Below, in pieces: positions 1 through 38,503 of a stretch of 38,503 bases of DNA; positions within the stretch are counted from its first letter, which is position 1; each line of letters opens with the position of its first letter. The translations under genes were made by a program, and so were the position numbers. The DNA comes from Natrinema gari JCM 14663 (GTDB taxonomy: Archaea; Halobacteriota; Halobacteria; Halobacteriales; Natrialbaceae): contig NZ_AOIJ01000044.1 in assembly GCF_000337175.1 (NCBI RefSeq), positions 1-38,503 on the forward strand, read 5' to 3'. The notes below the pieces were generated by a model. The model searched no databases. It saw only the letters and a program-made list of their open reading frames with translations, and had not been told where the DNA came from.

Positions 1-642
1 TTTGTGTGCCAACTGTCGCGGATCGCCCTCGAATCCGAGAACCGTTCGCGCGTCGCGGGCGGCGATGATGAGGACATCGATGCCGGGGAACAGCTTGGTC
101 AGCGTCTCCCGAGCCTCGTCGGGTGACCAGAGCTTGCGCCGGTAGTTGAAATCGAAGGCGGTCGTCGTCCCGCCTTTCCGAGCCGCCTTGAGCAGATTGA
201 GCGTCGTGTCTCGCAGCGTCGAGGAGAGCGCGGGCGTGATCCCGGTCGTAAAGAAGACCTGCGCGTTCCGGATCCGATCGAGATCGAACTCGCGAGCCTC
301 CGCCGTCGAGACGGCGGTGTTCTCCCGGTCGTAGATGACGTTCGTTCCGCGGGGTTTGCCCGCATGCTCGAGGTAGTAGGTTCCTTGCCGGCCGCGATGG
401 CTCCAGACGACGTCAGTCTCGATCCCGTGACCACGGAGTTCGCCGACGACGCGCCGTCCGAGCGCCGTCTCGGGCACTTTCGACAGCCAGGTCGCCGATG
501 CGCCCAGCCGGCTCGCCGCGATGGCGACGTTGCTTTCGGCCCCGGCGGCGCGAACCTCGAACTCGGCCGCGTTCTCGAGTCGTTCGTCGCCCGGCGGCGA
601 CAGTCGGAGCATCGTCTCGCCGAAGGTGACGATGTCGCTCAT
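1..642 (-). CDS. kdgK: 2-keto-3-deoxygluconate kinase, PfkB family (C-terminus beyond window)
   Basis: The protein would phosphorylate 2-keto-3-deoxygluconate with ATP in the semi-phosphorylative Entner-Doudoroff pathway in the cytoplasm. The frame runs from an ATG at 640-642 off the left edge, giving 214 residues without a stop. It opens with the PfkB pattern [11 protein letters not shown], then [14 protein letters not shown] (about residues 33-46), and later [15 protein letters not shown], a pattern typical of KDG kinases rather than fructokinases. The C-terminal catalytic GAGD segment of the family lies outside the window. It is the last gene of a minus-strand series after rtcA, but 182 bp separate the two and that gap holds its own TATA-like sequence. 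The substrate is inferred from family resemblance; another sugar kinase of the PfkB family is possible. Confidence 0.85.
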
Positions 643-714
643 CGGGGCCACCCCTGTACCGCATCGGAACTACGACGGGTCGCGTCGCACATATCTCAAT
701 AAGTGGGTGACTGT

Positions 715-722
715 GATATAAA
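715..722 (-). promoter_or_regulatory. TATA-like element for kdgK
   Basis: On the minus strand this reads TTTATATC. It predicts a start near 690 and a leader of about 50 nt. A second AT-rich stretch at 690-700 could serve instead, so the exact start is open. Confidence 0.4.
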
Positions 723-824
723 TGGTGTCGGTAGGTACCTTCTCCCGATTTCTCGCGAGCCCGTCCGTCTCCGACGCTCGAGCGACGGTGCGCTCCGAGA
801 TCGAAACCGCACGCCCAGCGAGGA

Positions 825-1886
825 CTACGTACAGCCCCCGTGCGAGAGGACGACCGTCCCGTCGTCGCGCTCGCGGTCGATCCCCGCGCCGAAGGACGCG
901 AGGAGGTCACACCTCGTCGCGACGTGCGCCGTCACGGCGGGCACACGAATCCGGCCGCCCGCGAGCGCGAGAAAGACGAGCAACTGGTCGGCCATGTGTC
1001 GATCGACCGGTGCCGCCCCCTCGAGGAATCGGTTCGCGGCGTCCGCGGCGGCTTCGCCGACGCGCTCGGCTGGGTTCCCGCGCTCGCCGAGGGCGGAGAA
1101 GCCGGCGACGCCGGTTCCATGATCGACTCGGAGGACGATGGCGGAGCCCGGCGAGGGACTGTCCACGGGCGTCTCGGAGCGCTCTGTCACCTCGAGTTCC
1201 GACACCCCGTCCAGTCGCTCGAGTGCCCCCTCGGCCTGCCGATTCGCCACGTCGCGATCGGCCAGCGACGCCGATTCGGTCGAGTAGAGTCGGAGCCCCT
1301 GGAGCGCGCCCCGCTCAACGAGGTCGATCCGCTCGAGACGCGAGGGCTCGAGCCGAAGCGTGACCTCGCCGCCGCCGTCTGGATAGAACCCGCGCCGGTC
1401 GACTTCGCAGGTCGCCTCGAGGCCGAACCGGCGAAGCAACGGGAGTGTGACGGTCCGGAAGTAGTCCAGCGGCGGCGACCACGCCACGTCCGTCCCGCCG
1501 GTGACCGTCACCGACAGCGGGGACTCAAGGACCGTCGCCAGCGGGAGCAGTGCGGTACACAGCAGCGTCACGCTGCCGGCGGTCTCGATGTCGACGGCGT
1601 ACGCTCCGCCCTCGAGTGGATCGGGTCCCGGCCGGGCGGTGGACTCGAGTCCCGGATCGAATTCGACCACCTCCGCCCCCAGTTCGGCACCCGACACGTC
1701 GGCGTCACAGATCGCAGCCATCGTCTCGAGGACCGCCAGATGCTGGTGGCGAAGCCCGGGGGTCGACCGGTCACCCCGGACGTTCTCGATGCAAACCGGT
1801 TCGTTCTCGAGGACCGACAGGCCGAGCGCGGTCCGCAGGAACTGGCCGCCGGCACTCGAGCCGTCGAGGTCGTGGACATCGGTCAT
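825..1886 (-). CDS. rtcA: RNA 3'-terminal phosphate cyclase
   Basis: RtcA converts a 3'-phosphate at an RNA end to a 2',3'-cyclic phosphate through an adenylated enzyme intermediate. The 353-residue product starts with the family's DGSSAGGQFLRTALGLS segment (8-24). It carries the signature RGFYPDGGGEV at 165-175 and a C-terminal ADQLLVFLALAGG stretch followed by TAHVATRCDLL, whose histidine (about 321) occupies the place of the adenylated catalytic histidine. Length matches the family (about 340-350). The ATG at 1886 sits directly before the conserved N-terminus. It lies between mutL and kdgK on the same strand with gaps on both sides, so co-transcription is not evident. Confidence 0.93.
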   Translation of the reverse strand: MTDVHDLDGSSAGGQFLRTALGLSVLENEPVCIENVRGDRSTPGLRHQHLAVLETMAAICDADVSGAELGAEVVEFDPGLESTARPGPDPLEGGAYAVDIETAGSVTLLCTALLPLATVLESPLSVTVTGGTDVAWSPPLDYFRTVTLPLLRRFGLEATCEVDRRGFYPDGGGEVTLRLEPSRLERIDLVERGALQGLRLYSTESASLADRDVANRQAEGALERLDGVSELEVTERSETPVDSPSPGSAIVLRVDHGTGVAGFSALGERGNPAERVGEAAADAANRFLEGAAPVDRHMADQLLVFLALAGGRIRVPAVTAHVATRCDLLASFGAGIDRERDDGTVVLSHGGCT

Positions 1887-1982
1887 GGGCGTCGATTCAG
1901 CCTCGAGTAGCCTACCGGTGGCGATCGCGGCCGTGTGACTCTCCCGAGCCAGTGCCGTCAGAGGGCGGTTGGGTGACGGGTG

Positions 1983-4199
1983 CTACTGGTGGCCCGGATA
2001 ATCCCGCTCGAACCGTTCCTCGAGTTCGCGGTCGTCGAACCGGACGAGGACCGGTCGCCCGTGCGGGCAGGAATAGGGGTTCTCGCAGTCGTCTAGCGCC
2101 TCGAGCAGGTCGACGACCGACCCCTCCGTCAATGACGTGTTCCCGGTGAGCGACGGATAACAGGCCAGATCGCCGAGGAACTCGTCGGCCATCGCGTCGA
2201 CCGTCTCGGCACCGGCCTCGCGGTCGCCGTCGACGAACGAGGCGAGCACGTCTCGTAATCGTTCGGGCTCGAGCGTCTGCGCGAGCACCGCGGGGACGGT
2301 CGTCACGGCGACCGTCCGGTCGTCGACCCGGTCAGCGTAGAAGCCAAGCCGCGAGAGCGCCTCGCTGTAGTGTTCGAACGCCTCCGCCTCGGCCGCGGTC
2401 AACTCGAGTTCGACCGACTCGGCGAGCGCCTGCGCGGTCGGGTCGTCCGCGAACGCGGCCTGCAGGCGTTCGTAGTTGACCCGTTCGTCGGCGGCGTGCT
2501 GGTCGATCAGGACGAGGCCGTCGGGGCCTTCACAGACCAGGTAGGTGTCGCGGAGCTGGCCGAGCACGCGCAGGTTGGGCAGCGAGTCGAACGCGGTCTC
2601 CTCGCCCGTCGCGGTCTCGCCGGTCAGCGTCCGCTGGTCGGTCGCAGCGTCGAACTTGCGAGCTGGACGCGAATCACGACCTCGGTCTCGATCCCCCGAC
2701 AACTCGGCGGTTCGCTCCGAATCGGACCGGCTCGAGCCGTCTCCCGTTCCGCTCGACTCGGCCGCAACGTCGCCGTCAGTTTCCGATCCCGGCTCGGCGC
2801 TTGCCGCCGTCGCGTTCGTCGGTGGGGCGTCCGTGTGACTCGAGGCGATGTGCGGATTCGCGGAACGCCCGTCGGCGGGACCGTCCGCGTCGCTCGAGTC
2901 GGTCCCGGACCCTGCGGTCGCGGACGCACCGGACGGTGGCTTGGCGTCCGGGTCGGCCTCCCCGTCCGAGGCTGTCGGTTCGGTTTCGCTGTCGGTCGCG
3001 TCCGCGGCGGTCGACGCGGCCTCGAGCCCGGTTTCGCGGGTCGCGGATTCACCGCCGTGTTTCCCGGACGCCGTATCCGTGGTCCCGCGATCACCGGGAT
3101 CGACTCGCGCCTCGCCCGGTGCCGACCGGCCACGGGGCGCGCGGGACCGAAGGAGGCCGTGCTCGAGTAAGGCGCTCTCGACCGCGGCGTCGACCTGTCG
3201 GCGGACCGCGTCGTCGTCGTCGAAGCGGACCTCCCGCTTGCGCGGGTGGACGTTCACGTCGACCGCGTCGCCGGGCACCGCGAGGAAGAGGGTGACGAAG
3301 GGGTAGCGGTCGCCACCCAGTTGCGTGCCGTAGGCCCCCATAATCCCCTCGCGGACGGCGTCGGCGGTCACGGCGCGGCCGTTGACGTACGTCGCGAGGT
3401 AGTCCCGGCTCGAGCGGTTCGTTTCGGGGTGGGAAACGAGGCCGGAAACTGACTCGAGGGGTCCCGGAGGGAGGTCGTCGCCGTCGACCTCGACGGGGAT
3501 CATCGCCGAGGCGACCTCGCGGCCGTAGACGGCCAACACGGCGGCCTGTAGATCGCCCTGGCCCGTCGTCGAAAACACCTCGCGACCATCGTGGGTCAGC
3601 GTGACCGCCACGTCCGGATTCGCGAGGGCGTACCGCGTGACGACGCGGTTAACGTGGGAAAACTCTGTCGCGGTCGTCTTGAGGAACTTCCGGCGGGCCG
3701 GCGTGTTGTAGAACAGGTCCTCGATTTCGACCGTCGTCCCCTCGGGACAGCCCGTCGGCTCGACGCTGGTCACGTCGCCGCCCTCGTAGACGAGTTCCGT
3801 CCCCGCGCCGTCCCCGACGCGGGGTCGCGAGCGAACGGTCATGCGCGACACCGAGCCGATGGTGTGCAACGCCTCGCCGCGGAAGCCAAGCGTGGCGACG
3901 CCGGACTCCAAGTCCTCGAGCCCGTCGATCTTGCTGGTCGTGTGCTCGCGGACGGCCGTCCGGAGGGCGGTCTCGCTCATCCCATGGCCGTCGTCGGCCA
4001 CCCGGATCAGTTCGGTGCCGCCCGCCTCGACGGTAACGTCGACGCTCGAGGCGCCGGCATCTAAACTGTTCTCGACGAGTTCCTTCACCGCGCTGGCGGG
4101 CCGCTCGACGACCTCGCCGGCGGCGATTCGGGCGACGGTGTCTTCGTCTAACTCGTGGATCTCGGTCGCGTCCTGCGGGGGGGTGTTCTCGTCACTCAT
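1983..4199 (-). CDS. mutL: DNA mismatch repair protein MutL
   Basis: MutL couples mismatch recognition by MutS to strand incision. The 738-residue product has an N-terminal GHKL ATPase with AAGEVVERPASAVKELVENS, the DDGHGM Mg/ATP motif and TLGFRGEAL, then the transducer region, a long acidic Asp/Ser/Thr/Ala-rich linker (about 340-540) and a C-terminal dimerisation domain. That domain has DQHAADERVNYE at 566-577, fitting the DQHA-x2-E-x4-E endonuclease signature, and CPHGRP near 711. These suggest a nicking-type MutL like those of bacteria that lack MutH. mutS lies 1.7 kb upstream on the same strand with a dehydrogenase and a small gene between. The linker length is usual for haloarchaea. Confidence 0.96.
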   Translation of the reverse strand: MSDENTPPQDATEIHELDEDTVARIAAGEVVERPASAVKELVENSLDAGASSVDVTVEAGGTELIRVADDGHGMSETALRTAVREHTTSKIDGLEDLESGVATLGFRGEALHTIGSVSRMTVRSRPRVGDGAGTELVYEGGDVTSVEPTGCPEGTTVEIEDLFYNTPARRKFLKTTATEFSHVNRVVTRYALANPDVAVTLTHDGREVFSTTGQGDLQAAVLAVYGREVASAMIPVEVDGDDLPPGPLESVSGLVSHPETNRSSRDYLATYVNGRAVTADAVREGIMGAYGTQLGGDRYPFVTLFLAVPGDAVDVNVHPRKREVRFDDDDAVRRQVDAAVESALLEHGLLRSRAPRGRSAPGEARVDPGDRGTTDTASGKHGGESATRETGLEAASTAADATDSETEPTASDGEADPDAKPPSGASATAGSGTDSSDADGPADGRSANPHIASSHTDAPPTNATAASAEPGSETDGDVAAESSGTGDGSSRSDSERTAELSGDRDRGRDSRPARKFDAATDQRTLTGETATGEETAFDSLPNLRVLGQLRDTYLVCEGPDGLVLIDQHAADERVNYERLQAAFADDPTAQALAESVELELTAAEAEAFEHYSEALSRLGFYADRVDDRTVAVTTVPAVLAQTLEPERLRDVLASFVDGDREAGAETVDAMADEFLGDLACYPSLTGNTSLTEGSVVDLLEALDDCENPYSCPHGRPVLVRFDDRELEERFERDYPGHQ

Positions 4200-4208
4200 G
4201 ATGGGTCG

Positions 4209-4235
4209 GCGTCGGCACGGGGAGCACGCCGACGC
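4209..4235 (-). other. Inverted repeat just upstream of mutL
   Basis: GCGTCGGC at 4209-4216 and its exact complement GCCGACGC at 4228-4235 flank 11 nt, ending 10 bp before the mutL start codon. It could fold in the mRNA leader or be an operator. GC-rich chance repeats are common in this genome, so the role is uncertain. Confidence 0.3.
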
Positions 4236-4304
4236 GCCTGCTGTGTCGGCTACAGGTACAGACGGCGTGTGGTTAGGTCTTACGTCCTGGGCACTCCGTG
4301 GTCG

Positions 4305-5105
4305 TCAATCCTCGAGACCGAGGTCCTGGGACATCGAGTTGCCGGCGCGAGGAACGCCTTTCACCGTCACCGTCTCGCCGGTCATGAAGGAGGCAGCCGG
4401 GCTGGCGAGAAACTGGACGACGTCGGCGATTTCCGCGGCGTGACCGATGCGGCGATCGGGTTCCTCGCGGGGCGGCATGGCCTCGCTGTCGATGCCAAGC
4501 GTGTCGGCGACGCCGGGCGTCTGGATCAGGCCGGGTGCGATGCAGTTGACGCGGATGCCGTCCTCGGCCCACTCCGTAGCGAGGGTCTCGGTCAGGTTGA
4601 TGATCGCGGCCTTCGACGCGCCGTAGTGGCTCTCGCCGGGCGCGGCGTGCTGGCCGTTGACGCTCGAGAGATTGATGATGACGCCACCTGACCCCTCGCG
4701 CATGACCGCGCCGGCGAGTTGCGTACAGTGGACGGTGCTGTTGAGGTTGAGGTCGACGATGGTCTTCCAGCCGTTGGCCGAGATGTCCGCGAACGGCGCG
4801 ACGAACTCCCCGCCGGCGTTGTTCACGAGGATGTCGACGTCGCCGAACTCGTCGACGGTGTCGTCGACGAGCGCCTGGACCTGGTCGCGCTCGCGGACGT
4901 TACACTCGACGGCGATGGCCTCGCCCGCGTCCGCGGCCTCGTTGATCCCCTCAGCAACAGGTCCCACGCGGTCCATCGACCGGGAGCAGATCGCCACGTT
5001 CGCGCCGCTCGCTGCGAGCGTCTCCGCGATCGCTTGGCCGATTCCCTGACTCGCACCGGTGACGATCGCGGTCCGTCCAGCCACGTCGAAATCTGGCTCA
5101 TGCAT
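4305..5105 (-). CDS. Short-chain dehydrogenase/reductase (SDR family)
   Basis: This is a classical SDR oxidoreductase that should use NAD(P)H. The 266 residues show the Rossmann glycine motif TGASQGIG (16-23), NNAG (94-97), the catalytic serine in NLSSVNG (about 147) and the YGASK pair (Tyr160, Lys164). After the catalytic pair comes the SDR segment RVNCIAPGLIQTP. Length is normal for the family. The substrate cannot be told from sequence; an acyl-CoA or sugar/alcohol substrate would both fit. The start is supported by a TATA-like element 29 bp upstream. It is followed 105 bp later by mutL on the same strand. Confidence 0.9.
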   Translation of the reverse strand: MHEPDFDVAGRTAIVTGASQGIGQAIAETLAASGANVAICSRSMDRVGPVAEGINEAADAGEAIAVECNVRERDQVQALVDDTVDEFGDVDILVNNAGGEFVAPFADISANGWKTIVDLNLNSTVHCTQLAGAVMREGSGGVIINLSSVNGQHAAPGESHYGASKAAIINLTETLATEWAEDGIRVNCIAPGLIQTPGVADTLGIDSEAMPPREEPDRRIGHAAEIADVVQFLASPAASFMTGETVTVKGVPRAGNSMSQDLGLED

Positions 5106-5130
5106 CGTGCTAACGGGTGTCCCAGCGGCT

Positions 5131-5139
5131 CAAAATTCT
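5131..5139 (-). promoter_or_regulatory. TATA-like element for the SDR gene
   Basis: Minus-strand AGAATTTTG centred about 29 bp before the ATG at 5105, the spacing expected for a leaderless haloarchaeal transcript. Confidence 0.5.
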
Positions 5140-5360
5140 ACCGATGGCGGGAGCCGCCATGCTCGACGAGCACCATCTGGATCCACCCCTCGAGCCTGAC
5201 ACCCGGGAGCAGCCGGCTCGAATCGCGGGTACCCGGGCAGCGACGGCGTCGGCCAGTCCTGTCCGTGGTGCTGAGCCCGGTCCGCGGATCGGTGAAAGGT
5301 CTAAGGGCGCTCCGATGGTCGATACCCCCGTCGAGTTCGGAGACGGAGTGTTCCATCATT

Positions 5361-5555
5361 ATGCACAACTACACCGTCGACGTCCCCGAGAGGGGAGAAC
5401 GAGGGATTCGAATCGAATGCAACGACCACGGTGAATGGGAGGAGTTTCAGCCCGGATACCGGACGGTCGCCTTTTACTGCGAGGGCTGCGGGCTCGAGCT
5501 CGAAGTCGATCTCCACGATTGTTACGACTGGCGCGATCTGGGCGAACTGTGCTAA
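5361..5555 (+). CDS. Small Cys-rich hypothetical protein
   Basis: This is a 64-residue acidic protein starting at ATG 5361. It contains one CxxC pair (YCEGCG) plus single cysteines near the N-terminal third (IECNDHGEW), in LHDCYDW and at the C-terminus, so a small zinc-binding fold is plausible. I do not recognise a named family. The frame is open further upstream, but the composition there is that of non-coding shadow; the ATG followed by MHNYTVDVPERG is the natural start. It stands alone between the divergent SDR gene and the convergent end of mutS. Confidence 0.6.
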   Translation: MHNYTVDVPERGERGIRIECNDHGEWEEFQPGYRTVAFYCEGCGLELEVDLHDCYDWRDLGELC

Positions 5556-5907
5556 CGTCCCGTTGGCCGGCCGTGGAGCGAGACCGATCGCCGTCCCGAG
5601 GAACCGCACGGCTCGGGCGGAACGACGAATTAAGCGCAGTGGGAGCAACAGCGGCCACCGCCGAATCCGCTCCCGGGGCGGACGGAGCCCAAGGCCACCG
5701 GTCCGAAACGCAGGTCGACGCGGGTCACGGCGGCCGAACCGTTCCGACACCGGCAGTCAGCGTTCACCGGAAACGTGGTGTGTCACTGGGTAGCTAAGGA
5801 GTCGGGGGACCGTTCGACGCCGACAGCCCTATCCAGGGACGCCGCGCCGGTGACGGCACTGACTCGCACTGCGGCGGGTTCGATCAGCGTACCGCCCTCG
5901 CATGCAG
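5556..5907. other. Gene-free interval between small Cys-rich gene and mutS 3' end
   Basis: These 352 bases hold no convincing gene on either strand. Open frames there lack coding character, and no repeat or strong hairpin was seen. Confidence 0.5.
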
Positions 5908-8601
5908 TCACTCCTCGAGTCGCTCCTGGAGTTCCTGGACCGTCGAGACGAGTTCGATCGGCGGCGTCGTGTTCACGTCGAGCGACTCGAGATCCTCGAG
6001 CACGGCCTCAGTCTCGGGATCGATCGATCGCGTCTCGGACTCGGCCTCCGGCGGGCCGCCGTCGGTCGACGCCGTCTGAGACGGGGACTGTCCCTGGGCC
6101 GCCGTTTGGGTCCGCATCGTTCCACTGCCCAGATCGAACGTAGCCTGAACGGGGTCGCTCGATCCGCCGCCCTTCGCCTCGATGGCTTTTTCCTCGCGTA
6201 GCCGCTCCAAGACGGTCCTCGAGCGGTCGACAACGGGGTCGGGAACGCCGGCGAGGTCGGCGACGTGAATCCCGTAACTGCGATCCGTCGGGCCGTCGCG
6301 AACGGTTCGGAGGAAGGTGACCTCGCCGTCGCGTTCGTCCGCGGCGACGTGGACGTTGGCCACGCGCGGGAGGGTGTCGGCGAGCCCGGTCAGTTCGTGA
6401 TAGTGGGTGGCAAAGAGCGTCTTCGCCTTGACCTCGTTGTGGAGGTACTCGGTCGCGGCCCAGGCGATCGAAATACCGTCGTAGGTCGCCGTTCCGCGGC
6501 CGACCTCGTCTAGAATGACCAGCGACTCCTCGGTCGCGGTATGGAGGATGTTCGAGAGTTCGCTCATCTCGACCATAAACGTCGACCGGCCCTGCGCGAG
6601 TTCGTCCAACGCGCCGACGCGAGTAAAGATGCCGTCGACCAGCCCGATCTCGGCCGCCTCCGCGGGGACGAAGCTGCCGACCTGCGCCAGGAGGACGATA
6701 CAGGCGACCTGTCGCATATAGGTCGACTTCCCGGACATGTTGGGCCCGGTAACCACAAGGAAGCCGCGCTCCTCGTCCAGTCGCACGTCGTTGGGAACGA
6801 ATTCCGTCGTCTGCTCGACGACCGGGTGTCGGCCCTGTTCGATCTCGAGCCGGTTGCCTCGATGGAGGGCGGGCTGTACCCAGCGGTTCTCGGCGGCGTG
6901 TGTCGCCAGGCTCGCGAGCGCGTCCACCGTCGCCAGCGCCCGGCCGACGTCTTGGAGCAGTTCGGCCTGCGCGGCGACGTCCTCGCGGAGGTCCGCGAAG
7001 AGTTCGTACTCGAGGTCGCCGCGCCGGTCCTCGAGCCGGAGGATTTCGCGTTCCTTCTCCTCGAGTTCGTCGGTGGTAAAGCGCTTCGAGTTCTTCAGCG
7101 TCTTGATCTCCTCGTAGTGGTCAGGAACGCCGTCGGCGGCGGATTTGCCGACCTGGATGTAGTAGCCGTCGGTCTTGTTCCGGTCGACCGTGACGTGTGA
7201 GAGTCCGTACTGGCGCTTCTCGCGGTCGGCGAGCGTGTCGAGCCACTCCCTGATCGCCTCGTGGCGCTCGATTACCTCGTCGAGTTCGTCGTCGTACCCC
7301 TGCTGGAGGAGTTCCCCCTGTGTCACCGTCGATGGCGGGTCCTCGGCGATGGCGTCCGCGAGCGTGTCCCGGAGGTTCCGGGCGGCATCTCGATCCGGTC
7401 GGGCGACGATCTCGGAGAGCGGCGAGTCGGCCAGGTCCGGGTTCGACTCGACCGCGTCGGCCAGCGCGGGCAGCACTGCCAGCGTCTCCCGGACCGCGAG
7501 GAGATCCCGCGCGTCGGCGCTGCCGTGGGTCGCCTTCGAGGCGAGGCGAGCCAGATCGTAGGCCTCGCCGAGGGTGTCCTGGATCTCGTCGCGGGCGAGC
7601 GCCGCCGTCGAGAGCGCGGCCACGCTCTCCTGACGCTCCTCGAGCGTCGCGAGCGAGCGCCGCGGGCGCTGGAGCCACTCCTTCAACAGGCGGCCGCCGG
7701 CGCTGGTCTCGGTGTGGTCGATCGTCGCGAACAGCGAGCCGTCGCGTTCGCCTTGCATCGTCTCGGTCAACTCGAGGTTGCGCTGGGTGGTCGCATCGAG
7801 CGTGACGTGATCGTCGCCGTGGTGGGCCTGAATGCGGGTCATCGAGGCGAGCACGCCCGCGCCGGTCTCCGCGACGTACGAGAGGATCGCGCCGGCCGCC
7901 GCGATGGTCGGTTCGCCGACCGAGAGTCGGGCGACGGTTTCGGTGCCGAACTGCTCGCGAACCGTGTGGGCCGCCCGCTTGGGCGCGAACGATTCGGTCT
8001 CGTGGAGGGTCAGGGTCGCGTCGATGCGCTCGCGGACGGTCGTCAGCAGTTCGTCGTCGGTTCGGACGGCCGGTCCCGGCAGGACCTCGACCGGATCGAA
8101 CCGATAGAGTTCCGTCAGCGCGTCGTCGGCGTCGTCGGCGTCCGCGACGAGGAATCGGCCCGTCGTCACGTCGGCGACGGCCAGTCCGTACCCGGATTCA
8201 CCGCCGCTCGAGCCGCCGGCGCTCCCGCCGTCGACGACCGCCGCAAGGTACTGGGCGTCGGCGTCGCTGGTCTCGAGGAGCGTCCCGGGGGTCACGACGC
8301 GGACGATCTCCCGTGCGTGGCCGGACTCAGTCTCGTACTGGTCGGCGACGGCGACGCGATAGCCCCGTTCGACAAGGGCCTTGAGGTAGGGCGTCAGGTC
8401 GTCGAGTGGCACGCCGGCCATGGGATAGGACGAGCCGTGAGAGGACTTCTGTGACACCTTGAGATCGAGTTCCTCGCTGACGAGTTCGGCGTCCTCGCCG
8501 AAGAACTCGTAGAAGTCGCCACACTGCATCGCCAGTAAATCGGCGTCGGTGCCCTCTTTGAGGGAGAAAAACTCTCCGACGATTCCCGTCGCCTCGGTCA
8601 T
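5908..8601 (-). CDS. mutS: DNA mismatch repair ATPase MutS
   Basis: MutS binds mismatched DNA and recruits MutL. The product has the N-terminal mismatch-reading motif GDFYEFFGEDA with the Phe-x-Glu signature, connector, core lever and clamp domains, then an ATPase with Walker A GPNMSGKST (about 619-627), LVILDEVGRGTATYDG (Walker B) and FATHYHELT. The C-terminus, EDLESLDVNTTPPIELVST, resembles the bacterial MutS tetramerisation segment and follows a Gly/Ser/Gln-rich linker. I chose ATG 8601 (897 residues) because a TATA-like element lies 27 bp upstream. A GTG at 8622 would add seven residues. With mutL nearby this supplies a MutSL pathway. Confidence 0.96.
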   Translation of the reverse strand: MTEATGIVGEFFSLKEGTDADLLAMQCGDFYEFFGEDAELVSEELDLKVSQKSSHGSSYPMAGVPLDDLTPYLKALVERGYRVAVADQYETESGHAREIVRVVTPGTLLETSDADAQYLAAVVDGGSAGGSSGGESGYGLAVADVTTGRFLVADADDADDALTELYRFDPVEVLPGPAVRTDDELLTTVRERIDATLTLHETESFAPKRAAHTVREQFGTETVARLSVGEPTIAAAGAILSYVAETGAGVLASMTRIQAHHGDDHVTLDATTQRNLELTETMQGERDGSLFATIDHTETSAGGRLLKEWLQRPRRSLATLEERQESVAALSTAALARDEIQDTLGEAYDLARLASKATHGSADARDLLAVRETLAVLPALADAVESNPDLADSPLSEIVARPDRDAARNLRDTLADAIAEDPPSTVTQGELLQQGYDDELDEVIERHEAIREWLDTLADREKRQYGLSHVTVDRNKTDGYYIQVGKSAADGVPDHYEEIKTLKNSKRFTTDELEEKEREILRLEDRRGDLEYELFADLREDVAAQAELLQDVGRALATVDALASLATHAAENRWVQPALHRGNRLEIEQGRHPVVEQTTEFVPNDVRLDEERGFLVVTGPNMSGKSTYMRQVACIVLLAQVGSFVPAEAAEIGLVDGIFTRVGALDELAQGRSTFMVEMSELSNILHTATEESLVILDEVGRGTATYDGISIAWAATEYLHNEVKAKTLFATHYHELTGLADTLPRVANVHVAADERDGEVTFLRTVRDGPTDRSYGIHVADLAGVPDPVVDRSRTVLERLREEKAIEAKGGGSSDPVQATFDLGSGTMRTQTAAQGQSPSQTASTDGGPPEAESETRSIDPETEAVLEDLESLDVNTTPPIELVSTVQELQERLEE

Positions 8602-8624
8602 ACTCGGTGACTGTCGTTCCACCG

Positions 8625-8631
8625 CAAAAAC
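8625..8631 (-). promoter_or_regulatory. TATA-like element for mutS
   Basis: The minus strand reads GTTTTTG about 27 bp before ATG 8601, supporting that start over the upstream GTG and a leaderless mRNA. Confidence 0.45.
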
Positions 8632-8680
8632 CCTGCGGGATCCGCGGTGAACGTGGTCGGGCAGCGACGGGAGCGAAGAC

Positions 8681-8711
8681 GGACATCGATCGGTTACGAT
8701 CCCCGATGTCC
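8681..8711. other. Long hairpin-forming inverted repeat upstream of mutS
   Basis: GGACATC and GATCG (8681-8692) pair with CGATC (8697-8701) and GATGTCC (8705-8711) around a GTTA loop. This makes 12 pairs with only a 3-nt bulge. No T-run follows, so it is not an obvious terminator. It lies about 50 bp upstream of the mutS TATA box. Confidence 0.45.
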
Positions 8712-8864
8712 AGTAACTTACGTCAAAAACGGCGTGGGCTACTTTCTGAGGCCGCTAATGAAGTTATTCGCTCGAGTCCGGACAGCAGACAGCACTCCCG
8801 GTCCCTTATGTCCCTGCTCCGGTTCGAGTTCGCGGTCAGTCTTCGGTGAGCGGCCCATGTTCAT

Positions 8865-9590
8865 CTATCCCTTCCGCCTCGTTACCCATAAAACTGCGGC
8901 AATCCCGAGTACGAGGAAAGCCGTGACCAGCGTCGGATAAAGGAATTCGTCCGGACTACCTTCCAGCGTCAACACGGCGGAAAGCAGGAGGCAAAGTACG
9001 CCCGCGACCAGCGAGAAAAGCGTCGTGTGTAACCCGACGACGTTCGTCTGATTCGTCTTCCGCATCGATTCGGTCCACTCATCGTATTCGTTCAGTTGAA
9101 ACCGAAGCCACTCACGCTCCGTATATCCACCCGCAACGACGTCTTTTCGATGGTCACTACTTACGCCGAAACTCGGATCAGAGACGGAATACGTCCAAAT
9201 ACCCGCCACGATGGAAGCGAGCAAAAACACGACACCACTGGTCGCGACTCTGAACGGCCACGTTCCGATCTCCTCGGTCGTTATCGAATTACCACTGATC
9301 TGAATCGCGGAGATAACGAGGCCGATAAAGAGAACCGCAGTTCGGACCGTCCGCATTGCCTTATCATCGATGTCCCCAAGCAGCGATAGCTGTTCGTCGA
9401 GTACCTCACGGGACTCTTTTCGAACGATCTCGAGCGCTTCAATATCGACTTCCTCGGCCGGGGGTTGCTGCTCGTCCGGTTCAGAATCGCTCGAACTCGC
9501 TGTCGATCCGGAGTCGTCGACAGAGCGATTATCGGTGCCAGATTCGGACTTCGATACCGAATCGGAGCGCGATTCGTGCTGGCCCATCAA
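8865..9590 (-). CDS. Four-helix membrane protein with acidic N-terminal domain
   Basis: I do not recognise the family. The 241 residues begin with about 55 Ser/Asp/Glu-rich residues, then a helical segment (EALEIVRKESREVLDEQLSL), two membrane helices (about 82-100 and 113-136), a charged central segment with REWLRFQLNEYDEWTESM, and two more helices (about 183-207 and 216-237). The 2TM-linker-2TM layout recalls small membrane effector proteins, but no motif proves it. Base composition is lower in GC than neighbouring mutS, which hints at later acquisition. A TATA-like element lies 35 bp upstream of the ATG; a second ATG directly follows the first. Confidence 0.75.
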   Translation of the reverse strand: MMGQHESRSDSVSKSESGTDNRSVDDSGSTASSSDSEPDEQQPPAEEVDIEALEIVRKESREVLDEQLSLLGDIDDKAMRTVRTAVLFIGLVISAIQISGNSITTEEIGTWPFRVATSGVVFLLASIVAGIWTYSVSDPSFGVSSDHRKDVVAGGYTEREWLRFQLNEYDEWTESMRKTNQTNVVGLHTTLFSLVAGVLCLLLSAVLTLEGSPDEFLYPTLVTAFLVLGIAAVLWVTRRKG

Positions 9591-9620
9591 TCATCCAAAC
9601 TACGTAACAGGGAGAATGAA

Positions 9621-9630
9621 ATTTTTATCA
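9621..9630 (-). promoter_or_regulatory. TATA-like element for the four-helix membrane protein
   Basis: The minus strand reads TGATAAAAAT, placing transcription about 8 nt before the ATG at 9590. Confidence 0.5.
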
Positions 9631-9662
9631 CTTTATCCTCTGTGCGGACTAATCGTCCGGAT

Positions 9663-9986
9663 TCAGTAGACCAGCCCGCCAAGCGGCACGTCCTCGTCGG
9701 GCGAGACCAACACGGGATACCCCTCCTCACTCGGAACGCCGACGGTCAGCGCCTCCGATTTGAACCCCGCGATCCGCACGGAGCCGAGGTTCGTCGCACA
9801 CAACACCTGTCGATCCTCGAGGTCGGCGGCGTCGTAGTGGTAGTCGAGTTGGGCGGCCGACTGGATCTCCTCGTCGCCGAGGTCGATCCACAGCTTGGTC
9901 ATCTCGGGCTTCTCGGCTTCGGGAAATGGTTCGGCCTCGAGTACCTCGCCAACCTCGATCGTCACGTCGAACGGGCTCTCGACCAT
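9663..9986 (-). CDS. CsaA-like tRNA-binding domain protein
   Basis: This is a stand-alone OB-fold tRNA-binding domain related to CsaA and to the C-terminal appendix of methionyl-tRNA synthetase. It shows FDVTIEVGEVLEAEPFPEA near the N-terminus, then KLWIDLGDEEIQSAAQL, LEDRQVLCATNLGSVRIAG and FKSEALTVGV, in the family's order. The ATG at 9986 gives 107 residues; a GTG at 10007 would add seven. The role may be RNA binding or chaperone-like; there is no enzyme domain. It is followed on the same strand by the four-helix membrane protein after 72 bp. Confidence 0.88.
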   Translation of the reverse strand: MVESPFDVTIEVGEVLEAEPFPEAEKPEMTKLWIDLGDEEIQSAAQLDYHYDAADLEDRQVLCATNLGSVRIAGFKSEALTVGVPSEEGYPVLVSPDEDVPLGGLVY

Positions 9987-10034
9987 GCCCCACGGTACCG
10001 TCGCCACCGAAAACTAGGTATCGATCCGCGACCG

Positions 10035-10280
10035 TCAGCCGCCGTGCGTTCGGTACCAGACGCGGGCACCGATCGGCGACTCGTCGGCCGCGAGGTCGAG
10101 TCGCCGCAGGACGAGGTCGCGGATCGCGACCGTCACGACGAGTTCGATCGACTCGCCGTCCGCGGTCGTCACCGCGAAGACGGCGTGGCCGTCCCGTTGA
10201 TCGACGGCATCGATCGTCCCGACGGACCACCGCTCGAGGTCGTGGGTCGGCTTCCGCGCGTGAATTCTGTCGTGGGCCAT
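10035..10280 (-). CDS. Small haloarchaeal hypothetical protein
   Basis: This is an 81-residue soluble protein with a basic N-terminus (MAHDRIHARKPTHDLERW) and a beta-rich acidic remainder. I do not recognise a family. It lies between the CsaA-like gene (49 bp downstream, counted from that gene's ATG) and the ABC permease (42 bp upstream), all on the same strand, so it may be part of one transcript. The coding-type third-position GC bias supports a real gene. Confidence 0.6.
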   Translation of the reverse strand: MAHDRIHARKPTHDLERWSVGTIDAVDQRDGHAVFAVTTADGESIELVVTVAIRDLVLRRLDLAADESPIGARVWYRTHGG

Positions 10281-10322
10281 ACGGAACCGAACGGCTGCTG
10301 CGGGTGTGAGTCTGGCGGCGGG

Positions 10323-11135
10323 TCAGTAATCCCCGAGGACGCCGAGCCGGCGCGCCCGGCGGGTGGCGTACTGGAAGGCCGCGTAGCCGAGCGCGAGATA
10401 CCCGACGGCGACCCCGACGAGGATCGCGAGATCGACAGCCGGGAACTCCCAGAGCCGGACGTTATCGATCATCGCCCGCTGGAGGAGCGCGCTGCCCTGG
10501 GCCAGCGGCAAGAACCGCAGCCAGCCGAGGTCGAACGCGGGCGCGGAGATCAGTACGATGAAGCCGAACTGGAGCAGGTTGAGCCAGTTGCCGACCCGCT
10601 TGTAGAGGACGGTCACGCCGCCGGCGGCCAGTCCGAGCCCCAGTACCGAGACGATGCTGAGCGTCGCGACGACGACGATCGTGACGACGTTCAACTCGAG
10701 GCTCCGCCCGGTGAGCAGCAGCATCACCGCGAGCAGCACTGACGAGGTGACAAACGAGCGGACGATCTTGGCGAGGCCCTTCAACAGTGCTACGGGGGCG
10801 AAGCCAAAGGGCGACATCACGTGGCGCTCGAGGGTCCCCCACTGGACCTCGCTCCCGATGTCGTTCGCGATCGAGGAGTACGCCCCGACCGAGAGCGACC
10901 ACAGGAAGTAGCCGACGATGATCCCTTCGATGGAGTCGGTCAGCGCCTGCCCGGCGATCGCCCGGCCGCCGTAGAACAGCAGCCCGAAGAAGAACACCGA
11001 GGCGATGAGCCCGCCGATGGCGTTCGCGGGATAGCGAACGAAAATCAGGTACTCGCGGGAGAGGACGGCGCGTGCGAGGTGGCGGTAGCCGGCCGGCCGC
11101 GGCGCTTCGGTCGCGTCCGATCGGTCCGCGGTCAT
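10323..11135 (-). CDS. ABC-2 type transporter permease
   Basis: This is the membrane subunit of an ABC exporter. The 270 residues contain about six membrane helices. A short cytoplasmic N-terminus is followed by the ABC-2 pattern LSREYLIFVRYPANAIGGL, an amphipathic coupling segment DIGSEVQWGTLERHVMSPFG, and late helices ending in the basic ATRRARRLGVLGDY. The start codon overlaps the ATPase stop codon as ATGA, so the two are translationally coupled. The substrate is unknown; members of this group export lipids, drugs or polysaccharides. Confidence 0.9.
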   Translation of the reverse strand: MTADRSDATEAPRPAGYRHLARAVLSREYLIFVRYPANAIGGLIASVFFFGLLFYGGRAIAGQALTDSIEGIIVGYFLWSLSVGAYSSIANDIGSEVQWGTLERHVMSPFGFAPVALLKGLAKIVRSFVTSSVLLAVMLLLTGRSLELNVVTIVVVATLSIVSVLGLGLAAGGVTVLYKRVGNWLNLLQFGFIVLISAPAFDLGWLRFLPLAQGSALLQRAMIDNVRLWEFPAVDLAILVGVAVGYLALGYAAFQYATRRARRLGVLGDY

Positions 11136-12265
11136 CGCTCACCCCGATCGTCGCTCGTCAGTTCGACGAAGACGTCCTCAAGGTCCGGCTCAACCGTCCG
11201 GACGCGCTCGAGGGTCACGCCGTCGCCCCGGAGCGTCGCCAGCAGCTCGTAGAGGCCGTCGCTGTCGGTCACGACCTCGATCCGGTGGCCGGCGTCGCGT
11301 CGCTCGGCCTCGATCGCCTCGAAGCGCCGTCGCAGCCGCGAGACGAGCGCGGCGTCGATATCGGCGCTCGTGATCCGAACGCAGTGGCGGTCCGTGTCGG
11401 CAAGCAGGGCGTCGACGGTGTCGTCCGCGATGATCGCCCCATCGGACATGATGAGGACGCGGTCACAGACCGTCTCGACGACATCCATATCGTGGCTGCT
11501 GAGGACGACGGTGAGGTCCTCCTCTTCGGCGAGGCGTCGCAGTTCCCGCTGGAGCGTCCGGGAGCTCTCGATGTCCAACCCGAGCGTGGGTTCGTCGAGG
11601 AAGACGACCTCGGCATCCCCGGCGAGGACGCTCGCCAGCGACACCTTCTGTTTCATCCCCCGGGAGAGATCACGAACCGGAACGTCGGCCTTCGCCTTGA
11701 GGTCGAGCTGGGCCAGCAGCCGGTCGTGGCGGTCGCGGACCGAGTTCGGGTCGACGCCGCTGATGGTGGCGAAGTACCGCAGGTTCTCCCGGACGGTCAG
11801 CCGCCAGTAGTCGTTGCGCGCCCCCTCGAGTATCGCGTCGACGGCGCTGTAGGCCGCCCGCGGTCGCTCCTGGAGGTCGATGCCGCGGATCCGAACGCTG
11901 CCCGCGTCCGGCACGACCATCCCGAGGATCGACTTGATGAGCGTCGTCTTGCCGGCACCGTTCGGCCCCAGCAGGCCCACGATCGAGCCGGTCTCGATGT
12001 CGAAACCGACGTCATCGACCGCGGTGACCGCCGTCTCGCCGTCGCCGAACCGCTTTGACAGTCCGGTAACGGAGACGGCGATGTCGTGGTCATCCGTCGC
12101 CGACGGCTCACCGCTGTCCGGGCGCGTTTCGGCCGGTGTCCGCCCCGTTCCGTCCTCCCGGTCGGTCCTCACCGCGTCGTCGCCGGGAGCCGCGCCGGCT
12201 CTCTGACTGGACGCAGCCACGGCATCCGTTCCGCTCGTCGTCCCGCTGTTTTCTCGCGCTGTCAC
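11132..12265 (-). CDS. ABC transporter ATP-binding protein
   Basis: This is the ATPase partner of the downstream ABC-2 permease. The 377 residues start with about 60 acidic, probably disordered residues. The nucleotide-binding domain follows, with Walker A GPNGAGKT (100-107), signature LSRGMKQK (199-206) and Walker B VVFLDEPTLGLD (219-230), then a C-terminal domain of about 90 residues as in DrrA/CcmA-type exporters. The start is GTG; a TATA-like element 29 bp upstream supports it despite the unconserved N-terminus. A perfect palindrome lies between TATA and start, so a repressor could control the pair. Confidence 0.92.
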   Translation of the reverse strand: MTARENSGTTSGTDAVAASSQRAGAAPGDDAVRTDREDGTGRTPAETRPDSGEPSATDDHDIAVSVTGLSKRFGDGETAVTAVDDVGFDIETGSIVGLLGPNGAGKTTLIKSILGMVVPDAGSVRIRGIDLQERPRAAYSAVDAILEGARNDYWRLTVRENLRYFATISGVDPNSVRDRHDRLLAQLDLKAKADVPVRDLSRGMKQKVSLASVLAGDAEVVFLDEPTLGLDIESSRTLQRELRRLAEEEDLTVVLSSHDMDVVETVCDRVLIMSDGAIIADDTVDALLADTDRHCVRITSADIDAALVSRLRRRFEAIEAERRDAGHRIEVVTDSDGLYELLATLRGDGVTLERVRTVEPDLEDVFVELTSDDRGER

Positions 12266-12275
12266 AGTACTATTT

Positions 12276-12290
12276 TAACTCGCCGAGTTA
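12276..12290. promoter_or_regulatory. 15-bp palindromic operator candidate
   Basis: TAACTCG-C-CGAGTTA is a perfect palindrome. It occupies roughly positions -11 to -25 of the ABC-exporter promoter, directly beside the TATA-like sequence, where a bound dimeric repressor would block initiation. The divergent uspA promoter is about 55 bp away. The regulator is not encoded in the window in an obvious way. Confidence 0.55.
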
Positions 12291-12297
12291 CAAAAAC
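12291..12297 (-). promoter_or_regulatory. TATA-like element for the ABC exporter operon
   Basis: The minus strand reads GTTTTTG, about 29 bp before the GTG start at 12265. Confidence 0.45.
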
Positions 12298-12343
12298 GCG
12301 CGGCCGCTCCCGCGTTCGGGCTCGAGAACAACCCGGGTCCGGG

Positions 12344-12351
12344 ATATATTA
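12344..12351 (+). promoter_or_regulatory. TATA element for the plus-strand Usp gene
   Basis: ATATATTA, giving a predicted start about 8 nt before ATG 12382. Confidence 0.55.
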
Positions 12352-12381
12352 CGCTACCCGTGGGAGGACGACGCAGCAGCC

Positions 12382-13134
12382 ATGTCAGACCGCGACCATT
12401 GCGTGTTGATCCCGGTCGCCATCTTCGAGGGGGAGAGCGTCCCGCGGACGATCGTCGACGCGCTCGCGTCGATTCCGGTCGTCCTGCTCGGCTATCGCGA
12501 CCTCCCCGATCAGACCGGAACGGATCAGGCACGCGCGCAGTACGGCGACCGCGCGCGGGCCGAACTCGAGGAGTTGCGGACGGTCTTCGAAGAGGCGGGC
12601 TGTGACGTGACATCGCGACTGGCCTTCACCCACGACCGGCTAGAAACGTTCGAACGCGTCGCCGTCGACAACGCCTGTGACGCCGTCCTGGTGCTCAATC
12701 CGGCACCCGTCCTCGAGACGGTACTCGTCGCGGTTCGAAGCGACGTCAACGTCGAGCATATCGCTCGGCTGCTCGCGACGATCCTCGACGGCACGGCCCT
12801 CGAACTCACGCTCTTTCACGTTGCGCCGGACGAATCGACGCGGGCAGCGGGAACGGAACTGCTCGAGACGGCCCGGTCGGAACTGGTCGCTGCGGGGGTC
12901 GACGGCGGCCGGATCGACAGCACGGTCGTCGTCGACAACTCGCCCACGGCGGCGATCGTCGAGGCGGCGGCCGACCACGACCTCTTGGTGGCCGGCGAGA
13001 GTCGCCCGTCCATCCGTCGGGTCATCTTCCGGGACCGCGCCAAACGACTGGCCCGACGGACGGTCGATCCGGTGTTGGTGATTCGCGGCGAGTATCTCGA
13101 GCCGGCAGACGGCGGGGACACGGCAGACGGCTAA
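12382..13134 (+). CDS. Universal stress protein family, tandem Usp domains
   Basis: The 250-residue protein has two Usp-like halves. The first (about 1-125) opens with VLIPVAIFEGESV, and the second (about 126-240) includes LELTLFHVAP and ends near RRTVDPVLVIRG. The glycine-rich ATP-binding loop of canonical UspA is largely missing, so it may be a non-ATP-binding member. Its closest relative visible here is the convergent Usp protein at 13208-13957. The two share the pattern VPxAIxEGESV near the start and the DQARxQYxDRA segment. ATG 12382 is preceded by a well-placed TATA element. Transport-associated regulation is a guess based on that paralogue. Confidence 0.85.
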   Translation: MSDRDHCVLIPVAIFEGESVPRTIVDALASIPVVLLGYRDLPDQTGTDQARAQYGDRARAELEELRTVFEEAGCDVTSRLAFTHDRLETFERVAVDNACDAVLVLNPAPVLETVLVAVRSDVNVEHIARLLATILDGTALELTLFHVAPDESTRAAGTELLETARSELVAAGVDGGRIDSTVVVDNSPTAAIVEAAADHDLLVAGESRPSIRRVIFRDRAKRLARRTVDPVLVIRGEYLEPADGGDTADG

Positions 13135-13207
13135 CGACCGGGACCGAACGGCCGGGCCGTGTCGCGGGGGCGAGGGCACCGGTCGACCGACCGGCCTCCA
13201 GACCCGC

Positions 13208-13957
13208 TCAGTCCTCGAGTTGCGACGCGCGATCGGCGTCTATCCCCTGCTCACGAGTCGCTGCTGCGTCGGCGCTCTCCTCGCGGACAACGATCACCGG
13301 CCCGACCGCCTCGGCAGCGACGCGGTCGGCCTCCTCGCCGAGGAGAAACGACCGAAGCGACGGGGACCGTTCGCCCATGACGATCGCATCGTGGCTCGGT
13401 GCGGCCTCGACGAGCGCCTCGAGGGGCGGTTCGTCGACCGCGAGGGTGGTCTCGACGTCGATTCCGCGTTCGGCGAGGGAGTCGGCAGCCGCCGCGATCG
13501 ATTCCCGGCCGCCGGGTTCGTCGTCGGTCGCCAGAAAGAGCGTGACGCCGATCTCGCGGTCGCCGACCAGTTCGGCGACGAACGCGGTGATTCGGTCGCC
13601 GGCGATGTTGCCGGTCAACGCCACGAGGAGGCGATCGACTGAGCCGGTCGCCCCCGTGACGGCGTAGGCGTCGGCGGCGACCTCGTCGGCGACCCGATCG
13701 ACCGTTCGCTCCCGATCGTGGGTGAACACGAGGCGATGGTCGGCGCTCCCCCCGGCCGCTTCGAAGGCCTCGGCGAGATCGGTGAGGGCGGCGGTCGCCC
13801 GGTCCTCGTACTGGAGGCGAGCCTGGTCCGGCGGCGTCTGTTCCGGGAGGACGTGGTAGCCGAGCACGGTCACGTCCATCGTCGCGAGCAGCGTCGGGAG
13901 GCCGGTCGAGACCGACTCGCCCTCGAGAATCGCCAGCGGAACCAGCACGCGCGTCAT
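13208..13957 (-). CDS. Universal stress protein coupled to an APC permease
   Basis: This 249-residue tandem Usp protein is homologous to the convergent protein ending at 13134. It begins MTRVLVPLAILEGESV and ends its second half with EAVGPVIVVREESAD. Its ATG overlaps the stop of the permease gene (ATGA at 13954-13957), so it is translated with the transporter. In haloarchaea Usp domains often accompany APC-family transporters, either fused or adjacent, and are thought to sense cell state and adjust transport. That function is inferred. The canonical G-2x-G-9x-G nucleotide loop is not evident. Confidence 0.87.
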   Translation of the reverse strand: MTRVLVPLAILEGESVSTGLPTLLATMDVTVLGYHVLPEQTPPDQARLQYEDRATAALTDLAEAFEAAGGSADHRLVFTHDRERTVDRVADEVAADAYAVTGATGSVDRLLVALTGNIAGDRITAFVAELVGDREIGVTLFLATDDEPGGRESIAAAADSLAERGIDVETTLAVDEPPLEALVEAAPSHDAIVMGERSPSLRSFLLGEEADRVAAEAVGPVIVVREESADAAATREQGIDADRASQLED

Positions 13958-15375
13958 TCGACCACCCCCTTCAGCGTCACGTCACGACCGTAGTAGGCGT
14001 ACCAGCCGGCGGTTGCGAGCATGATCCCGACGCCGATGAGCTGTGATGTCCGTTGCATGAACCCGATCAGGGCGAAGCTCGCGAGCGCGCCGAGTATCGG
14101 GACGACGGGATAGCCGGGGACCCGAAAGTCGGGGTCGTACCACGACGGGTCGGCTCGCCGCAGCGCGAGCAGGGCCACGCAAAGCAGCCCGTACGTGACG
14201 AGGTGAAGGAACGACGCGACCTCCGCGAGCAGTTCAACGCGGCCGGTCGCCACCAGCGCGAGGATCGGCCCGCCGGCCATCCCCAGCGCGACGTGTGGCG
14301 TGCCGTATCGAAGGTTGATGTGGCTCGCGTGCCGCGGTAACAGGGCATCTTTGGAGACCGCGTAGATGGCTCGAGACGTGCTGAGCACCGATGCGTTGGC
14401 GCTGGACATCGTCGCGAGCAGTCCGCCGAAGACGATCGCGACCGCACCGGCCGAGCCGAAGTAGTGGCGGCCGACCTCGACCATCGCCGTTTCGCCGAAC
14501 GTCGAGAGCCGCTCGCTCCCGAACGCGCTGGTTGCGACGAAGATCGCCGCGACGTAGAGGACGCCGACGACGAGGACGGAGCCGACCATCGCGAGGGGCA
14601 GGTTCCGTCCGGGGTCGCGAATCTCGCCGGCGACGGTCGCCACCTGCGCGAAGCCGAGATAGGAGGTGAACACGAGCGCCGCGGTCGTCAATACGGGCAT
14701 CGGTCCGAACGGCGCGAACTGTTGGGGGGCGGACGGCTCCCCGACGATCCCCAGTGCGTCGAGCCCGCCGTAGCCGAGGAACACGATCAGGATCGACAGG
14801 AGTAACGCGACGATCCCGTTTTGCAGTTTCGCCGCGTTTTCCGTCCCCGTGACGTTCAGTACGGTTACACCAGCGCCGAACAGCAGCGCCAGCGGGATGA
14901 CGAGGCCGTCGCCCATCGAGACGCCGAGTTCCGCGAGCGTGTCGACGGCGTAGTAGCCGAAGCCGACGAGGTAAAACGCCGTCGCGAACACCAGCCCGAA
15001 CCACAGCGACAGCCCGACGACGGCCCCGGGGAGCGTTCCCAGACCGCGCGAGATGTAGTAGTAGCCGCCGCCGCTTTTGGGCATCGCCGTCGCGAGTTCG
15101 GACGCCGGCAGCGCGACCAGGAGGGCGACGAACGCGCCGATCGCGAACGACCCAGCCGCCGCGGGTCCGGCCCGGCCGGCAGCCAGCCCCGGAAAGACGA
15201 AAATCCCGGCTCCGATCATCGTCCCGATCCCGATCGCGAGGGCGCCGGCGAGCCCGAGCGTCCGCTCGAGTTCGGCGTCGTCGGTGATCGTCACGTCCGC
15301 AGTTTCGATCGTCGGCTCGACTCGTGGTGACTCTCCCTCGACGTTGGTCCCACCGGCCGACGACGGATCACTCAT
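13954..15375 (-). CDS. APC family amino acid permease
   Basis: This is a cytoplasmic-membrane transporter for amino acids or related amines. It has 473 residues and 12 predicted helices. The first helix holds the substrate-binding pattern GIGTMIGAGIFVFPG, followed by PASELATAMPKSGGGYYYIS, both typical of the APC superfamily. The TSYLGFAQVATVAGEIRDP segment matches helix 6 and its loop. The frame is open far upstream, but ATG 15375 has a CTATAG element 27 bp before it and starts an acidic tail normal for haloarchaea. The downstream Usp gene overlaps by 4 bp. Exact substrate unknown. Confidence 0.92.
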   Translation of the reverse strand: MSDPSSAGGTNVEGESPRVEPTIETADVTITDDAELERTLGLAGALAIGIGTMIGAGIFVFPGLAAGRAGPAAAGSFAIGAFVALLVALPASELATAMPKSGGGYYYISRGLGTLPGAVVGLSLWFGLVFATAFYLVGFGYYAVDTLAELGVSMGDGLVIPLALLFGAGVTVLNVTGTENAAKLQNGIVALLLSILIVFLGYGGLDALGIVGEPSAPQQFAPFGPMPVLTTAALVFTSYLGFAQVATVAGEIRDPGRNLPLAMVGSVLVVGVLYVAAIFVATSAFGSERLSTFGETAMVEVGRHYFGSAGAVAIVFGGLLATMSSANASVLSTSRAIYAVSKDALLPRHASHINLRYGTPHVALGMAGGPILALVATGRVELLAEVASFLHLVTYGLLCVALLALRRADPSWYDPDFRVPGYPVVPILGALASFALIGFMQRTSQLIGVGIMLATAGWYAYYGRDVTLKGVVE

Positions 15376-15398
15376 ATCGGGGGCGTCTCGCGCCTGCC

Positions 15399-15404
15399 CT
15401 ATAG
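15399..15404 (-). promoter_or_regulatory. TATA-like element for the permease-Usp operon
   Basis: The minus strand reads CTATAG, 27 bp before ATG 15375. It supports that start against the longer open frame. Confidence 0.5.
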
Positions 15405-15470
15405 CTCTGCTGTCGAATGGAGGCGACTGGGATCGACCGGTTCGGACACTGACCCGGCTCGGCCGGCTGG

Positions 15471-16466
15471 CTACCCGGTGAGTTCGTCGGCCAGACGCCG
15501 GAGGCTCCCGTCCCCGTCGGCGGCCGCGTCCGGAACCGCGAGCATGACCTCCTCGATGCCGGCGGCGGCGTAGTCGGCGAGCCGCTCGCGTATCTCCGCC
15601 GGCGTCCCCGTCGGTGCCGTCTCGAGGTAGCCGGCGAGGAAGAACTCGCGGGGCTCGCTCGGGCCGTCGTCGGGCAGGAACTCGCTCCGGAACGCCTCGC
15701 GCTTGTCTTCGGCGGCCGCGGTCGTCTCGCCCGTGAAGACGAATAGTTCGGCGGATTTTCGGAGCTCGTCGTATCGGGCCTCGCTCTCGCAGTGCTCGCG
15801 TAAGACCGCGAGTTTCGCCGCGAACCCCTCTGGCTCGAGGGTGCCGTAGTTCCAGCCGTCGGCCAGGGCGGCGGTGTACCGCAGCGTAAACGACTCGCCG
15901 CCGCCGCCGATCCAGATCGGCGGATGGGGCTCTTGCACCGGCTGGGGCTCGCAGAACGCCTCGTCGAGGTCGATCTCGAGGTGCTCGCCCTCGTGGCTGT
16001 ACGTCTCGTTCGTCCAGAGCCCCTGCAGGATCGTGACGGTCTCGGCGAGCCGGCGGAGCCGTTCGGCCGGCGGCTCCCGGAACGCGTAGCCAAAGCGGTC
16101 GTACTCCGCGGCGTACCAACCGCCGCCGAGGCCGAGCTCGAGGCGGCCGTCGCTGATGCGGTCGACCTGCGCCGCCATCTTCGCCAGCAGCGCGGGATGG
16201 CGGTAGGACTGGCTCGTGACGAGCGTGCCGAGTCGCACCTGTTCCGTCGCCTCGGCGACCGCGCTCAGCGTCGTCCAGGGCTCGTGGACGCCGCGTCGCG
16301 GGTCGCCGATCCATGACTGGAAGTGATCCTCGAGCCAGACCGCGTCGTAGCCGAGCGCTTCGGCCTCGAGTGCGGTTGCCCGAACGGTGTCGATGTCGGT
16401 ACCGTACTGCGGAAGGATGAGGCCGACATTGAGATCGGTCGCGGCCCTCGATTCGTCGGCGCTCAT
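15471..16466 (-). CDS. Luciferase-like (LLM class) flavin/F420-dependent oxidoreductase
   Basis: This 331-residue TIM-barrel oxidoreductase is of the bacterial-luciferase superfamily. It begins DLNVGLILPQYG and shows GYDAVWLEDHFQSW, TSQSYRHPALLAKMAAQVDRI, the family hallmark GRLELGLGGGWYAAEYDRFG, and PHPPIWIGGGGESFTLR. Haloarchaea make F420, so the cofactor may be F420 or FMN; sequence alone does not settle it. The ATG at 16466 overlaps the thiD-thiN stop (ATGA), showing translational coupling, but no thiamine-specific role is known for it. Confidence 0.88.
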   Translation of the reverse strand: MSADESRAATDLNVGLILPQYGTDIDTVRATALEAEALGYDAVWLEDHFQSWIGDPRRGVHEPWTTLSAVAEATEQVRLGTLVTSQSYRHPALLAKMAAQVDRISDGRLELGLGGGWYAAEYDRFGYAFREPPAERLRRLAETVTILQGLWTNETYSHEGEHLEIDLDEAFCEPQPVQEPHPPIWIGGGGESFTLRYTAALADGWNYGTLEPEGFAAKLAVLREHCESEARYDELRKSAELFVFTGETTAAAEDKREAFRSEFLPDDGPSEPREFFLAGYLETAPTGTPAEIRERLADYAAAGIEEVMLAVPDAAADGDGSLRRLADELTG

Positions 16467-17824
16467 TCGGTCACCTCTCGGTCGAGCGCCAGCGTTCGGT
16501 CGGCAAGCGTCTCCGGATCGTCCGCGACGATTTTGACGAGCGCCTCCTTGCCGACCGCACCGCGATCGATGACGGCGACGGGGGGCTCGTCGCGATCGGC
16601 GAAGGCTTGCCGGGCACCCCAGCCCATCGTGCTGTCCGCCGTCTCCCTGATCTCGGCCGGCTGTTGGTCGCGGTCGTACTCTGCGACCGGCCACTCGAGG
16701 GCCTCGAGCGCGTCCTCGACGGCCGCGTCGAACCGACAATTGACAGCGAACCGCAGGTCGGGGACGAACTCCCGCGCCGAGAGGAGGAAGCGAGCGACGT
16801 GACTCGAGGCACCGAACCGAACTCCGCGGTTGGGCTGGACGCCGGACAGCGTCCGCGTGATGCGCCCCTCGACGGCGGCGGTCTCGGCGGCGGAGTCGGC
16901 GTAGGGCGTCGCCCCGACGACGTTCATCCCGACCTCGGGGACCAACGCCGACACGTCGGCCTCGACGACCCGGTCGACGACCGCCTGGACGGCCTCGGCG
17001 GTTCGTTCCCTGGCGGCCTCGTTTCGCAGCGGGACCATGTGGTTGACCGCGCCGTGGCCCTCGCCGACATCGTAGTAGTAGCGCACTGCACGCTCGAGGA
17101 ATGCCGTGGCACCCTCGACGGCCGTCTCGAGCGAGTCGCCCGTGGCGAGCCGGGCCGTGATCGCCGAGCCCAGCGTACAGCCCGAGCCGTGGGTGGCCTC
17201 GGTGCCGACCCGCGGGTGCTCGAACGTGCGGACGCGCTCGGCAGTGACGAGGATGTCCCGGACCGTCTCGCCGGGGACGTGACCGCCCTTGACGAGGACG
17301 GCGTCGACGCCCGTCTCGAGGATCGCCTCGCCGGCCGCCACTGCGCTCTCGTCGTCGGTGACCGCGATGTCCGTCAGCACTTCGGCCTCGTCGGTGTTGG
17401 GCGTCGCCAGCGTCGCCCGGCCGAGCAGGTCCTCGTAGGCGCGTTCCGCGTCGGGCTCGAGCAGACGATCCCCGGAGGTTGCGACCATCACGGGATCGAC
17501 GACCAGCGGGAACGCGAATTCCCGTGCGTGTTCGGCGACGGTTTCGATCACGTCGGTCGTCGCGAGCATGCCCGTCTTCGCCGCGCCGACCGCGAAGTCG
17601 TCGGTGACGGCCTCGAGTTGGGCGTCGATCTCGTCGGTCGGGAGGACGTGCGAGGACGAGACGCCGCGGGTGTTCTGGGCGGTGACGGCGGTGATCGCCG
17701 ACGTGCCGAAGACGCCGTGGGCGGCCATCGTCGCGAGGTCGGCCTGGATTCCCGCGCCGCCGCCGGAGTCGCTGCCGGCGATCGTCAGCGCGACCGGCCG
17801 GCTATCGGGTGCTGGTGTTCGCAT
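16463..17824 (-). CDS. thiD: Bifunctional HMP(-P) kinase / thiamine-phosphate synthase (ThiD-ThiN fusion)
   Basis: The 453-residue protein joins two thiamine-pathway enzymes. ThiD (about 10-265) phosphorylates hydroxymethylpyrimidine and its phosphate. It shows [39 protein letters not shown] and the catalytic [11 protein letters not shown] segment with Cys216. ThiN (about 285-453) condenses HMP-PP with thiazole phosphate and replaces ThiE in archaea. It carries [30 protein letters not shown] and a late [15 protein letters not shown]. The start has a TATA-like sequence about 23 bp upstream, fitting leaderless mRNA. No thiamine riboswitch was seen in the 122 bp upstream. Confidence 0.94.
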
Positions 17825-17842
17825 ACGGGATCGTATTCCCGG

Positions 17843-17850
17843 CTTATACT
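17843..17850 (-). promoter_or_regulatory. TATA-like element for thiDN
   Basis: The minus strand reads AGTATAAG, about 23 bp before ATG 17824. Confidence 0.45.
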
Positions 17851-17946
17851 AAGCGGTGATGGTCAGCGACGCTGAGAGTCGGCACGGGCTGCTTCGGTCC
17901 CGTCGCCGATCCGCAGCCGTCCGTCCCCTCGTGACGGCACGCCGGT

Positions 17947-19005
17947 CTACTGGCCAGCACTCGAGGACCGGTCGTCGCGCTCGGTCGCCGCGGCCGCAAG
18001 TTCGGCGTAGGCCTCCCACGACGGATCGACGGTCGGATGCTCGAGTGGCTCCCCGTCGACGAGCACCTCGCCTCCCTCGGCGTCGGTGGCCTCGACGCGG
18101 CCGATGTCGGCGACCGGCGTGTCACGGTCCTCGAGTGCGGCACGCACGGCCCCGACACCCGCGGGGTCGACAGCGAGCAGGAGCGAGCCACAACTCGTCG
18201 CCGCCCAGGGATCGATGTCGAGGGTGTCACAGACCGCGCGGACGCCGGGGCGCATCGGGACTGCCGCGCGGTCGATCGCGAACCGAGCGCCGGCACCGTC
18301 GGCCATCTCGTTCACCGCGCCGGCGAGCCCGCCCTCGGTCACGTCGTGCATCGCCCGCACCGGGCCCGCGGCGGCCGCGGTGAGTGCGTCGCGAACCGAA
18401 AACACCTCCTCGAGGCGGGCCTGTGCGTCCGCGATCACGCCGTCCGGGAGCGCGAGCTGGTCGCCGAAGAGGGTACTCAACAGCCCGACCGATTCGACGG
18501 CGGGACCGTTCGTCAGGAGCAGTCGGTCGCCCGGACGGGCACCGTCGGGGCGGACGATATCGTCGTGCTCGCCGACGCCCATCGCGGTGGCAGCCCCAAC
18601 CCACGGATGTGAGATGTCGTCGTAGCGCGCCGTATGCCCCGTTACGACGGCGACCCCGAGATCTGCACACTCCGTGTGGATCGTCTCCCAGACCGTCGCG
18701 AACTCGGCGTCGGTCATCGACTCCGGGAGCGTCAAACAGATCGAGAGATGCGACGGTGGGACGCCGCTGACGGCCACGTCCGCGAGGACGAGATCGAGGG
18801 CGAAGCGTGCCGCTCGCTCGAGGCCGAGGGTGGGGAGGATCGAGAGCGGATCGGTCGCGGTGACCAGTGCCCGGTCGCCGATATCGAGGACGCCGAAGTC
18901 GACGCCATGGGCCGGTCCGAGGGAAACGTCGTCGCGGTCGGCACCGAGGTTCGGCGCGATGTGTCGGTCGAAGAACGCGCGGTCGATTTTTCCGAGATCG
19001 CTCAC
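17947..19005 (-). CDS. AIR synthase-related protein (PurM/HypE/ThiL-like fold)
   Basis: This member of the PurM-like ATP-dependent superfamily has 352 residues from GTG 19005. The N-terminal part has DLGKIDRAFFDRHIAPNLGA, ALVTATDPLSILPTLG and ADVAVSGVPPSHL. The C-terminal part has DRLLLTNGPAVES, AMHDVTEGGLAGAVNEMA and WAATSCGSLLLAV. HypE's C-terminal cysteine is absent and no hydrogenase genes are near, so it is not HypE itself. The substrate is unknown; nearness to thiDN only suggests a thiamine link. A GTG at 19029 would add eight residues, but a GGATAAGG sequence 28 bp before GTG 19005 favours the shorter form. Confidence 0.85.
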   Translation of the reverse strand: MSDLGKIDRAFFDRHIAPNLGADRDDVSLGPAHGVDFGVLDIGDRALVTATDPLSILPTLGLERAARFALDLVLADVAVSGVPPSHLSICLTLPESMTDAEFATVWETIHTECADLGVAVVTGHTARYDDISHPWVGAATAMGVGEHDDIVRPDGARPGDRLLLTNGPAVESVGLLSTLFGDQLALPDGVIADAQARLEEVFSVRDALTAAAAGPVRAMHDVTEGGLAGAVNEMADGAGARFAIDRAAVPMRPGVRAVCDTLDIDPWAATSCGSLLLAVDPAGVGAVRAALEDRDTPVADIGRVEATDAEGGEVLVDGEPLEHPTVDPSWEAYAELAAAATERDDRSSSAGQ

Positions 19006-19028
19006 GGCCGATCGATGGCGGGCGGCCA

Positions 19029-19036
19029 CCTTATCC
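19029..19036 (-). promoter_or_regulatory. TATA-like element for the AIR synthase-related gene
   Basis: The minus strand reads GGATAAGG, 28 bp before GTG 19005. Confidence 0.4.
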
Positions 19037-19194
19037 GTGCTGATTCGGCGTCCGCCCGTACGCGAGCGACAACGGAGCGCAAACCGAGCAGCTGCGTTCC
19101 GTCCCGGTCAGGGGTATGGACGTGATCGACGCGGGGACCGAGCGGACGACCGGAACCGCCCGGTATTGAGCCCCGTGCCGTCCTTCACTCGTGT

Positions 19195-19436
19195 ATGCAC
19201 GGTACCGGTGTGCCGCTCGTGACGCCGTTCGGTTCGGCCGGCCGCGTCGACCGATCGCGGCTCCGATCCTTCGTCGACTGGCTCGAAAGACGGCCGCGTT
19301 GACTTTCCCTGTGGCCCGTCGGGCGACGCACCGCTGTTGACGACGGACGACCGACCGCGCCGCAGCGGCCGGAACCGACGCGGCGGGAGCTGGCATCGAT
19401 ACTCACGGCGATGCTGGTGGCCCGCGATCGGCGTAA
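19195..19436 (+). pseudogene. Decayed DapA/dihydrodipicolinate-synthase-family gene, 5' remnant
   Basis: Three frames together spell the N-terminus of a DapA-type aldolase. From ATG 19195, MHGTGVPLVTPFGSAG and then LRSFVDWLE run until a stop at 19300-19302. One frame on, from about 19289, DGRVDFPCGPSGDAPLLTTD matches the family's GVDFLVPCGSTGEAPLL block. In the third frame, from about 19359, AGTDAAGAGIDTHGDAGG resembles the next strand-helix unit and ends in TAA at 19434. At least two frameshifts, a small deletion and loss of roughly 220 C-terminal residues leave it non-functional. The original enzyme may have been a lyase of the DapA or KDG-aldolase type. The 84 bp from here to the transporter start hold nothing clear. 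Confidence 0.75.
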
Positions 19437-19520
19437 CCGAAAGACGGGTCATCAGCGGGCGGATCGAACCGCGAGCGGTTACTGCCAAGAGTCAAGGTAC
19501 GGAGCCCCATACCGTTGTAG

Positions 19521-20666
19521 ATGGGGTATTCGTTCCGGTCGCGGTCCGGGTCCGACCTCGAGTTCTCCACGAGCGAACTCGCGGGTGCGCTAGGGGATTC
19601 GGTGACGGTCCTGCCGTTGCTCGTTGCGCTCGGAGCGACGACGACCGTCTCGCTGCCCCACGTGCTGGTCGGATTCGGCGTCTTTCAGATCGTCTGGGGG
19701 GTGGCCTACGGACTGCCGCTCTCCGTCGAACCGATGAAGGCACTGGTCGGGCTGGCGGTCGTCGGCGCGCTGTCCGCTGCCGAACTCGCCGCCGCCGGAC
19801 TGCTCGCCGGCGGGGTCCTCCTCTCCGTCGGACAGCTCGGGCTCGTCGGTCGGCTCCAGCGGGTGGTCGGCGAGCCGGTCATCCGTGGCGTGCAACTCGC
19901 CGTGGCCTTGCTCTTGCTCGAGGCGGCGGTCGACCTCTCGATCGGCAACCCGCCGGTGGCGGTGGGCGGGCTCGCCGTAGTCGGCCTGCTGGCGCTCGTC
20001 GGCTACCGGCAGGCGAGCGTGCTGGTCGTGCTCGGACTCGGGGCCGTCGCGGCCGTCGCGACGGCCGGCGTTCCGACGCCGACGATGCCGGCACTCACGG
20101 TGTTTCCCGCCGGCTCGCCGTCGCTCACCGCAGCCGCCGTCGAGGGGACCGTCGCCCAGTTGGGAATGACGGTCGGCAACGCCGCGATCGCGACCGCCCT
20201 GCTCTGTGGCGACCTCTACGACCGGGAGGTCTCGGCGGACGCGCTCTCGACGAGTATGGGCGTGACCTGCCTCGCGGCGATCCCGCTGGGCGGCGTCCCG
20301 ATGTGTCACGGCAGCGGCGGCCTCGCCGGCAAGTACGCCTTCGGCGCGCGAACCGGCGGCGCGAACGTCCTGCTCGGCCTCGGCTACCTCGCGCTCGCGC
20401 CGATCGCCGCCGGGGCCGTCCTCGCCGCCTTCCCGATGGCGGTTCTGGGCGTGTTGCTCGTCGTCGTGGCGCTCGAGTTGGCCCGCGCGGCGGTCGCGGC
20501 CGTCACCGATCGTCGATCCCTCGCGGTGGTCGCCGCCGTCGGAGTCGCCGGTGCCGCCGGCAATGTCGGCGTTGCGTTCGTCCTCGGCACCGTCGGTAGT
20601 TGGCTCGTCTCGCGGTCGGCGTGGGGCGCAAGCGGCGTCGGCGAGCGCGAGCCGGACGACCTTTGA
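19521..20666 (+). CDS. MOT1-type molybdate/sulfate transporter
   Basis: This 381-residue membrane protein of about ten helices is of the MOT1 group in the sulfate-permease superfamily. Both family motifs are present: PLSVEPMKA at 66-74 (P-x-x-x-x-PMKA) and PMCHGSGGLAGKYAFGARTG at 260-279. No STAS domain follows, as expected for MOT1. The likely substrate is molybdate, but sulfate cannot be excluded. Its stop codon overlaps the start of a 43-residue gene (TGATG), which in turn overlaps a PIN-like gene, so the three should be co-translated. No clear TATA element stands before the ATG at 19521. Confidence 0.88.
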   Translation: MGYSFRSRSGSDLEFSTSELAGALGDSVTVLPLLVALGATTTVSLPHVLVGFGVFQIVWGVAYGLPLSVEPMKALVGLAVVGALSAAELAAAGLLAGGVLLSVGQLGLVGRLQRVVGEPVIRGVQLAVALLLLEAAVDLSIGNPPVAVGGLAVVGLLALVGYRQASVLVVLGLGAVAAVATAGVPTPTMPALTVFPAGSPSLTAAAVEGTVAQLGMTVGNAAIATALLCGDLYDREVSADALSTSMGVTCLAAIPLGGVPMCHGSGGLAGKYAFGARTGGANVLLGLGYLALAPIAAGAVLAAFPMAVLGVLLVVVALELARAAVAAVTDRRSLAVVAAVGVAGAAGNVGVAFVLGTVGSWLVSRSAWGASGVGEREPDDL

Positions 20667-20797
20667 TGCCGGAGCCCCAACCGCCACCGATGCACGCGAG
20701 CTGGGCCGATCTCTTCGACCGCGGCGCGGAGTACGACGGCGATCGCGAGGCGATTCGGGACGCACTCGCAGCGATCCGGGAGGACAGCGATGCCTGA
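20666..20797 (+). CDS. 43-residue acidic protein, possible antitoxin of a PIN pair
   Basis: The ATG at 20666 overlaps the transporter's stop codon by one base, and the last 8 bases overlap the next gene. The protein is short and helical, with the core SWADLFDRGAEYDGDREAIR then DALAAIREDSDA. That size and order (small gene first, PIN gene second, overlapping) is the layout of VapBC-type antitoxin-toxin pairs, but I see no classic DNA-binding motif. The antitoxin role is an inference from arrangement. Confidence 0.6.
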   Translation: MPEPQPPPMHASWADLFDRGAEYDGDREAIRDALAAIREDSDA

Positions 20798-21269
20798 CCG
20801 CGACGAGCCGAACCCCGCCCGCGTCGTCGCCGACGCCGACGTGCTCGCGGCGGACTTACTCGTCGGCGGCGACGCGCGCGAGGCGCTGGATCACGTCCGT
20901 CGCCACTCCTGGATCGACCTCGTCGCCAGCGACCCGCTGCTCGAGCAGACGGAACGGCTCGTGACGGCGCTTGCCGACGCCGACCTCGCCGCGGACCACC
21001 GCGAGCGGCTCGCGGCCGAGCGCGTCGCGGTCGACCAGCCCGACGGGGACCATCCCGGGCTGGCGTCGGCCTATCGGGGGAACGCGGCTCACCTGCTCTC
21101 GACCGACGACCGGCTTCGATCGGCGACGGCCGGGCTCACCCTGCAGCCCCGCGTCTCCGTCAGTATCCGCCCGCCGGACGCGTTCGCCCGCCTGTTCGAC
21201 CCTGCGAGCCTGTACGCGGTCGTCGAAGACGGCGAGTATCCGGGGCCGGACCGAGACCCGCGAGCCTGA
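20790..21269 (+). CDS. PIN-like domain protein
   Basis: This 159-residue protein resembles PIN ribonucleases. A first-strand Asp sits in VVADADVLAADLL (Asp15/Asp17), a conserved-position Glu in LLEQTERLV (about 52-55), Asp87 in GDHPGLA, and the typical PIN strand end HLLSTDDRLRSA (Asp106/Asp107). The acidic quartet for metal binding is thus plausible, and the tail (PPDAFARLFDP) is what many haloarchaeal members show. It starts inside the preceding 43-residue gene. It could be a toxin or a housekeeping RNA nuclease; activity is not provable from sequence. Confidence 0.7.
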   Translation: MPDRDEPNPARVVADADVLAADLLVGGDAREALDHVRRHSWIDLVASDPLLEQTERLVTALADADLAADHRERLAAERVAVDQPDGDHPGLASAYRGNAAHLLSTDDRLRSATAGLTLQPRVSVSIRPPDAFARLFDPASLYAVVEDGEYPGPDRDPRA

Positions 21270-21369
21270 CGGCGGTCTCGACGACGCGATATCGGACCCC
21301 TGGCAACGCCGCGAAGCCACCGGAGTTCGGGACCCTTATCAGCCAGGGACGCATCGATGGTAAGGGGTA

Positions 21370-22500
21370 ATGAACGATCTACGAACCGGGTTGAGCTACG
21401 GTGACGTGCTCCTCGTCCCGAACCGCTCGCCAGTCGATAGCCGCAGCGACGTCGACCTCTCGACGCGGCTCACGCCGTCCGTCGAACTGGACGCGCCGCT
21501 CGTCTCCGCCGCGATGGACACCGTCACGGAGGCCGAACTAGCGATCGAACTCTCGCGCGCCGGCGGGATCGGCGTCGTTCACCGGTTTCTCACGCCGGAC
21601 GAGCAGGCCGAACAGGTCGAACGGGTAACGGCCGCCGACGAGCAGGTGGCGGCCGCGGTGGGGATCAACGAAGACTACGTCGGCCGCAGCGCCGCGCTGA
21701 TCGACGCCGGCGTCGACGCGCTCGTGGTCGACGTGGCCCACGGCCACCTCGAGCGATCGCTCGAGGCGGTCGAGACGCTCCGGGCAGAGTTCCCGGACAC
21801 CGACCTCGTCGCCGGCAACGTCGCGACGCCGGCCGGCGTCGAGGACCTCGCGGCCGCCGGCGCGGACTGCGTGAAAGTCGGCATCGGTCCCGGCTCCCAC
21901 TGTACCACCCGAAAGGTCGCCGGCGCGGGCGTCCCGCAACTGACTGCCGTCGACGACTGTGCGACGGCGGCCGAGGATCTGGACGTGACGATCTGTGCCG
22001 ACGGCGGGATTCGAACGTCCGGCGACGCCGTCAAGGCCCTGATGGCGGGTGCCGACACGGTGATGTTGGGAAGCCTGCTGGCCGGCACCGAGGAAGCACC
22101 CGGCGCGGTGGTGGAAGTCGACGGGGCGCGGTACAAGCGCTCGCGGGGCATGGCGACCACCACGGCCGCCGAGAACCGCGACGACAAGGATGCCAACGTT
22201 CGCGCCGACGAGGGCGTCGAGGCCCTGACGCCGTACAAGGGGCCGGTCGGCGACGTCGTCGACGAGTTCTGTGCGGGCATTCAGTCCGGGCTCTCCTACT
22301 GCGGCGGTGAGACGATTCCCGCGGCTCGCCGACACGCCGAGTTCATCCGCGTCGCTCCCAGCGCGAAGGAACGCGAGGGGTACCACGCGGATCAGGACTG
22401 GGAGGGCGTCAGCGTCGAGAGTGAAGCGAAGACGGTCACCGAAGCGCAGCTCGCGGCGGACGACGACGCGGTCGAGACCGCCGCAGAAGGAGACGACTGA
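21370..22500 (+). CDS. CBS-less IMP dehydrogenase / GMP reductase family protein
   Basis: This 376-residue TIM-barrel enzyme of purine nucleotide metabolism has the nucleophile Cys178 in [20 protein letters not shown], with Thr180 two residues on, plus [11 protein letters not shown] and [14 protein letters not shown]. The CBS pair normally inserted after about residue 90 is missing. In the flap, IMPDH has an Arg-Tyr dyad; here Arg270 is followed by Asp (AENRDDKD), while RADEG places a Glu281 where GMP reductase keeps its catalytic Glu. GMP reductase or a related activity is therefore more likely than IMP dehydrogenase, which haloarchaea usually encode as a longer paralogue. A CTTATC element lies about 32 bp before the ATG. 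Confidence 0.88.
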
Positions 22501-22522
22501 CCGCCGATCGAGCTCCGGCGCG

Positions 22523-23074
22523 TTACTCGTCGCGGTCGGCGTACCACTCCGCGAACGTCGCCAGCGCGCGGCCGCGGTGTGAGATGGCGTTTTTCTCTTC
22601 GGTGCTCATCTCGGCCATCGTCGTCCCGTTGTACTCGAAGATGGGATCGTAGCCGAACCCGCCCTCGCCGCGGGGCGCGACGAGGGTGCCCGCGACTGAA
22701 CCCGCGAACGTCTCGGTCCCGTTCTCGTCAGCGTACGCGAGGATGGTCCGGAACGTCGCGCGGCGGTTTTCCTCCGCCTCCGCGAGTTGCCAGAGCCGCT
22801 CGACGCCGACGGTGTCCTCGACATACGCCGAGTACGGCCCCGGAAATCCGCCGAGCGCCTCGACGAACAGCCCTGCGTCGTCGACCAGGACCGGCTCGTC
22901 GCTCCCCAACTCCGCGAACGCCTCGCGCGCACCGTGGGCGGCGATCTCCTCAAGCGAGTCGCTCTGGACCTCGGTGTAGTCGTAGTCGATCTGTTCGACG
23001 GGCTCGATCCCCGCGAGGTAGTCCCGCGCCTCACGGACCTTCCCCGCGTTGCCGGTCACGAATCGAATGGCCAT
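22523..23074 (-). CDS. Non-canonical purine NTP pyrophosphatase (ITPase, RdgB/HAM1 family)
   Basis: The enzyme hydrolyses ITP, dITP and XTP to monophosphates, cleansing the nucleotide pool. The 183 residues show the family order VTGNAGKVREA at the N-terminus, DDAGLFVEALGGFPGPYSAYV in the middle, EGGFGYDPIF and a C-terminal NAISHRGRAL. Length is normal. The frame is open upstream of the chosen ATG, but ATG 23074 opens directly into the conserved first strand and has a CTATTTTC element 28 bp upstream. It converges on the IMPDH/GMPR-like gene, a fitting but probably fortuitous purine pairing. Confidence 0.94.
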   Translation of the reverse strand: MAIRFVTGNAGKVREARDYLAGIEPVEQIDYDYTEVQSDSLEEIAAHGAREAFAELGSDEPVLVDDAGLFVEALGGFPGPYSAYVEDTVGVERLWQLAEAEENRRATFRTILAYADENGTETFAGSVAGTLVAPRGEGGFGYDPIFEYNGTTMAEMSTEEKNAISHRGRALATFAEWYADRDE

Positions 23075-23096
23075 GTACGAGGCGGGGTCCGCGGGC

Positions 23097-23106
23097 GGAA
23101 AATAGG
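23097..23106 (-). promoter_or_regulatory. TATA-like element for the ITPase gene
   Basis: The minus strand reads CCTATTTTCC, 28 bp before ATG 23074. Confidence 0.45.
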
Positions 23107-23180
23107 CGTCGGTTGCCCGTTCGCCCCTCGACTCCCGAGCCGCGAAAGAATCAAGCAGTGGTGGACGGAGAACACGACGT

Positions 23181-23510
23181 ATGAACGTCACCGAGTGGGA
23201 CGATCCCGACCGAATCGACGACCTCCCTGGCGGCGAGCGGCGCGTGCTGGCGGCCACCGACGAACTGATGCTCGTTCACTATTCGCTTGAGGCGGGCGCG
23301 GAAGGAGAGCCACACGCCCACGACGAGACGACGCAGGCGACGTTCGTTATCGAGGGGGCGCTCGAGCTCCGCGGCGAGCGCTCGCGGACCCTCGAGGCGG
23401 GTGATTCGTACGTCGTCCCGCCGGGAACGGTCCACGGCGTGCGGGCTCTCGAGCCGTGTCGCGTCATCGACGCGTTCACACCGCCGCTCGGGGCGTACAC
23501 GTCGGAGTAG
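23181..23510 (+). CDS. Cupin-domain protein
   Basis: This is a small single-domain cupin of 109 residues. Metal-site residues are visible as HAHDETTQATFVIEG (two His and a Glu of motif 1) and VPPGTVHGVRAL (His of motif 2). Such proteins may be dioxygenases, isomerases or ligand sensors; no substrate is suggested here. It diverges from the ITPase gene with 106 bp between starts and is followed at 24 bp by the convergent HTH gene. Confidence 0.88.
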   Translation: MNVTEWDDPDRIDDLPGGERRVLAATDELMLVHYSLEAGAEGEPHAHDETTQATFVIEGALELRGERSRTLEAGDSYVVPPGTVHGVRALEPCRVIDAFTPPLGAYTSE

Positions 23511-23534
23511 CGCCTGCATTCGCAGCGGCACTCG

Positions 23535-24185
23535 CTACAGTTCGAGGGCCTCCATCACGGCCGCCTCCGCCTTCCGGAGGTGTTCGGCGGCCGTCCCGGG
23601 CGCACAGTCGAGTTTCGCGGCGACGTCCTCGACGCCCGCCGATCTGGGGACATCGAAGTACCCCAGCTCGCGGGCGACCCGCAGCGTCTCCCGCTGGCGC
23701 GCCGTCAGCGCGCCGACCGCGGCGTCGCCCCCGTCGTACTCGCCGACCCGGTCGACGGTCGTCTCGATGCCGTCGGGGATGCCCTCGAGCACGCGCCGGA
23801 GGTCGTCCGAGTCGCCGACGACGGAAAACCGGACCGTCCAGTCCGACCGGTACTCCACCGGCGGCAGAACGACGAGACTGCGCTCGGTGAACAGGTCGAG
23901 GAGCCGGGCGTCCACCTCGGCGGGCAGATCGCGGACGTAGACGGTGAACGTCCGGTCGCCGGTCCGCGTGAGTTCGTAGTCGCTCACCCGGCCGGTATCC
24001 GCGAGCGCGGCCTCGTAGACATCCGGATCGCCGACGACGTGGAAGATGAAGGCGTTGTCGTCGTCCCCCGCGAAGTTGCCATGAACCATCCGATAGGCGT
24101 CGAACGCGTCGCTTTCGGCGACGAAGCGATGCATCGGATGGATCGTCGCGGCGTCGTAGCGCAGCGTGAGTCGAACCGTCTTCAC
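23535..24185 (-). CDS. Bat-type helix-turn-helix transcriptional regulator
   Basis: This 216-residue DNA-binding protein is of the haloarchaeal bacterio-opsin activator (Bat) HTH group. The N-terminal 150 residues form a ligand or protein-interaction domain of mixed alpha/beta type. The C-terminal HTH (about 155-212) reads GALTARQRETLRVARELGYF, then DVPRSAGVEDVAAKL and GTAAEHLRKAEAAVM, as usual for the family. It is transcribed from a strong TATA box (ATTTATATATG) 26 bp before the ATG. It shares an 83-bp intergenic region with the divergent nuoCD gene, so nuoCD is a natural candidate target. That link is inference. Confidence 0.9.
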   Translation of the reverse strand: MKTVRLTLRYDAATIHPMHRFVAESDAFDAYRMVHGNFAGDDDNAFIFHVVGDPDVYEAALADTGRVSDYELTRTGDRTFTVYVRDLPAEVDARLLDLFTERSLVVLPPVEYRSDWTVRFSVVGDSDDLRRVLEGIPDGIETTVDRVGEYDGGDAAVGALTARQRETLRVARELGYFDVPRSAGVEDVAAKLDCAPGTAAEHLRKAEAAVMEALEL

Positions 24186-24204
24186 GGCCGGAGGGTCCGG
24201 TCTG

Positions 24205-24215
24205 CATATATAAAT
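24205..24215 (-). promoter_or_regulatory. TATA box of the Bat-type regulator gene
   Basis: The minus strand reads ATTTATATATG, 26 bp before ATG 24185. It is one of the clearest leaderless promoters in the window. Confidence 0.65.
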
Positions 24216-24268
24216 AGCCTAGCCAGTGACGCAGAATCGACTCGGCTCCCGCATCCGAACGGACGGCT

Positions 24269-25939
24269 ATGACATCGGACTCGACGCTCGAGTCACGACC
24301 GACCGAGCGCGCCGCTCCGATCGGGGCCGCGGAACTCGAGGGGCTGCTCGGCGACGCGGTCCTCGGTCGTGACGACCACGAGAACGCGCCCGCGGTTGTG
24401 ATCCGGCCGGACGAAGTACAGACGGTGCTCGCGACGCTCCGGGACGAGGCGGGCTTCGATCACTGCTCCTGTGTCACCGCCCAGGAGTACCCGGACCGGT
24501 TCGAGACGATCTATCACCTGAAATCCTACGCCGACCCGACGCGGGAGGTGAGCGTCGTGGTCCCGACGCCGACCGACGAGCCACGAAGCGAGTCGGCGAC
24601 GCCGGTCTTCGAGACGGCCGACTGGCACGAGCGCGAGGCGTACGACCTCGTCGGCATCGAGTACGAGGACCACCCGGACCTGCGCCGGATTCTCCTCCCC
24701 GAGACGTGGCAGGGCCATCCGCTCTCGCGGGACTACGACCAGGAGCAGCCACAGGTCGTCACCCTCTCGGAGCACGCGAATCCGATCGCGGGCGACGAGC
24801 ACGACACCACGTCGGACACGATGTTCCTCAACATCGGACCGCACCACCCGTCGACCCACGGCGTCCTCCACGTGAAGGCGGTGCTCGACGGCGAGACGGT
24901 CGTCGACGTCGACCCCGACATCGGCTACATCCACCGGTGTGAGGAACAGATGTGTCAGCAGAGCACGTACCGACACCAGATCATGCCCTATCCGGACCGC
25001 TGGGACTGGGTATCCTCGGGGCTCCTGAACGAGTGGACCTACGCCCGCGCCGCGGAGGATCTGGCCGACATCACGGTGCCCGACTACGCGCAGGTGATCC
25101 GGACGATGGGTGCCGAACTCTCACGGCTGGCCTCGCACTTCATCGCCATCGGGACCTACGCGCTCGACATCGTCGGCGAGTTCTGTGCCGCCTTCCAGTA
25201 CGGTATCCGCGACCGCGAACTCGTCCTCGACGCCCTCGAGGAGCTGACCGGCCAGCGGATGATGTTCAACTACTTCCGGCTGGGCGGGGTCGCCTGGGAC
25301 CTGCCCGAACCCCGCGAGGAGTTCATCGCGGGCGTCCGAGACATCCTCGATGGCTTCCCAGCCAAGATCGACGAGTATTACGACCTGCTGGTCACCAACG
25401 AGATCTTCCAGCGCCGCTGTGTCGACACCGGCGTCTTGGAACCCGACGCCGCGAAGCAGTACGGCTGTACGGGCCCGGTCGCTCGCGGCTCCGGCATCGA
25501 CTACGATCTCCGACGGGACGACCCCTACGGGTACTATCCGCACCTCGAGTGGAACGTCGTCACTGAACCCGACGGCGACAACTTCGCGCGGCTGCTCGTT
25601 CGACTGCAGGAGATCGAAGAATCCGCGAAGATCGTCGAGCAGTGTCTGGACCTGCTCGCCGAGTGGCCCGAAGACGAACGGACCCTTCGGAGCAACGTCC
25701 CCCGGACGCTCAAGCCCGCCGCCGACGCCGAACTCTACCGCGCCGTCGAGGGGGCGAAAGGCGAACTCGGGATCTACATCCGCGCGGACGGGACCGACAC
25801 GCCGGCGCGGTTCAAGATCCGCAGCCCCTGTTTCTCGAACCTCTCCGCGCTGCCCGAGATCGCCCGCGGCGAGTACGTCGCCGATCTGATCGCGGCGATC
25901 GGGAGCCTCGACTGTATCATGGGCGAAGTCGACCGCTGA
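24269..25939 (+). CDS. NADH dehydrogenase-like complex I subunit NuoCD, stand-alone copy
   Basis: This fused NuoC-NuoD subunit belongs to the peripheral arm of respiratory complex I. Residues about 25-165 are NuoC-like, with ADWHEREAYDLVGIEYEDHP and the RRILLPETWQGHPLSRDY block. From about 184 on it is NuoD-like, with NIGPHHPSTHGVL (190-200 region), DIGYIHRCEEQMCQQSTYRH, MPYPDRWDW, FNYFRLGGVAWDLPEP, GPVARGSGIDYDLRRDDPYG and the C-terminal FKIRSPCFSNLSALPEI. The 556 residues match the normal fusion length and no break is seen. No nuoA, nuoB or nuoH genes flank it, unlike the usual operon, so it is probably an extra copy working with a main operon elsewhere, or displaced. Confidence 0.93.
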   Translation: MTSDSTLESRPTERAAPIGAAELEGLLGDAVLGRDDHENAPAVVIRPDEVQTVLATLRDEAGFDHCSCVTAQEYPDRFETIYHLKSYADPTREVSVVVPTPTDEPRSESATPVFETADWHEREAYDLVGIEYEDHPDLRRILLPETWQGHPLSRDYDQEQPQVVTLSEHANPIAGDEHDTTSDTMFLNIGPHHPSTHGVLHVKAVLDGETVVDVDPDIGYIHRCEEQMCQQSTYRHQIMPYPDRWDWVSSGLLNEWTYARAAEDLADITVPDYAQVIRTMGAELSRLASHFIAIGTYALDIVGEFCAAFQYGIRDRELVLDALEELTGQRMMFNYFRLGGVAWDLPEPREEFIAGVRDILDGFPAKIDEYYDLLVTNEIFQRRCVDTGVLEPDAAKQYGCTGPVARGSGIDYDLRRDDPYGYYPHLEWNVVTEPDGDNFARLLVRLQEIEESAKIVEQCLDLLAEWPEDERTLRSNVPRTLKPAADAELYRAVEGAKGELGIYIRADGTDTPARFKIRSPCFSNLSALPEIARGEYVADLIAAIGSLDCIMGEVDR

Positions 25940-26017
25940 GCCCGACCGGTAACGGCGGGTCGAAGACCGACAGCTCGCAGGGCCGGGATAGCGCTCGAGC
26001 GCGTCTCAGCCGGGCGT

Positions 26018-26302
26018 TCAGTCGTCGCTCTCGTCGACGATGACTTCGACGGGTTCGTCGGCGGTCTCGTCGCTTTCGGCGGTGGCCCCCTGCTCCTGTT
26101 GCCAGAGGAGCGCACCCGCGACGGCGACGACGATCCACGAGCGCCAGTTGGCGAGGTTCAGGGTGTAGCCGACGCCGAAGGGCTTCTCGACGAGCATCCC
26201 TTCGCCGGGCTGCCAGTACGACGAGAGCATACGGCTGATGCTCGGTCGTTCGAAGTTGTACGGGACCCCAAGAATCTCACCGGAAGTCGGCTTGTCTGCC
26301 AT
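26018..26302 (-). CDS. DUF5808 family small membrane protein
   Basis: This 94-residue haloarchaeal protein has the DUF5808 pattern ILGVPYNFERPSISRML, SSYWQPGEGMLVEKPFG and GYTLNLANW, followed by a single membrane helix (WIVVAVAGALLW) and a very acidic tail. The function is unknown. The ATG at 26302 is chosen because MADKPTSGEILG starts right before the domain and a CTCTTATCAG element lies 25 bp upstream. It converges on nuoCD with 78 bp between stops and is divergently or independently transcribed from the Kae1 gene. Confidence 0.8.
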   Translation of the reverse strand: MADKPTSGEILGVPYNFERPSISRMLSSYWQPGEGMLVEKPFGVGYTLNLANWRSWIVVAVAGALLWQQEQGATAESDETADEPVEVIVDESDD

Positions 26303-26321
26303 GCCCGGTGATACGTCCTCC

Positions 26322-26331
26322 CCTGATAAGA
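26322..26331 (-). promoter_or_regulatory. TATA-like element for the DUF5808 gene
   Basis: The minus strand reads TCTTATCAGG, about 25 bp before ATG 26302. Confidence 0.45.
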
Positions 26332-26389
26332 GTATTGTGTGCTGTGACGATCGTTGCAATCGGGCGACCGCGGTCCGGTCGCCCCGTCC

Positions 26390-28021
26390 TCACGACTGGT
26401 AGCGCCCGCGCCCTTCGATGTCCCGCAGGCGCTCGAGCACGCGCTCCGTGCCGACCGCACGGTACCCCTCCCGGACTGCTTCGCGGAGCGGCGCGGGATC
26501 GTCGGCGGTGCCGACGAGGCTCTGATCGAACACGTGCAGATCCATCGCGTAGTCCTCGACGTGGTCGGTGTGATAGCCGAGTCCGAAGTCGATGAGATAG
26601 GTTCGCTCGGCGTCGACTCTCACGTTCCGGGTCGTCGGATCACCGTGGACGACCCCCGCGCGGTGGAGCCGCGCGAGGTGACGGCCGACGGCCCGAACCC
26701 GGGCGGGCGACAGCTCCGCCTGGAGGTCACGGTCGCCGACGTACTCGAGTGCCAGCCGCGCTTCGTGGGGATCGACATCGGAGAGGACCGGCGTCGGGAC
26801 GCCCTCGCGGCGAGCCAGGCTCGTGAGTCGGGCCTCGAGCGTCGTCCGCTCCGTGCGGAGTCGCTCGTCGAGGGCGGGATGGCGGTAGGTCTTGGCCCGG
26901 CGACGCTTCGTGACGCGGCCGGCGCCGGGCTCGAGGTCGACGACCGCTTCGGCACCGCGGACCTGCCGGTCGCCCTCCGTTACTTTGCCGCGGCCGGCCG
27001 CGAGTTCGGGTTCGTCGGCCCGCCAGGTGACCGGCACCTGGTCGGGGCGGAAATCGGGGTCGACGCGCGAGTCTTCGAGCGCGAGCGTGTCGCCGGCGGC
27101 GTACATCTTCGCACCGAGGACGGCGATCATCCCCGCGTTGTCCCGCAGGAATCGCGGGTCGGGTGCGTGGAACTTCGCCCCGCGCTGGGCGCACATCTCC
27201 CCTAACATCTCGCGCAGGCGGGCGTTCTGGCCGACGCCGCCGCCGAGGACGAGTTCGTCGCTCCCGGTCAACGAGAGCGCGCGCTCGGACACTTCGGTCA
27301 GCATGCCGAAGATATTCTCCTGCAGGGAGTAGCAGATGTCCTCGACGGGAGTGCCGTCGTCGTAGCGCTGTTTGGCGGCGCTCATAATGCCCGAGAAGGA
27401 GAAGTCCATCCCCTTGACGACGTAGGGGAGGTCGACGTACTCGCCGTCTTCCGCCGCCGCCTCGACCTTCGGCCCGCCCGGGTGGGACCAGCCGACGTGG
27501 CGGGTGAACTTGTCGATGGCGTTGCCGACGCCGGTGTCCATCGTCTCGCCGAGCACGCGATAGCGCCCGTTGCGGTAGGCCAGCAGGTGCGCGTTCGCGC
27601 CGCTGGCGTTGAGACAGACCGGCGCATCGAAGTCGGCGGTGTGGCGACCGATCTCGAGGTGGGCCACCATGTGGTTGACGCCGACCAGCGGGACATCCAT
27701 GGCCTGGCTCAGCGCTCGCGCGGCCGTGCCGACGATCCGCAGACAGGGGCCGAGTCCCGGCCCTCGAGAGAACGCGACCGCATCGACCGGCGGTTCGTCC
27801 GCCGGCCCGTCGTGGGTCTCGCGGGCGTGCTCGAGCGCCCGTTCGACGACGCGCGGAACGGCCTCGTGCATGTGCTCGGCGGCTTCGCGGGGGTGGATGC
27901 CGCCGCTCTCGGGCTGGTAGGCGTCGCTCTCGATGACGATGTCGTCGCGTGCGGCGTCGAAGACGGCTGCGCTGGCGGCCCAGGCAGTGCCTTCGATCCC
28001 GAGGATACGGATGTCAGTCAC
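26390..28021 (-). CDS. KEOPS complex Kae1-Bud32 fusion
   Basis: This fused tRNA-modification enzyme adds threonylcarbamoyl to A37 of ANN-decoding tRNAs (t6A) within the KEOPS complex. Kae1 (1 to about 325) shows the metal site HMVAH (117-121), GMDFSFSG and VLGGGVGQNARL. Bud32 (about 345-543) is a small atypical kinase with GAEAVV, the catalytic HGDPTTRN (459-466) and IDFGLG (477-482), and a short basic C-terminus. The start is GTG at 28021, in front of the conserved strand DIRILGIEGTAWA. Downstream of rps24e and rps27ae on the same strand, the arrangement common in archaea, it may share their transcript across a 71-bp gap. Confidence 0.96.
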   Translation of the reverse strand: MTDIRILGIEGTAWAASAAVFDAARDDIVIESDAYQPESGGIHPREAAEHMHEAVPRVVERALEHARETHDGPADEPPVDAVAFSRGPGLGPCLRIVGTAARALSQAMDVPLVGVNHMVAHLEIGRHTADFDAPVCLNASGANAHLLAYRNGRYRVLGETMDTGVGNAIDKFTRHVGWSHPGGPKVEAAAEDGEYVDLPYVVKGMDFSFSGIMSAAKQRYDDGTPVEDICYSLQENIFGMLTEVSERALSLTGSDELVLGGGVGQNARLREMLGEMCAQRGAKFHAPDPRFLRDNAGMIAVLGAKMYAAGDTLALEDSRVDPDFRPDQVPVTWRADEPELAAGRGKVTEGDRQVRGAEAVVDLEPGAGRVTKRRRAKTYRHPALDERLRTERTTLEARLTSLARREGVPTPVLSDVDPHEARLALEYVGDRDLQAELSPARVRAVGRHLARLHRAGVVHGDPTTRNVRVDAERTYLIDFGLGYHTDHVEDYAMDLHVFDQSLVGTADDPAPLREAVREGYRAVGTERVLERLRDIEGRGRYQS

Positions 28022-28092
28022 GGATGAAAACGGCGGATTTCGGCGGTCGACGTGCCACAGCCGTCGTCGGCACGTCGCCCATCAGTCGGGGG

Positions 28093-28227
28093 TTACTCCC
28101 ACTCGGTGTAGCTGCACTTCCCGCAGTGCTTGCGGTCGCCGTGGTCGGCGAGGAAGACGTCACCACAGCGGGGACACAGTTCACCCTCGGTGCTGCCGTC
28201 GTCGGCGTAGAGTTCGTGTCGTGCCAT
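28093..28227 (-). CDS. rps27ae: Small ribosomal subunit protein eS31 (S27ae)
   Basis: This 44-residue zinc-ribbon protein of the small ribosomal subunit was found by direct translation. It reads [20 protein letters not shown] at the start, with the CPRC pair (18-21) and the CGKC pair (35-38) forming the zinc knuckle, and ends CSYTEWE. The start ATG follows the rps24e stop with one base between, so the two are co-translated. Archaeal S27ae lacks the ubiquitin fusion found in eukaryotes, as here. Confidence 0.95.
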
Positions 28228-28228
28228 G

Positions 28229-28537
28229 TTATGCTTCCTCCGCTTCGGCGTCTTCGTCCGCGCCGATCTTGTTGCGCTCGAGCATGTGGTCTTGCTCGAC
28301 CTCGCGGGCGTAGTCGTCGGTCTCGTAGACCTTCGCCTGTCCGACGGTCTTTCGCATCCCGAACTTGGTGTCGAGTTTGCGGATGACGACCTCGTCGGCG
28401 TCCTTGTTCAGTTTCGCCGCGAGGCTGTCGCGGACCTGCAGGCGGGAGGGCGTGGCGTCCTCGTGGACGAGTTCGAAGGTCACGTCCGTTCGATGCAACA
28501 TGGGGTTCTCCGTTTCGGAGATGATGTCGACGTCCAT
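28229..28537 (-). CDS. rps24e: Small ribosomal subunit protein eS24 (S24e)
   Basis: The 102-residue protein matches archaeal S24e in length and sequence: [19 protein letters not shown], the [18 protein letters not shown] stretch, [19 protein letters not shown] and [14 protein letters not shown], with a short acidic haloarchaeal tail. It is a component of the small ribosomal subunit. It is the first gene of the S24e-S27ae-Kae1-Bud32 string. A CCTTTTAGG element about 41 bp upstream gives a leader near 14 nt. Confidence 0.96.
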
Positions 28538-28574
28538 GATATCACTCAGTTACCTTACTATCCCCGTGTAGCGC

Positions 28575-28582
28575 CTAAAAGG
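28575..28582 (-). promoter_or_regulatory. TATA-like element for rps24e
   Basis: The minus strand reads CTTTTAGG, about 41 bp before ATG 28537. It lies in the 151-bp region shared with the divergent propeller gene. Confidence 0.4.
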
Positions 28583-28656
28583 ATTTCGAAGCGCCCGACT
28601 CCTCGCGACCGACGGGCGTAAGCGGACCGCGTGGCGAACCGGCGAGTTCACGAACG

Positions 28657-28668
28657 TTTTTTGTATCC
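28657..28668 (+). promoter_or_regulatory. TATA-like element for the propeller gene
   Basis: TTTTTTGTATCC, centred 27 bp before ATG 28689, fits a leaderless transcript. Confidence 0.5.
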
Positions 28669-28688
28669 AAACTGAATGTGTCGTAACA

Positions 28689-29927
28689 ATGCCCTCCAGA
28701 CGTCACGTGCTCGCCGTCGGTGGAGTCGCTTTGACGGGCAGTACGGGCGGAATGCACCGACTCGATCGGCCGGTGTCGGCAACGACAGCCTCCGACACTG
28801 ACTGGCCGATGGCACGGTACGACGCTGCCGGGACCGGCTACAACCCTGCGGCATCGGGCCCGAAAGACGGTGTGACGATTCGCTGGGAACGCGAGCCCGA
28901 CGCGACCGTCAGGGGACCGGCACCGCCGACGCTACGCGGCGAGACGCTCTCGATGGTCGGCCGAACGTCGCTGGTTGCACTCGAGCGACCGAGCGGCCGG
29001 GTCCAGTACGAACGGGACGGCTACTCGTACCTGTCGTCGCCGACGTGGGCGAGCGCGACGGCCTATCGCACTGCCACCCTGTCAGTCAGGGGAATCGACG
29101 GGATCTACGGGCTCCAGGCCGGCGGTGGCTACGATGTCTTCGGCCGGAGCATCGGCCTCGAGCGCTGGCATGCGCCGGGACAGCCACCGCCAATCAAGCG
29201 CATCGGGAATCCGACCGCGCCCGCTCCCGTCGCGGTCGACGGGGTGATCTACTCGGTCGTCCCCGAGACGAACCGCGTTGTCGCACTCGACGCCAGCAGC
29301 GGCCGAGTCCGTTGGGAGACCGAGATCGGCAAAGGGTCGGACACTGCGAACCGACCCGCGGTTCGCGACGGCACCGTCTACGTGACGTGTGGGTCCGGTC
29401 GCGTCGTCGCGGTCGACGCCGAGACCGGCGATCGCCGCTGGGACGGTTGGGTCGAACCCCTCGATTCCGACGACGAGTTCGTCGCTCGCCGGAGTAACTC
29501 ACCGACGGCGACCAGTGCGGGGCTCGTCGTCCCGAGTCGGCGCGCCGTGACGCTTCTCGAGCCCGGCGGCGACGATATCGGGTGGGAATACGTCCACGAC
29601 GGGATCGCCAGCCGCGGGAGCGTCGCCGTCGCCGACGGAACGGTCTACGCTACGGACGGCAACGAATCGCTCCACGCGATCGATCTCGAGACCGGCGACG
29701 AAGTGTGGACAGCTGAGTACGCCCGCGACATCCATCCGGTGGTCGCAGACGGCGTCGTCTACGTTGCGGATTTCTGGCTCCCCGAACTGCACGCCTTCGA
29801 CGCCGAAACCGGTGACAGGCGCTGGACGTACGAACTCCCACACGGACCCTCCCAACCCATCGTCGGCGACGGTATCCTCTACGTCGTCGCAGACGGACGC
29901 GTGTTCGCCCTCGAGGAGGCTGAGTAA
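28689..29927 (+). CDS. Tat-exported PQQ-like beta-propeller protein
   Basis: This 412-residue protein with PQQ-type beta-propeller repeats is probably exported. The N-terminus PSRRHVLAVGGVALTGSTGG has the twin-arginine pattern followed by a hydrophobic stretch. There is no lipobox cysteine, so it is likely secreted or surface-held rather than a lipoprotein. Repeats with the signature VALDASSGRVRWETEIG, VVAVDAETGDRRWDG, LHAIDLETGDEVWTAEY and LHAFDAETGDRRWTYEL are evident from about 170 to the end. Function may be scaffold or ligand binding; enzyme activity is not indicated. The next gene begins 2 bp after the stop, suggesting co-translation with a membrane protein. Confidence 0.88.
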   Translation: MPSRRHVLAVGGVALTGSTGGMHRLDRPVSATTASDTDWPMARYDAAGTGYNPAASGPKDGVTIRWEREPDATVRGPAPPTLRGETLSMVGRTSLVALERPSGRVQYERDGYSYLSSPTWASATAYRTATLSVRGIDGIYGLQAGGGYDVFGRSIGLERWHAPGQPPPIKRIGNPTAPAPVAVDGVIYSVVPETNRVVALDASSGRVRWETEIGKGSDTANRPAVRDGTVYVTCGSGRVVAVDAETGDRRWDGWVEPLDSDDEFVARRSNSPTATSAGLVVPSRRAVTLLEPGGDDIGWEYVHDGIASRGSVAVADGTVYATDGNESLHAIDLETGDEVWTAEYARDIHPVVADGVVYVADFWLPELHAFDAETGDRRWTYELPHGPSQPIVGDGILYVVADGRVFALEEAE

Positions 29928-29929
29928 GC

Positions 29930-30715
29930 ATGTCCGGCGAACACGATCCCGCGGCGGTGTCCGACGCCGAGCGAGCGGTTCCTCACCCTATCTGGGCGGC
30001 GCTCGCGCGGCTTCGTCGCGATCCAGCGCTGTTCGGCCCCTTTCTCCTGGTCGGCATCGTGCTCTCGCTTGCCGACTGGCTCCGCCGACACGATCCGCTC
30101 CCGGCACCCGAACGCGCGGGGGTTGGAACGAACGGCCTCGATATCCGGCTCGAGTTCGTCGGCTACCCGACGGGGATCGGCCAAACGATGCGTCCGCTCG
30201 AATCGTTGATCGGACTCGAGCCGGGATATCTCGTCTGGGGGCTGGGCTTGTACGGGCTCGTAACCTTGGCGGTCAGCGCCGCTGGCACCGTGACGATGGC
30301 CCACGCGATGGGACGAAACGTTCGGCTCGGGGCCGTGTGCTCGCTGTTCGGGTTCGTCGTGGCAACGGACCTGTTCCACCGGCTGCTCGGTTCGGTCGAG
30401 TTGTTGCAATCGATGGGGCTGTGGGGCATCCTCCCGCTGGCGATCTATTGCTACCTGTTCGTTCGCCTCTTCGTCGCACCGGGGCTGCTCGTCGATGGAC
30501 GCTCCATACAGGCAGCGCTCCGGGGCAGTCTCCGACGGACGGCGGGCCGTGGCTGGCGGCTCTTCGGACTGGTCGTCGCGATCGGACTCGTGGCCTGGCT
30601 CCTCGCGAGCCTCCCCCTCGGAACGGTCCTGAGCAGCACCCTCGTCGCGCCCGTTCACGCCGTCGCCATTGTCGTCGTTCTCGAGCGCGGCCGGAGTCAC
30701 CCCCCGTTTCGGTAA
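29930..30715 (+). CDS. Multi-helix membrane protein paired with the propeller
   Basis: I do not recognise the family. The 261 residues have about five hydrophobic helices, including FGPFLLVGIVLSLADWL, YLVWGLGLYGLVTLAVSAAG, LLQSMGLWGILPLAIYCYLF and GWRLFGLVVAIGLVAWLLAS. An extracytoplasmic loop follows the first helix. The gap from the propeller gene is 2 bp, so the two are likely co-expressed and may interact at the membrane. That partnership is inferred from spacing only. Confidence 0.8.
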   Translation: MSGEHDPAAVSDAERAVPHPIWAALARLRRDPALFGPFLLVGIVLSLADWLRRHDPLPAPERAGVGTNGLDIRLEFVGYPTGIGQTMRPLESLIGLEPGYLVWGLGLYGLVTLAVSAAGTVTMAHAMGRNVRLGAVCSLFGFVVATDLFHRLLGSVELLQSMGLWGILPLAIYCYLFVRLFVAPGLLVDGRSIQAALRGSLRRTAGRGWRLFGLVVAIGLVAWLLASLPLGTVLSSTLVAPVHAVAIVVVLERGRSHPPFR

Positions 30716-30729
30716 CTGCTCCGGGTCGA

Positions 30730-31776
30730 TTACGCCTGCAGTGCGACCACTCCCCGCGGCGGTTGCGACTCGAGGGCGGCCGCCCAGTCGATGTCGATCG
30801 CGGCCCACGAGTCGCCGAAATCGCGCGTGACGAAGAGGCCGCGGTTGGTTACGGCGTAGACGGTCTCCGGTCGGCCCGTCGTCGCAAACACCGCTCGGAC
30901 GACGCCCTCGCCGGTCGGCAGACCGCGGCCCTCGAGTCGCTCCCAGGCCCGTTCGCCCTCGCGCCGGTAGACGTACGATGCCGCGCGACTCGCCGTGTGG
31001 GCCGTCGACGCGCCGTGTGCACTCGAGACGAGCACGCGGTCGGGATCGTCGGGAGCGGGGACGACGCTCCAGCAGTAGGTGTGCTCGAGCCCGTCCTGTG
31101 GCCGTCGCCACGTCTCGCCGCCGTCGTCGCTTTCGGCGTAGCCGTCGCCGGCCGCGGCGTAGAGTCGCCCCTCGCGGTCGGGATGAGCGGCCAGACTGTG
31201 ATTGTCACGGCGTGCTCCCGACGGCCGCTCATGCCAGGTCCCGCCGCCGTCGGGCGTGTACACGAACGCGCCCGCTTCGATGCCGACGTACAGCCGGTCG
31301 GGATCGAACGGGTCAACCTCGAGCCAGCGGACGTGGTGGGTGTCGGGCCGCGGCGGGAACGACCACTCGCTCGCCGAGGGGAGGTCGATCAGCCCCTCCA
31401 AACGGGTCCACGAGTCGCCGCCGTCGCGCGACCGGTAGAGTCGGCTGGGTTCGGTCCCGGCGTAGACGACCTGCGGATCGTGCGGACTGCTCGTCACCGC
31501 CGTCACGCGATCGGACTCGGTGTCGGCCGCCGGCGTCCGCGTGCCGGCCGCAAACCGGGTCTCGAGGCGGTCGAACGTCTCGCCGCCGTCGGCGCTTCGA
31601 AACAGGCCGTCCGCGACGGTCCCGACGTAGTAGCGGGGCGACCCGTTGTGGACCGCCGCGACGCACTCGAGATCGTGGCCCTCGAGTCGCGTCTCCGCCG
31701 TCCAGTCGTCGGGGTCGGTCGCATCGCCTGTACAGACGAGCAGTCGGTCTCGGAACGTGACGGCTACCGTCGCCAT
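30730..31776 (-). CDS. BNR/Asp-box repeat beta-propeller protein (glycosyl-hydrolase-like)
   Basis: The 348-residue protein contains repeated Asp-box motifs S-x-D-G-G-x-x-W/F: LFRSADGGETF, LYRSRDGGDSW, VYTPDGGGTW, YAESDDGGETW and VTRDFGDSWA, at blade spacing. This is the fold of VPS10/sialidase-like propellers. No signal peptide precedes the ATG at 31776 (MATVAVTFRDRLLV), so it should be cytoplasmic, unlike many relatives. The catalytic residues of sialidase are not evident. A GTG at 31812 would add 12 residues, but GTTGTATC lies 28 bp before the ATG and supports the shorter form. Confidence 0.85.
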   Translation of the reverse strand: MATVAVTFRDRLLVCTGDATDPDDWTAETRLEGHDLECVAAVHNGSPRYYVGTVADGLFRSADGGETFDRLETRFAAGTRTPAADTESDRVTAVTSSPHDPQVVYAGTEPSRLYRSRDGGDSWTRLEGLIDLPSASEWSFPPRPDTHHVRWLEVDPFDPDRLYVGIEAGAFVYTPDGGGTWHERPSGARRDNHSLAAHPDREGRLYAAAGDGYAESDDGGETWRRPQDGLEHTYCWSVVPAPDDPDRVLVSSAHGASTAHTASRAASYVYRREGERAWERLEGRGLPTGEGVVRAVFATTGRPETVYAVTNRGLFVTRDFGDSWAAIDIDWAAALESQPPRGVVALQA

Positions 31777-31800
31777 ACGGGACCCAACGAGGGCCACCCG

Positions 31801-31808
31801 GATACAAC
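31801..31808 (-). promoter_or_regulatory. TATA-like element for the BNR-repeat gene
   Basis: The minus strand reads GTTGTATC with the distance to ATG 31776 near 28 bp. Confidence 0.45.
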
Positions 31809-31876
31809 TCACCCCGAGGTCTCGAGTCGGGTCCCCGTCGAGACGGCGCGACGGCCGGGGCGTCCGGCGTGCCGAC

Positions 31877-32989
31877 TCACGTGTAATACGGCCAGTACAG
31901 CGCCCGTCCGGCCTTCACCAGCGGCCAGAGGGGGCTACAGCCGCGCTCCCAGACGAAAACCGGGACGGCCCGCCCGCCGAACCCCTCCTTGAACCTGAAG
32001 ACGCCGTCCCCGAAGTCCGTGGTCGTGCTCCCGAAGTCGTAGGCCTCGTAGCCGTGGTCGATCCCCCACCGGAAGACGTGGTCGTAGAGCAGTTCCGAGG
32101 CGTGCTCGTCGAAATGCTCCCGCGGAACGGCGGCGAAGAAGCCGTGAATCGCGTCGTGTTCATCGTCGAGCACCTCGAGCATGCCGCCCGCGTACTCGCC
32201 GTCGATCCGGAGCGTCAGCAAGAGGAGGCGGTCGTCTATCGCCCGCAACGCGTCGAAAAACGAGAACGGGTACACGTCACCGTCGACGCGCTCCATGACG
32301 CGTTCGTAGGTCCGGTAGAACCGCCGGAGCGTCTCGGCCGTGATCTCCTCCTCGACGACCTCATGGTCGACGGACCGGCCGTGTTCGATCCCCCGCCGCC
32401 GGGACCGGCTCATGTCCGCGAGGAGGGCGTCGTGTCCCTTCGTGAGATCGAGCAGGAACCGACACTCCCGCCGATAGGGACGATAGCCCTGCGACTGGAG
32501 CGCATCGTTGTACCGGAGATAGCTCGAATCCAGCCCCCGGAGCTGGTGGACGATCGTCCGGCCGCGACAGAGGCTCGGCACGGTGTCGATCACGCGCTCG
32601 AGGGAGTCGGCCGTGTCCGTCGGGAGCAACGGCCCGCCAAAGCCCGGGTACAGCGACGACAGGCGGGTAAACGGCGTCTTCTCGATTTCGACCACGAAGT
32701 TCGGCATCCAGCCGATCGTGTTGCCGTCCTCGGTGACCTCGAGATGGCGGGGCGTATAGTCGAGTCCCGTCTCGATCGCCGCGAGCCACTCGTAGCGGTG
32801 GAACACGCTGCCGCGACTCGAGCGCTCGACGATCCCGTTCCACTGCGCGCGCCCGATGTCGCGGATCGAGTCGACGACGGTCACCTCGAGATTCGATCCC
32901 TCGTCTCGCGCGGTGCGGCCGTGATTCGCGAACAGCGACCCGATGCGATGGAGTCGCGAGCGAGGGTTGCCGCCGGTCTTCTGTGCCAT
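31877..32989 (-). CDS. FemAB/GNAT-like acyltransferase
   Basis: The 370-residue protein resembles FemAB-like (GNAT-fold, BioF2-type) transferases that move an amino-acyl or acyl group onto a cell-surface precursor. The N-terminal half holds SVFHRYEWLAAIETGLDYTP and PGFGGPLLP. The second half shows FYRTYERVMERVDG, LLTLRIDGEYAGGMLEVL, LLYDHVFRWGIDHGYEAYDF and GVFRFKEGFGGRAVP, the hallmark late motif of the group. Acceptor and donor are unknown. ATG 32989 is preferred over a TTG two codons earlier because CCAAATAGGC lies 27 bp upstream. Confidence 0.85.
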   Translation of the reverse strand: MAQKTGGNPRSRLHRIGSLFANHGRTARDEGSNLEVTVVDSIRDIGRAQWNGIVERSSRGSVFHRYEWLAAIETGLDYTPRHLEVTEDGNTIGWMPNFVVEIEKTPFTRLSSLYPGFGGPLLPTDTADSLERVIDTVPSLCRGRTIVHQLRGLDSSYLRYNDALQSQGYRPYRRECRFLLDLTKGHDALLADMSRSRRRGIEHGRSVDHEVVEEEITAETLRRFYRTYERVMERVDGDVYPFSFFDALRAIDDRLLLLTLRIDGEYAGGMLEVLDDEHDAIHGFFAAVPREHFDEHASELLYDHVFRWGIDHGYEAYDFGSTTTDFGDGVFRFKEGFGGRAVPVFVWERGCSPLWPLVKAGRALYWPYYT

Positions 32990-33010
32990 CAGCAACCGGA
33001 ACCAGGGGCG

Positions 33011-33020
33011 GCCTATTTGG
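33011..33020 (-). promoter_or_regulatory. TATA-like element for the FemAB-like gene
   Basis: The minus strand reads CCAAATAGGC, 27 bp before ATG 32989. Confidence 0.45.
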
Positions 33021-33205
33021 TACTGCGTCCATTCCCGTCCGCCCCGACGACGGTAACGACCCGCAACCGATCGGGTGTCGGGAGCGGCGAGCGGTAGCAG
33101 CCGGCTACTCGCGCGCTCGCGGCTGCGGGGCTGTGCTCCCGTCGCCGGACTCGAGGAGCGGCGACGGTCGCCGACGGCCGCGCGTCGTGGGGACGCGGAC
33201 GGCGC

Positions 33206-33520
33206 TCAGTCGGAGCCCGCCGGCGGGTTCCGCGGCGGGTCGTCGACGATCCGTATGGAGCCGTCCCCGTCGACGACGACGGTGTGACCCTCGTAGCCGA
33301 ACGTCACGCGAACCGAGCGGTCGCCGTGATCGACGAGCGCCGTCAGCGCCTCGACCGCCACGGCGTCGTAGAGCGGGTCGAGTTCGGTTTCGTCGACGCC
33401 GGTGATCGTCGCGACACTCCGGAGGATCGCCTCGACGGTCGTCTCGCTGGACTTCCGCTCCGTCACGAACGGGGTGTCGCCATCGGCTCCGTCGGCATCG
33501 TGATTCTGGAAGTCAGTCAT
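33206..33520 (-). CDS. HalOD1 output-domain protein
   Basis: The 104 residues form a stand-alone HalOD1 domain, a haloarchaeal output module of unknown mechanism often linked to signalling. Conserved features are ILRSVATITGVDETELDPLY and DAVAVEALTALVDHGD, followed by a beta hairpin VRVTFGYEGHTVVVDGDGSI. ATG 33520 is the natural start; the upstream in-frame extension lacks the character of the domain. No partner sensor is adjacent. The 216 bp up to the FemAB-like gene appear empty. Confidence 0.82.
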   Translation of the reverse strand: MTDFQNHDADGADGDTPFVTERKSSETTVEAILRSVATITGVDETELDPLYDAVAVEALTALVDHGDRSVRVTFGYEGHTVVVDGDGSIRIVDDPPRNPPAGSD

Positions 33521-33696
33521 ACTATAGTGTGAACGATACACAGCAACGACAATCAACGTTCCCCCAATGTGTTTTGTGGGTGACTCTCCGGCCGTGCGAA
33601 CGGATCGCCACCGGACCGCTCGAATCCGAGCCCGTCGGGCCGTCTCGAGCCAGCGAGCCGATCCAGCCGCGCCGCCGAGCCCCACGACAGCGGTCG

Positions 33697-33894
33697 TCAC
33701 TCATCGTCCATCCCCGAGAGCGCGTCGGGCCACACGCGGCAGCCACAGGGCGTCGCGTAGGCCTCCATCGGCCCGTCGACCCTCGTCGCCACCATCGGCT
33801 CGCCACACCGCGGACAGGGCGGCAACACACCCTCGTCGTCCGCCGCTCGCTCGCCTGTCGGTCCACCACTGCCGCTCGCAGCATCGTTCGTCAT
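33697..33894 (-). CDS. Small CPxCG-type zinc-finger protein
   Basis: The 65-residue acidic protein has the pair CPRCGEPM (27-30 region) and PCGCRVW near residue 50, which could bind one zinc ion, as in many haloarchaeal micro-zinc-finger proteins. The function of this class is mostly unknown, with some acting in stress or biofilm control. No clear TATA element is seen upstream. Confidence 0.65.
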   Translation of the reverse strand: MTNDAASGSGGPTGERAADDEGVLPPCPRCGEPMVATRVDGPMEAYATPCGCRVWPDALSGMDDE

Positions 33895-33980
33895 CGCACC
33901 CCCCGCTCAAGGCCGACGGCCGTCTCGATGCCGACCACTGCAGGCGGTTCTAGTGAGCGATTCCGTTGTCGTGCGGGACG

Positions 33981-33988
33981 TTTATATC
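33981..33988 (+). promoter_or_regulatory. TATA box ahead of the candidate structured RNA
   Basis: TTTATATC in the context ACGTTTATATCCC predicts transcription from about 34011, just before a run of stem-loops and with no open reading frame beginning nearby. Confidence 0.5.
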
Positions 33989-34010
33989 CCGGTAGAATGT
34001 ACGCAATCAT

Positions 34011-34115
34011 TGCTTGCAAATCCCTGGGCGGGATTTGGAAGCTACGTCTCGGGTGTCCTACCACCCGGGGCTTTAATATATACCCCCTGCGCTTTGCGGA
34101 GCGTAGCTTCCGTTC
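34011..34115 (+). ncRNA. Candidate structured non-coding RNA
   Basis: Three stems are visible. CAAATCCC (34017-34024) pairs with GGGATTTG (34030-34037) over a TGGGC loop. GGAAGCTACG (34037-34046) pairs exactly with CGTAGCTTCC (34102-34111), 55 nt apart. Inside that, CGGGTG (34050-34055) pairs with CACCCG (34062-34067). A good TATA box stands about 27 bp before the first stem, and no protein frame fits. It could be a small RNA, the folded end of a vanished IS200/IS605-like element, or a miniature inverted-repeat element. Strand is chosen from the promoter and is not certain. Confidence 0.4.
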
Positions 34116-34206
34116 TGATTTCCAACTGTTAGTTACTTATATCTATTGTTCGTCGGCGGAAGGGATGGGGTCGGCTTCGTCATCCAGTCGTACAGCTATC
34201 ACTGCG

Positions 34207-34214
34207 GTTTTATC
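34207..34214 (+). promoter_or_regulatory. TATA-like element for the first small membrane gene
   Basis: GTTTTATC, 26 bp before ATG 34236. Confidence 0.45.
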
Positions 34215-34235
34215 ATCCGTCGGCAACTGTAACCC

Positions 34236-34805
34236 ATGGACCGCGAGCAGTTATTTCGATCCCTTACAGCCGCACTGAGTCTGACCGGGCTCGCTCTGGC
34301 AGTCCTGGGACTCCTCCTCGAGACCCCCGTTGGAGTTTCGCTTGGCGCACTCGCTACAGTCGCTGGCGGCGTCTTCTACCGCCTCGAGCACCCCCCGACT
34401 ACGCTCGAGTTCAACCGAGGAGAACTCCCCCTCAGTACCATACTCATCCAACTCGGTACTATGGGTGCGTTGTTTCTCTTCATCTCGTACCTCGTAACGT
34501 CGATTACGACTGTCAAACCGTCCGCGCTCGTCGTCTTTCCCTCTTCGGCGCTGCTCGCAACGAGCAGTGCCTTGCTTGGCGGTGTGCTTGGTGGCATTCA
34601 CGTCCCACTGCTTCGATTCGGGTACTATTCACGAGCCATTGAACAGATCGCTCACGTACTCCCCTTTGGAATCTTTGCCGGCCTCGTTGTCATTTCCCTC
34701 ACCACTTGCCTCCCGTATGCGCTCTCATATTTGATTTGTATTACCGTTTCTATTGCATATCGGCATTCGAACCAGAATTGTCAACCCGTCACGGGTCGCG
34801 ATTGA
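34236..34805 (+). CDS. Hypothetical membrane protein (five to six helices)
   Basis: The 189-residue product is hydrophobic nearly throughout. Helices are recognisable at LTAALSLTGLALAVLGLLL, VSLGALATVAGGVFY, ILIQLGTMGALFLFISYLV, ALVVFPSSALLATSSALLGG, LPFGIFAGLVVISLTTCL and ALSYLICITVSIAY. I do not recognise the family. Codon use is less GC-biased than in genes before 33 kb, consistent with the accessory zone. A TATA-like element at the right distance supports the start and a leaderless mRNA. Confidence 0.72.
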   Translation: MDREQLFRSLTAALSLTGLALAVLGLLLETPVGVSLGALATVAGGVFYRLEHPPTTLEFNRGELPLSTILIQLGTMGALFLFISYLVTSITTVKPSALVVFPSSALLATSSALLGGVLGGIHVPLLRFGYYSRAIEQIAHVLPFGIFAGLVVISLTTCLPYALSYLICITVSIAYRHSNQNCQPVTGRD

Positions 34806-34844
34806 CGAGACCGCCGTCACGATCACACCGATACCGCTCGAGGT

Positions 34845-34920
34845 TCCGACTCGAGACACTCTGCTTGAGTTTTTTGCTGTGTTTAGATCACGACTACCGG
34901 GAAGATCGGCTTCACGAACA
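34845..34920. repeat. Repeat R2, copy a
   Basis: This segment aligns with 35967-36043, sharing TCCGACTCGAGAC, CTGTGTTnAG, CGACTACCGGG and GGCTTCAC with small differences between. Copy b carries the minus-strand promoter of the gene at 35668-35961. Copy a has a similar AT-rich core (GAGTTTTTTGCTG) but no matching gene beyond it. Confidence 0.6.
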
Positions 34921-34967
34921 CACGATGTTCGACTCTCATCGACTTTTCAGACTATTACCAAAGCCAG

Positions 34968-34975
34968 AAATTTTA
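34968..34975 (+). promoter_or_regulatory. TATA-like element for the gene at 35001
   Basis: AAATTTTA lies about 29 bp before ATG 35001 but only 14 bp before the alternative GTG, favouring the ATG. Confidence 0.45.
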
Positions 34976-35000
34976 CCTGGGACAAGTGAATGGTCCCGGT

Positions 35001-35342
35001 ATGGCGGTCGGATTGCTGTTAGGGGGGTTCTGGCTTGGACTTGGCATACTGATGTGGTGGTGGCCTGCCGCCATTTTCGTCGCCTTCGATACCGACGACG
35101 TTACCCCTGGTGCACGGGCATTTGCGATAGCCGCCATGTTCTTCGGCATTCTCTTCCTTGCGCTGGACATTCCATCCCTCACCATAGACGACAGCATACC
35201 AGCAACAGTCTCTCTCGTCGGCATCCTCTTGCTAGTAAAGCCAGTCAACATCCTCGGAGTCAACGCGGACGGCAGGATAACGCCACAACGTGCTGGTGTT
35301 GCGCTTCTTGTGGGTGGCGTCGTGATTGCTGTTCTCCCCTAA
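35001..35342 (+). CDS. Small membrane protein (four helices)
   Basis: The 113 residues contain four hydrophobic helices: AVGLLLGGFWLGLGILMWWW, AFAIAAMFFGILFLALDI, IPATVSLVGILLLVKPVNIL and AGVALLVGGVVIAVLP. A polar loop with FDTDDVTPGAR lies between the first two. No family is recognised. An in-frame GTG at 34986 would add five residues, but promoter spacing supports ATG 35001. It converges on the deleted paralogue ending at 35354. Confidence 0.72.
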   Translation: MAVGLLLGGFWLGLGILMWWWPAAIFVAFDTDDVTPGARAFAIAAMFFGILFLALDIPSLTIDDSIPATVSLVGILLLVKPVNILGVNADGRITPQRAGVALLVGGVVIAVLP

Positions 35343-35348
35343 ACAAAA

Positions 35349-35525
35349 CTCGATCACGTGCCGTCGCGCTCGAGTCGCGCATCGCGAGTATACGTCCCGT
35401 GATAGACGAACATATCGACACCCATCAGCCCCAGCGAAAACCCGCCAATGGCGACGATCACGACGAACAGAAGCCCAGTCCCGCTTCCGACGAACCCCAG
35501 CGGGAGCGAGAGCCCGAACAACACG
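35349..35525. repeat. Duplicated 177-bp segment R1, copy a
   Basis: This aligns base by base with 36601-36777. I count 14 differences in 177 positions, with no gap. It encodes the C-terminal half of a membrane protein on the minus strand in both places. Confidence 0.85.
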
Positions 35526-35638
35526 TTTTCGAGACGACCCCCGAGAACGGCGATCCCAGGCGGTGGGACTGCAAAAAACAACAATACGGGCACCGCTCCG
35601 ACGATTGAGGCGTTCGGATATCGCGCTGTCGCACTCAC
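35354..35638 (-). pseudogene. Internally deleted paralogue of the membrane protein at 36606-36998
   Basis: The C-terminal 56 residues (from LSLPLGFVGSGTGLLFVV) are nearly identical to the protein encoded at 36606-36998. Upstream, the DNA still resembles the intact copy: ERLNRR can be read in another frame near 35615, and FFAVPPPGIAVLGGRLEN in this frame. About 105 bp of the middle are missing and the frame is shifted near the start. From GTG 35638 a 94-residue protein could still be made, so a shortened working protein is not excluded, but a degenerate copy is the simpler reading. Confidence 0.65.
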
Positions 35639-35667
35639 GAACGGACCGCGCAGACCGTCCGCCTCCC

Positions 35668-35961
35668 CTACACGAGTCCGCGTTCTCGCAACGGCTTGCG
35701 AAGCACCCGATAATAAAACGCAACGTACGGCACCAGAATCACCGTCGTGAGCAGTATCAACAGGAGCAGCCGGCCGTATCCCGATTCGATCGCCCCCGCC
35801 CCGTACGCCGGTTCAAGCGGGACGAGCCCAATGGAACTCAAAAACTCGTTCAAAAACAGCCGAAACACGAGCCACAACGACGCGAACAGCGTAATTCCCG
35901 GCACGAACAGCGTAATGAGAAACTCATTGATTATCGTCCCCGGATCGTCTGCATCGTACAT
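35668..35961 (-). CDS. Two-to-three-helix membrane protein
   Basis: The 97-residue protein has hydrophobic segments INEFLITLFVPGITLFASLW (one long helix or two short) and LLLLILLTTVILVPYVAFYY, and ends in a basic tail RVLRKPLRERGLV. It has no known family. The ATG is preceded by a TATA-like GCACAAAATTC about 28 bp upstream, inside repeat R2 copy b. It lies between a deleted and an intact copy of another membrane protein gene, all on the minus strand. Confidence 0.65.
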   Translation of the reverse strand: MYDADDPGTIINEFLITLFVPGITLFASLWLVFRLFLNEFLSSIGLVPLEPAYGAGAIESGYGRLLLLILLTTVILVPYVAFYYRVLRKPLRERGLV

Positions 35962-35966
35962 AGCAG

Positions 35967-36043
35967 TCCGACTCGAGACGATCCGCTTGAATTTTGTGCT
36001 GTGTTCAGCCCGTCGCGACTACCGGGCGGACTGGCTTCACAGA
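35967..36043. repeat. Repeat R2, copy b
   Basis: This is the partner of 34845-34920. It contains the promoter of the gene ending at 35668 (minus strand) and continues beyond it for about 45 bp. Confidence 0.6.
35985..35995 (-). promoter_or_regulatory. TATA-like element for the gene at 35668-35961
   Basis: The minus strand reads CACAAAATTCA, about 28 bp before ATG 35961. Confidence 0.45.
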
Positions 36044-36159
36044 CTCCTGGTATCCGACTCCGTCTCCCGGGCGCTCCGTGAATCCGTGCTCGCTCGAGAG
36101 TACGGTTCAGTTAGGCTCGTCAGCACTCGCAGTACCATCGTTCGGATGCCGGGCCCACA

Positions 36160-36486
36160 CTAACAGGCGGCGCACGTTTCCATCGTCGCCCGGGCACCTC
36201 TCAAGAAGGCAGTAGACGCGAGGAAGACTACCCCTCCGATCCACACTGACCGGTTCACATCATAGAGAAACATGCCAACGAGCCCAGAAAAGAGAGCAAC
36301 CGTCAGAGCCGGACCGATCGTCGTAAACGCGCTTTCGAAAACCAACTGATCGAACCCCGTACTATCGAAGACGATGATTCAGAAGAGGGCGACGATCGGT
36401 GCGCTGATGATGGAGAGACTACACGTGATTCCGATCGCGATTTCTCGACGTTCGATCTGCCGCCGACCGACCCGCGCAATCGGCAT
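36160..36486 (-). pseudogene. Membrane-protein gene interrupted by one in-frame TGA
   Basis: From ATG 36486 the frame reads MPIARVGRRQIERREIAIGI, then a helix (TCSLSIISAPIVALF). It meets TGA at 36379-36381 (codon 36) and continues without further stops as IIVFDSTGFDQLVFESAF, a second helix GPALTVALFSGLVGMFLYDV and a third WIGGVVFLASTAFL, to a TAG at 36160. A CTATATTTGCG element sits 27 bp before the ATG, so the promoter and 5' end are intact. One base change would restore 108 residues. Haloarchaea do not read TGA as an amino acid, so it is a fresh pseudogene or a sequencing error. A TTG at 36345 could start a 61-residue fragment. Confidence 0.7.
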
Positions 36487-36507
36487 ATTCCAACGATTAT
36501 AGGAGAC

Positions 36508-36517
36508 GCAAATATAG
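36508..36517 (-). promoter_or_regulatory. TATA-like element of the TGA-interrupted gene
   Basis: The minus strand reads CTATATTTGC, about 27 bp before ATG 36486. Confidence 0.5.
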
Positions 36518-36600
36518 ATGTCGCTGAATTAGCAAACCGGCAGCTGTTTTGCTGGCCTGCCATCCAGTGACCGAGTTGACCCACCGGTCGGACCGCGCCA

Positions 36601-36777
36601 CTCGATCACGTGCCGTTGCGACCGAGTCGCTCATCGCGGGTATACGTCCCGTGATAGACGAGCATATCGATGCCCATCAGCCCCAGCGAAAGCCCGCCAA
36701 TGGAGACGACCACGACGAACAGAAGCCCAGTCCCGCTTCCGACGAACCCCAGCGGGAGCGAGAGCCCGAGCAAGATG
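36601..36777. repeat. Duplicated 177-bp segment R1, copy b
   Basis: This is the partner of 35349-35525 in direct orientation, 1252 bp away. It encodes the C-terminal part of the intact membrane protein. Confidence 0.85.
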
Positions 36778-36998
36778 TTTCCGAGTCCGTTCCACCGGTA
36801 CCACGCCCACCGGGCAGTCAGTCGGGTGTCGGTTGCCGCGACGATGTCGCAGACACCGGCCACTCCCATCAGCGTCACCTGCACGAGCAACACCGCCGTC
36901 TCGACGAGTCCGCCTCCGAGGACGACGATCGCACCGGCGGCGAGGACCAGAAAGACACCAACAACGGCACTGATCCGACGGTTGAGACGTTCGTTCAT
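36606..36998 (-). CDS. Four-helix membrane protein (intact member of a duplicated pair)
   Basis: The 130-residue protein has helices at SAVVGVFLVLAAGAIVVLGG, LVETAVLLVQVTLMGVAGVC, LGNILLGLSLPLGFVGSGTG and LFVVVVSIGGLSLGLMGIDM, and ends YHGTYTRDERLGRNGT. I do not recognise the family. The gene at 35354-35638 is a shortened copy. The start overlaps (ATGA) the end of a 17-codon open frame at 36995-37048, suggesting translation coupling. Conservation of the C-terminal half in both copies may mean that half matters, or simply recent duplication. Confidence 0.75.
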   Translation of the reverse strand: MNERLNRRISAVVGVFLVLAAGAIVVLGGGLVETAVLLVQVTLMGVAGVCDIVAATDTRLTARWAWYRWNGLGNILLGLSLPLGFVGSGTGLLFVVVVSIGGLSLGLMGIDMLVYHGTYTRDERLGRNGT

Positions 36999-37048
36999 CT
37001 ATCGTCCACCAGCGGCCGGCCGATTCGATCTCGCGTCTTCGATTCCAT
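36995..37048 (-). CDS. Possible 17-residue leader peptide
   Basis: ATG 37048 opens MESKTRDRIGRPLVDDR, whose TGA overlaps the start of the following membrane-protein gene as ATGA. A minus-strand TTAATAGTTA sequence near 37073-37082 is a plausible TATA box about 30 bp upstream. It may be a leader used for coupling or an accident. Confidence 0.3.
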   Translation of the reverse strand: MESKTRDRIGRPLVDDR

Positions 37049-37529
37049 ACGCCTCGTTTCTCCGCCAACCAAGTAACTATTAATCACGTGTGTCGCAGCG
37101 ATCCCCGTCGCGCCGCGAATCCGCTCCCTGCTCCCGACCCACGACTTGCGTCCTCGCCACGAGAATCGGCCGCTCCGATGGACGTCTGGGAGTGACCATC
37201 CCCGAACTGAGACGCTCCCGCTCGCTCGTGCCACTCGCGTTACGCGCTGTGACTCAGCGAGCTTCAACGCCCGCCTTCGACGACGGTTTGTGCCGCTCGT
37301 GACTGTGCTCGCGGCGCAGCATAGTGGACTCGTCGAGTTATCCTCGGCCTCGCCGATCACGGCCTACAGTTCGGCTTCACTCACCCACACGCGCTTCCCC
37401 TCGCATTTGGGCTAAGGATTGCGTCTCATCGCTGTCCTCGATCCTCAGATGTCGCCCACCAGCCCACGAAAATGGGGGTATCAGTACAGGAATCGGCCTC
37501 GGACTCGAGGCGAATTGTCCGGGAAGTGT

Positions 37530-37613
37530 GAGTTCTCGGACGCTATTTTCACCCTGTGATTGCTCAAAACAGGTATTCAATACAGGATACACAATTACCG
37601 GGCAACCCTTATA
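37530..37613. repeat. Repeat R3, copy a
   Basis: GAGTTCTCGGACGCTATTTT and a following GTGATTGCTC match 38324-38363 closely. A weaker GGGCAA match follows near 37600, against about 38379. It lies upstream of a lipoprotein gene. Confidence 0.5.
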
Positions 37614-37743
37614 ACCTCAATGACTTGCTAAGATGGTTACTCTGAATAGAGATGTGGGCGTATCAGTATAGTTTCCCGTATTCGCGATCAGCGGGGCTAC
37701 AACAATTCCTTCTGAAGGTACAGTTCCTCTTGCAGCCATCCTA

Positions 37744-37753
37744 TGGATTTTTG
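37744..37753 (+). promoter_or_regulatory. TATA-like element for the lipoprotein gene
   Basis: TGGATTTTTG lies about 28 bp before GTG 37777 and only about 8 bp before ATG 37756, favouring the GTG start. Confidence 0.4.
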
Positions 37754-37776
37754 TCATGGCGCTCTTCAGGGCGCTT

Positions 37777-38229
37777 GTGCAACGAAGAGCAGTTCTCGGG
37801 TGTGTACCAGCCCTTCTCGGAGGCGTTGCTGGATGTACGGCATTCGGAACGACGACTTCCCCGGAATCGGCTCGAACACAGCAACCACCAACAGAAGTCC
37901 GGACATCAATCCCCGAGTCTGTCGATCAGGCGTTCAACGTGACCGTCAAAAAATACACTGAAGGGAGTATCCAACTTCAAGTATCGACGACGCTTACAGG
38001 ACGCTCAGAGACGCTTACACCCCGCAGAATGGAGCTTAAATTTAATGAGGACAACAAACTTCAAGACAAAGCCGTGATTTCAGACCCGCAGTTTGGTATG
38101 TCGATCACGAAAACACTCTCCGGAGAAATTGGTACGGGGGAAAAAGACGTGGGTTTGAGTAGTCACACAGAGTTTGAACCGCGTGGATCGCTGTCGCTGC
38201 ACTATACGAAACTTCTTCCGAAGAAGTGA
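37777..38229 (+). CDS. Tat-dependent lipoprotein, hypothetical
   Basis: From GTG 37777 the 150-residue protein starts QRRAVLGCVPALLGGVAGCT, a twin-arginine signal with the lipobox GVAGC. It should be exported folded and anchored by a lipid on that cysteine. A Ser/Thr/Pro/Gln-rich tether follows, then a beta-rich domain with VDQAFNVTVKKYTEGSIQLQ, SITKTLSGEIGTGEKDVGLS and a final LSLHYTKLLPKK. No family is recognised. An ATG at 37756 would add seven residues (MALFRAL), but the twin arginines would then sit deeper and promoter spacing would be wrong. Base composition is clearly lower in GC than the core genes. Confidence 0.75.
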   Translation: MQRRAVLGCVPALLGGVAGCTAFGTTTSPESARTQQPPTEVRTSIPESVDQAFNVTVKKYTEGSIQLQVSTTLTGRSETLTPRRMELKFNEDNKLQDKAVISDPQFGMSITKTLSGEIGTGEKDVGLSSHTEFEPRGSLSLHYTKLLPKK

Positions 38230-38323
38230 CAACCGGTCCATTTCTCTGATTCTGAGATAAAAATCGACTGTATACGCACTCTGCATTGAACGTTACTCTA
38301 CGATCTCCCGTCCGACTCTCATC

Positions 38324-38395
38324 GAATTCTCGGACGCCATCTTTCGGTCCGTGATTACTCGAAGGTGACGTTCACTATAGGGCAAGCAGTTATCT
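38324..38395. repeat. Repeat R3, copy b
   Basis: This is the partner of 37530-37613. It lies upstream of the next exported-protein gene, as copy a lies upstream of the lipoprotein gene. Confidence 0.5.
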
Positions 38396-38416
38396 GAGAG
38401 GTACATCGTATGCGAG

Positions 38417-38427
38417 TTTTTATATTT
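38417..38427 (+). promoter_or_regulatory. TATA box of the gene at the right edge
   Basis: TTTTTATATTT, centred about 27 bp before ATG 38449. Confidence 0.6.
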
Positions 38428-38448
38428 ATTCTTCTCGCACATCAACTT

Positions 38449-38503
38449 ATGGAACGTAAACGCCTCGGTCGCCGTCTCTCGGTTGCGTTACTCGGACTTG
38501 GTG
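38449..38503 (+). CDS. Start of a probable exported or membrane protein (cut by window end)
   Basis: Only 18 codons are present: MERKRLGRRLSVALLGLG. The basic residues followed by a hydrophobic run look like a signal peptide or first membrane helix. The strong TATA box 27 bp upstream supports a leaderless start here rather than at the earlier in-frame ATG 38410. Nothing can be said of its function. Confidence 0.6.
   Translation, partial: MERKRLGRRLSVALLGLG

Follow-up and report, generated by a model that had tools for sequence, protein, structure and literature searches.

The stretch at 33975-34115 of the window, i.e. of the whole DNA of 38,503 nucleotides from Natrinema gari JCM 14663 analysed here, probably specifies, on its minus strand, a cis-acting leader of an mRNA, which would control translation through the pairing of one of its strands, M, with either of two partners, B or A (Table 1). 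This reading was drawn from comparison of the sequence with its many relatives. In an earlier note on this DNA, a short structured RNA with its own promoter, or the relic of a mobile element, had been proposed at the same place. Its stem coordinates and bases were all exact on re-checking, and the RNA proved to be real, selected and structured, but the strand, the promoter and the kind of RNA had to be revised, since the element appears to be the 5' leader that precedes a zinc-ribbon gene on the minus strand.

Table 1. Features of the leader and its downstream genes, in positions of the window
Feature	Position	Strand	Basis
8-bp hairpin	34017-34037		exact in sequence
10-bp long pair	34037-34046 with 34102-34111		exact in sequence
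6-bp stem	34050-34067		exact in sequence
String TTTATATC	33981-33988		exact in sequence
Promoter TATA-like box GATATAAG, family consensus CAGTAGATATAAGT	34136..34143	-	conserved spacing; predicted
Structured 5' leader, predicted transcription start ~34111	34011..34112	-	fold z, model R2, covariation
Strand B of P2 (5' strand of closing stem)	34102..34111	-	exact stem; wobbles GU 71, AC 19
Strand M, partner of B (P2) or A (P1)	34037..34046	-	covariation with B and A
Stem P4 with loop, arms ~34067-34071 and 34083-34087	34067..34087	-	covariation, wobbles
Stem P3 (CGGGTG / CACCCG), near-invariant	34050..34067	-	99.8 % of cells paired
Hairpin P1 between M and start codon, including strand A (34011-34016)	34011..34037	-	covariation
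Start codon ATG right behind leader	34008..34010	-	in 92/93 copies
Hairpin P0, A-rich loop, within first codons	33974..33991	-	paired changes in other genera/families
ORF1, 39 codons (MIAYILPGYKRPARQRNRS...), stop overlaps next start (ATGA)	33891..34010	-	
ORF2, 65-aa zinc-ribbon protein (CPRCG...PCGC)	33697..33894	-	

Compared with shuffled sequences, the plus-strand RNA of the stretch folds with a z of -3.5 and the minus-strand RNA (34112 to 34008) with a z of -5.1. The minus-strand fold is the steadier of the two and unites the long pair, the inner stem and the hairpin in a three-way junction, followed by a hairpin adjoining the ATG. Among 93 aligned distinct copies, compensatory changes were found in 16 of 23 pairs. 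The minus-strand model, composed of the closing stem P2, the arms P4 and P3 and the hairpin P1, has such changes in 19 of 29 pairs, with 116 doubly changed cells vs 34 in shuffles, a number reached by none of 500 shuffles. The check proposed in the earlier note, a covariance model combined with a search for compensatory changes, was thus strongly positive. In P4, 95.9 % of cells are paired, three of the four pairs carry a compensatory change, and the wobbles are GU 19 vs AC 2; P3 was found re-paired as GGGGUG/CACCCC in the leader of a PadR-family gene and as CGACGUG/CACGUCG in L270/L271. No ligand pocket was evident in the variable P3 loop.

When the long pair is read as plus-strand RNA, its mismatches are mainly A-C (77); on the opposite strand these correspond to U-G wobbles. 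P2 shows an excess of GU over AC (71 vs 19) on the mRNA strand. For P2 and its extension, the minus-strand duplex has the lower energy in 77 copies vs 14, and for P3 and P4 together in 65 copies vs 24. A divergent leader ahead of the PadR gene, scoring E 0.027 with the plus model, reached 1.3e-6 with the minus model. Given the wobbles of P2 and P4, the folding energies, the model scores and the gene order, we assign the element to the minus strand. Conserved secondary structure with compensatory change was found on the mRNA strand, P1 being excepted for its wobble bias.

Contrary to the earlier statement that no protein frame starts there, a minus-strand frame (34010-33891) begins with the ATG at 34010 and overlaps the start of the zinc-ribbon gene. 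In Natrinema, the ATG immediately behind the leader is the start of a short Arg-rich frame (MI.YILPGYKRPAR...). In most cases, the stop of this frame overlaps with the beginning of a small zinc-ribbon gene (CPxCG...PCGC). The zinc-ribbon motif is present downstream in approximately 91 of 93 copies; as to the exceptions, L080 seems to have decayed, and the member L054 has lost one Cys. As in a leader, the element keeps a fixed position and orientation immediately ahead of a coding gene. In the N. gari genome, ten ORF2 paralogues were found at E < 1e-5, nine of them behind a leader. The tenth (C63:14186-14326, L266) retains the promoter-like box and has lost the leader. At C63:70040-70154 (L269), the leader is present and its zinc-ribbon gene seems to have decayed. 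An ordinary protein was considered for ORF1 and dropped, its codons being conserved at all three positions; ORF1 is evidently conserved as RNA and not as protein.

The leader is modular, as its divergent copies are followed by genes for a PadR regulator, for a SWIM zinc finger and for other Cys-rich proteins. The divergent N. gari copy at C31:41071-41176 (L082, L268), in which P2, P3 and P4 are all re-paired, lies ahead of a PadR-family regulator (PF03551, E 3e-14). In other families, the ATG opens long real frames at once; the proteins there are a SWIM zinc finger (PF04434), small CxxC proteins, and a CxxC protein with a protein of ~310 aa without assignment behind it. The leader precedes these unrelated genes at the same distance. 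Most, not all, of the proteins downstream of divergent leaders are Cys-rich, and a few copies (L284, L288) precede genes without Cys pairs. According to minimum-energy folds, the same junction is formed in nearly all of the 31 divergent leaders.

Two side observations concern the proteins behind divergent leaders. In L121, L122, L126, L279, L282 and L283, the leader is followed by a CxxC protein of 146-199 aa and then by the protein of ~310 aa (DLYVGL.IDLLAPGDGIVTDRHHASADRYE...), which had no match in Pfam or PADLOC, and whose late G-rich stretch is reminiscent of RAMP/Cas7 folds. Within the first 15 codons behind L279, L282, L287, L288, L121 and L122, unrelated proteins have in common an N-terminal ..Q-E/D-x-x-D (CAAGAA at ~+25), which may reflect RNA-level selection or a common peptide tag.

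Two strands are complementary to M, namely B at the 5' end of the RNA (P2) and A immediately ahead of the AUG (P1), and both M-A and M-B covariation were detected. By inspection, the dual complementarity recurs with differing sequences, namely GGCUUCC, CGACUUCC in the PadR leader and GGGUUCUC in f4/g87. The leader's own M fits better than the M of other leaders in 24 of 31 cases for A and in 26 of 31 for B. That one strand of P2 is able to pair just before the AUG suggests a translational switch. Pairing of M with B at the 5' end would close the junction and leave the bases before the AUG free (ON), and pairing of M with A just before the AUG would extend P1 and cover the start site (OFF). A ligand, an ion or the zinc protein itself may tip the balance between the two states, and translational coupling might relay the signal from ORF1 to ORF2. 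We tentatively raise the possibility that the leader represents a new natural riboswitch class, i.e. a sensor of a metal ion or metabolite, distributed Halobacteriales-wide with ~30 copies per genome ahead of zinc-ribbon genes and with a third element, the A-loop hairpin, in the coding region.

It is somewhat unlikely that the structured leader merely protects or positions the mRNA, affecting its stability or ribosome access with no switching. For nearly all leaders, the closed junction is predicted as the state of lowest energy, and P1 is weak on the mRNA; both points would agree with such a role, but strand A keeps its complementarity to M with paired changes across lineages of differing sequence, which argues against it.

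The wobble bias of P1 is reversed relative to the other stems (AC 78, GU 12 on the mRNA strand). In 88 of ~91 copies and in 23 of the 29 decided divergent leaders, the antisense version of P1 is the one that folds better. On the mRNA, the OFF state is therefore weak, if it exists at all. Either P1 has been selected to be weaker than P2, or the other strand is read by something. A sense leader accompanied by a convergent plus-strand antisense RNA, which would start near 34011 and carry P1 at its 5' end, seems improbable to us. It would explain the better pairing of P1 on the plus strand and the spacing of ~26 nt in Natrinema between TTTATATC and the base of P1 that follows it; however, the bias of P1 persists in lineages without a TATA-like string there, which argues against a simple antisense promoter, and the box is accounted for by the P0 loop and the codons. 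The reversed bias (34011-34037 and homologues) was present in all lineages examined.

The string interpreted in the earlier note as the RNA's own TATA box is the complement of the codons GGA-TAT-AAA. It is found in the loop of P0, a hairpin (CGGGA...UCCCG) ~20 nt after the ATG. In other genera, CTTTTTG or TTTAAG is found at this position, and the hairpin stem is kept through paired changes. Halovivax-type copies have the P0 loop AAAAAG and the stem CGAGAC/GUCUCG, and the stem is GGGCGUA/UACGCCC, GGGACAA/UUGUCCC or GGGCAA/UUGCCC in other lineages and GGGGU/ACCCC ahead of PadR. Codons 7-13 of the first frame are conserved at the third position too, without relaxation. The P0 stem and this codon conservation indicate that the RNA element extends into the coding region, which makes the TATA reading unnecessary. 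A stand-alone small RNA of the plus strand, starting at 34011 behind a TATA box of its own, is very improbable: exact stems and a TATA-like string are present in the correct order, but the string is not kept beyond close relatives (CTTTTTG, CGTTACATG), the wobbles and energies of P2 and P3/P4 point to the minus strand, and one kind of gene follows on that strand.

For the minus-strand leader, a promoter is predicted from the box AGATATAAG. Across 92 aligned copies, this box keeps a fixed place, with ~26 nt between it and the first stem strand of the leader. A distance of ~26 nt is usual for haloarchaeal promoter boxes. The N. gari paralogue at C63:14186, which is without leader, retains the same box in sense orientation, which would fix the direction of transcription. 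The AT box at 34136-34143 was also considered as the promoter of a plus-strand gene; this was dropped, the downstream genes on the plus strand often being convergent or far.

The leader is a member of a dispersed family. The N. gari genome contains approximately ten copies; a DNA search revealed nine related places, and the minus-strand model R2 found 11 places at E < 1e-5. A DNA search of the genus Natrinema yielded matches in 26 of 29 genomes, and a covariance model built on 11 copies matched 81 of 125 genomes of the same family, representing 23 of 29 genera. The largest copy number in one related genome is ~32, and weaker copies occur in five further families of the same order. An exact-pattern scan of named genomes matched Natrinema, Natrialba, Halovivax, Halopiger, Halostagnicola, Natronorubrum and others, which are Natrialbaceae genera. 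Scans of phages and IMG/VR for the Natrinema pattern gave zero matches, and a tRNA/tmRNA search of the stretch found none. An Rfam search at gathering and permissive thresholds gave no genuine family match, the curated cut-offs not being reached.

The N. gari copies are 74-89 % identical to the copy at 33975-34115, whereas single copies in two other species are 97-98 % identical to it; the copies are therefore old and inherited, not recently transposed. Although copies with hairpins are dispersed, a MITE or IS200/IS605-like relic, as suggested in the earlier note, is refuted on the present evidence by copies within one genome that predate the species, by the compensatory changes and by the fixed place ahead of a gene, and the hallmarks of a mobile element, recent near-identical copies in one genome and no tie to one kind of gene, were not found. 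Elsewhere in the window (35354-36998), the minus-strand membrane-protein frames 35354-35638 and 36606-36998 have a nearly identical end (SLGLMG.DM.VYHGTYTRD.RL.R.GT) and, judged by this similarity, appear to be a diverged duplication at the repeat-rich end of the window.

The leader looks like an undescribed gene-control RNA, and no account of it was found in the open literature searched, subscription papers lying outside that search. Hardly any natural regulatory leaders are known from haloarchaea, and the fluoride riboswitch of Thermococcus kodakarensis was the one natural archaeal riboswitch experimentally determined by 2021 (PMC8241225). It is likewise an archaeal leader thought to work on translation, but its fold and genes differ from those of the present leader, which had no Rfam match. 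The S15 leader described from Halobacteria (PMC7247131) is likewise haloarchaeal, and in both cases the structured mRNA leader contains a multistem junction. S15-type leaders precede rpsO and bind S15, whereas the leader reported here precedes zinc-ribbon and regulator genes and has no Rfam model at curated cut-offs.

ORF2 has the same paired Cys motifs and the same size as the haloarchaeal C(P)XCG zinc-finger micro-proteins (PMC11241148, PMC6562870, Brz in PMC2253796); PMC11241148 and PMC6562870 make no mention of a leader, operon, paralog or riboswitch for these proteins. The leader class would give many unassigned zinc micro-proteins a common signal and, with 5-30 copies per genome, a strand with two partners and small deletable genes, would make the control of haloarchaeal translation independent of Shine-Dalgarno sites testable. 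Unlike bacterial translational riboswitches, the present leader is archaeal, is without a Shine-Dalgarno-type site, reaches into the coding region and has no Rfam match. It resembles them in its conserved multi-stem structure, in the predicted alternative pairing that would cover or free the start site, and in the many unrelated genes downstream.
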